Source: Rugamonas rubra
Lineage (GTDB): Bacteria > Pseudomonadota > Gammaproteobacteria > Burkholderiales > Burkholderiaceae_D
Direction: 5' to 3'
Length of the DNA: 64,000 nucleotides
Assembly: GCF_900114705.1 (NCBI RefSeq)
Contig: NZ_FOTW01000009.1
Location: 169,994-233,993 of the forward strand
Made by a program: the position numbers and the translations under genes. Shown piece after piece: positions 1-64,000 of this stretch; the stretch's first letter is position 1, and every line of letters begins with the position of its first letter. The notes beneath the pieces were generated by a model that made no database searches, was not told the DNA's origin, and saw only the letters and a program-made list of their open reading frames with translations.

Positions 1-1
1 C

Positions 2-77
2 TGGAGCGGGAGAAGAGGCTCGAACTCTCGACCTCAACCTTGGCAAGGTTGCGCTCTACCAACTGAGCTACTCCCGC
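2..77 (-). tRNA. tRNA-Gly (anticodon GCC)
   Basis: The reverse complement folds as a 76-nt cloverleaf: acceptor stem GCGGGAG pairs with CTCCCGC, the anticodon stem CAACC/GGTTG carries loop TTGCCAA (anticodon GCC), the T loop is TTCGAGC, and CCA is encoded at 2-4. It lies just downstream of pgsA on the same strand, an arrangement common in beta- and gammaproteobacteria, where tRNA genes follow uvrC-pgsA. The window edge cuts off whatever follows. Confidence 0.97.
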
Positions 78-179
78 ATCGTCAACAACAGGCCAGCATT
101 ATAGAGGAACCCGAAGGGGTGTCAAGGGCCGGACTAGGGTTAACTGAAACATTTCGCCAAATCAACCCGCCCTGCCCGC

Positions 180-764
180 TCAATCCAGGCTGCCGGCCTT
201 TTCCTTGATCAGCGGCCAGGCCAACTTCAGGTAGTAGCACATCGACCAAACGGTCAACACGCAGGCGATCAGCAACAGGCGTTCGCCCCACACTTGCGTG
301 TCGACGGCGCCCAGCAAAATGTCGTGGAACAGCAGCAGCGGGATGGCGGTCATCTGCGCCGCCGTCTTGATCTTGCCCAGCGAGCTCACCGCCACCGATT
401 TGGAGGCGCCGATCTGCGCCATCCACTCGCGCAGCGCCGAGATGGCGATTTCGCGGCCGATGATGATGAAGGCCAGGATGGCGTTGACGCGGTCCAGCTG
501 CACCAGCACCAGCAAGGCGCCGGCCACCATCAGCTTGTCGGCCACCGGGTCGAGGAAGGCGCCGAAGGCCGAGGTTTGGTCCCAACGCCGCGCCAAAAAG
601 CCGTCGAACCAGTCGGTGATGGCGGCGACGATGAACACCAGCGTGGCGGCCATGTTGCGGTCCGCCACCGGCAGCCACGGCGTGGGCAGATAGTACACGC
701 CCACCACCAGCGGAATCAGCGCCACGCGCAACCAGGTCAACAGGATCGGAATATTGAAGGGCAT
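180..764 (-). CDS. pgsA: CDP-diacylglycerol--glycerol-3-phosphate 3-phosphatidyltransferase
   Basis: Inner-membrane enzyme that makes phosphatidylglycerol-phosphate from CDP-diacylglycerol and glycerol-3-phosphate, the committed step to phosphatidylglycerol and cardiolipin. The CDP-alcohol phosphotransferase signature D-G-x2-A-R-x8-G-x3-D-x3-D is complete at residues 54-76 (D54, G55, A58, R59, G68, D72, D76). Several hydrophobic helices follow, and the 194-residue length is normal for the family. I start at the ATG at 764 (MPFNIP...), because the in-frame extension upstream is basic and unlike the family. It lies downstream of uvrC across a gap of about 100 nt, and tRNA-Gly follows. Confidence 0.96.
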   Translation of the reverse strand: MPFNIPILLTWLRVALIPLVVGVYYLPTPWLPVADRNMAATLVFIVAAITDWFDGFLARRWDQTSAFGAFLDPVADKLMVAGALLVLVQLDRVNAILAFIIIGREIAISALREWMAQIGASKSVAVSSLGKIKTAAQMTAIPLLLFHDILLGAVDTQVWGERLLLIACVLTVWSMCYYLKLAWPLIKEKAGSLD

Positions 765-867
765 AGGCTCGAGTAAAGGAACGGCTGTAAAAAAGTTGTA
801 ACAATGCGCCGCTAGTCTACCTTGCCGCCGCACATTAAACCAGCACGCTCAGTTACAACGGCCTGTT

Positions 868-2730
868 CTAGTGTAATTGTTTATATATTTCTTCGGCCAG
901 GGCGTTGGAGATGCCCTCGACCGACATCAGGTCCTGCACGCTGGCGTCGACCACGCCGCGCAGGCCGCCGAAGCGGGCCAGCAGCTTTTGCCGCCGCTTG
1001 GCGCCGATGCCCTCGATCTCCTCCAGGCGCGAGGTCTGCCGCGTCTTGGCGCGCTTGGCGCGCATGCCGGTGATGGCGAAGCGGTGCGCCTCGTCGCGGA
1101 TCTGCGCCACCAGCATCAGCGCGGCCGACTCCTTGCCCAGCTCCTGCGCCGGCCTACCGTCGACGAACAGCAGCGTCTCCAGGCCGACGCGGCGGCCCTC
1201 GCCCTTGGCCACGCCGACGATCAGGCTGATGTCCAGGCCGAGCTCGGCGAACACCTGGCGCGCCATTTCGATCTGGCCCTTGCCGCCGTCGATCAGCACC
1301 ACGTCGGGCATCACGCCGTCGCCGTTGGCCACCTTCTCGTAGCGCCGCATCAGCACCTGGCGCATCGCCGCGTAGTCGTCGCCGGGGGTGATGTCGTTGA
1401 TGTTGTAGCGGCGGTACTCACCGTTCTGCATCTGGTGGTGGTGGAACACCACGCAGGAGGCCTGGGTCGCCTCGCCCATGGTGTGGCTGATGTCGAAGCA
1501 TTCGACGCGCAGCGCCTCGATATCCTCGCTCTCCAGGCCCAGCGCCTCGACCAGCGCGCGCGTGCGCGACTGCTGCGAGCCCTGCTCCGACAACAGGCGC
1601 GCCAGCGAGATCTCGGCGCCCTTCTGCGCCAGCTCCAGCCATTTGCGGCGCGCGTCCTGCGGCTGGAAGATCAGGTTGATGCGGTGGCCGCACTGCTCCT
1701 GCAGGGCCAGCATCAGCGCCGGCTGGTCGAATTCGATGTTGAGGATCAGCGTGCCGGGGATGAATTTCTCGGTGTAGTGCTGCACCAGGAAGGCGCTCAG
1801 CACCTCGACCTCGATGGCCTGCTCGGCGATGGCGGCGGCGTCGTTCAACTGGCTGGGGAAGTAGGCGCGGTCGCCCAGGTGGCGGCCGCCGCGCACCATC
1901 GCCAGGTTGACGCAGGCGCGCCCGCCCTGCACCAGCACGGCGATGATGTCGACGTCGGCGTCGCCGCCGGTCTCCATGCTCTGCTGGTGCAGCACGCGCG
2001 ACAGCGAGGAGATCTGGTTGCGCACCGCCGCCGCCTGCTCGAACTTGAGCTCGCCGGCATAGGCGTGCATCTTCTTCTCCAGGTCGGCCATCACCTCGCT
2101 CTGCCGGCCGCGCAGGAAGCGGGCGGCGTTCTCGACGTCGAGCTTGTAGTCCTCCGGTGCGATCAGCTTGACGCAGGGCGCGCTGCAGCGGCCGATCTGG
2201 TGCAGCAGGCAGGGCCGCGTGCGGTTGGCGTAGACGCTGTCCTCGCAGGTGCGGATCAAGAACACCTTCTGCAGGATCTGCATCGACTCCTTCACCGCCC
2301 AAGAGCTGGGAAAGGGGCCGAAGTACTGGTTCTTCTTGTCGACCGCGCCGCGGTAGTAGACCATGCGCGGCGACTCGCCGCCGGTGATCTTCAGGTAGGG
2401 GTAGGATTTGTCGTCGCGGAACAGGATGTTGAAGCGCGGCTGCAGCGTCTTGATCAGGTTGTTTTCCAGGATCAGCGCCTCGGCCTCGCTGTGCGTCACC
2501 GTGGTCTCGAGTCGGGCGATGCGCTCGACCATCATGGCGATGCGCGGGCTGGCCAGGTTCTTCTGGAAGTAGCTCGACACGCGCTTCTTCAGGTCGCGCG
2601 CCTTGCCGACGTAGAGCACGGCGTCGGCGGCGTCGAAGTAGCGGTACACGCCCGGCAGGTTGGGCAGCTTGGCCACCGTCTCCAGCACTTGCGCGCGCGG
2701 GTCCGGCAGGGTCGTTTCGGCTTCGGTCAT
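868..2730 (-). CDS. uvrC: UvrABC system protein C (excinuclease subunit)
   Basis: Dual-incision nuclease of nucleotide excision repair, recruited by the UvrB-DNA complex. The 620-residue protein has the family's usual length and domain order: a GIY-YIG nuclease near residues 22-100 (LPGVYRYF... [13 protein letters not shown]), a UVR motif for UvrB contact around 205-240 ([12 protein letters not shown]), the central RNase-H-like half that makes the 5' cut, and a C-terminal pair of helix-hairpin-helix motifs ([15 protein letters not shown]... [13 protein letters not shown]). It begins 35 nt after acpS ends, so it is probably the downstream part of the acpS-side operon, with pgsA after it. No anomalies seen. 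Confidence 0.97.
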
Positions 2731-2765
2731 TGCTGTTACCAGTATCTGTGTGCTTGCTGCGGAAA

Positions 2766-3185
2766 TCAGTCGGCCGGGTCGGAGGCCGATTCGGCGGCCT
2801 GCTCGACGATGACGAAGGCGACGGCGTATTCGGCCTCGTCGCTGATGGTCACCTGGGCCGACAGGCGCTTGGCCAGCATGAACTCCTGCAGCACGCCGCT
2901 GCAGACGATCACCGGCTTGCCGCTGGGCTCGTTGAGCATCTGCGCCGCCGGCCAGGTCATCGGCATGTGCAGGCCCAGGCCGATGGCCTTGGAGAAGGCC
3001 TCCTTGGCGGCGAAGCGGGTGGCCAGGAAGCGCAGGCCGCGCACCGGGTTGCGCGCGCTGCGCGCCAGGTACTTCTCCATCTCCTGCGGGCCGAGGATCT
3101 TGCGGGCGAAGCGCTCGCCGTGCCGCTCCAGCGCGGCGGCCACGCGCGGGATCTGGCAGATGTCGGTGCCGATGCCGTAGATCAT
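2766..3185 (-). CDS. acpS: Holo-[acyl-carrier-protein] synthase
   Basis: Transfers 4'-phosphopantetheine from CoA to the serine of acyl carrier protein and so activates the AcpP encoded at 15.3-15.5 kb. The N-terminal [11 protein letters not shown] holds the metal-binding Asp, and the second motif [13 protein letters not shown] holds the catalytic/metal Glu. The 139-residue length is slightly above the usual 120-130. Its ATG overlaps the pdxJ stop codon as ATGA at 3182-3185, so the two are translationally coupled. pdxJ-acpS pairing is classic in proteobacteria. Confidence 0.96.
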
Positions 3186-3940
3186 CGCGCGCCCAGGCGG
3201 GTGGCGACCATGATCGCCTTCATCTCGCGCACCGCGTTCTCCCAGCCGACGAAGACGGCGTGGGCGACGATGGCGTGGCCGATGTTCAGCTCGGCGATAT
3301 CGGGAATCGCGGCGATCGCCTGCACATTGGTGTAGTGCAGGCCGTGGCCGGCGTTGACCTTCAGCCCGCGCCCGACGCCGTACAGCACGCCGGCCTTGAT
3401 GCGCTCCAGCTCGGCGGCCTGGGCGGCGCCCTCGGTGTCGGCGTAGCGGCCGGTGTGCAGCTCGATCACCGGCGCGCCGATCTCGGCGGTGGCGGCGATC
3501 TGCTCTTCGTCGGCGTCGATGAACAGGCTGACGCGGATGCCCTCGGCCTGCAGCTGGCGCACCGCCGCCTGCACCGCCTTGAAGTTGCCGACCACGTCGA
3601 GGCCGCCCTCGGTGGTCACCTCGGTGCGCTTCTCCGGCACCAGGCAGACGTCGACCGGCTTGATGCGGCAGGCGAAGTCGATCATCTCCTGGGTCACGGC
3701 GGCCTCCAGGTTCATCCGCGTCAGCAGCTGCGGCGCCAGGGCGATGACGTCGGCGTCCTTGATGTGGCGGCGGTCCTCGCGCAGGTGCAGCGTGATGCCG
3801 TCGGCGCCGGCCTGCTCGGCCAGCAGCGCGGCGCGGATCGGGTCGGGGTAGGCGGTGCCGCGCGCGTTGCGCAAGGTGGCCACGTGGTCGATGTTGACGC
3901 CCAGGTCGATGACCGGGCCGGATGGCTGCAGGAAGCTCAT
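3182..3940 (-). CDS. pdxJ: Pyridoxine 5'-phosphate synthase
   Basis: Condenses 1-deoxy-D-xylulose 5-phosphate with 3-amino-2-oxopropyl phosphate to form pyridoxine 5'-phosphate, the last ring-forming step of DXP-dependent vitamin B6 synthesis. The protein is a 252-residue TIM barrel. It has the N-terminal [17 protein letters not shown] phosphate/substrate motif and the C-terminal GHGLHYTN and [13 protein letters not shown] stretches. I start at the ATG at 3940 (MSFLQP...), because the frame upstream runs through the recO region and is not family-like. It lies between recO and acpS and overlaps acpS by 4 nt. Confidence 0.96.
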
Positions 3941-3981
3941 GGTGTGTCCGTGTGAAGTCGGTGGTGGTGGTGGTGTGGTGG

Positions 3982-4839
3982 CTACAGCTGCATCAGGTCG
4001 AGCAGGATCTGCCGCGTGTTGAGCGGCGCGCCGCCCAGGTGGTGGGCCAGCAGGAAGCGCATCAGCTGCTTGCTCTGCGCCTGGGTGGCGGCGTCCTGGT
4101 AGTCCTCGTTCTCCATGTCGAGCAGGGTCTTGCCGGAGACGCGCGGCCAACTGTCGGTGGCCCGCTCGGGCCGGGCGCCGCGCTCGGGGTCGACCACGTA
4201 GACCAGGTCGGCGCGCACCCGCTCGCGGCTGGCGGTGCAGCGCGTCAGGTCGGCGGCGACGCCGGTTTCCTTGAGCAGCGCGCGCTCGAACTTGCGCAGC
4301 ACGATGGTGGCCGGCTCGTTGTGGGCCAGCTGGTTCAGCGTGGCGACGTAGTGGTCGAACAGGGCCGGGTGGGCGTCGTCGCGCGCCAGCAGCTTGACCA
4401 GCAGCTCGTTCAGGTAGAAGCCGCACAGCAGCGCGGTCTTCTCCAGCGGCAGCATGCCGCCCACCCACTCGGCCTCGGTCAGGGTGCGCAGCTCGGACTT
4501 GCCGCTCCAGCTAGACGACAGCGGCTGGAAGGTTTGCAGCACGCCGCGCAGCTGCGAGTGCGGCCGCTTGGCGCCCTTGGCGATCAAGGCCACGCGGCCG
4601 TAGTCGCGCGTGAACATGTCGATGATCAGGCTGGTTTCTTTGTAGGGATAGCTGTGCAGCACGAAGGCCGGCTGGCCGGCCACCTTGGTGCCGAAGGTGC
4701 GCTCGCGCGAGGGCGCGCGGCTGCGCTTGGGCGGTGTGCTGGCGGCGGCGCCCTGCCCGGCCGCGCGCGGCGCCACGCCGTCGGCCTCAGGCGGGGCCTG
4801 GGGCGCTGCTGCGGCGTCGGCTAGCGTGGCGGTGGACAT
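3982..4839 (-). CDS. recO: DNA repair protein RecO
   Basis: Recombination mediator of the RecFOR pathway; it anneals complementary ssDNA and helps load RecA on SSB-coated gaps. The OB-fold core begins near residue 50 ([22 protein letters not shown]... [15 protein letters not shown]), and the helical C-terminal half follows. The first ~48 residues are an Ala/Pro-rich extension not needed for the fold, so the true start could be internal; no better-supported ATG is obvious. It lies between era and pdxJ, the conserved rnc-era-recO-pdxJ-acpS order. Confidence 0.94.
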
Positions 4840-4862
4840 GCGTGTGGTGGAGTCCTTGCCGC

Positions 4863-5765
<903 letters not shown>

Positions 5766-5809
5766 GCTAGTGTCGATTCAATGTATGTGCGGGGGTGCTG
5801 CTCGGTAAT

Positions 5810-6634
5810 TCACTTGTGGGCCAGCTTGGCGTCGGCGACGCCGGGCTGGGCCGCCTCGCCGTGGCCGGCGTTGTTGCCGCTGCCCTGGACGGTGGCGATG
5901 CCGGCCAGTTTCAGCTGGGCCGCGCGGGGCTTGACCTTGCGGCCGGCCGACGGCGTCTTCAGCATGGCCTGCTCGGCCATGCCCAGCGCCAGCTTGGCGG
6001 CGGCCTGCTCGCCGGCGCGGCGGCTGCCGCCCCGGCCGTAGACCTGCACGCCCAGCTTGGGCACCAGGCATTCGATTTCGAACTCCTGGCTGTGCGCGGC
6101 GCCGTGGGTCGCCACCACATTGTACAGCGGCAGCGAGATCTTCTTACTTTGCAGGAATTCCTGCAGCAGGGTCTTGGCGTCCTTGCCCAGGGTTTGCGGG
6201 TCGACCGTGTCGAGAATGGGGATGTAGAAGGCGCGGATCACGTCGCGCGCGGCGTTGAAGCCGGCATCGAGGAAGATCGCGCCGAGCAGCGCCTCGAGCG
6301 TGTCGGCCAGGATCGACGGGCGGCGGAAGCCGCCCGACTTGAGCTCGCCCTCGCCCAGCCGCAGAAACTGCGACAGCTCGAGCTTTTGCGCGATCTCGTA
6401 CAGCGACTGCTGCTTGACCAGGTTGGCGCGCAGGCGCGACAGGTCGCCCTCGTCGATGCTCTGGTAGCGCTCGTACAAGATGGAGGCGACCACGCAGTTC
6501 AGAATCGAATCGCCGAGGAATTCCAGGCGCTCGTTATGCAAACTGCTATGGCTACGGTGCGTCAAGGCCTGCTGCAACAGGCCAGCATCCTGGAACGTAT
6601 AGCCTAGACGGGTTTGCAATAACTGAAGATTCAT
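5810..6634 (-). CDS. rnc: Ribonuclease III
   Basis: Double-strand-specific endoribonuclease for rRNA and mRNA processing. The signature [11 protein letters not shown] contains E38 and D42, and the second catalytic motif [15 protein letters not shown] contains D111 and E114. A dsRNA-binding domain follows at about 155-225 ([29 protein letters not shown]). The 274-residue protein has about 45 residues beyond the dsRBD, basic then Gly/Asn-rich, longer than E. coli RNase III and common in this order. I start at the ATG at 6634 (MNLQLLQ), because the upstream in-frame extension is Pro/Asn-rich and overlaps the next intergenic space. Confidence 0.96.
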
Positions 6635-6656
6635 TGTTGTTTGGTTGTTTCGTGGT

Positions 6657-7055
6657 TTATTGTTCGGGTTTGGCGGCGGCCGGCGCGCCGCCCTTGGCGG
6701 TGCTGCCGGCATATTCCAGCAACAGGCTGGCCGGGCCGACCAGCGGGATCTTCTTCTCGTAGGCGAAACTGACTTCCATTTCGCCGTTTTCCTTGCCGAT
6801 GATCAGATCCTTGCCGCCGATCGAGCTGATGTAGTTGACCGTGGCGTTGGCGTCGAAGGAATTCTGGATCTCGCGCACGCCGCCGCCGGTGGCCTTGGCC
6901 GCCTTGATGGCGTTGAGCACGGCGCGGTACTCGGAATACGTCGGCACGATCTTCAGCGCCAGGATGCCGACGAAGCCGGCGACGGCCAGCACGACGATCA
7001 GGCCAACCAGGGAAATCCCCTCTTGCTTGATACCGCAGTGCCGTTTCATCGCCAT
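6657..7055 (-). CDS. DUF4845 single-pass membrane protein
   Basis: Small 132-residue protein with one N-terminal membrane helix (about residues 14-36, [28 protein letters not shown]) and a periplasmic tail. The opening resembles a pilin-like segment, but there is no prepilin cleavage site. I assign DUF4845 from the conserved lepB-X-rnc position and the KIVPxYxEY motif. The function of the family is unknown. The ATG at 7055 has a GAGGGG ribosome site five bases upstream, better than the ATG two codons later. The C-terminal 20 residues are Ala/Gly/Lys-rich and probably disordered. Confidence 0.8.
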
Positions 7056-7073
7056 CTTAGCCCCTCGCCAGTC

Positions 7074-7987
7074 TTAGTGTATGCCGCCGATGCGTCGCAG
7101 GTTGCCCAGGTTCATCCAGACAAAGAAGGCCTTGCCGACGATGTTCTGGTCCGGCACGAAGCCCCAGTAGCGGCTGTCGGCGCTGTTGTCGCGGTTGTCG
7201 CCCATCATGAAATAATTTCCTGCCGGCACTACACAGGTGAAGCCCTCGTACTTGTAGCTGCAGTTCTCGCTGTGCGGGAAGGTCTTGACGTCGCCCAGGT
7301 TCAGCGACGCCGCCTGCTCGTTGTTGAGGATCTTGTGCGCCACGCCGGACAGGTTTTCCCGGTATTGCTTGTTATACACCAGATGCTCGTCGTCCAGGTA
7401 GTCGTCCAGCGCGGTGTACTCGACCGGCTTGCCGTTCACCGTCAACCGCTTGTTCTCGTAGGTGATTTTATCACCCGGCACGCCGACCACCCGTTTGATG
7501 TAGTCCTGGCTCAGGTCCTTCGGATACTTGAAGACCATCACGTCGCCGCGCTGCGGGTCGTTGATGGCGATGATCTTCTTGTTGATCACCGGCAAACGGA
7601 TGCCGTAGGTGAACTTGTTGACCAGGATGAGGTCGCCCACCAGCAGGGTCGGCACCATCGACGAGGACGGGATCTTGAACGGCTCGTACAGGAAGGAGCG
7701 CAGGAAGAACACCAGGGCGATGACCGGGAAGAAACTACCCGAGTACTCGATCCAGGTCGGCTGGCGCAGCAAGGCCGCCTCGATCGCGCCACGGCTGCTG
7801 TTGTGGTCGATCTTGATGCCGTCGGCGGTCAGCTTGTTGTTGCGGGCGTCGAACTCGGCCAGCGCGCGGTCGGCGGTGGCGCGGCGCTGCTTGGCCAGGT
7901 AGAACACGTCGAGGAACCAGATCGCGCCGGTGACGACCATCAGCACGAACAGGATTAAGGCGAAGTTTCCTAAGATGACTTGCAGGC

Positions 7988-7991
<4 letters not shown>
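7074..7991 (-). CDS. lepB: Signal peptidase I
   Basis: Inner-membrane serine/lysine protease that removes signal peptides from Sec- and Tat-exported proteins such as DegQ. Two N-terminal membrane segments (about residues 5-33 and 84-101) precede the periplasmic domain. The catalytic serine is S111 in PSSSM, and the general-base lysine is K155 in GDVMVFKYP. Box [18 protein letters not shown], is intact. The length of 305 residues is normal. Its start overlaps the lepA stop by 4 nt, so lepA-lepB are translationally coupled. Confidence 0.97.
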
Positions 7992-9781
<1,790 letters not shown>

Positions 9782-9898
9782 TAACAAATATAAAAACGAA
9801 TTGAGTCGACACTGCGGGGCAGAAGATTCACGCGGGAAAACAGTCGCGGGCCGCCGCGTACGGTCGTCCGATGTGCTCGTGCAATTTCCCACGCAATA

Positions 9899-9944
9899 CA
9901 AAAAAAGCGCTCCGAGCGGGGCGTGATGCCCTGGCGAGCGCCTT
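9899..9944 (-). terminator. Rho-independent terminator after the glutaredoxin gene
   Basis: Read on the minus strand, a GGCGCTC arm and a GAGCGC arm form a stem that is followed at once by seven T (A7 at 9900-9906 on the plus strand). It lies about 165 nt after the glutaredoxin stop and 118 nt before the lepA start. The rest of the 327-nt gap 9782-10108 holds no open frame I can support. Confidence 0.8.
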
Positions 9945-10108
9945 GAATACAATCACTAAAACGCGAAACTTAGCTTTTCTAACCCCGCATTTTACCGGAT
10001 TTCAGAGTGGAAAGCCCGTGTTATGACGCCCGGCGGGACGGGAAATGCATTTTCACCAATGTTTTGAGGCAAAAAAGCGGGTCGGCGGCGGCGGAAATTG
10101 TTGAGTAG

Positions 10109-10363
10109 TCAACTTTCCAAGGCCAACGCGGCGCGCACCTTTTCCTCGTCGAGGAAATAGTGGCACAGCTCGGGCTGCGCCGGGTCGGCGAACAAGACCG
10201 GCACCAGCTCGTCGAAACGGGCCAGCAAGGCGGCGTCGCCGGCCGTGTCGATGTCGACCACGGCCACGCTGAACGGGCGCTGCGGCGTGTGCAGCAACAT
10301 CAGCGCGTCCAGCATGTCCTGACACAGGTGGCAATAGCCGCGGGAGTATAGGGTGAAGTGCAT
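10109..10363 (-). CDS. Glutaredoxin-family thiol protein
   Basis: 84-residue protein with a thioredoxin-like start, MHFTLYSRGYCHLC, giving a CxxC pair at C11 and C14, and the pattern of short glutaredoxin-like (DUF836) proteins. It probably carries out thiol-disulfide exchange in the cytoplasm; the partner is unknown. I start at the ATG at 10363; the 14 residues upstream in frame are not part of the fold. It sits between degQ and lepA, a position conserved in many betaproteobacterial sigma-E clusters. A palindromic repeat at 10410-10435 lies between it and degQ. Confidence 0.85.
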   Translation of the reverse strand: MHFTLYSRGYCHLCQDMLDALMLLHTPQRPFSVAVVDIDTAGDAALLARFDELVPVLFADPAQPELCHYFLDEEKVRAALALES

Positions 10364-10409
10364 GCGAATGAGTAAGGGTGGAAATTGGTCAAGGCGGCGG
10401 CCCAAGGCG

Positions 10410-10435
10410 AGGGTCAGACCCTAGGGTCTGACCCT
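10410..10435. repeat. GGGTCnGACCC palindromic repeat, copy A
   Basis: Perfect 26-bp palindrome made of AGGGTCAGACCCT and AGGGTCTGACCCT, itself built of two 11-mer palindromes. It lies in the 143-nt gap between degQ and the glutaredoxin gene. The same 26 bp plus the following GGATT recur exactly at 33406-33436. Confidence 0.9.
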
Positions 10436-10506
10436 GGATTCCCGCCGCCGGCTTTTGCCGCTCAGCGGGGCGTGGGTCCGCCCCTCCGACTTGCGCCTTG
10501 GGCAGA

Positions 10507-11994
10507 CTACTTGGCCGCCGGCCGCAGCGAGACGAACTGCGTCACGTCGCCGCGCCGCACCAGCACCACCGAGGCCTTCTTCGGATCGAGCTTGGCGACG
10601 GCGGCGTTGAACTGCCTGGCGTCCTTGATCTCGACGTTGTTGAGTTGCAGGATCACGTCGCCGGCGTGCAGGCCGGCGCGCGCCGCCACGCCCTCGGCCG
10701 CGTCGACCGCCGCGCCGCCGTCCAGGTCGAGCGCCTTCTTCTGCGCCGGCGTCAGGTCGCTGACCTTCAGGCCCAGCGCGTTGGCGGCCAGCTCGGCCTT
10801 CGGCTTGGCGGCCTCGGCCTTGGCCTTGGCGCTCTTGTCGGCCTCCAGCTCGGCGATGGCAACGCTGAGCTCCTGTTGGGCACCCTTGCGCCAGATGGTC
10901 ACCGTGGCCTGGCTGCCCAGCGCGCTGCCGCCGACCAGGCGCGGCAGGTCGGACGAGCGGTTGATCTGCACGCCGTTGAACTTGAGGATGATGTCGCCGG
11001 CGCGGATGCCGGCCTTGTCGGCCGGGCCGCCCGGCTCGACCAGCGAGACCTCGGCGCCCTGCGCGCTCTTCAGCCCCAGCGACTCGGCCACTTCCTTGCT
11101 CAGCTCGCCGATCTGCACGCCGATGCGCCCGCGCGTGACCTTGCCCGATTTCTTCAACTGGTCGGAGACGCGCATCGCCTCGTCGATCGGCACGGCGAAG
11201 GAGATGCCGTTGTAGCCGCCGGACAGGGTGGCGATCTGCGAATTGATGCCGATCACCTCGCCGCGCATATTGATCAGCGGGCCGCCCGAGTTGCCCGGGT
11301 TGACCGCGACGTCGCTCTGGATCAGCGCCAGGTAGTCGCCGGTGTCGCGCGACTTGGCCGAGATGATGCCGGCGGTGACGGTGTTCTCCAGGTTGAACGG
11401 CGAGCCGATGGCGATCACCCACTCGCCGACGCGGATCTTGCTCGAATCGCCCATGGTCAGGCTGGGCAGCTTGCCGCCCTCGACCTTCAGCAGGGCCACG
11501 TCGGTGCGCGCGTCGGCGCCCAGCACCTTGGCCTTGAACTCGCGCTTGTCGGTCAGGGTCACGTAGACCTCGTCGGCGCCGTCGACGACGTGGGCGTTGG
11601 TCAGCACATAGCCCTCGGGCGAGATGATGAAGCCGGAGCCGACGCCGCGCTGCACCTCCTCCCCCTGCGGCGCCTGGCGGCGGCCGCGCGGCGCCTTGCC
11701 GCCCGGATTCGGCGTCGGCACGGCGCCGCCGAAGAAGCGGCGCAGGAACTCCTGCATCTCCTCGTCGCTCGGGCCGCCTTGAGCGCCCTGCCCCAGCTTG
11801 AGGCGCTCGGTGGTGCGGATGTTGACCACGGCCGGGCCAACCTTGTCGACCAGCTCGGTGAAATCGGGCAGGCCGGCCACGGCGGCGGCCTGGGCGGCGG
11901 GCGCCAGGCCGAGCACGGCGGGCGCGAACAGGACTCCGGCGCTGAGCATCAGCGCCGACAAGGTTTTACTACCAGCAGAGAAGTTATTTTTCAT
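10507..11994 (-). CDS. degQ: Periplasmic Do-family serine endoprotease with two PDZ domains
   Basis: DegP/DegQ/MucD-type chaperone-protease for misfolded envelope proteins. A Sec signal peptide covers residues 1-37 (hydrophobic core 12-30, cleavage likely near AQAAA). The trypsin-like domain has H135 (TNAHVV), D165 (ARTDVALL) and S236 (NPGNSGGPL). Two PDZ domains follow from about residue 285. The Q-linker 65-115 is Gly/Pro-rich. The length of 495 residues matches MucD. It belongs to the rpoE-rseA cluster, but rseB is absent. Its own heat-shock-like promoter is at 12114-12141. The symbol could equally be mucD or degP. Confidence 0.93.
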   Translation of the reverse strand: MKNNFSAGSKTLSALMLSAGVLFAPAVLGLAPAAQAAAVAGLPDFTELVDKVGPAVVNIRTTERLKLGQGAQGGPSDEEMQEFLRRFFGGAVPTPNPGGKAPRGRRQAPQGEEVQRGVGSGFIISPEGYVLTNAHVVDGADEVYVTLTDKREFKAKVLGADARTDVALLKVEGGKLPSLTMGDSSKIRVGEWVIAIGSPFNLENTVTAGIISAKSRDTGDYLALIQSDVAVNPGNSGGPLINMRGEVIGINSQIATLSGGYNGISFAVPIDEAMRVSDQLKKSGKVTRGRIGVQIGELSKEVAESLGLKSAQGAEVSLVEPGGPADKAGIRAGDIILKFNGVQINRSSDLPRLVGGSALGSQATVTIWRKGAQQELSVAIAELEADKSAKAKAEAAKPKAELAANALGLKVSDLTPAQKKALDLDGGAAVDAAEGVAARAGLHAGDVILQLNNVEIKDARQFNAAVAKLDPKKASVVLVRRGDVTQFVSLRPAAK

Positions 11995-12113
11995 GGAAAG
12001 TATCGTTCTTTTTGGGAGTTCGGGAAACGCGGGGCGCCCCGGCCGCTACGCGACTAAGCGTACGCCGGGAGCGAGACACATGGTAAGCGAAATTTCGCCT
12101 TGCCGCATGCGCA

Positions 12114-12141
12114 AGATATAGCATCTGGCAGCTTTTTCAAG
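12114..12141 (-). promoter_or_regulatory. Candidate sigma-32-type promoter for degQ
   Basis: On the minus strand CTTGAAA is followed after 13 nt by CTATATCT. The -35 heptamer is a perfect match to the heat-shock consensus; the -10 element matches only partly. Heptamer and spacer are the same as in the clpB promoter at 33290-33317. Transcription would start about 110 nt before the degQ ATG. Confidence 0.45.
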
Positions 12142-12201
12142 GGCACGGCGGGGGGGCAAGATGAGTGCAGCTAGGCAAACAAGACCCAAGAGCGCAAACC
12201 T

Positions 12202-12231
12202 GGGGTCGCCCCCCCCGCGGGGTCCGACCCC
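12202..12231. repeat. GGGTCnGACCC palindromic repeat, decayed copy
   Basis: GGGGTCG, a run of C, then the intact palindrome GGGGTCCGACCCC. It lies in the 288-nt gap between rseA and degQ, just where rseB would be expected. It looks like a degenerate member of the family seen at 10410, 22472, 33406, 53788 and 54971. Confidence 0.6.
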
Positions 12232-12282
12232 GGCTCTCCGCCGTTGGGTGGTGCTATAGCCGCCGGCGCCTTGACAGCGGGC

Positions 12283-12669
12283 TCAGGGCAGAATGGGGGC
12301 GGCCAGGGCGCCGCCGGGGCCGGTCTGGCGCGCCGCCGCGTCGGCCGCCTGGACCGGCACTTGGGACTGCTGTGCCGCCTGCGCCGGCGCTGCCGGCTGG
12401 TGCGCGCCCCCGGCTGCCGGCTGGGCGGCCTGCGCCGCCGCGTCCGCGCCGTCCTCGGCCGCCAAGCGGAGCGCCACGCGCGCCGCGAAGTCGAGGCCGG
12501 GCCGCGCCTCGGCACCGCGCAGCACGTCGCCGACCAGGTGGTAGCTCTGCCAGGCCAGGCGCGCCTCGGGGTCGTTCAGCGCGGCCAGCGTCAGCTCCAG
12601 TTCGCTATCGGGCAGCTCGCCGTCGGCCAGCGCCGAGATGTTTTCATGCAGACTCTTCAGGGTATCCAT
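12283..12669 (-). CDS. rseA: Anti-sigma-E protein, RseA N-terminal domain only, no membrane segment
   Basis: 128-residue protein whose first ~80 residues (MDTLKSLHENISALADGELPDSE... HLVGDVLRGA) match the RseA/MucA N-terminal domain that clamps sigma-E. The remaining 50 residues are Ala/Gln/Pro-rich and end at a stop with no hydrophobic helix and no periplasmic domain. Known RseA proteins are single-pass membrane proteins cut by DegS and RseP, which this form could not be. I start at the ATG at 12669, because the upstream in-frame residues overlap rpoE. It lies between rpoE and degQ. A premature truncation or a real soluble variant are both possible. Confidence 0.8.
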   Translation of the reverse strand: MDTLKSLHENISALADGELPDSELELTLAALNDPEARLAWQSYHLVGDVLRGAEARPGLDFAARVALRLAAEDGADAAAQAAQPAAGGAHQPAAPAQAAQQSQVPVQAADAAARQTGPGGALAAPILP

Positions 12670-12748
12670 CACGTTTCCAACCAGGTCTATGCCAACAGTT
12701 CGCGCCGCGCCACACCCTGCCTGGGTGCCCCGTTTGATGATTGCCGCC

Positions 12749-13351
12749 TTACCAGCGCTTGTCAATCGGCAAATCCAACAAGGGGCGCAATTTCTCCGCG
12801 ATCACCTCGCGCGCACGGAAGATACGGCTGCGCACGGTGCCGATCGGACAGGCCATGACCGCCGAGATCTCCTCGTAGCTCAGACCCTCGATCTCGCGCA
12901 AGGCGATGGCGGTGCGCAGATCGACCGGCAAGGCGTCCATGGCGGCGTTGACCGTCTGGGCGATCTGCTTGCTGGCCAGCAACGACTCCGGTGTGTTGAT
13001 ATCGCGCAGGTGGTCGCCGTCGTCGAACACCTCGGCCTGCTCGGCGTCCGTGTCGGTCGAGGTCGGCGTGCGGCGGCCCTGGTTGATGAGGAAGTTCTTC
13101 GCCGTGTTGATGCCGATGCGGTACAGCCAGGTGTAGAAGGCCGAGTCGCCGCGGAAATGCCGCAACGCGCGGTAGGCCTTGATGAACGTCTCCTGCACCA
13201 CATCTTCGGCCTCCGCCGGATCATGCACGATGCGCGACACCAGCCGCATCAAGCGCCGCTGGTATTTCGACACCAGCAAATCGAATGCCTGCCTCTCACC
13301 TGCCCGGACCCTGTCGACCAGCAGCTGATCACACTCACGTTCTGTTGTCAC
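12749..13351 (-). CDS. rpoE: RNA polymerase sigma factor RpoE (sigma-E, ECF family)
   Basis: Envelope-stress sigma factor. The 200 residues contain sigma region 2 (DLLVSKYQRRLMRLVSRIVHDPAEAEDVVQETFIKAYRAL... FYTWLYRIGINTAKN) and region 4 (LPVDLRTAIALREIEGLSYEEISAVMACPIGTVRSRIFRAREVI), joined by an acidic linker. It is the first gene of rpoE-rseA-degQ. The promoter-like element at 13430-13458 matches the sigma-E consensus, which suggests autoregulation as in E. coli. It precedes rseA by about 80 nt. No frame problems. Confidence 0.97.
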   Translation of the reverse strand: MTTERECDQLLVDRVRAGERQAFDLLVSKYQRRLMRLVSRIVHDPAEAEDVVQETFIKAYRALRHFRGDSAFYTWLYRIGINTAKNFLINQGRRTPTSTDTDAEQAEVFDDGDHLRDINTPESLLASKQIAQTVNAAMDALPVDLRTAIALREIEGLSYEEISAVMACPIGTVRSRIFRAREVIAEKLRPLLDLPIDKRW

Positions 13352-13429
13352 TCCCGATATCCTTGGTGGCCTGCAGCGTGGGCGCTCCCGGCGGCGGTTT
13401 CAATTGAGCCGAAACAGCCCCCATACAGC

Positions 13430-13458
13430 TATAGAGTTAGCGCACTGCAATAAGTTCA
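13430..13458 (-). promoter_or_regulatory. Sigma-E-type promoter upstream of rpoE
   Basis: Minus strand: TGAACTT, 16 nt, TCTATA. This fits the sigma-E consensus (GGAACTT, 16-17 nt, TCnnA) with one mismatch in the -35 element. The expected start near 13423 gives a leader of about 70 nt before the rpoE ATG. Its place immediately upstream of rpoE fits the known autoregulation of sigma-E operons. Confidence 0.75.
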
Positions 13459-13475
13459 CGGTTTTTGCTTTTTTT

Positions 13476-13895
13476 TTACTGCTCAACGCCGCGCGCGGCG
13501 ATGGCGCGACACGCCACCACCAATCCGCGCAGCTCCGTGCCGGGCACCACCGTCAACGTCGTCAAGCGGCCATCGGCATGGCGCAGACGCAGCAACAGCA
13601 AGCCCGGCCACAGCGTCGATCCGGCCAGCAAGACGACTGGTTCGGCGGCGCTGACGGCCCCTGTCTGTTGGTATACCGTCAGCCGAATTTGTCCGACAGC
13701 GGAAATATCAAGCCGGCTTAGCATAGGCTGGCGCGGCGGCAACAGCAGCCCCGCCGCCCCGCCCAGCAGGCAGGCGGCCGGCCAGCACCAGCCCGGGCAC
13801 AAGACGGACGCGACCATGACGCAAACGCACACGGCCGTATGCGACAGGCGCAGACGGGCCGAGGGGCGAACGACGACGGACACCGCGATCGACAT
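13476..13895 (-). CDS. YgfX-like small inner-membrane protein
   Basis: 139 residues. The N-terminal third is hydrophobic, with one or two membrane helices at about residues 20-52 (rich in Cys and Trp). The C-terminal part reads LWPGLLLLRLRHADGRLTTLTVVPG... LRGLVVACRAIAAR. This layout (short basic N-terminus, membrane hairpin, then a small beta-rich domain with an LLLRLR..DG motif) resembles E. coli YgfX/CptA. I infer the family from pattern alone. The function is unknown: YgfX has been linked to cytoskeletal inhibition. It lies between the fabF terminator and the rpoE promoter. Confidence 0.6.
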   Translation of the reverse strand: MSIAVSVVVRPSARLRLSHTAVCVCVMVASVLCPGWCWPAACLLGGAAGLLLPPRQPMLSRLDISAVGQIRLTVYQQTGAVSAAEPVVLLAGSTLWPGLLLLRLRHADGRLTTLTVVPGTELRGLVVACRAIAARGVEQ

Positions 13896-13926
13896 GACTG
13901 AGCGACAGTGGGTAATGCAAAAAGGG

Positions 13927-13988
13927 AAAAAACTGGAAGCGCCGGCCGCGAAGGCCGGGCAATTCAGGTGCCCGCGAACGCGGGCACC
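13927..13988 (-). terminator. Double-hairpin terminator after fabF
   Basis: On the minus strand fabF is followed by the hairpin GGTGCCCGCG/CGCGGGCACC (13967-13988), then CCGGCC-TTCGC-GGCCGG and, a few bases on, six T (A6 at 13927-13932 on the plus strand). It should end the plsX-fab transcript before the YgfX-like gene. Confidence 0.75.
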
Positions 13989-14032
13989 GAATCAACGCTC
14001 ACCCTGTTCGACCAGGGCGGGCGCTAAAAAGT

Positions 14033-15280
14033 TCAAACTTTTCCGAACACGAGGCTACCGTTGGTGCCGCCGAAGCCGAACGAGTTCTTCACCGCATACT
14101 CGATCTTCATCGGCCGCGCCACGTTGGCGCAGAAGTCCAGATCGCAGGCCGGGTCCTGGTTGAAGATGTTGATGGTCGGCGGCGACACCTGGTGGTGTAC
14201 CGCCAGCACCGTAAACACCGCCTCCAGACCGCCGGCGCCGCCCAGCAAATGGCCGGTCATCGACTTGGTCGAGTTGACCACCATGTTCTTGGCGTGCGCG
14301 CCGAAGGTGCGCTTGATCCCCATCACTTCCGCCATGTCGCCCAAGGGGGTCGACGTGCCGTGGGCGTTGAGGTAGTGCACCTGGTCGGGATTGACGCCGG
14401 CGTTGGCCAGCGCGGCGATGACGGACTTGCTGCCGCCACTGCCATCCTCCAGCGGCGAGGTCATGTGATAAGCATCGGCGCTCATCCCAAAACCGAGCAG
14501 CTCGGCGTAGATCTTGGCGCCGCGCGCCTTGGCGTGTTCGTACTCTTCGAGCACCATCACGCCGGCGCCCTCGCCCAGCACGAAGCCGTCGCGGTCGGCG
14601 TCCCACGGCCGCGAAGCGGTCGCCGGGTCGTCGTTGCGGGTCGACAGCGCGCGGGCCGAGGCGAAGCCGCCCAGACCCAGCGGCGAAACGGTCGCTTCCG
14701 CGCCGCCGGCGATCATGATGTCGGCGTCGCCGTACTCAATCAGTCGCCCCGCCACGCCGATGCTGTGCAGGCCGGTGGTGCAGGCCGTCACGATCGACAG
14801 GTTGGGACCGCGCATGCCATACTTGATCGACAAATTGCCGGAGATCATGTTGATGATCGAGGCGGGCACGAAGAACGGCGAGATGCGGCGCGGGCCGCGC
14901 TTGTCGTAGTCCTGCTTGGTTTCCTCGATCAGCGGCAGACCGCCGATGCCCGAACCGATGATCACGCCGATACGGTCGGCGTTTTCCTCGGTCACGACCA
15001 GGCCGGAATCCTGCACCGCCTGGATGCCGGCGGCCATGCCGTAATGGATGAAGGTATCCATGTGGCGGGCTTCTTTGGCGGGGATGTAATCCTCGATGTT
15101 GAAGCCTTTGACTTCGCCGGCGAAGTGGGTGCTGAAGGGCTGCGCATCAAACTTGGTGATGTTGGCGATGCCCGACTTGCCCTCGGTGACTGCGCTCCAC
15201 GCTTCGGCAATGGTGTTGCCGACGGGTGAAACGCAACCCAGGCCAGTAATCACTACACGACGGTTTTTAGAACGGCTCAA
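14033..15280 (-). CDS. fabF: Beta-ketoacyl-ACP synthase II
   Basis: Elongating condensing enzyme of type II fatty acid synthesis; it adds malonyl-ACP units to acyl-ACP. The active-site cysteine is C167 in [14 protein letters not shown], and the two histidines are in [11 protein letters not shown] and [12 protein letters not shown] (with the conserved lysine). The length of 415 residues is typical. It lies 29 nt downstream of acpP at the end of the plsX-fabHDG-acpP-fabF block and is followed by a double-hairpin terminator. Confidence 0.97.
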
Positions 15281-15309
15281 GCGATTCTCCTGGAGTCGAT
15301 CGGACAGGC

Positions 15310-15549
15310 TTAGGCCTTGACGTGGGCAGTAGCGTAGTCGATCGCTTGCTGCACGGTGGTGATCTTCTCGGCTTGTTCGTCCGGGATTTCCATTTCGAAC
15401 TCGTCTTCCAGGGCCATCACCAGCTCAACGGTGTCGAGCGAATCGGCGCCGAGGTCGTCGACGAACGACGATTCGATTTTGATGTCCGCTTCGGCGACGC
15501 CCAGTTGTTCAGCGACGATTTTCTTTACGCGTTGTTCGATATCCGACAT
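15310..15549 (-). CDS. acpP: Acyl carrier protein
   Basis: 79-residue acidic four-helix carrier. The phosphopantetheine attachment site is S37 in [18 protein letters not shown]. Its partners in this window are FabD, FabH, FabG, FabF, PlsX and the activating enzyme AcpS. It lies between fabG and fabF. The 144-nt gap to fabG contains a GC-rich hairpin near 15669-15686 without a T run, perhaps a processing or pause site. Confidence 0.98.
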
Positions 15550-15693
15550 GTTATGGCTCCATTATGTTTGTTACGGAAAGCGCGCATTTTATCAGGTTTG
15601 CGCACCTAAAAACTAATTTCGGTGTCTGCTGCTAAATATTCCGAAATCACTACTAAATGACGGGAACAGGCGGCCCGGGGCCGCCCGGGTCCG

Positions 15694-16440
15694 TCAATTC
15701 ATGTACATGCCGCCGTTCACGTGCAGCGTGCTGCCGGTGACGTAGGCGGCCTGCGGCGAGGCCAGGAAGGCGACGGCGGCGGCGACGTCCTCGGGCTTGC
15801 CCAGGCGTCCCAGCGGGATCTGTGCCAGCAGCGCGGCGTGTTGCTCCTCGCCCAGCGCCTTGGTCATGTCGGTGTCGATGAAGCCCGGCGCGACACAGTT
15901 GACGGTGATGTTGCGGCTGCCGATCTCGCGCGCCAGCGCGCGGCTCATGCCCTCCACGCCGGCCTTGGCCGCCGCGTAGTTCATCTGCCCCGGGTTGCCC
16001 GACGAGGCCACCACCGAGGTGATGTTGATGATGCGGCCGGCCTTGGCCTTCATCATGCCGCGCAGCACGCCGCGGGCCAGGCGGCCGACCGCCGACAGGT
16101 TGGTGGCAATGACGCTGTCCCACTCCTCGTCCTTCATGCGCATGGCCAGCTGGTCCTGGGTGATGCCGGCGTTGTTGACCAGGATCGCCACGGCGCCCCA
16201 GGTTTTGCCGATCTCGTCGATGACGGCGGCGCAGCGCGCCGGGTCGGTCACGTTGAGCACCAGGCCGCAGCCGGCCTCGGGACCGATCTCGGCCAGATAG
16301 GCGCTGATCGCCTCGGCGCCGGCCTCGGTGGTGGCGGTGCCGATCACGCGCGCGCCCTGGCGCGCCAGCTCCTGCGCGATCGCCTTGCCGATGCCGCGCG
16401 ACGCGCCCGTGACCAGGGCGACTTGATTTTGCAGATTCAT
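15694..16440 (-). CDS. fabG: 3-oxoacyl-ACP reductase
   Basis: NADPH-dependent short-chain dehydrogenase that reduces 3-ketoacyl-ACP in each elongation cycle. The Rossmann motif TGASRGIGKAIA is at residues 11-22, the NAG motif in VNNAGITQD, the catalytic Ser in ITSVVASSGN, and YxxxK in MNYAAAKAG. The 248-residue length is standard. It lies 60 nt downstream of fabD and upstream of acpP in the fab cluster. Confidence 0.97.
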   Translation of the reverse strand: MNLQNQVALVTGASRGIGKAIAQELARQGARVIGTATTEAGAEAISAYLAEIGPEAGCGLVLNVTDPARCAAVIDEIGKTWGAVAILVNNAGITQDQLAMRMKDEEWDSVIATNLSAVGRLARGVLRGMMKAKAGRIINITSVVASSGNPGQMNYAAAKAGVEGMSRALAREIGSRNITVNCVAPGFIDTDMTKALGEEQHAALLAQIPLGRLGKPEDVAAAVAFLASPQAAYVTGSTLHVNGGMYMN

Positions 16441-16500
16441 GGAAGTCCTTAAACGTAATTAATCATACTGCACCAGTTGGCGCCTTGGCGCCAGCCAGTC

Positions 16501-17442
16501 CTACTTGAGCAAGCTCAGCACCCGTTCGAGCGAGGCCTGGTCGACGATGGCGTCGCCCACCAACGTGGCGTCGATGCGCTTGGCCAGGCCCATCAGCACC
16601 TTGCCGGGGCCGCACTCGACCACCTGGGTGATGCCCTCGGCGGCCACCTTCTGCATCGTCTCGACCCAGCGCACCGGGCTGGCCGCCTGGCGCACCAGGG
16701 CGTCCTTGATGCTGGCCGGATCGTTCAGCACGGCGACATCGACGTTGTTGATCAGGGCGACCTGCGGCGCGGCGAAATGCAGCCCGGCCATGTAGTCGCG
16801 CAGGCGGTCCGAGGCCGGCTTGAGCAGCGAGGAGTGGAACGGCGCCGACACCGGCAGCTTCATGGCGCGCTTGGCGCCCTTGGCCTTGGCCAGTTCGCAG
16901 GCGCGCTCGACGGCGGCCGTGTGGCCGGCGATGACCACCTGGGCCGGCGCGTTGAAGTTGACCGGCTCGACCACCAGGCCGGGCGCGGCGGCGGCCGCCT
17001 CCAGGCAGGCGGCGCGCACGTCCGCGTCGGACAAGCCGAGCACGACGGCCATGCTGCCCTGCCCCACCGGCACCGCCTCCTGCATCGCCTGGGCGCGGAA
17101 GCGCACCAGCGGCACGGCGTCCTTGAAGGCGATCACGCCGGCGGCCACCAGGGCGGAGTATTCGCCCAGGCTGTGGCCGGCGACCACGTTCGGCACGGGG
17201 CCGCCGGCGGCCAGCCAGGCGCGGTAGACGGCCACGGCGGCCGTCAACATCACCGGCTGGGTGTTGGTGGTCAGGTCCAACTCCTCCTTCGGCCCCTCGG
17301 CGATCAGCTTGCCCAGATCGAATTGCAGGGCGTCGGACGCCTCGGCGACGGTCTGTTCGACCACCGGGTTGCCGGCGAAGCCGTCGAGCATCGCGATCGC
17401 TTGCGAGCCTTGGCCGGGGAAAACAAATGCAAATTTAGTCAT
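16501..17442 (-). CDS. fabD: Malonyl-CoA:ACP transacylase
   Basis: Loads malonyl groups from CoA to AcpP. The 313-residue protein has the N-terminal FVFPGQGSQ motif and the catalytic serine S91 in GHSLGEYSALVAAG; the partner His lies in the PVSAPFHSSLLKPA segment. I start at the ATG at 17442 (MTKFAFVFPG), because the in-frame region upstream crosses an AT-rich inverted repeat and is not family-like. It is separated from fabH by an unusually long 187-nt gap. Confidence 0.97.
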   Translation of the reverse strand: MTKFAFVFPGQGSQAIAMLDGFAGNPVVEQTVAEASDALQFDLGKLIAEGPKEELDLTTNTQPVMLTAAVAVYRAWLAAGGPVPNVVAGHSLGEYSALVAAGVIAFKDAVPLVRFRAQAMQEAVPVGQGSMAVVLGLSDADVRAACLEAAAAAPGLVVEPVNFNAPAQVVIAGHTAAVERACELAKAKGAKRAMKLPVSAPFHSSLLKPASDRLRDYMAGLHFAAPQVALINNVDVAVLNDPASIKDALVRQAASPVRWVETMQKVAAEGITQVVECGPGKVLMGLAKRIDATLVGDAIVDQASLERVLSLLK

Positions 17443-17543
17443 GCTGAGATTCCGTCTCGTTGTAGTCTGTGTTGGGCATCCGCATACTTGCGGGTTTGCC
17501 AACCTTACACTGGAGCGCGCCCGAAGCAAGCTGGACGGGCGCC

Positions 17544-17563
17544 TTTAGAATTCTAATTCTAAA
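17544..17563. promoter_or_regulatory. AT-rich 20-bp inverted repeat between fabH and fabD
   Basis: TTTAGAAT and ATTCTAAA form perfect 8-bp arms around TCTA. It stands out against the GC-rich surroundings and lies about 100 nt before the fabD ATG. It could be an operator for a fatty-acid regulator or part of an internal promoter. No matching regulator gene is in the window. Confidence 0.45.
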
Positions 17564-17629
17564 TTACTTCCAGAAAATTACATCCCTGCCCTTACATCCG
17601 GGCCAGTCCTGCCGAGTAGAAGCAAGCCA

Positions 17630-18616
17630 TCACATCCTCGCCAGGACGGCGCCCCAGGTGAAGCCGCCGCCTACGCCTTCCATCATCACGTTGTCGCCCT
17701 TCTTGATGCGGCCGTCGCGCACGGCGATGTCGAGCGCCAGCGGGATCGAGGCGGCCGAGGTGTTGCCGTGCTGGTCGACCGTGACCACCATTTTTTCCAG
17801 CGGCAGGCCGAGCTTCTTGGCGGTGCTGTTCATGATGCGGATGTTGGCCTGGTGCGGGATCAGCCAGTCGAGCTGGTCGGCGCGCATGCCGGCGTGCTCC
17901 AGGGCCTCGTGGGCGACCTTTTCCAGCACGGAAACGGCCAGCTTGAACACCGCCGGGCCGTCCATGTAGAGGAAGGCGCTGCCGGCGACGGCGCCGCCGG
18001 AAACGTTGCCCGGAACGCTGAGGATGTCCGCGTGGCGGCCGTCGGCGTGCAGCTTGGTGGCCAGGATGCCTGGCTCGCTCGAGGCGCCCAGCACGATGGC
18101 GCCAGCGCCGTCGCCGAACAGCACGCAGGTGCCGCGGTCGTCGAAATTGAGGATGCGCGAGAACACCTCGGCGCCGATCACCAGCACCTTCTTGTGCGCG
18201 CCGGACTTGATGAAGCTGTCGGCGGTGGCGACGGCGTAGACGAAGCCGCTGCAGACGGCCTGCACGTCGACGGCGGCGCAGTGGTTGCTCATGCCCAGCT
18301 TGCGCTGGACGATGCAGGCGGTGCTGGGGAAGCTGCCGAAGAAGTCGGGCGTCGAGCTGGCCACGATGATCAGGTCGATGTCGTCGGGCTGCAGGCCGGC
18401 CATGGCTAGCGCCTGGCGGGCGGCGTGCACCGCCAGGTCGGAGGACTTCTGCTCCGGCTCGGCGTAGTGGCGCGCCGAGATGCCGCTGCGCGAGAAGATC
18501 CACTCGTCCGAGGTCTCGATGCCCTTGGCCGCCAACTGCTCGGTCAACTCTTGGTTGGTCACGCGCTTTTCGGGCAGGTAGCTGCCGGTGCCGATAATTT
18601 TGCTGTACAAAGTCAT
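17630..18616 (-). CDS. fabH: Beta-ketoacyl-ACP synthase III
   Basis: Starts fatty acid synthesis by condensing acetyl-CoA with malonyl-ACP. The catalytic Cys is C122 in [12 protein letters not shown], the His is in [16 protein letters not shown], and the Asn is in [12 protein letters not shown]. The length of 328 residues is normal. It starts 16 nt after plsX ends, so it is co-transcribed with it; fabD follows after 187 nt. Confidence 0.97.
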
Positions 18617-18632
18617 GCCGTTCTACCGTCCA

Positions 18633-19694
18633 CTAAATAGTTGAGTTGGGTAATTCCGGTGCTACCGGGTCGCGCGGCATCAGTTCAGCGATCATGGTCG
18701 ACAAATGTGCCAGCACGTCATTTTTTGCAGCATCATACGCTCGCTTGATCGCCCATTCAAAGGAATATGCGTCGGCGCTGCCGTGGCTCTTGAAGACCAG
18801 GCCGCGCAGGCCGAGGAAACTGGCGCCGTTGTAGCGGGCCGGGTTGAACTTGGCCTTGATCGACTTGAGCGCGCCCATGCCGATCAGCGCGGCCAACATG
18901 GTGAAGATGTTGCGCTTGAATTCGCTGCGCAGCATGTTGCCCATGAAGCGGGCCACGCCCTCGACCGCCTTCAGTGTGACGTTGCCGACGAAGCCGTCGC
19001 AGACGACGATGTCGACCGTGCCCTTGAAGATGTCGTTGCCCTCGACGTTGCCGTAGTAGTTCAGCGCGCCGCGCTCGTGGTCGGCCTGCAGCAGCTTGGC
19101 GGTCTGTTTGACCACCTCGTTGCCCTTGATGTCCTCGGTGCCGACGTTGAGCAGGCCGATGGTCGGCCGGGCGATGTTTTCCATCGCGCCGACCAGCACC
19201 GAGCCCATGATGGCGAACTGGTGCAGGTGGTGCGACTCGCAGTCGACGTTGGCGCCCAGGTCCAGCATGTAGGTCGGGCCGTCCTTCTCGTTGGGCATGA
19301 TGCTGCAGATGGCCGGACGGTCGACGCCGGCCATGGTCTTGAGCACGTAGCGGGCCACGGCCATCAGCGCGCCGGTGTTGCCGGCCGAGACGGCGGCCTG
19401 CGCCTTGCCGTCCTTGACCTGCTCGATGGCCACGCGCATCGACGAGTCCTTCTTGCGGCGCAGCGCCACCTCGAGCGGATCGTCCATCAGCACCTGCTCG
19501 GAGGCGTGCAGCACGGACAGGCGGGGATGGGCTTCGGCGTGGTGCTTTTTCAGCTCGGCGCGGATGACGTCTTCCAGTCCGACGAGGATCAGCTCGGCGT
19601 CCGGTTCAGCTTTTACGAAGGAAATTGCGGCGGGAATGGTGACCGACGGGCCATGATCTCCGCCCATGCAGTCGATAGAAATTTTGATTGTCAT
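18633..19694 (-). CDS. plsX: Phosphate acyltransferase PlsX
   Basis: Makes acyl-phosphate from acyl-ACP for PlsY, linking fatty acid and phospholipid synthesis. The N-terminal [18 protein letters not shown] motif and the 353-residue length are typical. It leads the fabHDG-acpP-fabF block. A terminator at 19822-19868 separates it from rpmF, so it either uses an internal promoter in 19695-19821 or depends on read-through. Confidence 0.97.
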
Positions 19695-19821
19695 TGTTTT
19701 GATTCAGTACCACGCTCCAACCCTTCTGGGGCAAGCTGCGGCAAGGGGCGGACCACTAGCGGACAGGGTCGACGCGATTCAAAATGACGGTGTGCAAAAG
19801 AGGATTGCAGCCGATGATAAA

Positions 19822-19868
19822 GAAAAAGCGGCGCCACGCCGGTATACACCACGTCGCACCGCTTTTAT
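19822..19868 (-). terminator. Terminator/attenuator between rpmF and plsX
   Basis: Minus strand: AAAAGCGG pairs with CCGCTTTT across a 27-nt loop, followed by TTTTTC (A5 at 19823-19827 on the plus strand). It lies 22 nt after the rpmF stop. It may uncouple the abundant L32 mRNA from the fatty-acid genes. Confidence 0.7.
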
Positions 19869-19890
19869 CTTAGCCTACTAAAAACGTCGA

Positions 19891-20073
19891 TTACTCGTCG
19901 TTTTTGGTTTTCAGGACTTTGCGACCACGGTAGAAGCCGTTAGGGCTGATGTGGTGACGCAGGTGGGTTTCACCGGTGGTTGGCTCGATACCCAGTTGTG
20001 GTGCTACCAGGAAATCGTGCGAACGGTGCATACCGCGCTTCGAAGGGGACTTCTTGTTCTGTTGAACTGCCAT
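19891..20073 (-). CDS. rpmF: 50S ribosomal protein L32
   Basis: 60-residue basic ribosomal protein ([20 protein letters not shown]...). The motif [15 protein letters not shown] is diagnostic. It lies between yceD and plsX, as in nearly all proteobacteria. The classic zinc-binding cysteine pairs of L32 are absent, consistent with the C-minus form found in many Gram-negatives. Confidence 0.97.
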
Positions 20074-20280
20074 GATGACTCCTAATACATAAGTTCTAAA
20101 ATTTTAACACATTCGACTGGCAAATACATGCGAATCGAGTATCCCAGCGGCAAAACCGAGCTTGCTTGTCTTGCCGACATCGTTAAACCACTTTTACTAC
20201 GTTTTCACTACACACTGCCATACTCGATTACTACACGCGTTTGACACGTTCTTTACAACACTACAATTCGGTACTGCGGT

Positions 20281-20778
20281 TTACTCTGGTTTCAGGCCCT
20301 TGAGGGCGTCGAAGGGTGACTTCTTGGCCACCTTGAGGGCGTCCAGCGCCGAGGTGTCCGGACAGGCGCCGTGCTTCGGCGTGTGCGGCAGGGCCAACAG
20401 GGCCTCGTCCTCGACCAGGTCGGCCACGTTCATCGTGCGGCTGCCGACGATCACGTCGATCGTCTCGTCGTCCAACATTTCTTCGATTTCATCAGCCTGA
20501 TCGTCGTCCTTGCCCAGCATCAGCAGGGTGGAGGCGTCGATCTTATGGGCATACGGGGTCAGGCAGCGCTGACAGATCAGTTGCACCGTGCCGGTCACCG
20601 ACATGGTCATCTGCGGAAAGCCCGTCTTGCTGGTGCTTCCCACGATTTTCCAGGCGATGGAGCCAGACTGGTCCGCGCAATCCTTGGTCAACCGGGTCAT
20701 TTCGGCGACAGGCGTGACGCCCTCGCGGCTCCCGCTGATCCGACAGAATTCAAAGGCGTCGATCACAAAAGCGTTCAT
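20281..20778 (-). CDS. yceD: YceD-family (DUF177) protein
   Basis: 165-residue protein with the conserved CQRCLTPYAHKID pair of cysteines at its centre and an acidic stretch (DDDQADEIEEMLDDETIDVIVG). The family is always next to rpmF and has been linked to 23S rRNA accumulation in plants and bacteria. It lies about 207 nt upstream of rpmF. It is divergent from the Maf gene at 20968. Confidence 0.93.
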   Translation of the reverse strand: MNAFVIDAFEFCRISGSREGVTPVAEMTRLTKDCADQSGSIAWKIVGSTSKTGFPQMTMSVTGTVQLICQRCLTPYAHKIDASTLLMLGKDDDQADEIEEMLDDETIDVIVGSRTMNVADLVEDEALLALPHTPKHGACPDTSALDALKVAKKSPFDALKGLKPE

Positions 20779-20967
20779 TGGTAGAAAATTTCCCCGGAAA
20801 ACCTGCGATAATAACAGGGTTTTCGCCGCCGAGTCAAAGCCTTAGCACATTTTTTTCGTTCTAATGCGTGCCTTGCCTGCCCGGTCCCAGAGCATATAAC
20901 ATTTCGCCCCCGGGAGCCAGTGTTGCCACCCTATTCCCCGCTTAAAACTTGCTCCACACCCATAAAA

Positions 20968-21630
20968 ATGACCTTCAACACAACTAGTCCGTCCGCCGTC
21001 CCGCCAGCAACCGCCCCCACCGCCGCCGCCGTCCCCGTCCGCCTGGTGCTCGCCTCCAGCTCCGCCTACCGCAAGGAATTGTTGCAACGCCTGGGCCTGC
21101 CCTTCGAGGTGGCCGTGCCCGACCTCGACGAGCGCCCGCTGGCCGGCGAGACGCCGAGCGCCACCGCGCTGCGCCTGGCGCGCGAGAAGGCCGCCGCCGT
21201 CGCCGCCCGCCTGCCCGGCTGCCTGGTGATCGGCTCGGACCAGGTCGCCACCCTGGACGGCGAGCAGATCGGCAAGCCGGGCGACCACGCCAACGCCATG
21301 CTGCAATTGCAAAAGATGCGCGGCCGCGAGGTGGTGTTCCACACCGCCCTGTGCCTGTGGGACGGCCGCGCCGCCGACCCGGCCGGCGCCGCCCAGCTCG
21401 AGGACGTGCAGACCGTGGTCACCTTCCGCGACCTGCCCGACGCCGAACTGGACGCCTATCTGCGCATCGAACAGCCCTACGACTGCGCCGGCAGCGCCAA
21501 GAACGAGGGCCTGGGCATCGCCATCCTCGAACGCATCGCCAGCAGCGACCCCACCGCCCTCACCGGCCTGCCGCTGATCGCCCTGACCGGCATGCTGCGC
21601 CGCGCCGGCGTGGCCTTCTTCGGCGCCTGA
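20968..21630 (+). CDS. Maf-type nucleoside triphosphate pyrophosphatase (YceF-like)
   Basis: House-cleaning pyrophosphatase that hydrolyses modified nucleotides, m7GTP for the YceF subgroup. The N-terminal motif LVLASSSAYRKELLQRLGLPFEV, the SDQVA motif and the NAMLQLQKMRGREV segment are family hallmarks. The neighbouring yceD is the usual neighbour of YceF-type Maf. I start at the ATG at 20968 (MTFNTT...); about 22 residues of Pro/Ala-rich sequence precede the fold, and an upstream ATG at 20920 is possible. It is followed after 42 nt by the RsmI-like gene. Confidence 0.9.
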   Translation: MTFNTTSPSAVPPATAPTAAAVPVRLVLASSSAYRKELLQRLGLPFEVAVPDLDERPLAGETPSATALRLAREKAAAVAARLPGCLVIGSDQVATLDGEQIGKPGDHANAMLQLQKMRGREVVFHTALCLWDGRAADPAGAAQLEDVQTVVTFRDLPDAELDAYLRIEQPYDCAGSAKNEGLGIAILERIASSDPTALTGLPLIALTGMLRRAGVAFFGA

Positions 21631-21672
21631 GCGTCCTCCCCTATTTACTTACCGACCATTAGTTAGCGACCC

Positions 21673-22416
21673 ATGAGCACTCCCGGCACCCTTTACCTGA
21701 TCCCCAACACCCTCGGCGAGACCGAGGCGCTGTCGCAAGTGATCCCCGAGCAGGTGCAGCGCACCACCGCCGGCCTCGACTACTTCGTCGCCGAGAACGC
21801 CAAGACGGCGCGCGCCTTCCTCAAGCTGATCGCCGCCCAGCACCCGCTGGCCAAGCCGCTGCAGGAGATCCAGATTGCCGAGTTGAACGTCAACACCCCG
21901 GCGCAGGCGCTGGCCGGCCTGCTGGCGCCGCTGCTGGCCGGGCGCGACGCCGGCCTGGTGTCCGAGGCCGGCGTGCCGGCGGTGGCCGACCCCGGCGCCG
22001 ACCTGGTGCGCCTGGCGCACCAGCACGGCGTGCCGGTGCGGCCGCTGGTCGGGCCGTCGTCGCTGCTGCTGGCGGTGATGGCGAGCGGCCTGAACGGCCA
22101 GAGCTTCGCCTTCAACGGCTATCTGCCGACCGACGCGGCGCAGCGCGCCAAGCGCGTCAAGGAGCTGGAGCAGCGCTCGCGCGGCGAAAAGCAGACCCAG
22201 CTGTTCATCGAGACGCCCTACCGCAACGCCGCCATGCTCGAGGCGCTGGTGGCCAACTGCCAGCCCGGCACGCTGATCTGCGTGGCCACCGACATCAGCC
22301 TGGCCAGCGAGAGCATCCGCACCATGACCGGCGCGCAGTGGAAGGGTTTGCTGGCCGCCGGCAAGGCGCCGGACTTCCACAAGAAGCCGACCGTCTTCCT
22401 GCTGCTGGGCCAGTAG
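21673..22416 (+). CDS. RsmI-like SAM-dependent methyltransferase (tetrapyrrole methylase fold)
   Basis: 247-residue protein. GTLYLIPNTLGE at the start, SEAGVPAVADPGADLVRLAHQHGVPVRPLVGPSSLLLAVMASGLNGQSFAFNGYLP in the middle and FIETPYRN match the RsmI/tetrapyrrole-methylase fold. It differs from true RsmI, which begins with GTLYVVATPIGNL and has a longer C-terminus, so this is likely the paralogue found next to maf in Burkholderiales rather than the 16S C1402 2'-O-methylase. The substrate is unknown. Co-directional with the Maf gene and probably in one operon. Confidence 0.85.
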   Translation: MSTPGTLYLIPNTLGETEALSQVIPEQVQRTTAGLDYFVAENAKTARAFLKLIAAQHPLAKPLQEIQIAELNVNTPAQALAGLLAPLLAGRDAGLVSEAGVPAVADPGADLVRLAHQHGVPVRPLVGPSSLLLAVMASGLNGQSFAFNGYLPTDAAQRAKRVKELEQRSRGEKQTQLFIETPYRNAAMLEALVANCQPGTLICVATDISLASESIRTMTGAQWKGLLAAGKAPDFHKKPTVFLLLGQ

Positions 22417-22471
22417 CGGCGGACGGGGTCCGGCGCGCGCCCGTGGCGGGCCGGCAAACCCCACAAGCAAA

Positions 22472-22501
22472 GGGGTCTGACCCCGTACGGGGTCAGACCC
22501 C
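22472..22501. repeat. GGGTCnGACCC palindromic repeat, copy C
   Basis: Perfect 30-bp palindrome: GGGGTCTGACCCC, GTAC, GGGGTCAGACCCC. It lies between the converging RsmI-like and EAL-HDOD genes. Both flanks (GCAAA before it; GCGTATCGGGGTGCGGGG after it) recur with few changes at the copy near 53.8 kb, so the repeated unit is about 55-60 bp. Confidence 0.9.
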
Positions 22502-22536
22502 GCAGCGTATCGGGGTGCGGGGTGAAACCCAAGCCG

Positions 22537-23817
22537 CTACTGCACGCCGTGGGCGTACTCGTGCACCCAGTCGAAGGCGGCCAGCTGGATCTCGTACAGC
22601 TCGGCCGGGGTCAACTGCAGCTCGTGCAGCATCTTCGCCAGCACCGGGCCGCGCTCGGCCAGTTCGATATGCTCGATCAGGTTGAGCATGCTGCCGTAGT
22701 CGCCGCTGCGGTGCAACAGCGCCTGGCGCACCTCGTCGAGCACGTTGACGCTGTCGAGCACGTCGCTCATCTTGATCGAGAACAGGGTGTCCATCAGCGA
22801 CATGATGCCGACGGTGAAGCCGATGTCGGCGCTGACACGCTGGCCCGGCCGCAGCTTCTCCATCATCAACTCGATGGTCTTGCCGCGCGTGGTGGCCATC
22901 TGCAACAGCGGCGAGGTGAACTCCTGGCGCTGCCCCGTCTTGACGTACAGCAGGATCTGCAGCCAGCGCTGCAACTGGCGCCGGCCCAGCACCACCAGCG
23001 CGTGCCCCACCGAATTGATGCGGAAGCGCGCGCCGACCGAGGGCGTGTTGACCAGGCGTAGCAGGTTGAGCGAGATCAGCGCGTCGTGCTTGACGCTGCG
23101 CTCGATGACGTGGCTGTCGGCGTCGCTGCCGAGCAGCTCGAGCAGGTGCAGGATGGCCAGCTGCGAGGGCGCGATCTTCTTGCCGCTCAAAATGACCGGA
23201 CGGGCGAAATAATAGCCCTGGAAGTATTCGAAGCCCATCGCCATGCACTGCTGGAACTCCTCGACCGTCTCGACCTTCTCGGCCAGCAGTTTCTGCTGCG
23301 GATTCTTCAGCGTGCGCGCCAGGGTGCGCAGCGTGCCCGGATGCATGTCCTTGATGTCGACCTTGACGATGTCGCACAGCGGCTGCAGGGTGTGCACGTC
23401 GTCCGAGTCGGCGACGACGTCGTCGAGGGCGAAGCGGAAGCCGGCGCGCTTGAGCTCGCGCACCCGCTCGACCACCTCGGGCGTCGCCTTGACGGTCTCG
23501 AGGATCTCCAGGATCACCTTGTTGTTGGGCAGGAAGCTGATGAAGTCGCTCATCAGGCCGACCGTGTCGACGTTGACGAAGGCCATCTGCTCGCCCACCA
23601 CCTGGCCCATGCCCAGCTCGGAGGCGTGGGCGATCACGGTGGCGGTGGCCTCGGCGTCGTCGGCGAAGTCGGCCTCGTTGCGTTCGGCCGTGTTGCGGAA
23701 CAGCAGCTCGTAGGCGACCAGGCGTTGATGGCGGTTGAGGATTGGTTGGCGCGCCAGGAAAAATTGATTGGCGAACGCGGCCGAAAAATGGGTCGACGGT
23801 GACAAACCGGTGGTCAT
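22537..23817 (-). CDS. EAL-HDOD signalling protein with degenerate EAL domain
   Basis: About 426 residues: an N-terminal EAL-like domain (roughly 20-210) and a C-terminal HDOD domain (roughly 215-410), as in the YuxH/CdgJ family. The EAL motif reads ELLFR, the DDFGTG loop reads LDDVVAD, and only part of the metal-binding set is recognisable (VKVDI, LLAEKVET), so c-di-GMP phosphodiesterase activity is unlikely. Such proteins usually act by protein contact in motility or stress signalling. An ATG four codons upstream (23829) is possible; the one at 23817 has a GGGG stretch before it. rlmJ lies upstream on the same strand. Confidence 0.88.
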   Translation of the reverse strand: MTTGLSPSTHFSAAFANQFFLARQPILNRHQRLVAYELLFRNTAERNEADFADDAEATATVIAHASELGMGQVVGEQMAFVNVDTVGLMSDFISFLPNNKVILEILETVKATPEVVERVRELKRAGFRFALDDVVADSDDVHTLQPLCDIVKVDIKDMHPGTLRTLARTLKNPQQKLLAEKVETVEEFQQCMAMGFEYFQGYYFARPVILSGKKIAPSQLAILHLLELLGSDADSHVIERSVKHDALISLNLLRLVNTPSVGARFRINSVGHALVVLGRRQLQRWLQILLYVKTGQRQEFTSPLLQMATTRGKTIELMMEKLRPGQRVSADIGFTVGIMSLMDTLFSIKMSDVLDSVNVLDEVRQALLHRSGDYGSMLNLIEHIELAERGPVLAKMLHELQLTPAELYEIQLAAFDWVHEYAHGVQ

Positions 23818-23939
23818 GGGAAACCCCATCTGCGATTAGCACTGGTGGCCGTGGCTGGGCCACGGCAAGCCCGGCCGGGATGTCAATCGCATCCCGGCTG
23901 TTACTAGACTAACCCTATCGCGACAGTCCTGACAATATC

Positions 23940-24869
23940 TTATTTGCTGATTTGCGGCCGGCGCGCGCTAGTGTTGCGTCCAGCCATCGGCTGGCCCGAT
24001 TCGAGCACGAATTTGGCGCCGGCGTCCTTGCCCAGCACCTTGACCAGGTAGGGCATGATTTCTTTGAGCATGGGTTCGAGCGTGTACGGCGGGTTGATGA
24101 CGAACATGCCGCTGCTGTGCAGACCGAAGCCGTCGGGCATCGGCGTGTTGATGGTCAGCGTGACGTGCAGCCACTCGCCGGGCAGTTGCTTGAGCTTGTC
24201 GGCGAACTGGCGCGACTCCATGCGCTGCAGCACCGGATACCAGACCGCGTAGGTGCCGCCGGGGAAGCGCACCAGGGCGTCGGCCAGGGTGTCCTTGACC
24301 TTGCGGTAGTCCATCTTGTCCTCGTACGGCGGGTCGATCAGCACCAGGCCGCGGCGCGACGGCGGCGGCAGCATCGCCTTCAGGGCATGGAAGCCGTCGC
24401 CCTTGGTGATGATGACGCGCTTGCCGCGCGTGGTCGGCCGCACGCCCTGGGCGGCGGCGTGCGCCTCGACCTTGCGGAAGTTGTCGGCCAGGATCTTGGC
24501 GTCGGCCGGGTGCAGCTCGAACAGGCGCAGGCGGTCCTGCTCGCGCGCCACCTGGTCGGCGCAGTAGGGCGAGCCGGGGTAGTAGCGCATCTTGCCGCTC
24601 GGGTTCATCGCCTTGACCAGGTCGACGTATTCCTTCAGCGGCGCCGGCAGGTCGGTACGGTTCCACAGCGGGCCGATGCCGGTTTCGAACTCGGCGTTCT
24701 TCGAGGCGTAGCCGCCGTCGAGGGCGTAGACGCCGGCGCCGGAGTGCGTGTCGATATAGCTGTAGGCGGTATCCTTCTGGTTCAGATACTGCAACAACTG
24801 GATGGTCACGAAATGTTTCAACACATCGGCGTGATTCCCCGCGTGAAAGGCGTGGCGGTAACTCAACAT
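23940..24869 (-). CDS. rlmJ: 23S rRNA (adenine-2030-N6)-methyltransferase
   Basis: Methylates A2030 of 23S rRNA using S-adenosylmethionine. The N-terminal MLSYRHAFHAGNHADVLKH is diagnostic of RlmJ, and the N6-adenine catalytic motif is DPPY in LIDPPYEDKMDY. The 309-residue protein is slightly longer than E. coli RlmJ (280). I start at the ATG at 24869, because the frame upstream is not family-like. It is divergent from the solute-binding protein gene across 243 nt. Confidence 0.95.
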   Translation of the reverse strand: MLSYRHAFHAGNHADVLKHFVTIQLLQYLNQKDTAYSYIDTHSGAGVYALDGGYASKNAEFETGIGPLWNRTDLPAPLKEYVDLVKAMNPSGKMRYYPGSPYCADQVAREQDRLRLFELHPADAKILADNFRKVEAHAAAQGVRPTTRGKRVIITKGDGFHALKAMLPPPSRRGLVLIDPPYEDKMDYRKVKDTLADALVRFPGGTYAVWYPVLQRMESRQFADKLKQLPGEWLHVTLTINTPMPDGFGLHSSGMFVINPPYTLEPMLKEIMPYLVKVLGKDAGAKFVLESGQPMAGRNTSARRPQISK

Positions 24870-25112
24870 AACTTGGTCATTCCTAAAATGGGGTGGCGGC
24901 GCGGCGGCGCGGGGCGCCTGAACGATAGGCGTCCGCAGCATGGCGAAACGCAAGAATACCGCCATTATCCACCAGAACGCCCGCGACGCCAAAAAAGCGC
25001 GGCGCCGCCGGCCGCCGCCTGGCTTACATTGGGAAACAAAACGTCACCGTGGCGCGGCCGATTCTGCTGTATTCTAGGCAAGTTAACGCCACACGAAACC
25101 GCACCGCCGCGC

Positions 25113-25874
25113 ATGAAACGCCTGCTTCCCCTGTCATTGCTCTCCCTTTCGCTGATCTGCCGCGCCGCCCCGGCGCAGGATTGGCACGTCTACACCCACA
25201 GCGGCGGCGGCCAGACCGCGCTGCTCGACGGCACGCTGCACGGCAAGCCGAACGGCGGCAAGCGCGCCTATTATGTCGAGCTGGTGCACGCCATGCTGGT
25301 CCAGCTCGGCCTGCCCGGGCGCATCGACGAGGTGCCGCTGGCGCGCGGCCTGGCCATGCTGCGCAGCCGCGACGACGTCGTGCTGTTCAACCTGGATCGC
25401 ACGCCCGAGCGCGAGGACAAGTTCGCCTGGGTCGGGCCGATCTCGGAGGAGTCCGACTATCTGTACGAGAGGACGGCGGCGCCGACCGGCATCCGCAGCC
25501 TGGCCGAGGCGCGGCCCTTGCGCGTCTGCGTGCTCAACGGAAATGTCCACGACGAGCTGCTGGCCGCCGCCGGCCTGCGCAATCTCTACCGGCACAACAA
25601 CTATGCCGGCTGCTTCCAAATGTTGATGCTGGGCCGGGTCGACCTGGTCGCCTCGGCCGACGGCGGGCTGCGCCACAAGCTGCGCGAAGCGCGTATCGCG
25701 GCGGCAGCGATCCAGGCCACGCCGGTGCGCATCGCCCACTCCAAGGGCTATATCGCGCTGTCCAAGGCCGTCCCGGCGGCCGAACTGGCGCGCTGGAACG
25801 CCGCGCTCGCCACGCTGGGCAGGAACGGCACGCTGCGCAGGCTGCAGCAGCAATACGCCGGCGCCGAACCCTAG
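25113..25874 (+). CDS. Periplasmic solute-binding protein (SBP_bac_3-like)
   Basis: 253 residues. A signal peptide at 1-21 (MKRLLPLSLLSLSLICRAAPA) is followed by a two-lobed binding fold of the amino-acid type: GGKRAYYVELVHAMLVQLG, the LARGLAMLRSRDDVVLFNLDRTPEREDKFAWVGP block, then LGRVDLVASADGG. No permease or ATPase gene is adjacent, so it may be an orphan binding protein or a sensor. The ligand cannot be told from the sequence. A bidirectional terminator follows at 25916-25950. Confidence 0.8.
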   Translation: MKRLLPLSLLSLSLICRAAPAQDWHVYTHSGGGQTALLDGTLHGKPNGGKRAYYVELVHAMLVQLGLPGRIDEVPLARGLAMLRSRDDVVLFNLDRTPEREDKFAWVGPISEESDYLYERTAAPTGIRSLAEARPLRVCVLNGNVHDELLAAAGLRNLYRHNNYAGCFQMLMLGRVDLVASADGGLRHKLREARIAAAAIQATPVRIAHSKGYIALSKAVPAAELARWNAALATLGRNGTLRRLQQQYAGAEP

Positions 25875-25915
25875 GCCGCCGGCCTTGCCCGCCTTGCGGC
25901 GCCGCGCCAAAAAAA

Positions 25916-25950
25916 GAAGCCGCCACAGGACCTACTCCCGTGACGGCTTG
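25916..25950. terminator. Bidirectional terminator between the binding-protein gene and aceA
   Basis: AAGCCGCCAC and GTGACGGCTT form a 10-bp stem with one mismatch. A run of A precedes it (T run for minus-strand transcripts). A second hairpin, GCGGG/CCCGC, follows near 25957-25975. The two genes converge here, so it probably serves both. Confidence 0.65.
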
Positions 25951-25997
25951 TGAAAGCGGCGGGACTCTCACCCGCCATACCCCTAATCGTTGCGCCC

Positions 25998-27296
<1,299 letters not shown>

Positions 27297-27376
27297 GGTG
27301 TTCTCCTTATTCACGTACACGTTAAAAACGACATCCTTTGAATAAATCATAGCCCCTTTTGTGCCGCGCAACAATA

Positions 27377-27390
27377 GTCTTATATAAGAC
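27377..27390. promoter_or_regulatory. 14-bp palindrome in the aceA upstream region
   Basis: GTCTTATATAAGAC is a perfect palindrome about 80 nt upstream of the aceA ATG, followed by a partial repeat, ATATAAG. A second dyad, TTCC-N8-GGAA, lies at 27500-27515. The gap 27297-27696 is otherwise AT-rich with no gene I can support. A role in acetate/TCA-type control of aceA is an inference from position; I cannot identify the regulator. Confidence 0.5.
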
Positions 27391-27696
27391 ATATAAGCAA
27401 ATTAAATCATCATTAAATCAATGACTTGATTTTCATTTCCCGGCATACGAAATGAAATTCCTCCCCATGAAAGAAACAGATGCTGCGCGCACACATCATT
27501 TCCCACAATGTGGAATTATTTTCCCGCCAGATGAAAAAAAACGGCGCGGGCGGCGCGACAAGCCGAAAATAGTTTGGTGGAAAAACGACAGATGGACGGC
27601 GGAGACGGGAGAAACGATGTTACCGCCCAACTGCGCGAGGCATATTGTTGGGCGGCAAGGGTCGGGCGGCGAGGTGGCGGGGCGTGTTGCGGGGGA

Positions 27697-28191
27697 TCAG
27701 GCGAGTTTCTGTTGGGCGACCAGGACGCCGTCGGCGTCGGCGTAGATCCAGTCGCCCGGGGCGACCGTCACGCCGGCGATGCAGACGCGCACTTCGCGCT
27801 CGCCCTCGCCCTTCTTGCTGCTCTTTTGCGGATGCAAGCCCAGCGCGCGCACGCCGATGGCGCAGGCGTTGATCTCCCCGCTGTCGCGGATGCAGCCGTT
27901 GACGACGATGCCGCTCCAGCCGTTGTTCTGCGCCAGCAGGCCCAGTTGGCCGCCGACCAGGGCGCGGCGCATGCTGGCGCCGCCGTCGATCACCAGCACG
28001 TGGCCGTCGCCCGGCGTCTCCAGCGTGGCGCGCACCAGCGCGTTGTCCTCGAACACCTTCAAGGTGCGCGCCGGGCCGCTGAATTTGGCGTGCAGGCCAA
28101 AGTGCAGGAACAGCGGCGGCAGCACGGCCAGGCCGCCCTCCTCCAGCAGGGCCGGGTTGTCGTCGCACAGGTCGGTCGTCGCAAAGCTCAT
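27697..28191 (-). CDS. rraA: RraA family protein (RNase E inhibitor / HMG aldolase fold)
   Basis: 164-residue RraA-fold protein: [16 protein letters not shown] at the start, the [47 protein letters not shown] core and the [22 protein letters not shown] end. The conserved G-x-R-D motif (NGCIRDS) is shared by 4-hydroxy-4-methyl-2-oxoglutarate aldolases and E. coli RraA, so sequence alone does not separate RNase E regulation from aldolase activity. It starts 35 nt after the MFS gene and may be co-transcribed with it. Confidence 0.9.
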
Positions 28192-28226
28192 CGTTACTCC
28201 ACAGTGGATTTATCGTGCGGACAATT

Positions 28227-29435
28227 CTAAACTTTTTGCAGCCGCAACGCGCGGGTATTGCCGCCCACGCCCACCGCCGTCAGGATCGCCAGCGCCTGGA
28301 ACAGGGCGATGCAGACGAACACCCAGGCCGGCCGGTGCGCGTCCATCAGCGCGCCGAACAACAGCGGGCCGAGCGCCAGGCCGCTGTCCAAGCCCGAGTA
28401 GACCACGCCGAAGACGCGGCCGGTGGCGTTCTTCGGCGCGGCGGCGCGGATCAACAGGTCGCGCGACGGGCCGGCCACGCCGGAGGCCAGGCCGATCAAT
28501 CCCATCAACACCACCGCCAACCAGGCCGGCGTGACGGCCAGCGCCAGCAGCAAAGCCAGCAAGGCGGCAAAGGAGAAGGCGAAGGTGATGGTGCGGTCGT
28601 GGTCCGGCGAACGCGCCGCCAAAAAACCGCCGTAGACCATGCCCAGCGCCGAGGCCACCATGTAGATCGTGTAGGCGCCGGTGGCCCAGGCCAGCGGCAT
28701 GCCGAACAGCGCCACCAGGCTGAGCGAGGCGAAGCTTTGGATGCCGCCCAGCGCCACGGCGGTCAGCAGGAAGAAGCCGAAGCACATCCACACCGAGCGC
28801 AGGCGCAGGAAGTCGAGCGAGCCGGCCGGCGCGGCACCAGCGGCGTGGTGGACGATGGGGTCGGGGCGCAGCGCGTGGCGGTTCAGCGCCAGCACCAACA
28901 GCACGGCGAAGGGCAGCACGGCGGCGCACAGCAGGGCCACGCGCCAGCTCGACAAGCCGGCGACGAAGGTCAGGAACAGCGGCGCCGCCGCCCAGCCGAT
29001 GTTGCCGCTAATGCCGTGCACGGAGAAGCCGTGCGCCAGCCGCGCCGAGGAGACGCGCTGGTTGAGCAGCGTGTAGTCGGCCGGGTGGAACACGCTGTTG
29101 CCGGCGCCGGCCAGCAGCGCGCCCAGCATCAGCATGGTGTAGCTGTTGGCGGCGGCCAGCAGCAGGGCCGACAGGCCGAGCAGGCTGATGCCGGAGAACA
29201 GCACGGCGCGCGCGCCGTAGCGGTCGACGACGAAGCCGGCCAACGCCTGGCCAACGCCGGAGATGGCGAAGAACACCGTCATCAGCAGGCCCAGTTCGGC
29301 GTAGCTGAGGTTGAAGGCGGTCTTCAGCCAGGGGAACAACGCCGCCAGCACGAGGTGGAAGAAATGCGACACGCCGTGCGCCAGCCCGACCAGGCCGATC
29401 ACGCGGGCGTCCTGCCGCAGTGTGCTTGTACTCAT
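28227..29435 (-). CDS. Major facilitator superfamily transporter
   Basis: 402 residues with about twelve hydrophobic segments and MFS landmarks: FAISGVGQALAGFVVDRYGARAVLF near the 2-3 loop (motif A-like), a central polar linker with HALRPDPIVHHAAGAA, and GGFLAARSPDHDR in the second half. Substrate unknown; the topology and periodic Gly resemble drug or fosmidomycin-resistance-type exporters. The ATG at 29435 has a CAGGAG site six bases upstream, so I prefer it to the ATG at 29453. It is divergent from an AraC-type regulator that may control it. Confidence 0.85.
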   Translation of the reverse strand: MSTSTLRQDARVIGLVGLAHGVSHFFHLVLAALFPWLKTAFNLSYAELGLLMTVFFAISGVGQALAGFVVDRYGARAVLFSGISLLGLSALLLAAANSYTMLMLGALLAGAGNSVFHPADYTLLNQRVSSARLAHGFSVHGISGNIGWAAAPLFLTFVAGLSSWRVALLCAAVLPFAVLLVLALNRHALRPDPIVHHAAGAAPAGSLDFLRLRSVWMCFGFFLLTAVALGGIQSFASLSLVALFGMPLAWATGAYTIYMVASALGMVYGGFLAARSPDHDRTITFAFSFAALLALLLALAVTPAWLAVVLMGLIGLASGVAGPSRDLLIRAAAPKNATGRVFGVVYSGLDSGLALGPLLFGALMDAHRPAWVFVCIALFQALAILTAVGVGGNTRALRLQKV

Positions 29436-29548
29436 CTTGCACTCCTGTTTCAAAATTGGAAACCCAGTGTAAGCAAAATGCGGGCGACTGATTTAAGATA
29501 GGAAGACAAGCTTTGTCGCGATTCCGCCAAATCCTTATTCATTCCGCC

Positions 29549-30349
29549 ATGCCGATACCCGTCGTCACCCACACCAGCCACTACCGGCCCTGCAACGATC
29601 CGACACCCGCGCGCCCGCTGACGATGAGCGCGCGCAACCTGCAGGCCGACGAGCACCTGCCGCCGCACAGCCATCCCTGGGGCCAGATCACCTACGCCAT
29701 GGAGGGCGTGGTGCGGGTGACGGCCAACAACAGCAGCTGGATCGTGCCGCCGCAACGGGCGATCTGGATTCCACCCAATGTGGTGCACGAGGTGACGGTG
29801 CTGCAGAAGACCCGACTGCGGCCACTGTGGGTGCAGGCCGAGCAGGCGCCCTTCCCCGGCGGCGAGTGCGAGGTGTTGGAGGTGTCGCCGCTGCTGCGCG
29901 AGCTGGTCGCGGCGCTGGAGCAGCTCGACCTGGGCGTGGCGCACGCGCGCGAGCCCATGCTGACCGCCTTGATACTGGACGAAGTGGGCCGCTCGGCGAC
30001 GCGGCCGATCCGCGTGCCGCTGCCGACCGACAAGCGCCTGAAGGGACTGTGCGCGGCGCTGATCGCCCAGCCCGGCTCGCCGCTGACCTTGGACCAGTGG
30101 GCGGCGCAGGCAGGCGCCTCGACGCGCACCTTGGCGCGGCTGTTCGAACGCGACTTGGGGATGAGCTTCGTGCAGTGGCGCCAGCAGGTGCGGCTGGCGC
30201 ACGCCGCGCCGTTGATCGCGCGTGGCATGCCGCTGGCGCAGGTGGCCGAGCAGCTCGGCTACGCCAGCCAGTCGGCCTTCTCGGCGATGTTCAAAAAGAC
30301 CTTCGGCAGCACGCCGTCGGCCTTCTTCGCCGGACGCAGCGGCGGATGA
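29549..30349 (+). CDS. AraC-family transcriptional regulator with cupin sensor domain
   Basis: 267 residues. The N-terminal cupin (roughly 25-110: HLPPHSHPWGQITYAMEGVVRVTANNSSWIVPPQRAIWIPP) binds an unknown small ligand. The C-terminal pair of helix-turn-helix motifs (TLDQWAAQAGASTRTLARLFERDLGMSFVQWRQQVRL and MPLAQVAEQLGYASQSAFSAMFKKTFGSTPSAFF) binds DNA. An ATG twelve codons upstream is possible. It is divergent from the MFS gene across about 110 nt, the classic regulator/exporter layout. Confidence 0.9.
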   Translation: MPIPVVTHTSHYRPCNDPTPARPLTMSARNLQADEHLPPHSHPWGQITYAMEGVVRVTANNSSWIVPPQRAIWIPPNVVHEVTVLQKTRLRPLWVQAEQAPFPGGECEVLEVSPLLRELVAALEQLDLGVAHAREPMLTALILDEVGRSATRPIRVPLPTDKRLKGLCAALIAQPGSPLTLDQWAAQAGASTRTLARLFERDLGMSFVQWRQQVRLAHAAPLIARGMPLAQVAEQLGYASQSAFSAMFKKTFGSTPSAFFAGRSGG

Positions 30350-30372
30350 GGTGAAATCAATCAGGCCTGAGC

Positions 30373-30400
30373 TTGCCAAGAAGCGTCCGCAATCTAAACT
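30373..30400 (+). promoter_or_regulatory. Sigma-70-type promoter for the 46-residue membrane protein
   Basis: TTGCCA, 16 nt, TAAACT. The predicted start is near 30407, about 20 nt before the ATG at 30427. Confidence 0.5.
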
Positions 30401-30426
30401 AGACATATCTTTGGCGAGGCCGTCTC

Positions 30427-30567
30427 ATGATTATCACCTACCTCATCGTTGCGTTTAACGTAATTGGCTCAATCTCAGTCGTGTTGCTGACTTGGGGCTG
30501 CGTACGCGGCATCAAAGCCGAGCGCGCCCAGAAGCTGCTTGCTCAACAATCCGCAGCGCAGAAATGA
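30427..30567 (+). CDS. Small single-pass membrane protein (46 residues)
   Basis: Short open frame beginning MIITYLIVAFNVIGSISVV, with one hydrophobic helix (residues 2-22), a WGCVRG turn and a basic/polar tail (IKAERAQKLLAQQSAAQK). A GAGG site lies seven bases before the ATG, a promoter-like element lies upstream, and a perfect 15-bp hairpin begins right after the stop. Together these support a real gene despite its size. I do not recognise a family. It converges with clpB. Confidence 0.6.
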   Translation: MIITYLIVAFNVIGSISVVLLTWGCVRGIKAERAQKLLAQQSAAQK

Positions 30568-30610
30568 CGATGCCGCCGCCGGGGGCTTGAGGCCTCCGGC
30601 GGCGGCATCG
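30568..30610. terminator. Perfect 15-bp hairpin between the small membrane gene and clpB
   Basis: CGATGCCGCCGCCGG (30568-30582) and CCGGCGGCGGCATCG (30596-30610) are exact inverted complements around a 13-nt loop. No T run follows in either direction, so it may act as an RNA 3'-end protector or a shared terminator for the converging genes. Confidence 0.6.
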
Positions 30611-30649
30611 TGAGGTGCCGCTTGGCTTACTTGCCGCCTACCTGCTGGC

Positions 30650-33256
<2,607 letters not shown>

Positions 33257-33289
33257 GGAAGTGCTCCGGTGAATTTAACTTAGCGCTAC

Positions 33290-33317
33290 AGGTTGGGCTG
33301 TGCGATCCGTTTTCAAG
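33290..33317 (-). promoter_or_regulatory. Sigma-32 (RpoH) promoter for clpB
   Basis: Minus strand: CTTGAAA, 13 nt, CCCAACCT. The -35 heptamer is a perfect match and the -10 a good match to the RpoH consensus (CTTGAAA, 11-16 nt, CCCCATnT). The leader would be about 27 nt. clpB is a standard RpoH target. Confidence 0.8.
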
Positions 33318-33405
33318 GAGACTCCTATTTAAATGATAATTCCATGATCTGGGTCAAATAGCCCGGATTCATGCCGCGCGGTCAGGGCGCCGGCGGCGCG
33401 GCACG

Positions 33406-33431
33406 AGGGTCAGACCCTAGGGTCTGACCCT
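33406..33431. repeat. GGGTCnGACCC palindromic repeat, copy B
   Basis: Identical 26-bp palindrome to the one at 10410-10435, including the GGATT that follows. A further half-site, CTGACCCTGG, occurs at about 33475-33484. It lies between moaE and clpB. Confidence 0.9.
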
Positions 33432-33507
33432 GGATTGACGCCGGTGGGGTTTCTTAACTTAGCTGCATTCGGGCCTGACCCTGGGTTTTTCGGCTTGGCC
33501 GCATGCG

Positions 33508-33990
33508 CTAGGCGCCGCCCCACTTCTTCAGCGCCGTTTCGTCGCTGACGCGGGCGTCGACCCAGCGCGCGCCCTCCGGCGTCTGTTCCTTCTTCCAGAA
33601 CGGCGCCTCCGTCTTCAGGTAGTCGATGATGAACTCGCAGGCGGCGAAGGCCTCGCCGCGATGCGCCGACGTCACCGCCACCAGCACGATCTGCTCCAGC
33701 GGCTGCAAGGGGCCGACGCGGTGGATCACCAGCGCGCCGAAGATCGGCCAGCGCTGCCTGGCCTGCTCGATGATGGCGGCGATCGATTGCTCGGTCATGC
33801 CGGGATAGTGCTCCAGTTCCATCTGCGCCACCTCGGCGCCCTCGTTCAGGTCGCGCACCGTGCCGACGAAGCCGACCACCGCGCCGACCTTGGGATTGTC
33901 GGCGCGCAGCTTGGCCAGTTCGGCCGTCAGGTCGAAGTCCCATTCCTGGATGCGCACCTGGAACGGTTTCACGGCGGCGGGGGCGCTCAT
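33508..33990 (-). CDS. moaE: Molybdopterin synthase catalytic subunit
   Basis: Inserts dithiolene sulfur into precursor Z, using MoaD thiocarboxylate as donor. The 160-residue protein has GFVGTVRDLNEG, the HRVGPLQPLEQIVLVAVTSAHRGEAF core and the catalytic-lysine motif KTEAPFWKKE. The ATG at 33990 overlaps the stop of the large DUF349 gene by 4 nt. moaE next to clpB is a known betaproteobacterial order, but the expected moaD and moeA are not upstream; the DUF349 gene is there instead. Confidence 0.96.
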   Translation of the reverse strand: MSAPAAVKPFQVRIQEWDFDLTAELAKLRADNPKVGAVVGFVGTVRDLNEGAEVAQMELEHYPGMTEQSIAAIIEQARQRWPIFGALVIHRVGPLQPLEQIVLVAVTSAHRGEAFAACEFIIDYLKTEAPFWKKEQTPEGARWVDARVSDETALKKWGGA

Positions 33991-36617
33991 TTCGCCTCCG
34001 CCGCGCCGATCCGGCGGAACAGCTGCTCGATGCGGCTGGCGGTGCGGTCGTCGGCCAGGGCCGGCATGGCGCACAGCTGCAGGTACTGGGCCGCCTGGGT
34101 CAGCGGCTTCTGGCCGGACTTGAGCGAGGACTGCAGCACCTCGACCTGCATCTTCAGGCGCTCGCGGGCGAACTCGGCGCCGCTGTCGACGCCGGCGACG
34201 ATCTCCAGGCGCAGCACCTCGTCGAGCAGGCGGGCGCGGTTGGCCTCCAGCTGGGCGGCGTAGCTGCCGCGCTGGCCGTCCAAGGCGCCCAGGGCGGCCT
34301 TGAAGCGGCCGTGCAGCGCGCGCTCGTACTCGGCCGCCAGCGGCGGCAGGGCCTGCCAGCGGCCGCTCCAGTCGGCCGCGGCGGCGGCGCCGTCGGGTGC
34401 GCCATCGTCCCGGCCCAGCGTGGCCTCCAGGGCTTGGCACAGGCGCAGCTTGTCGCGCAGCGCGTTGGCCTGGGCGGCGCCGGCGCGGCGCTTGATGGCG
34501 TCGGCCTGGGCCTGCACGGCCGCCACGGCGGCCTGGTAGCGTTGGGTGATCTTGGCCTCGGCGGCGCGCGGCACCGCGCCGGCGCCGTGCCAGGCGCTGG
34601 CGGCGTCGCGCAGCGCGGCGGCGATGGCGGCCAGTTGGGCCTTGTCCTCGCCGTCGAAGGCGGCCGCCTCCAGCCCGGCGCAGATGGCCTCGCGGGCGTG
34701 CAGGTGGACCTTGCGCTCGCTGTCGGCGGCGTGGGCGCTCTCCTTGCGCTGGGCGAACAGGTGGTCGCAGGCGGCGCGGAAGCGCTGCCACAGGGCCTGC
34801 TCGGCCTTGCGCTCGAGCGGCAGCGCCTTGGCCTGCTCCTGCCAGCGCTCCTGCAGGTGGCGCATCACGTCGAGCGTGCTGCGGTCATGCGGCAGCAGCG
34901 CCTCGACCTCGGCGATCAGCTGCTCGCGGCGCGCCATCTCCAGCGCGCGCTGCTCGGCCAACGGCGCCATCATGGCGGTCATGGCGTGCTCGAAGGCGGT
35001 GTCGAACTTCTTCTTTTCCTTGCGGTCGATGGTGCCGAGGCGGCCCCACACCTGGCGCAGGCGCTGCGCGGCGGCGGCCACCTGCTTCCAGTCGGCGTGC
35101 TCGGTGCCGGCCATGGCGCCGACCTCGTCGATCAGGGCCTGGGCCTTGGCGGCGTTGTGGTGGCGCTCCTCGGCCAGTTGCTTGAAGTGGGCGGCGGCCG
35201 GCGCGTAGGCGGCGCTGCAGGCGGCGTCGAAGCGCTCCCACAGGGCCTTGGGGGCGTGGCCGGAGACGGCATCCAGGCCCTTCCAGCGCTCGCGCATGCT
35301 GCCCACCTTCTTGGCCAGCTCGCTCATCGCCAGGCCCTGCGCGGCCAGTTCCTCGACCGCCTTGACCAGCTCCTCGCGCGAGACGTTGCCGCCCCAGCGC
35401 GCCCAGTCGCCCAGGCGTTTCAGCTCGGCGCGCAGGTGCGCCAGGCGCTCCGACTGGGCCGCCGTCAGGCGCCCGCCCTTGCGCTCCTTGAGCCACTTGT
35501 CGTGCTCGGCGGCGGCGTGCAGCAGGCCCTGCTCCAGCGCCGCCTCCAGCGCGTCGAGCGTGTCGACGAAGCGCTTGTTGTCCTGCTGGTCGTCTTCCTT
35601 GCCCGCCCTGGCCGGCTTGGCCGGCTTGGCGGCGTTGGCGGCGTTGGCGGCGTTGGCGTCGCGCGCCTTGTCGCCGCGCTCTACCGGCGCCGCCGGCGGA
35701 TTGGCGGCCGCCACGGCGGCCAGCACCACGTCCAACTCGGCCTGCTGGCGCGCGGCCAGCTCGCCGGCCGGCACCGCGCCCAGCGCCTGCCAGGCGCGGC
35801 GCAGCTGCTCGGCGCCCAGGCTGTCGGGCGCGGCGGCCTGCCACTCGGCCAGCGCGGCCTGGCGCGCGTCGAACACGGCTTGGTGCTGTTGCAGCGCCTG
35901 CAGGGCGGCGCCGGCCGACTCCAAGGCGGCGGCGACGTCGTTCAGCAGATGCTTGGGCAGCGAGGTCAGCTCGGCCGAGGCCAGCGCGGCGGCGTGGCCG
36001 GCGCGCAGCCGTTCCAGCACCTCGGCGGCGGCGACCGGCGCCAGACCGGCGGCCGGCAGCGCGCGCAGCTCGGCCAGCGCGTCGATGACGGCGCGTTGCA
36101 GGCTGACCTGGCTTTCCAGCCGCTGGGCCAGCGCGGCGCGCAGCGGCGCGAAGCACTCGGCCTGCTCGGCGGCGGCGGCGGTGACGGACCACTGGCGGTC
36201 GAGGTCGGCCACCATGTTCGGCGTCAATTTCTCGTCCTGGATCAGGCGCTCGGCCTGGGCGATGCAGGTCCGGGCTTTTTGCTGCTCGGCAAGTTGGTAG
36301 CGGATCGCGTCCAGCCGGCCCTGCATCAGCTTGGCGACGCGGCGGTCGCTGTTGCGCATAGCCAGTAAAACTTGCTCCAGCGCAGCTTGCGACACCACGT
36401 GCTCGGCGGCGGCCAGGCGCACGCCGGCGAATTCGCTCTGCAGGATCAACTCAACGGCGGCGGCCTCGTCGCCGGCCAACAGGCGGGCGCGGGCGGTCTG
36501 CTCGTCGCGGCGGGACGCGGCCTGGGCGGCGGCGCCGTCGCTGGCTTCGGAGGCGGCCGAGGCCCGTTGCGGCTCGGCGGACTTGTCGGTAGCTCGTTTA
36601 AAAAGGAAATCGAACAT
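33987..36617 (-). CDS. Large DUF349-repeat protein
   Basis: 876-residue mostly helical, Ala-rich protein. DUF349-like units recur, for example around KALWERFDAACSAAYAPAAAHFKQLAEERHHN and ALWQRFRAACDHLFAQRKESAH, each with the W-x(n)-LWxRFRAACD pattern; VWGRLGTIDRKEKKKFDTAF belongs to the same set. The N-terminal MFDFLFKRATDK is basic. A tandem AAN repeat lies near the middle. The function of the family is unknown. The stop overlaps the moaE start as ATGA, so moaE translation may depend on it. High coiled-coil content suggests a structural or RNA/protein-binding role; this is inference. Confidence 0.8.
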   Translation of the reverse strand: MFDFLFKRATDKSAEPQRASAASEASDGAAAQAASRRDEQTARARLLAGDEAAAVELILQSEFAGVRLAAAEHVVSQAALEQVLLAMRNSDRRVAKLMQGRLDAIRYQLAEQQKARTCIAQAERLIQDEKLTPNMVADLDRQWSVTAAAAEQAECFAPLRAALAQRLESQVSLQRAVIDALAELRALPAAGLAPVAAAEVLERLRAGHAAALASAELTSLPKHLLNDVAAALESAGAALQALQQHQAVFDARQAALAEWQAAAPDSLGAEQLRRAWQALGAVPAGELAARQQAELDVVLAAVAAANPPAAPVERGDKARDANAANAANAAKPAKPARAGKEDDQQDNKRFVDTLDALEAALEQGLLHAAAEHDKWLKERKGGRLTAAQSERLAHLRAELKRLGDWARWGGNVSREELVKAVEELAAQGLAMSELAKKVGSMRERWKGLDAVSGHAPKALWERFDAACSAAYAPAAAHFKQLAEERHHNAAKAQALIDEVGAMAGTEHADWKQVAAAAQRLRQVWGRLGTIDRKEKKKFDTAFEHAMTAMMAPLAEQRALEMARREQLIAEVEALLPHDRSTLDVMRHLQERWQEQAKALPLERKAEQALWQRFRAACDHLFAQRKESAHAADSERKVHLHAREAICAGLEAAAFDGEDKAQLAAIAAALRDAASAWHGAGAVPRAAEAKITQRYQAAVAAVQAQADAIKRRAGAAQANALRDKLRLCQALEATLGRDDGAPDGAAAAADWSGRWQALPPLAAEYERALHGRFKAALGALDGQRGSYAAQLEANRARLLDEVLRLEIVAGVDSGAEFARERLKMQVEVLQSSLKSGQKPLTQAAQYLQLCAMPALADDRTASRIEQLFRRIGAAEAK
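35630..35659. repeat. Tandem 9-bp repeat inside the DUF349 gene
   Basis: About three to four copies of GGCGGCGTT, coding for Ala-Ala-Asn units in the linker of the DUF349 protein. In frame, so copy-number change would only alter linker length. Confidence 0.7.
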
Positions 36618-36712
36618 GGTGAGCTATGGGTGGGGGAAAACCACCATCATAGCAAAGCAGGGGAAGTTTGCCCGGCGATGCTGCTTTCGGGGCCGCCGCC
36701 GGCCCAGCCGGC

Positions 36713-37432
36713 CTAGCTGCGGCCATGCTGGCGCGCCAGCGGATCGGCCAGCGCCAGGCCCAGCGGCGCCGGCGCCAGGGCGTCGGCGGCGCGCGGCGCG
36801 GCCGCCAGATCCGACGGTTCGGCCATGTCGAGCGGCGGCAGCGGCAGCAGCGCCAAGCGGGGCGACAACTGGCGCTCGGCGCCGGCCGCCGGCAGCGCGA
36901 TCGGCGCCGCCGAACGGCTGCGGCGCGCCTCGACCACCTTGGCGTCGTGCAGCAGGAACTGGTTGGCGATGGCGAACCAGGCCTCGCCGCAGATCACGCT
37001 GCGGGCGATGGCGAACAGTTCCTTCTCCTCCTTCTCCAGGCGCTGCAACAGGGCGCTGCAAAAGGTTTCGATGCTGGCGCAGATCTGGCTGACCTGCTCC
37101 TCGGCGCCCTCGTGCAGGCCGCCGATGCGCTCCTGCATGGCGCGGATCACCGCCAGCGCCGCCTGGTTCAGCCGGCTCAGCTCGTCGAGCAGCTGGTCGG
37201 CCCGCTCGGTGGCCTGGCGGATCGCCGGGATCAAATACATCTCGATCTTGCGCCAGTGGCAGGCCTGGTACAGCCGGTTCAGGGTCTCGCAGGCATACTC
37301 CAGCTGGCCCAGGGTGATGCTGTTTTGCTGCATCAGGTTGGCGCGCACATATTGTTGAAACGATTGCAGGCTGACGCGCACGCTGGCTTGCTCGACCGAC
37401 AGAGCTACCAGGGTATAGGTGGCCGTTAACAT
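36713..37432 (-). CDS. Hemerythrin-like helical protein
   Basis: 239 residues, helical from about 10 to 170. HWRKIEMYLIPAIRQATERADQLLDELSRLN and RLEKEEKELFAIARSVICGEAW resemble the H...EE..LF pattern of hemerythrin-type four-helix proteins, but several of the usual iron-ligand His are missing, so I give the family only as a resemblance. The last 70 residues are Ala/Pro-rich and probably disordered. The ATG at 37432 has GGAG five bases upstream. It follows the acetyltransferase gene by 128 nt on the same strand. Confidence 0.55.
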   Translation of the reverse strand: MLTATYTLVALSVEQASVRVSLQSFQQYVRANLMQQNSITLGQLEYACETLNRLYQACHWRKIEMYLIPAIRQATERADQLLDELSRLNQAALAVIRAMQERIGGLHEGAEEQVSQICASIETFCSALLQRLEKEEKELFAIARSVICGEAWFAIANQFLLHDAKVVEARRSRSAAPIALPAAGAERQLSPRLALLPLPPLDMAEPSDLAAAPRAADALAPAPLGLALADPLARQHGRS

Positions 37433-37560
37433 TCTGACTCCCAGGAAACGTTGCGTCTGAGCGGGACGCCTACGATAATGTGTCTGTCCAGCAAGTTTGT
37501 GACACTCGACGGACAGCGCGGAAGTAAAAGTGTAAATAAACCCGACAAGACCGTTTTGAC

Positions 37561-40200
37561 CTAGCACAAGCGCGGCCGAGTTCCTTGCAATTCGAGACGC
37601 AATCCGACCGTCCCCGCCTCGTCGCGCGGCAACACCTCGCCGCCGAAGCGCCGCACCAGGTGCTGCACGCCACCGTTTTCGGACAGGGCCTCGCCGCTCA
37701 GCTCGGCCGTGCCCCGACTCCGGAAGTAATCCACCAGTTTTTGGAACAGCACCAGGCCCAGGCCCTTGCCCTTCAAGTCGGAGCGCACCACGATGGCGAA
37801 CTCGGCGCTGAAATTGTCCGGGTCGGCCACCGCCCGCACCACGCCCAGCGTCTCGGGCTGGCCGTCGGCGCCGGCGCGGGTGGCGATGAAGGCCATGGCG
37901 CGGTCGTAGTCGATCTGCGTCAGCCGCGCCAGCTGGGCCGGCGGCAGCTCGCGCATCGCCGAGAAGAAGCGCAGGCGCACGTCGTCCGGGTCGAGCGCGT
38001 TGAAGAAGGCCAGATGCTGCGGCGCGTCCTCCGGGCGGATCGGCCGCAGCAGCACGCTGCCGCCCTGCCAGGCCACTGTCTGCTCGAGCTCCTGCGGATA
38101 CGGCCGGATCGCCATGGCGCAGGCGGGGCGCGGCGGCGCCAGGCGGATGTGGGCGTCGAGCGCCAGCACGCCGGCGGCGTCGGCCAGCAGCGGGTTGATG
38201 CTCAGCTCGGCCAGCTCGGCCAGGTCGGCCACCAGCTCGGCCACCTGCACCAGGGTGCGGCCGATGGCCTCCAGGTCGGCCGGCGCGCGCTGGCCGAAGC
38301 CGGCCAGCAGGCGCGCCACGCGGGTGCGCCCGACCATGTCGCGCGCCAGCACCATGTTCAACGGCGGCAGGCCGACGGCGCGGTCGGCCGCCACCTCGGC
38401 GGCCAGGCCGCCCTGGCCGAACACGATCACCGGGCCGAACACGGCGTCGTTGTGGACGCCGATGGCCAGCTCCTGCGCCTCCGGCCGGCGGGCCATCTGC
38501 TGCACCACGAAGCCGGTGCCGGCCAGGTCCGGGCGCAGCCGCTTGAGGCGGTCGCGCATGGCGCCGGCGGCGGCGCGCAGCATGTCGGCGTCCTCCAGGT
38601 CGAGCACCACGCCGCCGACGTCGGCGCGCCGGCCCAGCGCCGCCGCGCTGGCCTTCAGCGCCACCGGGTAGCCGATCGCGGCGGCCGCCGCCAGCGCGCC
38701 CTCGACGTCGGCCACGACCCGCGTCGCGGCCAGCGGAATGCCGTAGGCGGCCAGCACCGCCTGGCTGTCCATCTCGCTCAGCTCGCGCCGGCCGGCGGCC
38801 AGCGCGGCGGCCACCACGGCGCGCGCGGCGGCCCGCTCGGGCGCCGCCGGCAGCTGCGCCGGCACCTCCATCAGCAGGTCCTGGTTGCGCCGGTACTGGG
38901 CGATCTGTAGGAAGCCGTGCACCGCCTTCTCCGGCGTGTCGTAGGTCGGCAGGCCGGCCCCGGCGAACAGCTGGCGCGCCGCCGCCACCGCGCTGCCGCC
39001 CAGCCAGCACGACAGCACGTTCTTGCCGGCCGCCTGCAACAGCGGCGCCACCGCCTCGGCGATGCGCAGGCTCGGCACCATCGCCGTCGGCGCGTGCAGG
39101 AACAGCAGCGCGTCGGCCTGCGGCTCGCCCAGCAGCGCCGCGACGGCGCCGGCGTAGCGCTCGACCGGCGCGTCGGCCAGCAGGTCGAGCGGGTTGGCGG
39201 CCGGCGCGGCCATCTGCCTGAGCCGCTCGGCGGTGGCGGCCGACAGCGGCGCCAGCTGGGCGCCGCCGGCCAGCAGCGCGTCGGCGGCGATCAGGCCCAG
39301 GCCGCCGCCGTTGGTCATCACCGCCAGCCGCTCGCCGCGCTGGCCGCGCGCCCGCGCCAGCGTCTCGACGGCGTCGAACAGGTCCTCGGTGGAGTGCACC
39401 CGCAGCATGCCGGCGCGGCGGATCGCCGCGTCGAACACGGCGTCGGCGTCGCCCTCGCGGTCGCGGCCGACCTTCAGCACGATCACCGGCTTGCCGCGCG
39501 CGGCCAGGCGGCCGGCCGACATGAACTTGCGCGCCCCGCTGACCTGCTCCAGGCAGAGCAGGATGGCGGAGGTGTCGTTGTCGGCCGCCAGGTAGTCGAG
39601 CAGGTCGCCGAAGTCGATGTCGGCGCCCTCGCCCATGGCGACGAACTTGGAGAAGCCGATGCCGCGCAGGCTGGCCCAGTCCAGCACCGCCGTGCCCAGC
39701 GCGCCGGACTGCGAGACGAAGGCCAGCTTGCCGGCGCCGGCGCCGATGTGGGCGAAGCTGGCGTTCAGGCCCAGCGCCGGCACCAGCAGGCCGACGCTGC
39801 CGGGGCCGAGGATGCGCAGCAGGTGCGGCTTGGCGGCGTCCAGCATGGCCTGGCGCAGGCTGCGCCCGCCGCCGCCCTTGAGCGCGCCCAGGCCGGCCGT
39901 CATGACGATGGCGGCGCGGCAGCCGCGCGCGCCCAGCTCGGCGATCAGGCCGGGGATGGTGGCCGGCGGCGTGCACAGGATGGCCAGGTCGGGCGCGCCG
40001 GGCAGCGCCGCCACCCTGGGGTAGCAGCGCAGGCCGTGCAGCATGTCGTACTTGGGGTTGAGCGGCCAGATGACGCCGTCGAAGCCGCCCTCGGCCAGGT
40101 TGGCCAGCACCCGCGTGCCGATGCGCTGCGCCTGCTCGGAGGCGCCGATCACGGCCACCGAGCGGGGTTTGAACAATCGGTCGAGATTTCTGATGCTCAT
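37561..40200 (-). CDS. Protein lysine acetyltransferase: NDP-forming acyl-CoA synthetase domains fused to GNAT
   Basis: 879 residues of the Pat/PatZ type. An N-terminal CoA-binding Rossmann unit (SVAVIGASEQAQRIGTRVL), a succinyl-CoA-synthetase-like domain (FVSQSGALGTAVLDWA) and an ATP-grasp domain (YPVALKASAAALGRRADVGGVVLDL) are followed by a GNAT domain from about residue 720 (LLRPIRPEDAPQHLAFFNAL... DLKGKGLGLVLFQKLVDYFRSRG). Known members acetylate acetyl-CoA synthetase and other metabolic enzymes. The start at 40200 (MSIRNLDRLFKPRSVAVIG) is the family start. Confidence 0.9.
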   Translation of the reverse strand: MSIRNLDRLFKPRSVAVIGASEQAQRIGTRVLANLAEGGFDGVIWPLNPKYDMLHGLRCYPRVAALPGAPDLAILCTPPATIPGLIAELGARGCRAAIVMTAGLGALKGGGGRSLRQAMLDAAKPHLLRILGPGSVGLLVPALGLNASFAHIGAGAGKLAFVSQSGALGTAVLDWASLRGIGFSKFVAMGEGADIDFGDLLDYLAADNDTSAILLCLEQVSGARKFMSAGRLAARGKPVIVLKVGRDREGDADAVFDAAIRRAGMLRVHSTEDLFDAVETLARARGQRGERLAVMTNGGGLGLIAADALLAGGAQLAPLSAATAERLRQMAAPAANPLDLLADAPVERYAGAVAALLGEPQADALLFLHAPTAMVPSLRIAEAVAPLLQAAGKNVLSCWLGGSAVAAARQLFAGAGLPTYDTPEKAVHGFLQIAQYRRNQDLLMEVPAQLPAAPERAAARAVVAAALAAGRRELSEMDSQAVLAAYGIPLAATRVVADVEGALAAAAAIGYPVALKASAAALGRRADVGGVVLDLEDADMLRAAAGAMRDRLKRLRPDLAGTGFVVQQMARRPEAQELAIGVHNDAVFGPVIVFGQGGLAAEVAADRAVGLPPLNMVLARDMVGRTRVARLLAGFGQRAPADLEAIGRTLVQVAELVADLAELAELSINPLLADAAGVLALDAHIRLAPPRPACAMAIRPYPQELEQTVAWQGGSVLLRPIRPEDAPQHLAFFNALDPDDVRLRFFSAMRELPPAQLARLTQIDYDRAMAFIATRAGADGQPETLGVVRAVADPDNFSAEFAIVVRSDLKGKGLGLVLFQKLVDYFRSRGTAELSGEALSENGGVQHLVRRFGGEVLPRDEAGTVGLRLELQGTRPRLC

Positions 40201-40313
40201 GGTCCGGGCCCTTTGGCGTATGCCTGCATTATCGCTGCCGTGCGCCCGCCGTGCGCCGCCGGCGCGCCATTTAACCCGGCTTTCGGCCTTTTCGCCGCCG
40301 CCCTGTTGTTTTT

Positions 40314-41345
40314 CTACCAGCGCGAGTGGTGGTCCTCGGTCACGCCGACCAGCTGGTGGACCATGCGCTTGGGCTGCTCCGGCCCGCTCCTGACCCAGCC
40401 GGTGAAGGTGCCGATCGGCTGCAGGTAGCGGCTGGCCGCCACCAGCAGGTTCTTGTCCTCGCGGCGCGCGCCGTCCGGCGTGAAGTGCAGCTCGAGCAGG
40501 TCGTCCTCGGTGAAGATGTGCCAGCGCGCCAGCGGGTCCGAGGCGTCGTACAAGAAATGCGCCGGGCCGAGCGGGTAGATGCGGCCGTCCAGCCACAGCG
40601 CGTTCTCGTTGGCGCCGAAGTAGCCAGCTTGCAGGTTGAAACCGAGCTCCAGGCTGTGCGCCGAGGCCCAGCGCCAGGCCGTCTCGCGCGCCAGCAGGCC
40701 GTTCGAGTAGTCGTAGCTGGCCACGCCGCCGGCCAGGTCGTAGTCGTCGCGCCAGGTGCGCACCTGGCCCGTCAGCGGCATGCCGGACGACTTCTGCGTG
40801 GCGTGCACCGCCCCCCCGGCGATCGGCCCGACGGCCAGCAGCAGCGGCGCCGCGCCGGGGCCGAACTCGGCGTCGATCTCGACGTGGTCGCAGCGCAGCT
40901 CGAGGCGGTGGCGGCCGGCGCCGTCGCTGTCGATCGCGATGTTGCTCTTGCGCGTGCGGAAGCGGCTGGCGCCGCCGGCGTGGCCGGCCAGGCTGGCCGA
41001 GATGCCCGGCAGGCCGTCCTGCGAGAAGTTGGCCATCATGTCGGCGTCGTCGCGGTCGAAGGCGTAGGCGAAGGCGGTGCTGGTCCAGCCGACGTCGACG
41101 ATGGCGACGGCGCAGAAGACGTGCTCGGTGGCCAGCGCCACATAGTGCCAGCGCTTGTGGTGGAAGCGGCGCCACAGCGCGCCGCGCGCGTACGGCGCGG
41201 CCAGCGCGGCCCAGTCGAAGCCGTCTACCTGGCCGGCGTAGCGGCCGAAGCGCGGCAGGCCGTCGGCGCCGATCACGCCGGCCGGCGCGGCCGGCAGCGC
41301 GGCCGGCCCCTCGTCGTGCCGGCTGGCCGGCTGCTGGATGCTCAT
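40314..41345 (-). CDS. DUF2804 family protein
   Basis: 343 residues, rich in Trp, Tyr and Asp, with RFGRYAGQVDGFDW, WRRFHHKRWHYVALATEHVFCAVAIVDVG and YSNGLLARETAWRWASAH motifs. I assign DUF2804 from these patterns; the family is thought to adopt a lipocalin/AttH-like double-barrel fold, but no reaction is known. The start overlaps the upstream glycosylase stop by 4 nt (41342-41345), so the two are coupled. Confidence 0.75.
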   Translation of the reverse strand: MSIQQPASRHDEGPAALPAAPAGVIGADGLPRFGRYAGQVDGFDWAALAAPYARGALWRRFHHKRWHYVALATEHVFCAVAIVDVGWTSTAFAYAFDRDDADMMANFSQDGLPGISASLAGHAGGASRFRTRKSNIAIDSDGAGRHRLELRCDHVEIDAEFGPGAAPLLLAVGPIAGGAVHATQKSSGMPLTGQVRTWRDDYDLAGGVASYDYSNGLLARETAWRWASAHSLELGFNLQAGYFGANENALWLDGRIYPLGPAHFLYDASDPLARWHIFTEDDLLELHFTPDGARREDKNLLVAASRYLQPIGTFTGWVRSGPEQPKRMVHQLVGVTEDHHSRW

Positions 41346-42580
41346 GCCGCCTCCCGCTGCGCGTCGGCGGCCAGCGCGGCCGCCAGCGGCGCGGCGAACT
41401 CCTGCGGCGCGCACTGCTCCAGCCGCACTTGCGCGCAGCCGTGCCAGGCGGCGCAGCGGCGCAGCGCGGCGGCGACGTCGTCGACCAGGCGCGCGCTCAG
41501 CCGCAGGCCCGGCTCCATGTGCAGCGCCTTCAGTTCGAACACGCCGTCGCGCCGGTGCGCCTTGGCGTCGACCCGGCCGACCAGCGCGCCGCGGCGCAGG
41601 ATCGGCAGGCAGAAGTAGCCGTGGCGGCGCTTGTCGGCCGGCGTGTAGCACTCCAGCCGGTAGTCGAAGTCGAACAGCTCGAGGGCGCGGCGGCGGTCCC
41701 ACACCACCGGGTCGAACGGCGACAGGATGGTGGTCAGGCTGGCCGTCAGCGCGCCGGCGGCGGCGGCGGCCGCCAACTCGGCGTGCTCGGGGTGGATGTA
41801 GACCGGCTCGTCCCAGCCGGCGACGCGGGCGCGCAGCAGGGCGCCCTCGGCCACCAGCGCCGCCAGGTCGGGCCGCGCGCCCTTGCTGCGGAAGTAGTCG
41901 GCGGTCCAGCCGGCCTTGGCCAGGCCGAGCGCCTTGACCGCCTTCAGCAGCAGCGCGCGGGCGCCCGCCTCGGCCGTCGGCAGGCGGCCGTCGTCCCAGT
42001 CCGGCAGCACGCGCTCGGCCAGGTCGTAGACGCGCTGGAAGTTGTGGCGCCGCGCGATCATCAGCGCGCCGGTGGTGAACAGCACCTCCAGCGAGCGCTT
42101 CTCCGGCTTCCAGCTCCACCAGCCGCCGGCCTTGCCGTCGCCGCGCTCGAAGTCGGACGAGCGGGTCGGCCCGTTGACGCGGATGTGCTCGAGCACCGCG
42201 TCGACCTCGGCGCGGCGCTCGCGCATCCAGGTGGCCGAGTACTTCCAGCCCATCGCCGCCGGGTCGAGCATGCGGTGGCGGTACAGGGCGTAGTCCTCGA
42301 TCGGCACGAAGCAGGCCTCGTGGGCCCAGTATTCGAACAGCGCGCCGTCCTCCAGCAGCCGCTCCAGCCAGGCCTGCGGGTAGTCGCCCAGCCGGCTCCA
42401 CAGCACCAGGTAGGGGCTGCGCGCGACGACGTGGATGGTGTCGATCTGCAGCACGCCCATCTGGCGGATGGCGGCCAGCAGGTCGTCCGCCCTGGCCTTG
42501 CGGCGGCGCGGCTGCAGCAGCCCCTGCGCGGCCAGGTGCAGCGCGCGCGCGGCGGCCAGGCTGAGTGTCAATTCGGTCAA
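41342..42580 (-). CDS. YcaQ/AlkX-type DNA glycosylase (HTH_42 family)
   Basis: 412 residues of winged-helix type. The catalytic Q-x-D motif of the YcaQ branch is Q45-I46-D47 in VLQIDTIHVVARSPYLVLWSRLG; family members unhook interstrand crosslinks and remove bulky N7-alkylguanines. YWAHEACFVPIEDYALYRHRM and WMRERRAEVDAVLEHIRVNGPTRSSDF are also conserved. There is no ATG at the expected position; TTG at 42580 with an AGGA site eight bases upstream is my choice, giving MTELTLSLAAARAL. It is followed by a translationally coupled DUF2804 gene and is divergent from the PAS-GGDEF gene. Confidence 0.85.
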   Translation of the reverse strand: MTELTLSLAAARALHLAAQGLLQPRRRKARADDLLAAIRQMGVLQIDTIHVVARSPYLVLWSRLGDYPQAWLERLLEDGALFEYWAHEACFVPIEDYALYRHRMLDPAAMGWKYSATWMRERRAEVDAVLEHIRVNGPTRSSDFERGDGKAGGWWSWKPEKRSLEVLFTTGALMIARRHNFQRVYDLAERVLPDWDDGRLPTAEAGARALLLKAVKALGLAKAGWTADYFRSKGARPDLAALVAEGALLRARVAGWDEPVYIHPEHAELAAAAAAGALTASLTTILSPFDPVVWDRRRALELFDFDYRLECYTPADKRRHGYFCLPILRRGALVGRVDAKAHRRDGVFELKALHMEPGLRLSARLVDDVAAALRRCAAWHGCAQVRLEQCAPQEFAAPLAAALAADAQREAA

Positions 42581-42836
42581 ATCCCGGGTCCTTTTGTCGT
42601 CTCTTTTGTCGTCTGCCAGCGTCGCCGCCGGCGGCGGCCGGCGCGGCACGCCTATTCTAATGAGAAATCGGCAATTCCTGTATTTTTTGTGCCACCGCCG
42701 GGCCCGCCGCGGGGCGGCGTCGCCCGGGCCGGCCGAATATTTTCTCAGGGCAAGCCCCCAAGCGCGGCAAATCCGGGCAGAATGGGGAAAACATGAGACA
42801 CCGGCCCGCGCCGGGGAAAGACCGCCGCCATGACTC

Positions 42837-45497
42837 TTGTCCGCCGACGCCCAATTGAGCACGCTTAACACGCCCCTGCGCCGCCTGTACCGGGCGCTGC
42901 TGCTGCCCGCCTTCGCCCTGGCGCTGCTGGCCTCGATGTGGGCGGCGGTGACCTACCAGATCGGCCAGGAGCGCGACAACGCCCACCTCGAGGCGGTGCT
43001 GCGCGCGCAGTCGCTGGCGCGCACGCTGGCCGAGCACTCCGACCACCTGCTGCGCCAGTGCGACCACGCCACCCAGCTGTTCAAACTGAAGTTCGAACAG
43101 AGCGGCGGCACCCTGCGCCTGGACGAGTTCAGCCGCCGCGACGGCCTGCTCGACTCGCTGCTGCCGTCCAAGCTCGACCCGCCGCTGGCCCTGCTCGGCG
43201 CCGACGGCCGCCTGCTCGACAGCCGCAACGGCAGCTTCGACCCGGCGCTGGGCCGGCAGCCCTTCTTCGCCAGCCACGCCGCCGAGCCGAACGACATCGT
43301 GCTGGTGTCGACCCCGCTGGTCGAGCCGCGCACCAAGCGCTGGCTGGTGCAGCTGTCGCGCCGCCTGAACCACGCCGACGGCAGCTTCGCCGGCGTGTTC
43401 GTCATCATGATCGACCCGACCAACTTCGTCGAGGACTACGACCGCATCAACGTCGACGAACAGGGCGCGGTGCTGCTGATCGGCCGCGACAGCGGCCTGA
43501 GCACCGGCCGCGTCGGCGGCCAGCTGGTGGTCAGCGACAGCATCGACTTCGCCGCCCCCGAGCCGGCCGTGCGGGCCGGCGACGAGCTGCTGCTCAAACA
43601 CCCGTTCGACCGGATCGAGCGCATCTACAGCCACCGCGAGCTGCCGCGCTACGGCCTGATGGCGGTGGTCGGCATCGAGGCGGGCAACGCGCTGGCCCGC
43701 TTCGAGCAGCTGCGCCGCCGCTACCTGGGCGCCCTGCTGGTGGCCTCGGCGCTGGTGCTGCTGTTCGTCGGCCTGCTGATGCAGCAGGCGGCGCGCCTGC
43801 GCCGCACCACCCGGCGCGCCACCGAGGCCCAGCACATGCAGCGCGCGGCGGCCGACGCCAGCCTGGACGCGGTGTTCCTGCTCAAGGCCTGCCGCGAGCA
43901 CGGCCGCCGCGGCGGGCGCATCGTCGACTTCACCTTCGCCGACCTCAACGAGCGCGGCGCCGCGCTGGTCGGCTTGCCGCGCGCCGAGCTGCTCGGCCGG
44001 CGCGTGTGCGAGGTGCTGCCGGCGCTGCGCAGCGAGGGCTACCTCGACAAATACCTGGCCGTGCTGCAAACCGGCCAGCCGCTCGAGGAGGAGTTCCAGC
44101 TCAGCTTCCTGCCCGGCGGGCCGCACTGGTTGCACCACCAGATCGTCGCCATCGACGACGGCGTCGCCGTCACCACGCGCGACATCGCCGCGCGCATGGA
44201 GGCCGAGCTGGCGATGCGCAAGAAGCAGGCCGAGCTGGCCGCCGTCAACGACGCCTCGCCGCTCGGCCTGATCCGCGCCGACGCGGCCGGCCACTGCACC
44301 TACGTCAACCGCACCTTCGAGGCGGTCACCGGCCTGACCCGCGCCCAGGCGCTGGGCGACGCCTGGCTGGCGGCGGTGCACCCGGACGACCGCGCCGCCC
44401 TGCAACAGGCGCTGCGCCGGCTCAGCCGGGACCACCAGCCGTTCCAGGACACGCTGCGGGTGGTGCACCCGGACGGCACGGTGGCCTGGGTCTCGTTCAA
44501 GATCGCCGTCATGCGCATCGACGACAAGGTCTACGGCTACGTCGGCACGGTCGACGACATCACCGTGGTGCGCGACTCGGTGATGGCGCTGCGCGAGAGC
44601 GAGGCGCGGCTGCGCACCATCGCCGACACGCTGCCGGCGATGATCGCCTACCTCGACGAGGACGAGATCTACCGCTTCCACAACCTGGCCTACGAGCGCG
44701 AGTTCTCGCGCAGCGGCCTGCACGTGCTGGGCAAGAGCGTGCTGCAGATGGTCGGCGCCACGCGCTACGCCTTCCTGGCGCCGTTCATCGCCAGCGCGCT
44801 GGCCGGCGAGACGCTGTCGTTCGAGGAGGACGACCACAGCCTGGGCTACGAGCGCTGCTTCGAGGTGGTCTACATCCCGCAGAGGGACGCCGAGGGCGGC
44901 CGCGTGGTCGGCTTCCACGTCATGCGCCAGGACATCACCGTGCAAAAGCGCGAGAAGCAGCGCCTGCTCAAGCTGTCGCAGATCGACGCCCTGACCGGCC
45001 TGACCAACCGCGCCGGCTTCCTGCAAAAGCTCAACGACAGCATGGCCCAGTGCCGCGACAACGCCGCCATGATGGCGGTGATGTACATGGACATCGACCG
45101 CTTCAAGCCGGTCAACGACACCTTCGGCCACAGCGTCGGCGACGCCCTGCTGAAGTCCTTCTCGGCGCGCCTGACCCACACCATGCGCGCCAGCGACACC
45201 ATCGCCCGCCTCGGCGGCGACGAGTTCACCATCATCATGGAGCGCATCAGCCGCGTCGAGGACGCCGCCGCGCTGGCCGGCAAGATCGTCGCGGCGATGC
45301 AGGCGCCGTTCGAGCTCAACGGCATCGTCGTGTCGATCTCGGCCAGCATCGGCCTGACCTTCTACAGCGACGAGGACCTGTCGCCGGCCGAACTGCTCAA
45401 CCGCGCCGACGTGCTGCTGTACGAGGCCAAACAGGCAGGCCGCAACACCTTCCGCAGCGGCCCGGCGCTGGCGCCGGCGCGCTCGGACGCCGCCTGA
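42837..45497 (+). CDS. Membrane-anchored PAS-GGDEF diguanylate cyclase
   Basis: 886 residues: membrane helix at 18-39, a large periplasmic dCACHE-like sensor (about 45-290), a second helix near 297-318, then three PAS-like domains (around 335-455, 465-590 and 600-720) and a C-terminal GGDEF domain. The active site reads GGDEF at 793-797, and an inhibitory I-site RxxD (R784-D787) lies exactly five residues before it, so c-di-GMP synthesis with product feedback is expected. There is no EAL domain. The signal sensed is unknown. It is divergent from the YcaQ-like gene. Confidence 0.93.
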   Translation: MSADAQLSTLNTPLRRLYRALLLPAFALALLASMWAAVTYQIGQERDNAHLEAVLRAQSLARTLAEHSDHLLRQCDHATQLFKLKFEQSGGTLRLDEFSRRDGLLDSLLPSKLDPPLALLGADGRLLDSRNGSFDPALGRQPFFASHAAEPNDIVLVSTPLVEPRTKRWLVQLSRRLNHADGSFAGVFVIMIDPTNFVEDYDRINVDEQGAVLLIGRDSGLSTGRVGGQLVVSDSIDFAAPEPAVRAGDELLLKHPFDRIERIYSHRELPRYGLMAVVGIEAGNALARFEQLRRRYLGALLVASALVLLFVGLLMQQAARLRRTTRRATEAQHMQRAAADASLDAVFLLKACREHGRRGGRIVDFTFADLNERGAALVGLPRAELLGRRVCEVLPALRSEGYLDKYLAVLQTGQPLEEEFQLSFLPGGPHWLHHQIVAIDDGVAVTTRDIAARMEAELAMRKKQAELAAVNDASPLGLIRADAAGHCTYVNRTFEAVTGLTRAQALGDAWLAAVHPDDRAALQQALRRLSRDHQPFQDTLRVVHPDGTVAWVSFKIAVMRIDDKVYGYVGTVDDITVVRDSVMALRESEARLRTIADTLPAMIAYLDEDEIYRFHNLAYEREFSRSGLHVLGKSVLQMVGATRYAFLAPFIASALAGETLSFEEDDHSLGYERCFEVVYIPQRDAEGGRVVGFHVMRQDITVQKREKQRLLKLSQIDALTGLTNRAGFLQKLNDSMAQCRDNAAMMAVMYMDIDRFKPVNDTFGHSVGDALLKSFSARLTHTMRASDTIARLGGDEFTIIMERISRVEDAAALAGKIVAAMQAPFELNGIVVSISASIGLTFYSDEDLSPAELLNRADVLLYEAKQAGRNTFRSGPALAPARSDAA

Positions 45498-45670
45498 ACG
45501 CGGCCTGAACGCGGCCTGAGCGCGGCCTAAACGGCGGCCCGGGCGCGCCGGCGCCGCCGCCGCGCGCCGCTTGCCGCGCCCCGCTTCGGCCTGCGTCAAT
45601 GCCGGCTTGCTCTGGGCCGGCCCATATTGCGCTATATTGAGCGCTTCCTGGCCGTTTCCACACTCACTCC

Positions 45671-47011
45671 ATGCGTCTGCTGCACACCTCCGACTGGCAT
45701 CTGGGCCAGTCCCTCCACAATTTCGAGCGCGGCTACGAGCACCAGCGCTTCCTCGACTGGCTGCTCGACACGCTGGCCGCCGAACAGGCCGACGCGCTGC
45801 TGATCGCCGGCGACATCTTCGACAACGCCAACCCCTCGTCGGCCTCGCAGAAGCAGTTGTACCGCTTCCTGCGCCAGGCCGGCGAGCGCCTGCCGCGCCT
45901 GAACATCGTCGTCATCGGCGGCAACCACGACTCGCCCGGCCGGCTCGAGGCGCCCGGCCCGCTGCTCGAGGCGCACGGCACGCGGGTGGTCGGCGCCGTG
46001 CCGCGCGACACCGCCGGCGCCATCGACCTGGAACAGCTGGTGCTGCCGCTGACCGGCGCCGACGGCGCCGTGCAGGCCTGGTGCCTGGCCCTGCCCTTCC
46101 TGCGCCCCGGCGACGTGCCGCGCCCGGCGCCGGCCGCCGCCGACGCCGACGCCGCTGTCGACGCGGCCGACGGCGCCGATGCAGCCGATGCAGCCCCCGC
46201 CCCGCCCGGCGATCCCTACCTGGCCGGCATCGCCACGCTGTACCGCCAGGCGCTGGCGCTGGCCGAGGCCAAGCGCCAGCCCGGCCAGGCCATCGTCGCC
46301 ATGGGCCACTGCCACATGGTCGACGGCCAGATGTCGCAGGACTCCGAACGGCGCATCGTCATCGGCGGCACCGAGATGCTGCCGGCCGGGATCTTCGGCC
46401 CGGCCATCGCCTACGCCGCGCTGGGCCACCTGCACCTGGCGCAGACGGTCGGCAAGCAGGGCCACATCCGCTACAGCGGCAGCCCGATCCCGCTGTCGTT
46501 CGCCGAGATCGGCTACCAGCACCAGGTGCTGCGGGTCGACCTGGACGGCGCCGCGCTGGCCGGCGTGAGCGCCATCCCGGTGCCGCGCGCGGTGCAGCTG
46601 CTGCGCGTGCCGGCGCGGCCGGCGCCGCTCGAGCAGGTGCTGGCCGAACTGGCCGCGCTGGAGTTCCCCGCCCCGGCCACGGAGGCTGCCGACGCCGACA
46701 CCCCGTCCCATGCGCCGCCCATCGAAACCCAGCCGCTGCTGGAGGTGCGCGTGCGCCTGGACGCCCCCGAACCCGGCCTGCGCGCCCGCATCGAGGCCGC
46801 GCTCGACGGCAAGCCGGTGCGCCTGGCCAAGATCGAGACCAGCAGCGGCCCGCGCGGCGCCGCGCCGGAGGACGCCACGCTGACGCTGGACCAGCTCGAC
46901 CGCTTGAAACCGGACGACATCTTCCGCCAGCTATACCAGCAAAAATTCAACGCCGAGGCGCCGGCCGAACAGCTCAGCGCCTTCGCCGAGCTGATGCTGC
47001 CCGCCGCCTGA
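45671..47011 (+). CDS. sbcD: Exonuclease SbcCD subunit D
   Basis: Mre11-type nuclease subunit that cuts hairpins and protein-blocked DNA ends with SbcC. The five phosphoesterase motifs are present: HTSDWHLGQSLH, GDIFDNANPSS, GGNHDSPGRL, GHCHMVDGQ and GHLHLAQT. At 446 residues it is longer than E. coli SbcD (400), mostly through an Ala/Asp-rich insertion at about 155-178 that contains short repeats. sbcC follows 28 nt downstream. Confidence 0.96.
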   Translation: MRLLHTSDWHLGQSLHNFERGYEHQRFLDWLLDTLAAEQADALLIAGDIFDNANPSSASQKQLYRFLRQAGERLPRLNIVVIGGNHDSPGRLEAPGPLLEAHGTRVVGAVPRDTAGAIDLEQLVLPLTGADGAVQAWCLALPFLRPGDVPRPAPAAADADAAVDAADGADAADAAPAPPGDPYLAGIATLYRQALALAEAKRQPGQAIVAMGHCHMVDGQMSQDSERRIVIGGTEMLPAGIFGPAIAYAALGHLHLAQTVGKQGHIRYSGSPIPLSFAEIGYQHQVLRVDLDGAALAGVSAIPVPRAVQLLRVPARPAPLEQVLAELAALEFPAPATEAADADTPSHAPPIETQPLLEVRVRLDAPEPGLRARIEAALDGKPVRLAKIETSSGPRGAAPEDATLTLDQLDRLKPDDIFRQLYQQKFNAEAPAEQLSAFAELMLPAA

Positions 47012-47039
47012 ACACCCCAACCGTATTGAAGCAGACAGC

Positions 47040-50000
47040 ATGAAGATTTTGAAAATTGGCGGCAAAAACCTGGCCTCGCTGGCCGGCGAGTTCCAGGTCG
47101 ACTTCGAACAGGAGCCGCTCGCCTCGTCCGGCCTGTTCGCCATCAGCGGCCCCACCGGCGCCGGCAAGAGCACCCTGCTCGACGCCCTCTGCCTGGCGCT
47201 GTACGACGCCACGCCGCGCCTGCTCAAGGCGGTCGGCCGCAGCCTGCTGCCCGACGTCGGCAGCGACACCATCTCCTCGCAGGACACCCGCGCGCTGCTG
47301 CGCCGTGGCGCCGCCGAGGGCTACGCCGAGGTCGACTTCATCGGCAACGACGGCGCCGGCTACCGCGCGCGCTGGAGCGTGCGCCGCTCGCGCACCCGCG
47401 CCGAGGGCGCGCTGCAGCCGACCGCGATGAGCCTGCACCAGCTGCCCGGCCTGCAGCCGATCGGCGCCACCAAGACCGAGGTCAAGGCCGAGATCGAACG
47501 GCGCATCGGCCTGTCCTTCGAGCAGTTCACCCGCGCCGTGCTGTTGGCGCAGAACGAGTTCTCCACCTTCCTCAAGGCCGAGGACAACGAACGCGGCGAA
47601 CTGCTCGAGACCCTGACCGGCAGCACCGTCTACAGCGAAATCTCGATGCGCGCCTTCGAGCGCGCCAAGCAGGAACAGGCCGAGCTGCAAAGGCTGCTGT
47701 CGCGCCTGGCCGACCAGCGCCCGCTGACGGCCGAGGCGCGCGCCGAACTGGAAGCCGACAGCGCCGCCGCCGACCACGCCGTGGCGCAGCTGGACCAAGC
47801 CAAGGCCGCGCTGGAACAAGACCTGCGCTGGCACCAGCAGGCCGCCCGCCTGCAACAAGGCGAGCAACAAGCGCTACTGGACTGGCAGGCGGCCGGCGAA
47901 CAATTGGAGGCCGCCGCGCCGCGCCGCCAGGCGCTGGAACGCATCGACGCCGTCCAAGCGGCGCGCCCGCTGGCCGCCGACATCGCCCGCCTCGACGCCG
48001 ACCACCACGCCACCCGCGCCGCGCTGGCGAGCAACGCAGTCCAGCTCGAACAAGCGAGGCAGGCGCAGCGCCAGGCCGGCGCCGCGTTGGAGCAGGCCGC
48101 CGCGCAACTGCTGCAAGCCGAGCAGGCGCAGCGCGACGCCGCGCCGCTGCTGGACCAGGCCAAGGCGCTCGACGCCCGCATCGAAGCAATGCTGCCCGCC
48201 TACAGCGCGGCGGCCAAGGCCGGCGAACAGGCCGGCCAGGCCGACGCCCGCGCCAAGGCCGCGCTACAGGAAAAACAGGAGCAACACCGGCAGCTGCAAG
48301 CGTCGCAGCAGAACGGCGCCGACTGGCTGGCGCGCCACCACCACTGGCAGGCGCTGGCGCAGTCCTGGCCGCGCTGGGACGTGCTGTTCGTCCAGGCCGG
48401 CCAAGCCGCCTCGCAGGCCGAAAAACTCGGCAAGGCGCTGGCCCGCGTGCAGCACAGCGCCAAGGGCCACCGCGACGACCAGGCCGGCGCCGCCGCCAAG
48501 CTGGCCGGCGCCCAGGAGCGCCTGCACGCGCTCGAGGCGCAGCGCCAGGAAGCCTTGCGCGCGCTGGCCGCCTTCCCCGCCGACCAGCTGCTGGGCCAGC
48601 GCCACGCGCTCGACCAGCGGCGCGAGCTGCTGGCCGGCGCCGAGCGCATCTGGATCGAACTGGACGCCCGCCAACAACGCGGCCGCCAGATCGAAGCCCA
48701 GTCCGCGCAACTGCGCCACAACCGCGAACGGGCCGACGCCGCGCTGGCGCTGGCGCGCCAGGAGCACATCGGCATCATGGCCGCCTTCGGCCAGGCCGAG
48801 CGCTCGCTCAAACTGGCCGAGGCGGCCTGCGCCGAGAACGTCGAAACGCTGCGCGCCGCGCTGGAGGACGACAGTCCCTGCCCCGTCTGCGGCGCGCTCG
48901 AACACCCCTACCGCCACAACGACGGCGCCATGCAGGCCATGCTGGGCGGTTTCCAGGCCGAGGTGGCGCGCTGCCGCCAACTGGCGCAGACCAATATCGA
49001 CCAGCAGGCCGACCAGCGCGCCGGCGCCCAGGCCAGCATCGAACAACTGGGCGTGCTGACGGCCGAACTACGCACGCTGCTGGAAGCCATCGAGCGCCTG
49101 AACCAGTCCTGGCATGGCCACCCGCTGCTGGCCGACGCCGCCACGGCGCTGCCCGCCGAAGCCGAACGCGCCGCCTGGTTCCACAGCGAGCTGGCCGCCG
49201 CCAGCGCCGGCCTGCAGCAGTTGGAGCAGCAGGAGCGCGCCATGCGGCAGGCCGCCGCGCAGCGCGACCAGACGCAGGCGGCCTGCGAACGGGCCACCGC
49301 CGAACACGCCCAACTGCTCGAGGTGACGTCGCAGGCCCGCACCGCGCTGGCCCAGATCGACGCCGAGCACAAGGCGCTCGACGAGCAGCGCATCGAAGTG
49401 GCGCTGCAACTGGGCGCCCTGCTCGACGACCTCGACGCCGCCTTCAGCGGCAACGACCTACCCAGCGAAGGCTGGAAGGACGACTGGAAAGCCGGCCCGG
49501 CGCGCTTCCACGAGGCGCGCCAGGCCGAGAGCCGGCAGTGGCTGGCCCAGCGCGGCGCCGCCGACGAACGCGCCGCCGCGCTGGCCACCATCGACGTGGA
49601 ACTGAAGGCGCTGACCGACGCGCTGGCCACCGCCGGCGCCGCCGCCAGCGTGGCCCGCAGCGCCTTCCAGGCGGCCGAGCGCGACATCAAGACGGCGCAG
49701 GACCAGCGCATGGCGCTGTGGGACGGCCGCGAGATCCGCGACATCGAGGCGGCGCTGCGCGGCGCCATCGACGCCGCCAAGGCGCGGCTGGAGGCCCAGC
49801 ACGGCGCCAGCCAACAAGCCGCCCACGCCATCACCCGCCTCGACGAGGCCGGCGCGCAAGCCACCCAGCGCCTCGCCGCGCTGGCCAGGCAGGCCGGCCT
49901 GGCCGCCGCCCTGCTCGACGACTGGCTGGCCGCCTTCCAGCAGCGCCAGCAGGACGACACGCCACTCGACCTGGCCGGCCTGCACGCCCTGTTGGCCTGC

Positions 50001-50810
50001 CCCGAGGAGGCCCTGGCCACCGAGCGCCAGGCGCTGCGCGCGCTCGACAGCGCGCTGGCCAACGCCGCCGCCGTGCTGCGCGAACGGCAGGACCAGCGCG
50101 CGCAACACCAGCGCGGCGCGCCGGCCGACAGCACGCAATCGGCCGACACGCTGGCCGAGGCCATGACGGCGCTGGCCGCCGAGCGCAAGGAGCGGCACGA
50201 CGCCGCCACCGCGCTGCAACTGGGCCTGGCCCAGGACAACACGCGGCGCCAGCAGGCGCAGGCGATGCTCGGCGCGATCGAACAACAGGAGGCGGTCGAA
50301 CGGCGCTGGGCCCGCATGAACGAGCTGATCGGCTCGGCCGACGGCAAGAAGTTCCGCAACTACGCCCAGCAGTTCACCCTCGACGTCCTGCTCGGCTACG
50401 CCAACGCCCACCTGCGCCAGCTGGCGCGGCGCTACCAGCTCGAACGCATCGCCAACCCGGCCAACCCCTCGCTCGGCCTGCTGGTGCGCGACCTCGACAT
50501 GGGCGGCGAGATGCGCTCGGTGCACTCGCTGTCCGGCGGCGAATCGTTCCTGGTGTCGCTGGCGCTGGCGCTGGGCCTGGCCTCGCTGTCGTCGAACCGG
50601 GTGCGGGTCGAATCGCTGTTCATCGACGAGGGCTTCGGCAGCCTCGACGCCGAAACCCTGCGCGTCGCCATGGACGCCCTCGACGGCCTGCAATCGATGG
50701 GCCGCAAGGTCGGCGTGATCTCGCACGTGCAGGAAATGACCGAGCGGATCGCCACCAAGATCATGGTGCAGCCCTCGGCCGGCGGCAAGAGCGTGGTCAC
50801 CGTGCAGTAG
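47040..50810 (+). CDS. sbcC: Exonuclease SbcCD subunit C
   Basis: Rad50-type ATPase of 1256 residues. Walker A GPTGAGKST is at 37-45, long coiled coils occupy most of 190-1100, the zinc-hook CPVC is at 614-617 in the middle, and the C-terminal ABC signature SLSGGESF and Walker B SLFIDEGFG complete the head. It is somewhat longer than E. coli SbcC (1048), with the extra length in the coiled coils. It forms an operon with sbcD. Confidence 0.96.
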   Translation: MKILKIGGKNLASLAGEFQVDFEQEPLASSGLFAISGPTGAGKSTLLDALCLALYDATPRLLKAVGRSLLPDVGSDTISSQDTRALLRRGAAEGYAEVDFIGNDGAGYRARWSVRRSRTRAEGALQPTAMSLHQLPGLQPIGATKTEVKAEIERRIGLSFEQFTRAVLLAQNEFSTFLKAEDNERGELLETLTGSTVYSEISMRAFERAKQEQAELQRLLSRLADQRPLTAEARAELEADSAAADHAVAQLDQAKAALEQDLRWHQQAARLQQGEQQALLDWQAAGEQLEAAAPRRQALERIDAVQAARPLAADIARLDADHHATRAALASNAVQLEQARQAQRQAGAALEQAAAQLLQAEQAQRDAAPLLDQAKALDARIEAMLPAYSAAAKAGEQAGQADARAKAALQEKQEQHRQLQASQQNGADWLARHHHWQALAQSWPRWDVLFVQAGQAASQAEKLGKALARVQHSAKGHRDDQAGAAAKLAGAQERLHALEAQRQEALRALAAFPADQLLGQRHALDQRRELLAGAERIWIELDARQQRGRQIEAQSAQLRHNRERADAALALARQEHIGIMAAFGQAERSLKLAEAACAENVETLRAALEDDSPCPVCGALEHPYRHNDGAMQAMLGGFQAEVARCRQLAQTNIDQQADQRAGAQASIEQLGVLTAELRTLLEAIERLNQSWHGHPLLADAATALPAEAERAAWFHSELAAASAGLQQLEQQERAMRQAAAQRDQTQAACERATAEHAQLLEVTSQARTALAQIDAEHKALDEQRIEVALQLGALLDDLDAAFSGNDLPSEGWKDDWKAGPARFHEARQAESRQWLAQRGAADERAAALATIDVELKALTDALATAGAAASVARSAFQAAERDIKTAQDQRMALWDGREIRDIEAALRGAIDAAKARLEAQHGASQQAAHAITRLDEAGAQATQRLAALARQAGLAAALLDDWLAAFQQRQQDDTPLDLAGLHALLACPEEALATERQALRALDSALANAAAVLRERQDQRAQHQRGAPADSTQSADTLAEAMTALAAERKERHDAATALQLGLAQDNTRRQQAQAMLGAIEQQEAVERRWARMNELIGSADGKKFRNYAQQFTLDVLLGYANAHLRQLARRYQLERIANPANPSLGLLVRDLDMGGEMRSVHSLSGGESFLVSLALALGLASLSSNRVRVESLFIDEGFGSLDAETLRVAMDALDGLQSMGRKVGVISHVQEMTERIATKIMVQPSAGGKSVVTVQ

Positions 50811-50884
50811 GCGCGGCCGCCGCGAAATTGCAAGCAAATGCTACAAATTTGCTATCATCGGGGCAGAGCGAGGCCTAGCCAATC

Positions 50885-51445
50885 ATGAGTATCGCCGCCG
50901 TCACCGCCAACGCCAACGCCGTTCCACCCGCCACAGCGCAGCGGGTCGCCCCCGCGCGCGCCGGCGCCGGCGCGCCCACCGAACTGACGCCGCAGGCCCT
51001 GGTCCTGATCGACAAGCTCAAGGCGCGCGACGCCGAGGTGCGCCAGCACGAGCAGGCCCACCTGGCCGCCGCCGGCGGACTGGCCGTCTCCGGCGCCAGC
51101 TACACCTACCAGCGCGGCCCCAACGGCATCGACTACGCCGTCGGCGGCGAGGTCCACATCGACACCTCGCCCGGCCGCACGCCGCAGGAGACCATCAGCC
51201 GCGCCCACACCATCCAGGCCGCCGCGCTGGCGCCGGCCGAGCCGTCCGGCGCCGACCGCGCCGTCGCGGCCCAGGCCCAGCAGCTGGAACAACAGGCCCG
51301 CGCCGAGCTGGCCACCGCACAAACCCAGCAGGCCGACGGCGCGACAAGCAATGCCACCGCGTCCGCCGACCCGCGCCGCCAAGCGCTGCAACGCGCCTAC
51401 GACCTCGCGCCGCTGGCGGCGCCGACACTCAACGTCTTCGCCTGA
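50885..51445 (+). CDS. Putative metalloprotease of the SprA/CJM1_0395 type
   Basis: 186 residues. The core (residues 40-120) contains H55-E-Q-A-H59, an HExxH zinc-protease motif, within KARDAEVRQHEQAHLAAAGG, followed by GPNGIDYAVGGEVHIDTSPGRTPQETI. This matches the family represented by Campylobacter CJM1_0395/SprA. There is no signal peptide, and the N- and C-terminal thirds are Ala-rich. Substrates are unknown. The ATG at 50885 has only a distant GAGG site. It converges with the aldo/keto reductase gene. Confidence 0.8.
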   Translation: MSIAAVTANANAVPPATAQRVAPARAGAGAPTELTPQALVLIDKLKARDAEVRQHEQAHLAAAGGLAVSGASYTYQRGPNGIDYAVGGEVHIDTSPGRTPQETISRAHTIQAAALAPAEPSGADRAVAAQAQQLEQQARAELATAQTQQADGATSNATASADPRRQALQRAYDLAPLAAPTLNVFA

Positions 51446-51453
51446 GCCTGGCC

Positions 51454-52452
<999 letters not shown>

Positions 52453-52512
52453 CACAGTAAACTCCTTTTGTATTGAATGGAGCGGCCAGTATGCGCGGCC
52501 TTGTTTGATTAG

Positions 52513-52526
52513 ATAAGATGGCTTAT
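52513..52526. promoter_or_regulatory. Candidate LysR operator in the AKR/LysR intergenic region
   Basis: ATAAG-ATGG-CTTAT dyad in the 108-nt divergent gap, about 35 nt before the LysR ATG. LysR-type regulators usually bind such dyads in their own divergent promoters. Confidence 0.4.
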
Positions 52527-52560
52527 TCTGCACGCACTACTGAGTAAAATTCATCAATCC

Positions 52561-53490
52561 ATGACCGACCTGCACGAACTCGACGCCTTCGCCGCCGTCG
52601 CCCGCCTGCGCAGCTTCCGCCAGGCCGCCGTCGAACGGGGCGTCTCCGCCTCGGCGCTGAGCCACACCGTGCGCGCGCTGGAGGAGCGGCTCGGCGTGCG
52701 CCTGCTCAACCGCACCACCCGCAGCGTGACGCCGACCGAGGCCGGCGCCCGCCTGCTGGCCCGCCTGCTGCCCGCCATCGGCGAGATCGCCGACGCCCTG
52801 GCCGAGCTGGACGGCCTGCAGGACGTGCCGGCCGGCGCCCTGCGCCTCAACCTGCCGCGCCCCGCCGCCCGCCTGCTGCTGGCCCCCATGCTGGGCCGCT
52901 TCGCCGCCGCCTACCCGCGCGTGCAGCTGGAGATCGTCACCGACGACGGCCTGCTCGACATCGTCGGCGCCGGCTTCGACGCCGGCGTGCGCTTCGGCGA
53001 ACGCCTGGCCGCCGACATGATCGCCGTCCCCTTCGGCCCGCCGCAACGCTTCGTCGTCGTCGCCGCCCCCGCCTATGTGGCGGCGCACGGCGCGCCGGCC
53101 ACGCCGCGCCAGCTGGAGCGGCACAACTGCATCGGCCGGCGCTTCCCCAGCGGCAGCCGCTACGCCTGGGAGTTCGCGCAGGACGGCCGCAGCTTCTCGG
53201 TCGCCGTCAACGGCCCGCTGCTGTTCGACGACGACCAGCTGATGCTTAGCGCCGCCCTCGACGGCGCCGGCCTGGCCTACCTGTACCAGGCCGACGCCGC
53301 CGCCCACATCGCCGCCGGCCGGCTGCTGCCGCTGCTGGAGGACTGTGCCGCCGCGCCGTCCCAATACTTCCTCTACTACCCCAGCCGCCGGCAGATGCCG
53401 CCCGCGCTGCGCGCCTTTGTCGACGCCGTGCGCGCCGGCTGGCCGGCCGGCGCCACAGCGGACGCCGACGCCGCGCCGCAACGCAGGTGA
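52561..53490 (+). CDS. LysR-family transcriptional regulator
   Basis: 309 residues. The N-terminal winged HTH (DLHELDAFAAVARLRSFRQAAVERGVSASALSHTVRALEERLGVRLLNRTTRSVTPTEAG) is canonical. The effector-binding half follows from about residue 90 and includes DGLLDIVGAGFDAGVRFGERL, typical of regulators paired with oxidoreductases. Its position next to a divergent aldo/keto reductase suggests local control of that gene. Confidence 0.94.
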   Translation: MTDLHELDAFAAVARLRSFRQAAVERGVSASALSHTVRALEERLGVRLLNRTTRSVTPTEAGARLLARLLPAIGEIADALAELDGLQDVPAGALRLNLPRPAARLLLAPMLGRFAAAYPRVQLEIVTDDGLLDIVGAGFDAGVRFGERLAADMIAVPFGPPQRFVVVAAPAYVAAHGAPATPRQLERHNCIGRRFPSGSRYAWEFAQDGRSFSVAVNGPLLFDDDQLMLSAALDGAGLAYLYQADAAAHIAAGRLLPLLEDCAAAPSQYFLYYPSRRQMPPALRAFVDAVRAGWPAGATADADAAPQRR

Positions 53491-53524
53491 TAAAATCGCC
53501 CCTTTGCCCGAAAACCCAAACACC

Positions 53525-53737
53525 ATGTTAAAAGCACCACGCACGCTCACCTTCAAATGCGCCAAGTGCGCCAAATCCGTGCAGGTCTTCCTGCAAAAGG
53601 TGTCGGCCTGCTCGCACATCCAGCCCTACCAGGGCATCTGCAAGTGCGGCGAAGTCAAACGCCACGCCACCGGCCAGAAGGACGCCGTCCAGTCCTACCT
53701 CGAATCGGCCGACGGCAGCTGGTCGCACCACCACTAA
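53525..53737 (+). CDS. Small zinc-ribbon-like protein (70 residues)
   Basis: Begins MLKAPRTLTFKCAKCAKSVQ. Two cysteine pairs, C-x2-C (residues 12-15) and C-x-C (C46, C48), plus a single C36 suggest a zinc-binding knuckle; the end is His-rich (SHHH). It lies 35 nt after the LysR gene on the same strand. I do not recognise a named family. The coding base composition matches its neighbours, so it is likely native. Confidence 0.65.
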   Translation: MLKAPRTLTFKCAKCAKSVQVFLQKVSACSHIQPYQGICKCGEVKRHATGQKDAVQSYLESADGSWSHHH

Positions 53738-53787
53738 CTGCGGCCGCCGCGCAGCGCCACTTTTTGCCCCGCACCCCGATGCGCCCC

Positions 53788-53817
53788 GGGGTCTGACCCC
53801 GCACGGGGTCAGCCCCC
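53788..53817. repeat. GGGTCnGACCC palindromic repeat, copy D
   Basis: GGGGTCTGACCCC, GCAC, then GGGGTCAG with one base lost from the second arm. In inverted orientation its flanks (CGGGGTGCGGGG on one side, GCAAAGGGG on the other) match those of copy C at 22.5 kb. It lies in the 201-nt gap after the zinc-ribbon gene. Confidence 0.85.
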
Positions 53818-53938
53818 TTTGCCCGAGGGGTAAGGCCGGCCACCCGCCAATCCAAAAAGAACCGCTTTTTTACGCCCACCCCTCAAGTAATCCCGCGCCC
53901 TGCCGTTGTATCCACTACAACTCCCCCCGGAAGCCGCC

Positions 53939-54901
53939 ATGTCTACCATTCCCGCCCTCGGCGCACAGCCCTACCGCTCCACCCTGCCCGCGCTGCTGCC
54001 GCAGGACGACGGCAAGAGCGGCGCCGCCAACGGCGCCAAAGCCACCAAGCTCGCCCCGCTCGGCAACGACGTCACGCTGTCGCGCAGCGGCATCGACCTG
54101 CAAAAGCGCGTCGACAGCGTCGGCAACGCCACCGTGGACCTGGCGCAGAACCTGCTCGGCAGCTTCGCCCAGTCGCTGTTCGGCGACGCCGCCAAGGGCG
54201 CGCAGATCTCCTTCGACTCCGTCAGCCTGGACACCTCGTCGAGCTACGGCGCGCTGGTGCAGCACAGCTCGGGGCCGAACGGCAGCAGCGACACGGCCGC
54301 CTTCCAGCTCACCGACAGCTCGCACTTCCTCGGCAGAGGCACCATCACCACCGCCGACGGCCGCAAGTTCGAGTTCGAGGTCGAGGTGCAGTACGAGGCC
54401 AGGATCGAAGGCGGCATCAGCCAGAGCACCGGCGCCGCCAACAATGGCCAGGCCAACAACCACGGCAAGGCCGGCGACAGCCACGGCAAGGCAAGCAATA
54501 GTGCCAACGACGCCAAGCCCGACACGCTGCCGACCGTGCAGTTGCCGAACATCGACTTCCCCGGCAGCCTGCTCGACCTGTTCAAACTGATCGGCCAGGA
54601 CTTGACCGCCAACCTGCTCGGCGGCGCCGCCGGCCTCGGCCAATCCGGCGCCCAGGATACCGGCGGCGATCAAAGCCAGGGCCAGGGCGGCAGCCTGACG
54701 CTGCGCCTGCTCAAGCTGATCGACAGCCCCAGCCCGCTCGACCTGTACGCCCCGCCCAACACGGCCGAAAGCCGCGCCAAGGCGCTGGCCGACTCCTACG
54801 CCACCCAGCCCGGCGCGCCTTCCGCCCCGCCGGCACTGAGCGCCTCCACGCCGGCCGCAACGACGGCAGCGGCAACGGCGCCGGCCAGCACCTCCGCCTG
54901 A
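53939..54901 (+). CDS. Unknown protein with conserved FGDAAKGA / TTADGRKFEFEVEVQY core
   Basis: 320 residues, no signal peptide. The N-terminal part is polar. The core at about 60-160 reads LAQNLLGSFAQSLFGDAAKGAQISFDSVSLD... SDTAAFQLTDSSHFLGRGTITTADGRKFEFEVEVQYEA and looks like a defined domain, perhaps of the DUF5610 type (memory only). A Gly/Asn/His-rich linker with NNGQANNHGKAG follows, then a short helical segment and an Ala/Thr/Pro tail. Function unknown. The start at 53939 is preceded by CCCCGGAAG. Confidence 0.6.
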   Translation: MSTIPALGAQPYRSTLPALLPQDDGKSGAANGAKATKLAPLGNDVTLSRSGIDLQKRVDSVGNATVDLAQNLLGSFAQSLFGDAAKGAQISFDSVSLDTSSSYGALVQHSSGPNGSSDTAAFQLTDSSHFLGRGTITTADGRKFEFEVEVQYEARIEGGISQSTGAANNGQANNHGKAGDSHGKASNSANDAKPDTLPTVQLPNIDFPGSLLDLFKLIGQDLTANLLGGAAGLGQSGAQDTGGDQSQGQGGSLTLRLLKLIDSPSPLDLYAPPNTAESRAKALADSYATQPGAPSAPPALSASTPAATTAAATAPASTSA

Positions 54902-54970
54902 CCAAGCCCGCCGGCCTTGGCACCGGGCCAAGGCGCCGGCTACGCCGGCAAGACCCGGCGGCACAAAGCC

Positions 54971-55010
54971 AGGGTCGGACTCCCCGCCTTGGCGCGCCGG
55001 GTCCGACCCT
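54971..55010. repeat. GGGTCnGACCC-related inverted repeat, divergent copy
   Basis: AGGGTCGGAC and GTCCGACCCT form perfect 10-bp arms around a 20-nt loop. This is the main feature of the 340-nt gap 54902-55241, which also has a GCCTTGG/CCAAGGC hairpin at 54914-54934 and an isolated TATAAT at 55097-55102 that may belong to the methyltransferase promoter. Confidence 0.6.
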
Positions 55011-55241
55011 AGGTTCGCGCCTTGGGCTTCCCAAAAACGAGCCGCGCCCGCACCGGCCGCCAGCGCCATCGACACTCCGCCCCCGTCCGCCCCACGTATA
55101 ATAGCGACACCGTCCTCGAAGCGCCGCGACCGTGCCCAGCACCGCCGGCGCCTTCGCCGCAACCCTATTCCTTTCGATTGCCCCAAACATGCCCGTCCAA
55201 GACCTCGCCCATCGCCCCCTCCATGCCACGCAGGTGGCGCA

Positions 55242-56411
55242 ATGATGGCCCCGCAAGGCGCGACGCCGCAAATCCACTGGACCGAAAACGGCGTTGAGCA
55301 CAGCGCGCGCTGGCGCTCCGAAAGCGGCATGGCGCCGCCCAAGCGCGTCGTCATCGCCGACGACCGCACCACCGCCGACGTCGCCTACCGCCTGGCCTGC
55401 GAGGGCACCGCCCTGCTCTGGCGCGGCGACTTCCAGAACGCCCGCCAGCTGCTGCAGGCGCTGGCGCGCCGCGCCGACCACAAGCACAGCAAGCCGGGCA
55501 AGAAGGCCAAGCCGGCCAAGCCGCCCGCCAACCCGACCGAAGCCTTCCACCTGCACCGCCAGGCCCAGTCGCAGCGCGCCCGCACCCTGGCCATGCTGCT
55601 GATCCCCTTCGAGGCCGACTACACCATCCCGCTGCGCCGCGCGCCCGAGGTGCAACTGGCCTGCAACGAGGCCTACGGCCGTGGCGAGGAGCCCTTCATC
55701 GCCTCGCTGCGCGAGCTGCTCGGCCTGATCGGCGCCCACGAATGGCGCCGCACCGGCGTCGAGATCCCGGCGCTGGAAGGCCGCATCCACCCGCACTACG
55801 GCGTGTTCTCGCCGGTGCGCGGCGAATACGTCGAGCTGGTCGCCAGCACCCCGCTGCCCAAGGGCGCCACGCTCGGCTTCGACATCGGCACCGGCACCGG
55901 CGTGCTGTCGGCCGTGCTGGCCAAGCGCGGCCTGGCCCGCGTCATCGCCACCGACCAGGACCCGCGCGCGCTGCGCTGCGCCCGCGAAAACCTGGCCCGC
56001 CTCGACCTCGACGGCACCGTCGAGCTGCTCGAGGCCGACCTGTTCCCGCAGGGCCGCGCCCTGCTGGTGGTGTGCAACCCGCCGTGGCTGCCGGCCCGCC
56101 CCAGCTCGCCGATCGAGTACGCCATCTACGACCCGGACAGCCGCATGCTGCGCGGCTTCCTCAACGGCCTGGCCGAGCACCTGGCGCCCGGCGGCGAGGG
56201 CTGGCTGATCCTGTCCGACCTGGCCGAGCACCTCGGCCTGCGCACCCGCGACGAGCTGCTCGGCTGGATCGCCGCCGCCGGCCTGGCCGTGCTGGGCCGC
56301 AACGACATCAAGCCGGTCCACCCGCGCGCCGCCGACGCCAGCGACCCGCTGCACGCCGCCCGCGCCGCCGAGCTGACCTCGCTGTGGCGCCTGGGCGCCG
56401 CCACGGCATAA
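55242..56411 (+). CDS. Class I SAM-dependent methyltransferase (HemK/PrmC-like)
   Basis: 389 residues. The SAM-binding motif I GFDIGTGTGVLSAVLAKRG is at about 211-229, the acidic residue IATDQDPRALRCARENL follows, and the catalytic motif NPPW in VVCNPPWLPARPSSPIEYAIYDPDSRML is of the type that methylates amide or exocyclic amino groups. The N-terminal 200 residues are helical with a Lys/Pro linker (KPGKKAKPAKPP). Substrate unknown; it is not PrmC itself, which is shorter. A second ATG one codon later is equally possible. Confidence 0.82.
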   Translation: MMAPQGATPQIHWTENGVEHSARWRSESGMAPPKRVVIADDRTTADVAYRLACEGTALLWRGDFQNARQLLQALARRADHKHSKPGKKAKPAKPPANPTEAFHLHRQAQSQRARTLAMLLIPFEADYTIPLRRAPEVQLACNEAYGRGEEPFIASLRELLGLIGAHEWRRTGVEIPALEGRIHPHYGVFSPVRGEYVELVASTPLPKGATLGFDIGTGTGVLSAVLAKRGLARVIATDQDPRALRCARENLARLDLDGTVELLEADLFPQGRALLVVCNPPWLPARPSSPIEYAIYDPDSRMLRGFLNGLAEHLAPGGEGWLILSDLAEHLGLRTRDELLGWIAAAGLAVLGRNDIKPVHPRAADASDPLHAARAAELTSLWRLGAATA

Positions 56412-56459
56412 GCTGCGCTTAATGAAAAGGGCGAAGTATAAGCATTTCTTATTTCTCCC

Positions 56460-56488
56460 TTGCACATCCGTCCCGCCCTGTATATAAT
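56460..56488 (+). promoter_or_regulatory. Promoter of the initiator tRNA gene
   Basis: TTGCAC, 17 nt, TATAAT. The -10 element ends only five bases before the mature tRNA 5' end, so transcription should start at or within a base or two of it. Confidence 0.75.
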
Positions 56489-56493
56489 TCGTC

Positions 56494-56570
56494 TGCGGGG
56501 TGGAGCAGTCTGGCAGCTCGTCGGGCTCATAACCCGAAGGTCACAGGTTCAAATCCTGTCCCCGCAACCA
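56494..56570 (+). tRNA. Initiator tRNA-fMet (anticodon CAT)
   Basis: 77-nt cloverleaf with encoded CCA. The anticodon stem has the three G-C pairs (CGGG CTCATAA CCCG) that mark initiators, and the D arm GAGCAGTCTGGCAGCTC is typical. Position 1 is T and position 72 is A, so the usual C1-A72 mismatch of bacterial initiators is here a possible U-A pair. A strong promoter and a strong terminator frame the gene as a single unit. Confidence 0.93.
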
Positions 56571-56574
56571 GATC

Positions 56575-56615
56575 TAAAAAAGCCGTTGATTCCGCAAGGA
56601 TTCAACGGCTTTTTC
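56575..56615 (+). terminator. Rho-independent terminator of the tRNA-fMet gene
   Basis: AGCCGTTGA (56581-56589) pairs with TCAACGGCT (56602-56610), followed by five T. It begins six bases after the CCA end. It also has an A run upstream and may act in both directions. Confidence 0.9.
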
Positions 56616-56829
56616 ACGTTCTGGACTGCGTGATTCGAGCCGGCTTTGAATTTGCGGCGCAGGCAAACTAGACTTCCGCCCCCCAAAGCGGACGTTATGC
56701 GGCGCGGCTATAATGCAAGATTGAATTGGCTTCGCTGGTTTGAACAAAAAATGAAGCTGCTGAAGCAGCGTTTTGAGGAAATGCTCCTCACAATAGATAG
56801 TGTCAAGTAATAGCCTGGAAATACTCAAA

Positions 56830-57057
56830 ATGATGGATTGGATCCCTATAGTCTTCGCTTCGTTCAAGGCCCTCGTGCTCGGCACGGGCATGTTCTTCGC
56901 CATCAAGTGGCATTTCGATCAAGACAAGAAGGAGAGGCGCGCGGTGCTACGCGCGAGCGGCAAGGTGGCCGCAGTCTTCACGCTATCGCTCCTGGGCCTG
57001 GTGCTCGCCACCTTCGTCCTTAGCAGGAGTATCGGTTTGGACTTGACCTTCCCGTGA
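56830..57057 (+). CDS. Small two-helix membrane protein (75 residues)
   Basis: MMDWIPIVFASFKALVLGTG begins the protein. Two membrane helices (about 4-23 and 42-63) flank a charged cytoplasmic-type loop (HFDQDKKERRAVLRASGK). A GTG ten codons upstream (56800) is an alternative start. I do not recognise a family. The composition appears less GC-rich than the neighbouring genes, and the flanks 56616-56829 and 57058-57233 look like decayed sequence, so recent acquisition is possible. Confidence 0.5.
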   Translation: MMDWIPIVFASFKALVLGTGMFFAIKWHFDQDKKERRAVLRASGKVAAVFTLSLLGLVLATFVLSRSIGLDLTFP

Positions 57058-57233
57058 TGGCAAAGAACAGTCGGCCGATAGCTGGCATTGGATTTACGAT
57101 GTCGAAACCATGGATTTCGAACAGCAACCTTGACGTGGGGTAGATGTCCGCATTCGGCCGAAGACGAACAACACGGCGCAAGAAGCCCACGTTCACCGCC
57201 ATCGAGAAGCCGCAACAATGGCCAGCACTGCCG

Positions 57234-57857
57234 CTATACCTCGCCATTGCAACAATGCAATCGGCACCCGTCACGTTGGCCGAGCCGCTCCAAATACGCC
57301 GAGATTGCTGGAAAGTCTGGTCGTTGCATTGGCGCCATGGCCCATCGGTTGACAGACAGGCCAAGAACAATATCCGCCAGCGTAAAAGCCGGCCCGGTAA
57401 CGTACCGGCCTGTTTTGCACAGCTGATTCTCAAGAATACCCATGTGCCGGTTCCAAGCAACAATGCTGCTGGCGATTGCCGCAGGGTCCTTGTGCGAGTT
57501 ACTTTTTCGAACCAACGCCATGAACGCATAACGCCAGGAGTTGTTGAGCTCCCCCGCCTGCCAATCCATCCACTGCTCTACCATGGCACGCTCTATTGGA
57601 TTGGCAGGCAGCAGGTCGGCGCGGCCGTGTTTGACTGCCAGATACCGGCAAATCGTGTTGGACTCCCATAGCGTGACGGGCCCATCGGTGATGACGGGCA
57701 CCATTCCGTTTGGGTTGAGCGCGAGGAACTCGGGAACATCGGTGGCCTTGAAGCCAGAGCCCCAAAGCTCCTGCTCGAAAGGTAGCCCGATTTCCACGCA
57801 GGTCCACAGAACCTTACGAACATTAATCGATGACGACTTACCTAGAATCTTCAGCAT
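57234..57857 (-). CDS. Glutathione S-transferase
   Basis: 207 residues: an N-terminal thioredoxin-like domain ([29 protein letters not shown], the conserved [11 protein letters not shown] with cis-Pro, and [12 protein letters not shown]) and a C-terminal helical domain with [19 protein letters not shown]. It probably conjugates or reduces small molecules with glutathione; substrate unknown. It lies in a short patch after the initiator tRNA that reads as less GC-rich. The tail ([11 protein letters not shown]) is Cys-rich. The 184-nt gap downstream of its start shows no gene. Confidence 0.93.
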
Positions 57858-58041
57858 GGGCGACGAATTCAGAAAGAAAATGTCGCCCCCGGGCTATCAA
57901 AGGCAACGGCGTGGATTGAAAAATATAATCAGAAGGATAACATATTCCTACTGTACAAGAATGGCCTCATAAGACCGCCGCCAGCTATCCCGTCAATAGC
58001 TACTTGCATGCAGTGGCTTCGGCCGACCATTCCCCGTCCCG

Positions 58042-58320
58042 TTACAAGGTCGGCAAAATCCTGAACCCCCTATCCGACGGCAACGGCGTCGCAACATCCT
58101 CAATACAGACATCGGCTACCCGGGCGGCCGGCGGCCCACGTCTTGCCCAGCGAACGAGCGCATCGATTGCCGCCTCGTCGCCATCAAAACAAGCCTCCAC
58201 CGAGCCATCGCGCCGGTTGCGCACCCAGCCGCAGAGTCCCAGGGATACGGCCTCCTCGGCCAGGGAGGCGCGATAGCCAACCCCCTGCACCCGCCCACTT
58301 ATCGTCAATCGCATCGCCAT
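58042..58320 (-). CDS. Acylphosphatase
   Basis: 92-residue enzyme that hydrolyses acyl phosphates. The phosphate-binding loop with catalytic R17 (ISGRVQGVGYRAS) and N35 (GWVRNRRDGSVEA) is intact. I choose the ATG at 58320, which has a GGGA site six bases upstream; ATGs at 58332 and 58314 are alternatives. It stands alone, divergent from the SGNH hydrolase. The 279-nt gap 58321-58599 holds no gene I can support. Confidence 0.92.
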   Translation of the reverse strand: MAMRLTISGRVQGVGYRASLAEEAVSLGLCGWVRNRRDGSVEACFDGDEAAIDALVRWARRGPPAARVADVCIEDVATPLPSDRGFRILPTL

Positions 58321-58599
58321 CGCCAATCCCATATTTGTCGCAAGCCAGAGTTTCACCGCTGCATAAGCGGCGGCCGGCCACCGCCCGCCGCGAGGCCTTT
58401 GCAAACATGATAACAACATTCGGCAGCACACCGGCAGCACGGCACCGAACATTTCCAGTGCCCCGCCGAGCGCCGCCGCCCGTGACAATCCGCGCATCTA
58501 TCCGCGCGCCGACCCTGTATATTCTGCCATGTCGATATTGACAACGCCCGCCCGCACAACCGCGGCGCCCGTCGCCGGCGCCACCACCGGAGCTTCGCC

Positions 58600-59496
58600 A
58601 TGGCCACCACCGCAGCCGCCGCACCCAACGCCTACACGCAACAGAAGGAAGCCATCCAGCTGGAGCTGGACCGCCGCGTCGCCGCCCACCGCGCCCGCTT
58701 CGAGCGCAGCGCGATGATGCAGAGCGCCACCCACCAGCTCGGCACCGCGCCGCTCAACCTGATCGCCCAGGGCGACAGCTGGTTCGACTATCCGCTGCCC
58801 GTCTTCGCGCCGAGCGACGTGATCGCCAACCTCAAGGCGATGCCGCTGTCGCCCATCATCCTGTCGCTGGCCCACTACGGCGAGGCCGCCGAGGACATGC
58901 TCGGCGTGACCAAGCTGCACCGCCTGCTGGCCCAGCTCAACGCCGGCGACGACGGCAGCCAGTACGACGCCATCCTGTTCTCCGGCGGCGGCAACGACCT
59001 GGCCGGCGACCAGTTCCGCCTCTGGCTGGCCGACGCCGCCGTGGTCCACAAGGACCCCGCCCGGGGCCTGCAGAGCGAGCGCGTCGACGCCGTGCTCGGC
59101 ATCGTCAAGGCCGCCTACCAGGACCTGATCCTGGCGCGCGACAAAGTCGCCCAGGCGCAGCACCGCAGCATCCCCATCTTCGTCCACAGCTACGACCACG
59201 CCATCCCCAGCGGCGTCGGCGTGTGCACCGTCGGCCCCTGGCTCAAGCCCGGACTGGACGACCGCGGCTGGGACAAGGAGACCGGCCGTGGCATCGTCAA
59301 GCAGCTGCTGAGCCGCTTCGCCGACCTGCTCACCGAGCTGCAGGGCCAGCACGCCGACTTCATCCACGTGCCCACCCAGGGCACGCTGACGGCCGGCCAG
59401 TGGGCCAACGAGCTGCACCCAACGCCGGACGGCTTCGCCGCCATCTCGGCCAAGTTCGTCGCCGCGCTGCGCGCCCGCTTCCCGCACCGCATCTGA
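58600..59496 (+). CDS. SGNH/GDSL-type hydrolase
   Basis: 298 residues without signal peptide. Block I is LIAQGDSWFDYP with nucleophile S60; block III is GGGNDLAG; block V has the His in ANELHPTPDGF. The family hydrolyses esters of lipids, sugars or small acyl groups; the substrate is not evident. It converges with the aminotransferase gene 28 nt downstream. Confidence 0.85.
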   Translation: MATTAAAAPNAYTQQKEAIQLELDRRVAAHRARFERSAMMQSATHQLGTAPLNLIAQGDSWFDYPLPVFAPSDVIANLKAMPLSPIILSLAHYGEAAEDMLGVTKLHRLLAQLNAGDDGSQYDAILFSGGGNDLAGDQFRLWLADAAVVHKDPARGLQSERVDAVLGIVKAAYQDLILARDKVAQAQHRSIPIFVHSYDHAIPSGVGVCTVGPWLKPGLDDRGWDKETGRGIVKQLLSRFADLLTELQGQHADFIHVPTQGTLTAGQWANELHPTPDGFAAISAKFVAALRARFPHRI

Positions 59497-59524
59497 GCCC
59501 TCCCGGCGGGGTGGCGCGCCGCAG

Positions 59525-60646
59525 CTAGCCGGCGACGATCTGCGCCACGGCGGCGCAGACCCGGTCGACGTCGGCCGCCGTCATCGCCGCGTGCAGCGGC
59601 AGCGTCACCGTCTGCCGGCCGACCCGCTCGGCGTTGGGGAAGTCGCCCTCGGCGTAGCCCAGGCCCCGGCCCAGCGTGGTGGTGTGCAGCGCCTCGTAGG
59701 AGATGCCGGTGGCGATACCGCGCTGTTGCAGCGCGTCGCGGACCTGCTTGCGGTCCAGCGCCATGGTCTCGAACGGCAGCATCACGCAGAACATGTTCCA
59801 ACTCTGCCGCGCCATGCCCCGCGGCGGCAGCATGGCGCCGGCGATGGCCGGGAAGCGTTCGAAGTAGCGCGCCACCAGCGCCGCGCGGGTCGCCAAAAAG
59901 CCGTCCAGCTGCGCCAACTGGCGCAGGCCGATCGCCGCCGACACGTCCGACATGTTGAACTTGCCGCAGGCCGCCACCACGTCGCGCGTGCCGTCGGGCA
60001 GGCGGGCGATGCCGTGGAAGCGCTCGATGTCGACCCGCTTCGCCTCGTCCTCCGAGGCCAGCACGATGGCGCCGCCCTCGATGGTGGTCATGTTCTTGTT
60101 CGGGTGGAAGCTGAAGGTGGCGATGTCGCCGAAGCCCCCAACCGCCTGCCCGTTCCAGCAGGAGCCCTGCACCAGCGCGGCGTCCTCGATCACCCGCAGG
60201 CCGTGGCGGCGCGCCAGCGCGTACAGCGCGTCCATGTCCACCAGGCTGCCCGGGAAGTGGGTCGGCATGATGGCCTTGCTGCGCGGCGTGATGGCCGCCT
60301 CCACCTGCGCCAGGTCGATCGCCCGCGACGGCAGCACGCAGTCGACGAAGACCGGCCGCGCGCCGACCTTGACGATCATGTTCATGGTCGAGAAGAAGCT
60401 CTGCGCGCTGGTGATCACCTCGTCGCCGGGGCCGATGCCGCAGACCCGCAGCGCCACCTCCATCGCGCCGGTGGCCGAGGTCAGCAGCCGCGTCGGCCGG
60501 CCGCCAAAGCGCGCCGACAAGGCCGCCTCCAGCGCCGCCACCTTGGGGCCGGTGGCGATCCAGTTCGACTGCAGCACCGCCGAAACGTCCTGGATGGTCT
60601 GCGCGTCCAGCACGGGCTGGGCGAAATTGAGCGGCGAAGCTTGCAT
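59525..60646 (-). CDS. DegT/DnrJ/EryC1/StrS-family PLP-dependent aminotransferase
   Basis: 373 residues. The PLP-binding lysine is K184 in FSFHPNKNMTTIEGG, and the conserved Asp is D155 in VIEDAAL. Family members aminate keto-sugars for O-antigen, capsule or antibiotic sugars, or act as sugar dehydratases. No other sugar gene is nearby, so its pathway is open. I start at the ATG at 60646 (MQASPLNFAQPVLD). It precedes (on the minus strand follows) the PIN toxin gene by about 77 nt. Confidence 0.92.
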   Translation of the reverse strand: MQASPLNFAQPVLDAQTIQDVSAVLQSNWIATGPKVAALEAALSARFGGRPTRLLTSATGAMEVALRVCGIGPGDEVITSAQSFFSTMNMIVKVGARPVFVDCVLPSRAIDLAQVEAAITPRSKAIMPTHFPGSLVDMDALYALARRHGLRVIEDAALVQGSCWNGQAVGGFGDIATFSFHPNKNMTTIEGGAIVLASEDEAKRVDIERFHGIARLPDGTRDVVAACGKFNMSDVSAAIGLRQLAQLDGFLATRAALVARYFERFPAIAGAMLPPRGMARQSWNMFCVMLPFETMALDRKQVRDALQQRGIATGISYEALHTTTLGRGLGYAEGDFPNAERVGRQTVTLPLHAAMTAADVDRVCAAVAQIVAG

Positions 60647-60722
60647 GGGATGGCCTTCTGCGACAAAGCGCGAACTGTAGGGCCGCAAATTCTATCATTG
60701 CCCAGTAAGTAACTCTGCGGCA

Positions 60723-61130
60723 TCACAACGCCACCTTCCAATTGGCGACCCCGACGCCAATTGCCAGATAGAAGTCCCTGGTGTTGTTCGTTACAACGAC
60801 AAGCCCGCGCCGTTTGGCCTGGGCCGCGATCATCATGTCGCGATAGAGGTCTTGCCGATGAACCAGGCCGTTCTGAACAATGAGGTTTGCCGCCTCCTGG
60901 GCATCCTCATGGTCATAAGGCAAAGGACAAAACTGTTGAAAAACTCGCGTGAGCGCGATCCTTGCCGACTTAGATTGCCTATGCTTCAAATAGAAGCCGA
61001 TAGTGAATTCAGTAACAACAATCGAGCTCGTCACGATCGAGGTCTTGGGGTATCGAAAAATTTGTCGCCGCAAGTTTTCATCCCCCCTTTCCAAGTCGAT
61101 AATCGCATTCGTGTCCAGCAAAAATCTCAT
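60723..61130 (-). CDS. PIN-domain toxin (VapC-like)
   Basis: 135-residue PIN ribonuclease with the acidic active site complete: D6 (FLLDTNAII), E41 (VVTEFTIG), D98 (YRDMMIAAQA) and D119 (NNTRDF). VapC toxins cut tRNA or rRNA when freed from their antitoxin. Its ATG overlaps the stop of the upstream small gene by 4 nt (61127-61130), the standard coupling of toxin-antitoxin pairs. The base composition appears less GC-rich than in the flanking genes, suggesting transfer. Confidence 0.9.
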   Translation of the reverse strand: MRFLLDTNAIIDLERGDENLRRQIFRYPKTSIVTSSIVVTEFTIGFYLKHRQSKSARIALTRVFQQFCPLPYDHEDAQEAANLIVQNGLVHRQDLYRDMMIAAQAKRRGLVVVTNNTRDFYLAIGVGVANWKVAL

Positions 61131-61363
61131 TTCTTGTGCGCCCGGATAATCCGCAACGCCTCCTCACGCCGCTGTCGAGTTTGGATGTCCATTTCATCCA
61201 TAAATTCAAAAAACGCTTTGGAGAAAACAGGCTTGAACGGGGCCGGCCGTACAACATCTGGTTGCTCGGAGGAATCATTATCAGCAGGTAGCGACCTCTT
61301 GACGTCACCTTTTCGCGGCGAAATTCGATCTTTCATTTTGAGAGCTTTGATTTTTATAGGCAT
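61127..61363 (-). CDS. Probable antitoxin of the PIN module, unrecognised family
   Basis: 78 residues beginning MPIKIKALKMKDRIS. The N-terminal half is basic and probably disordered; the C-terminal half (FKPVFSKAFFEFMDEMDIQTRQRREEALRIIRAHKK) should be helical. It lacks the AbrB/SpoVT, Phd, RHH and HTH signatures of common VapB-type antitoxins that I can recognise. The ATG at 61363 has GGAGG eight bases upstream. The 4-nt overlap with the toxin and the promoter at 61395-61423 support the antitoxin role; DNA binding is unproven. Confidence 0.65.
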   Translation of the reverse strand: MPIKIKALKMKDRISPRKGDVKRSLPADNDSSEQPDVVRPAPFKPVFSKAFFEFMDEMDIQTRQRREEALRIIRAHKK

Positions 61364-61394
61364 GGTACTCACCTCCATGGCGACGGGTTCTTTA

Positions 61395-61423
61395 ACACTA
61401 CGCCGGCCACCTGCATTTTTCAA
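61395..61423 (-). promoter_or_regulatory. Sigma-70-type promoter of the toxin-antitoxin pair
   Basis: Minus strand: TTGAAA, 17 nt, TAGTGT. The predicted start is about 25 nt before the antitoxin ATG. The rest of the 304-nt gap 61364-61667 has the dyads TTGTC-N5-GACAA (about 61545-61559) and TGACA-AAC-TGTCA (61587-61599) but no gene. Confidence 0.55.
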
Positions 61424-61593
61424 CCGGCAGTACCGCAGGGCGATTCGCACAGCATGCCACGCCATCCAGACCCGACATTTGATCGAACCCCGCCAAACAG
61501 CGAGCCAATCCGCCAAACCCAGCTCGCCGATTTCACCATCCTCTTGTCAACAGGACAAAACAGCAGCATTTCACTTTCCTCATTTATGACAAA

Positions 61594-61611
61594 CTGTCAC
61601 AATCCTGCTTT
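61594..61611 (+). promoter_or_regulatory. Possible Pho-box-like element before the phosphoesterase gene
   Basis: CTGTCAC-AATC-CTGCTTT. The first half-site is a perfect match to the PhoB consensus (CTGTCAY); the second is poor. About 57 nt before the GTG start. Offered because the gene product is a phosphoesterase; no convincing -10 follows. Confidence 0.25.
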
Positions 61612-61667
61612 GCCCGGCGCGGCCGCCAACCCGCCCGCCGCCAGCCCAACCACCCGAGGAGAAGTGC

Positions 61668-63332
61668 GTGAAGGACCAAGACCGCGACCAGCAGAACCCG
61701 ACTGCCGACCAACCCAGCAATCCCTCGCGCCGGCGCATCTTCCAGGCCGCCAGCGCCGCCGGCCTGGTCGGCGCCCTGCCCGCGATGGCCGACGCCGCCC
61801 CGGCCCGCAAGCTGGCCAAGGGCTCGCTCGACGCCAAGCTCAAGGCCCACGTCAAGAACGTCGTCGTGATCTACCTGGAGAACCGCAGCTTCAACAACCT
61901 GTTCGCCAACTTCCCCGGCGTCGCCTCGCCGCTGTCGGCCGTGCCGGCCGCCGCCAGCGCGCAAAAGGATCGCGACGGCAGCGTGCTGCCCACCCTGCCC
62001 AAGGTCTGGGGCGGCATCGTGCCGACGCCGCAGGACATCGGCGGCAAGAAGTACGTGCTCAACGAGGACCAGGTGCAGGGCCTGCCCAACGCCCCCTTCA
62101 AGCTGGTCGACGCCGAGGGCAAGCCGCTGCCGGAGGCGGTCATCACGCGCGACCTGTGGCACCTGTTCTACCACAACCAAATGCAGATCAACGGCGGCAA
62201 GAACGACGGCTTCGCCGCCTGGGGCAACACCGGCGGCATGGTCATGGGCTACTACGGCGAAACCAGCAAAAACCTCGGCCTGTGGAAGATCGCCGAGCAG
62301 TTCACCCTGTGCGACAACTTCTTCATGGCGGCCTTCGGCGGCTCCTACCTGAACCACCAGTTCCTGGTCAGCGGCCGCACGCCGGAATACTTCAACGCCG
62401 CGCAAACGCCGGCCAAGAAGAAGATCGCCGTGCTCGCCGACGGCCCCACCGGCACCCGCCTGAAGCTGGCGCCGGACTGCCCGCCGTCCGCGCTGGACGG
62501 CAAGCCGAGCTTCGTCAACGACGGCGGCGCCATCACGCCCGACGGCTACGCCGTCAACACCATGGCGCCGCCCTACCAGCCCAGCTACGTGCGCCCGGCG
62601 GCCGGCGGCGACGCCAACCTGGCCGACCCGCTCGACCCGAGCACGCTGCCGCCGCAAAGCTACGACACCATCGGCGACCTGCTGTCGGCCAAAAAGGTCA
62701 GCTGGGCCTGGTACGGCGGCGCCTGGCAGGCGGCACTGGACGCGCGCGGCGGCGGCGCCAAGCCGAACTTCCAGTTCCACCACCAGCCGCTCAACTACTT
62801 CAAGCAGTTCGCCCCCGGCACCGCCGCGCGCGCCGAGCACCTGCGCGACGGCGGCCTGGGCGACAGCCCGATCTCCAACAAGTTCCTCGCCGACGCGGTG
62901 GCCGGCAAGCTGCCGGCGGTCAGCTTCTACAAGCCGCAGGGCAACCTGAACCTGCACGCCGGCTATTCGGACATCGAGTCCGGCGACCAGCACATCGCCA
63001 ACGTCATCGAGCACTTGAAGAAGTCGCCGCAATGGCAGGACATGGTCATCGTCATCACCTTCGACGAAAACGGCGGCTGGTGGGACCACGTCGCGCCGCC
63101 CAAGGGCGACCGCTGGGGTCCGGGTTCGCGCATCCCGGCCATCGTCGTTTCGCCGTTCGCCAAGAAGGGCCAGGTCGACCACAGCTTCTACGACACCACC
63201 TCGATCCTGCGCCTGATCACCCGCCTGCACGACTTGCCGCTGCTGCAGGGCCTGGCCGTGCGCAACGCCGCCTTCGCCGAACGCGGCGCACTGCCGCCGG
63301 GCGACCTGACCGCCGCGCTGAGCTTCCGCTAG
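61668..63332 (+). CDS. Tat-exported acid phosphatase / phospholipase-C-like phosphoesterase
   Basis: 554 residues. A twin-arginine signal is at 20-25 (SRRRIF) followed by a hydrophobic stretch and an ALPAMADAA-type cleavage region. The metal-site motifs of the phosphoesterase family (AcpA/PlcN) are IYLENRSFNNLF, GGSYLNHQF and ITFDENGGWWDHVAPP. Export to the periplasm and hydrolysis of phosphomonoesters or phospholipids are expected. The start is GTG at 61668 with a GAGGAG site six bases upstream; no ATG is better placed. Confidence 0.9.
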   Translation: MKDQDRDQQNPTADQPSNPSRRRIFQAASAAGLVGALPAMADAAPARKLAKGSLDAKLKAHVKNVVVIYLENRSFNNLFANFPGVASPLSAVPAAASAQKDRDGSVLPTLPKVWGGIVPTPQDIGGKKYVLNEDQVQGLPNAPFKLVDAEGKPLPEAVITRDLWHLFYHNQMQINGGKNDGFAAWGNTGGMVMGYYGETSKNLGLWKIAEQFTLCDNFFMAAFGGSYLNHQFLVSGRTPEYFNAAQTPAKKKIAVLADGPTGTRLKLAPDCPPSALDGKPSFVNDGGAITPDGYAVNTMAPPYQPSYVRPAAGGDANLADPLDPSTLPPQSYDTIGDLLSAKKVSWAWYGGAWQAALDARGGGAKPNFQFHHQPLNYFKQFAPGTAARAEHLRDGGLGDSPISNKFLADAVAGKLPAVSFYKPQGNLNLHAGYSDIESGDQHIANVIEHLKKSPQWQDMVIVITFDENGGWWDHVAPPKGDRWGPGSRIPAIVVSPFAKKGQVDHSFYDTTSILRLITRLHDLPLLQGLAVRNAAFAERGALPPGDLTAALSFR

Positions 63333-63401
63333 GCGCGGCAATGGGCGGCGCCGTACTGGCCGGCGCCGGCGCGGCCGCTACCGGCGGCCGGCGCCGGCCC
63401 G

Positions 63402-63411
63402 CCCCCCCCCC
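63402..63411. repeat. Ten-C homopolymer after strong GC palindromes
   Basis: A run of ten C follows two copies of the GGCCGGCGCCGGC palindrome (about 63358-63400), between the phosphoesterase stop and the terminator at 63459. Such a run is prone to slippage; here it is intergenic. Confidence 0.8.
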
Positions 63412-63458
63412 ACGGCCAAAACGGTTTGTGATACACTGCGTCCACTAAAAATTTACCG

Positions 63459-63488
63459 AGCCCGACTGCTGCAGCCGGGCTTTTGTTT
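63459..63488 (+). terminator. Rho-independent terminator
   Basis: AGCCCG and CGGGCT arms around ACTGCTGCAGC, followed by TTTTGTTTT. It probably ends the phosphoesterase transcript, though a short RNA starting near 63444 is also possible. Confidence 0.75.
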
Positions 63489-63491
63489 TGT

Positions 63492-63557
63492 GCGGCGCAT
63501 TTTACGCGCCGCCTTGTTCAAGCGTCCCCCGGCGTCGCCACGCCGGCCGGGGACGCT
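63492..63557 (+). other. Two strong hairpins before the 74-residue gene
   Basis: GCGGCGC/GCGCCGC (63492-63512) and the nested AGCGTCCCC...GGGGACGCT (63521-63557, with GGCGT/ACGCC inside) lie 40 nt before the ATG at 63601. They may form a structured leader or a stable small RNA. Confidence 0.5.
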
Positions 63558-63600
63558 CCATTGCGCCAGCCGCCGCGGGCAATGGGTATGAGGTTCTGAA

Positions 63601-63825
63601 ATGAGAGATAAAAAAGACAACGCGACGTTCGACCTGCCCGGCTTTAGCCCGGCGGCGCCGCTCGAGCCCGAGCCCAAGCGCGGCACCGGACCGCGCGGCA
63701 AGCGCGCCATCATGAAACAGGTCCAGCTCGAACTGCTCGAGGCGACCGACAACTCCGGCCTGCCGGTCTGGACCCGCGACGACGCGCTGGACCTGACCGG
63801 ACTGCCGGTCTGGGCGCCCAACTAG
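63601..63825 (+). CDS. Small protein with duplicated GLPVW motif (74 residues)
   Basis: Begins MRDKKDNATFDLPGFSPAAP. The C-terminal half contains GLPVWTRDD and GLPVWAPN fourteen residues apart, joined by ALDLT, plus a central basic patch (KRGTGPRGKRAIMKQ). A GAGG site lies seven bases before the ATG, and two strong hairpins lie upstream. Composition matches the genome. I do not recognise the family. Confidence 0.6.
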   Translation: MRDKKDNATFDLPGFSPAAPLEPEPKRGTGPRGKRAIMKQVQLELLEATDNSGLPVWTRDDALDLTGLPVWAPN

Positions 63826-63939
63826 CGTCCGGCGCAGCCGCCGCGCGCGGCTGCCCACCCATTGCACCAAGGCCCGCAGCCGCAGCTGCATCCAGCCTGT
63901 TAGACTGTGCCCCATCCCCTCTTTACCCGGTCCGCCACC

Positions 63940-64000
63940 ATGACTACAGATTCCTTTTCCAGCCTGCCGCTGACGCCCGCCTTCCTGGCCAACCTCGACC
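63940..64000 (+). CDS. dbpA: Start of a probable ATP-dependent RNA helicase DbpA (partial)
   Basis: The last 61 bases begin an open frame, MTTDSFSSLPLTPAFLANLD, cut by the window edge. The FSSLPLTPAFLANL pattern matches the Q-motif lead-in of DEAD-box helicases, DbpA in particular (E. coli MTAFSTLNVLPPAQLTNLNELGY). Only 20 residues are visible, so another DEAD-box helicase is possible. Confidence 0.55.
   Translation, partial: MTTDSFSSLPLTPAFLANLD

Follow-up and report, generated by a model that had tools for sequence, protein, structure and literature searches.

An RseA that lacks its membrane half, with no RseB, in the sigma-E operon of Rugamonas rubra and its relatives

What does sigma-E respond to in a bacterium whose RseA appears to have no membrane helix and whose genome has no rseB? 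RpoE, RseA, RseB, DegS and RseP make up the textbook envelope stress pathway of Gram-negative bacteria, and an earlier note on a stretch of 64,000 nucleotides from Rugamonas rubra (the whole stretch is called the window here) held that this cell would need another way to inactivate its anti-sigma factor or else has lost envelope control of sigma-E. The question reaches beyond one species; a clade of soil and water bacteria lacks the membrane half of the sigma-E system, and the alarm is probably wired differently there. Such a clade is a natural experiment: what is sigma-E for when it is blind to the outer membrane by this path, and how is damage sensed instead? It also bears on the limits that an anti-sigma factor sets to the evolution of its partner, with successive truncation stages that can be compared inside one family and one genus.

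On the minus strand of the window the gene order is fabF, a gene for a small membrane-type protein, rpoE, rseA and a Do-family protease gene (Table 1). The earlier note was right that degQ comes next and that rseB is missing: the frame following rseA matches the TIGR02037 protease model, and the MucB_RseB profile finds nothing, linked or unlinked, anywhere in the R. rubra genome (6.83 Mb, 100% complete). That genome has a single RseA_N match, i.e. no second RseA, which disposes of a second complete rseA-rseB pair, one of the two findings that the note had named as fatal to its reading. Nothing near the locus scores above the Rfam gathering score. The small membrane-type protein between fabF and rpoE (13476-13895, minus strand) has a sub-threshold match to Cpta_toxin, at 14.6 of 27.3 bits.

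Table 1. Features of the sigma-E locus, in window positions.
Feature	Position	Strand	Basis or remark
degQ/htrA-type (Do family) serine protease gene, right after rseA	10507..11994	minus	TIGR02037, 481 bits
rseA-degQ intergenic region	11995..12282	minus	position of rseB in the 20 rseB-bearing family loci read; none detected here
Imperfect palindrome with interspersed GGGGTCnGACCCC-type repeat copy	12184..12249		arms 12184-12214/12219-12249
rseA, predicted soluble product	12283..12669	minus	ATG at 12669, stop at 12283; 128 aa; profile match, hydropathy, predicted structure
Last five RseA codons, A-P-I-L-P	12286..12300	minus	fits the loose C-terminal ending only, not the full motif
rpoE (sigma-E, ECF02 type)	12749..13351	minus	TIGR02939, 305.7 bits
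Sigma-E-type promoter motif GAACTT-N16-TCTAT before rpoE	13431..13457	minus	motif reading

The RseA encoded here is as the note described it, with the N-terminal domain only and an Ala/Gln/Pro tail. The anti-sigma domain spans residues 1-81 as four predicted helices and gives way to a predicted disordered Ala/Pro/Gln tail that ends in APILP. Pfam RseA_N (PF03872) matches residues 8-86 with 68 bits against a cut-off of 24; no other Pfam family matches the protein at E ≤ 0.1, the periplasmic RseA_C domain was not found, and the NCBIfam model of full-length RseA scores 41.5 of 263 bits. No transmembrane helix is seen, the 19-residue Kyte-Doolittle maximum being 0.79, a value reached where the longest frame runs on upstream of the ATG. 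The AlphaFold model (mean pLDDT 70.5) has helices at 3-15, 21-30, 34-52 and 61-81, followed by a tail of low confidence. The four best Foldseek rows for this model are all MucA-cyto from Pseudomonas aeruginosa AlgU complexes (PDB 8z6g, 6in7), with probabilities of 0.99-1.00 and modest E values of 0.02-0.08; structural alignment gives Z 7.0 for 8z6g_A and Z 4.8 for 1or7_C, both over helices 1-3 only. A second structure comparison ranks RsiW first (5wuq_C, Z 7.2), tied with MucA; with a helical bundle, Z values under 8 carry little weight.

Is the sigma-binding face preserved? PMC7406223 describes a D11 to H change in Escherichia coli RseA that abolishes activity, and the counterpart of D11 in the window protein, as aligned to 1or7 chain C, is D16 in helix 1. 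This aspartate is invariant in 31/31 aligned proteins (an alignment that leaves out the named loci L013, L019, L021 and L027) and present in 60/60 genus members; I11, S12, E25, L26, A39, W40, L50, R51, F61, L69 and E72 are likewise invariant in the 31. The median dN/dS of the anti-sigma domain within the genus is 0.41 (1164 of 1770 pairs within the divergence filter), which suggests a domain that is constrained, but loosely to moderately so. By its domain, its contact aspartate and its modelled fold, the window protein would belong with the RseA/MucA family, the class I anti-sigma factors of ECF02 RpoE, and is predicted to bind sigma-E.

The earlier note also saw a decayed palindrome in the place of rseB. 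The palindrome is indeed in the gap, but it has nothing to do with rseB: the GGGGTCnGACCCC-type repeat that it carries is interspersed, with 14 matches in the window (at most 2 mismatches) against 5.1 expected, a number that none of 100 shuffles reaches, and of the rseA-degQ gaps at 60 genus loci just the one in the window holds a copy. We therefore rejected the palindrome as a relic of rseB, and its distribution indicates that it is no part of the sigma-E circuit. Paired GGGGTCnGACCCC or AGGGTCnGACCCT palindromic units lie at 10410-10435, 12202-12231, 22472-22501, 33406-33431 and 53788-53817.

Comparison with relatives, which the note had proposed as a check, bore out the absence of both the membrane half and a convincing rseB across the genus. 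RseA_N is found in 63 of 74 genus genomes and MucB_RseB in one, weakly (G048; 21.9 bits, 22.3 with neighbours). This candidate for a hidden rseB lies on contig C45 while rpoE and rseA are on C12; it reads, on inspection of the sequence, as a LolA-like ORF and was rejected. The rpoE loci were fetched from 73 genomes (G055, the one without, is 60% complete) and comprise 60 with a full anti-sigma domain, seven with a reduced "mini" form, three with no rseA and three cut by contig ends. None of the 60 readable full-domain genes encodes a membrane helix after the domain. From the start of the domain onward hydropathy stays at or below 1.36 in 59 of these proteins, and the 60th is L222; in L222 and L226 a hydrophobic stretch lies solely upstream of the aligned start and is read as untranslated. 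Mini-RseA retains helices 3 and 4 only (77-99 aa as read, upstream extension included), and where rseA is absent the rpoE-degQ distance is 220-232 nt.

The same state extends past the genus, with named loci of Duganella, Rugamonas, Pseudoduganella, Massilia and Janthinobacterium lacking both helix and rseB. In a family sample, rseB occurs in 137/245 genomes and 35/44 genera, and at all 20 rseB-bearing loci read (19 genera) the RseA frame measures 183-284 aa and includes a segment whose hydropathy is at or above 1.5. A tight hydropathy criterion, which misses two of 26 rseB-bearing loci (L240, hydropathy 1.5; L244, 1.92), picks out an Ala-rich hydrophobic stretch at 3 of 92 readable rseB-less loci, and this stretch could be a weak membrane segment. 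Some genomes are probably present under two ids (e.g. L035/L251), and counts are not all independent in the 20-locus hydropathy reading, the tight screen, the set of 80 tails and the two marker trees considered below. Taken across these genomes, a helix-free RseA without rseB is the state of a lineage and no local accident; the earlier note was correct about the soluble-looking RseA and the missing rseB, and the frame shifts from a single cell to a whole lineage.

When were the helix and RseB lost? In a marker tree of FabF, LepA and DegQ (87 taxa, FastTree, local supports), the large-genome genera without rseB (g1, g4, g6, g12, g19 and the named Massilia/Janthinobacterium loci) unite with a support of 1.0, and the node linking them to L251, which keeps both helix and rseB, has a support of 0.981; the tree indicates that helix and RseB were already absent from the ancestor of the Massilia/Janthinobacterium/Duganella-type clade. 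A second group without rseB (g7 and g41; Oxalobacter-like, support 0.998) is placed elsewhere in this tree, and the independence of its loss rests on the marker tree because a free RpoE tree sets the group beside the short-RseA clade. The mini group (7 tips) and the group with no rseA (3 tips) are each monophyletic with a support of 1.0 in the 87-taxon tree, and have 1.0 and 0.998, respectively, in a FabF+LepA tree with few outgroups. In the outgroup-poor tree the helix-bearing L035 and Oxalobacter fall inside the short-RseA clade; the better-sampled 87-taxon tree differs. In the free RpoE tree the rseA-less set joins L187 at a bootstrap of 59; the mini set forms a group with L208 and L212, both of the genus, at 72, and this group lies basal to the short clade. 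Conserved gene order speaks for vertical descent of rpoE, with which the free RpoE tree is compatible, weakly supported as it is, and xenologous replacement is unlikely.

How, then, might such a system work? We favour, as rather probable, a reading in which RseA is a born-cleaved soluble inhibitor, free sigma-E is set by the operon and by cytosolic turnover, and the envelope is not read via DegS, RseP and RseB. RseA would leave the ribosome already in the form of the soluble cytoplasmic inhibitor, which elsewhere arises only through the cuts of DegS and RseP, and would titrate sigma-E, with synthesis of the two balanced by an autoregulated rpoE-rseA operon. Its turnover would fall to a cytosolic AAA+ protease, most likely one such as ClpXP, perhaps with SspB, acting at the exposed C-terminus, and envelope damage would no longer be sensed through DegS, RseP and RseB. 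What the sequence displays is the loss of the helix, the periplasmic domain and RseB and the retention of the anti-sigma domain, its contact residue, the promoter motif and, in many relatives, a C-terminal peptide; we infer binding to sigma-E, cytosolic location, turnover route and physiological consequence.

The proteolytic machinery is largely still there, and what appears to have gone is the region on which it acts. RseP exceeds the cut-off in 73 of the 74 genomes of the genus, that of R. rubra included (the exception, G056, is 83% complete), and SspB is found in 72 of 74 and in 71/71 good genomes. A search of the R. rubra genome for a DegS/AlgW-like protease yielded a protein with a hydrophobic N-terminus and protease-PDZ order, which scores 313 bits where the DegS model demands 423. 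The note's point that canonical release by DegS and RseP does not apply here is sound even with RseP and a DegS/AlgW-like protease encoded: with neither membrane helix nor periplasmic domain, the window RseA would give DegS and RseP nothing to cut in the known way. The cytoplasmic fragments RseA-cyto and MucA-cyto are described as keeping sigma binding and going to ClpXP via SspB for degradation (PMC8103513, PMC13251409), and SspB as the bridge between AlgU-bound MucA-cyto and ClpXP (PMC13251409).

These fragments are the nearest known likeness. With E. coli RseA the window protein has in common the anti-sigma domain, the contact residue (D11/D16) and the order rpoE-rseA, and it resembles the E. 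coli fragment left after both cleavages as presented in PMC8103513. It differs in lacking the helix, the periplasmic domain and RseB, and in a variable tail with its own C-terminus that does not come from proteolysis. MucA of P. aeruginosa is membrane-bound and works with MucB, neither of which holds for the window RseA; moreover, truncated MucA is a mutant state in P. aeruginosa, whereas truncation is the fixed state of the window's clade. Among class I anti-sigma factors about 35% are predicted to be soluble, and a zinc motif is present in about 72% of that fraction (PMC7406223); soluble anti-sigma factors are described as arising by truncation of membrane-anchored ones (PMC8103513). The window RseA is of this truncation type, but free of cysteine, and its partner is an ECF02 RpoE, a pairing treated as membrane-anchored in these two sources. 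Truncation of anti-sigma factors to soluble forms is known in general; among the titles and abstract openings that searches of an open-access library listed, none gives an account of it for the RpoE/RseA pair of this clade. The Dechloromonas, Azospira and Accumulibacter-type loci (L046, L049, L062, L066-L068) also have rpoE followed by a degP-type gene with no rseB detected, but there, unlike in the window, the HMMs do not detect rseA either. An RseC-like ORF, recognized by inspection, follows rpoE in four of the five such loci read (L046, L066, L067 and L068; L049 was left unread).

The main rival to a working titrator is that RseA is vestigial: sigma-E would be free of its anti-sigma factor, its level fixed by fabF-rpoE transcription, and rseA would be on its way out. 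We consider this unlikely; several observations speak for it. The mini and rseA-less groups make it plausible as an end point, and since 10 genus genomes have a shortened anti-sigma domain or none, the lineage can do without it; the dN/dS of the intact domain fits as well. Against this, the domain and its key aspartate persist in the window species and 59 other readable genus members, many of which have a conserved C-terminus in common, the window keeps its promoter motif, and even the mini forms look constrained in their helix 3-4 part (mean pS 0.471, pN 0.183) and less so in the tail (0.494 and 0.390).

The behaviour of RpoE bears on the same rival. We took the ratio of RpoE to marker branch lengths on the fixed marker tree, with 38 of the 73 genus loci included. 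It is 0.54 for terminal branches of rseB-bearing loci, 0.44 across the remaining short clade and 1.33 for the other genus members; the stem of the short clade has 2.17 and the Oxalobacter-like group 1.27. The mini group reaches 4.19 (stem 6.16) and the rseA-less group 8.37, which counts toward the vestigial reading. Acceleration is not exclusive to these two groups: high single branches occur at L337 (8.8), L240+L247 (7.4, rseB-bearing), L195 (6.6), L187 (5.3) and L208+L212 (4.5). In the rseA-less group purifying selection on RpoE is still in force, with a median dN/dS of 0.197 (3 pairs) against 0.032 for FabF and 0.041 for LepA of the same three genomes; in the short group the values are 0.086, 0.115 and 0.097, respectively. 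At the interface, R149 and R178, which PMC7406223 connects with RseA D11 and the -35 element, are unchanged. Changed cells number 2/70 (mini) and 3/30 (rseA-less) on the sigma-2 face that meets helix 4, and 14/42 and 5/18 on the sigma-4 face, and both faces are described as also contacting core polymerase and promoter (PMC7406223).

The promoter tells a similar story. A scan for GAACT-N15-18-TC within 350 nt before rpoE finds the pattern at 47 of the 63 genus loci that belong to neither the mini nor the rseA-less group, at 14/14 in g4, g6, g12 and g19 and at 16/20 rseB-bearing loci, and at 0/7 mini and 0/3 rseA-less loci, a further point for a vestigial RseA. The 16 genus loci without the pattern are relatives of the mini group; their -35 is mostly GAACC, followed in most by TCTATA or a form derived from it. 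At the mini loci the gap upstream of rpoE has become so short that a compressed motif abuts the start codon; in the rseA-less group no motif pair of promoter type is seen before rpoE. These motif readings suggest that promoter change and RseA erosion go together, and the motif in the window points to autoregulation of rpoE. A strict scan of the R. rubra genome (GAACTT-N15-17-TCTAW) gives 6 matches against 2 in the reversed control and does not recover a sigma-E regulon, the convincing match being the rpoE promoter only. Between the two possibilities that the note had left, loss of envelope control looks better supported than an alternative route of RseA inactivation, because two sub-clades have a further shortened rseA or none at all, with RpoE drifting at the same time.

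What is the C-terminus for? Across 80 soluble RseA proteins tail length varies between about 12 and 160 residues, with a composition rich in Ala, Pro and Gly, and hydrophobic residues (I, L, V, F, M, Y, W) take up 37% of the final five positions (148/400) against 10% (251/2503) in the rest of the tail, the tails of L222 and L331 beginning too early and taking in part of the domain. Among the 60 genus members, by patterns drawn up after inspection of the sequences, 37 fit [AVDTP]-[VIAT]-[IVMTF]-[LFIA]-P, 28 the stricter [AD]-[VI]-[IT]-[LF]-P, and 39 the loose ending [ILVMTFA]-[LFI]-P. The codons vary synonymously, Pro being written by four and Leu by four, while the residues hold, so the peptide is the conserved thing. 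A tethered hydrophobic C-terminus of this kind would look like a protease tag or a docking peptide. The RseA peptide is not known as a ClpX tag of the -LAA type, and the APILP of the window fits no more than the loose ending; both points count against the degron part of the reading that we favour. At L195 (G011) the tail carries a Thr-Asp/Thr-Gly dipeptide expansion, which suggests slippage-driven change of tail length.

If the peptide docks on a hypothetical partner in the membrane or in signalling, envelope control could act in trans. The motif is conserved as a peptide after tails whose length varies between 12 and 114 residues in the 37 full-pattern members, as a tethered docking peptide would be, and RseP and a DegS/AlgW-like protease persist; still, Massilia and Janthinobacterium types end differently, and RseP has other substrates (PMC8144685, PMC10470546) by which its retention can be explained. 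We regard this possibility as improbable. A soluble redox-type, zinc-binding (ZAS) anti-sigma factor has a precedent in another betaproteobacterium, Neisseria meningitidis, where the gene for MseR lies directly downstream of rpoE and the pair is autoregulated, but MseR is described as a ZAS protein that needs its cysteines (PMC2893595), and the 128 residues of the window RseA include none; with no cysteine there is no ZAS motif, and this alternative is refuted for the window protein save for a sliver of doubt. That a sequencing or assembly frameshift took the membrane half, the other finding that the note had named as fatal and one to which a GC-rich, repetitive tail lends some colour, is refuted as nearly as can be, because the helix-free form is repeated in 60/60 readable full-domain genes of the genus, several in single-contig assemblies, and rseB is missing too.

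With the born-cleaved inhibitor as our preferred reading for the window, can its origin be placed in a series? A strict coupling of helix and RseB was considered and is not upheld: L259 (G248), L261 (G276) and L262 (G096), from genera that otherwise bear rseB, have a helix-bearing RseA of 196-221 aa (hydropathy 1.8-2.1) and no rseB between rseA and those following frames that were read; a degP-type gene follows RseA in G276 and G096, and the contig of G275 ends just after rseA. From three genomes we infer that RseB may have been lost first and the helix later. Because g5 (G211, G231, G241 and G279) and g28 (G100) have an RseA frame of 77-89 aa with neither helix nor rseB, the two have been lost more often than the 87-taxon tree displays. 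The loci concerned (L268, L271, L275, L278 and L338) belong to small-genome or MAG-type relatives. Intermediates and extra losses inform the path by which the parts disappeared and leave the working of the window RseA untouched. A stepwise dismantling in a large clade within the Oxalobacteraceae, and several times among relatives of that clade, from loss of RseB and then of the helix and periplasmic domain, through a cytosolic titrator with a degron-like tag, to mini and absent RseA in two sub-lineages of the genus, promoter loss and a burst of RpoE change toward a free-running sigma factor, is a possible history that we put forward tentatively.

Two further observations concern relatives. In G083, G086, G108 and G113 of the family sample (4.9, 2.2, 3.7 and 2.3 Mb), four of 30 genomes searched, no RpoE match at E ≤ 1e-50 was found, and sigma-E may be missing or divergent there. 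At four loci of Massilia aquatica/mucilaginosa type (L019, L027, L327 and L328), all without rseB, RseA has an Ala-rich tail of about 150-160 residues containing a 19-residue stretch of hydropathy 1.7-1.9 that is poor in bulky residues and may be a membrane segment, either weak or regained.
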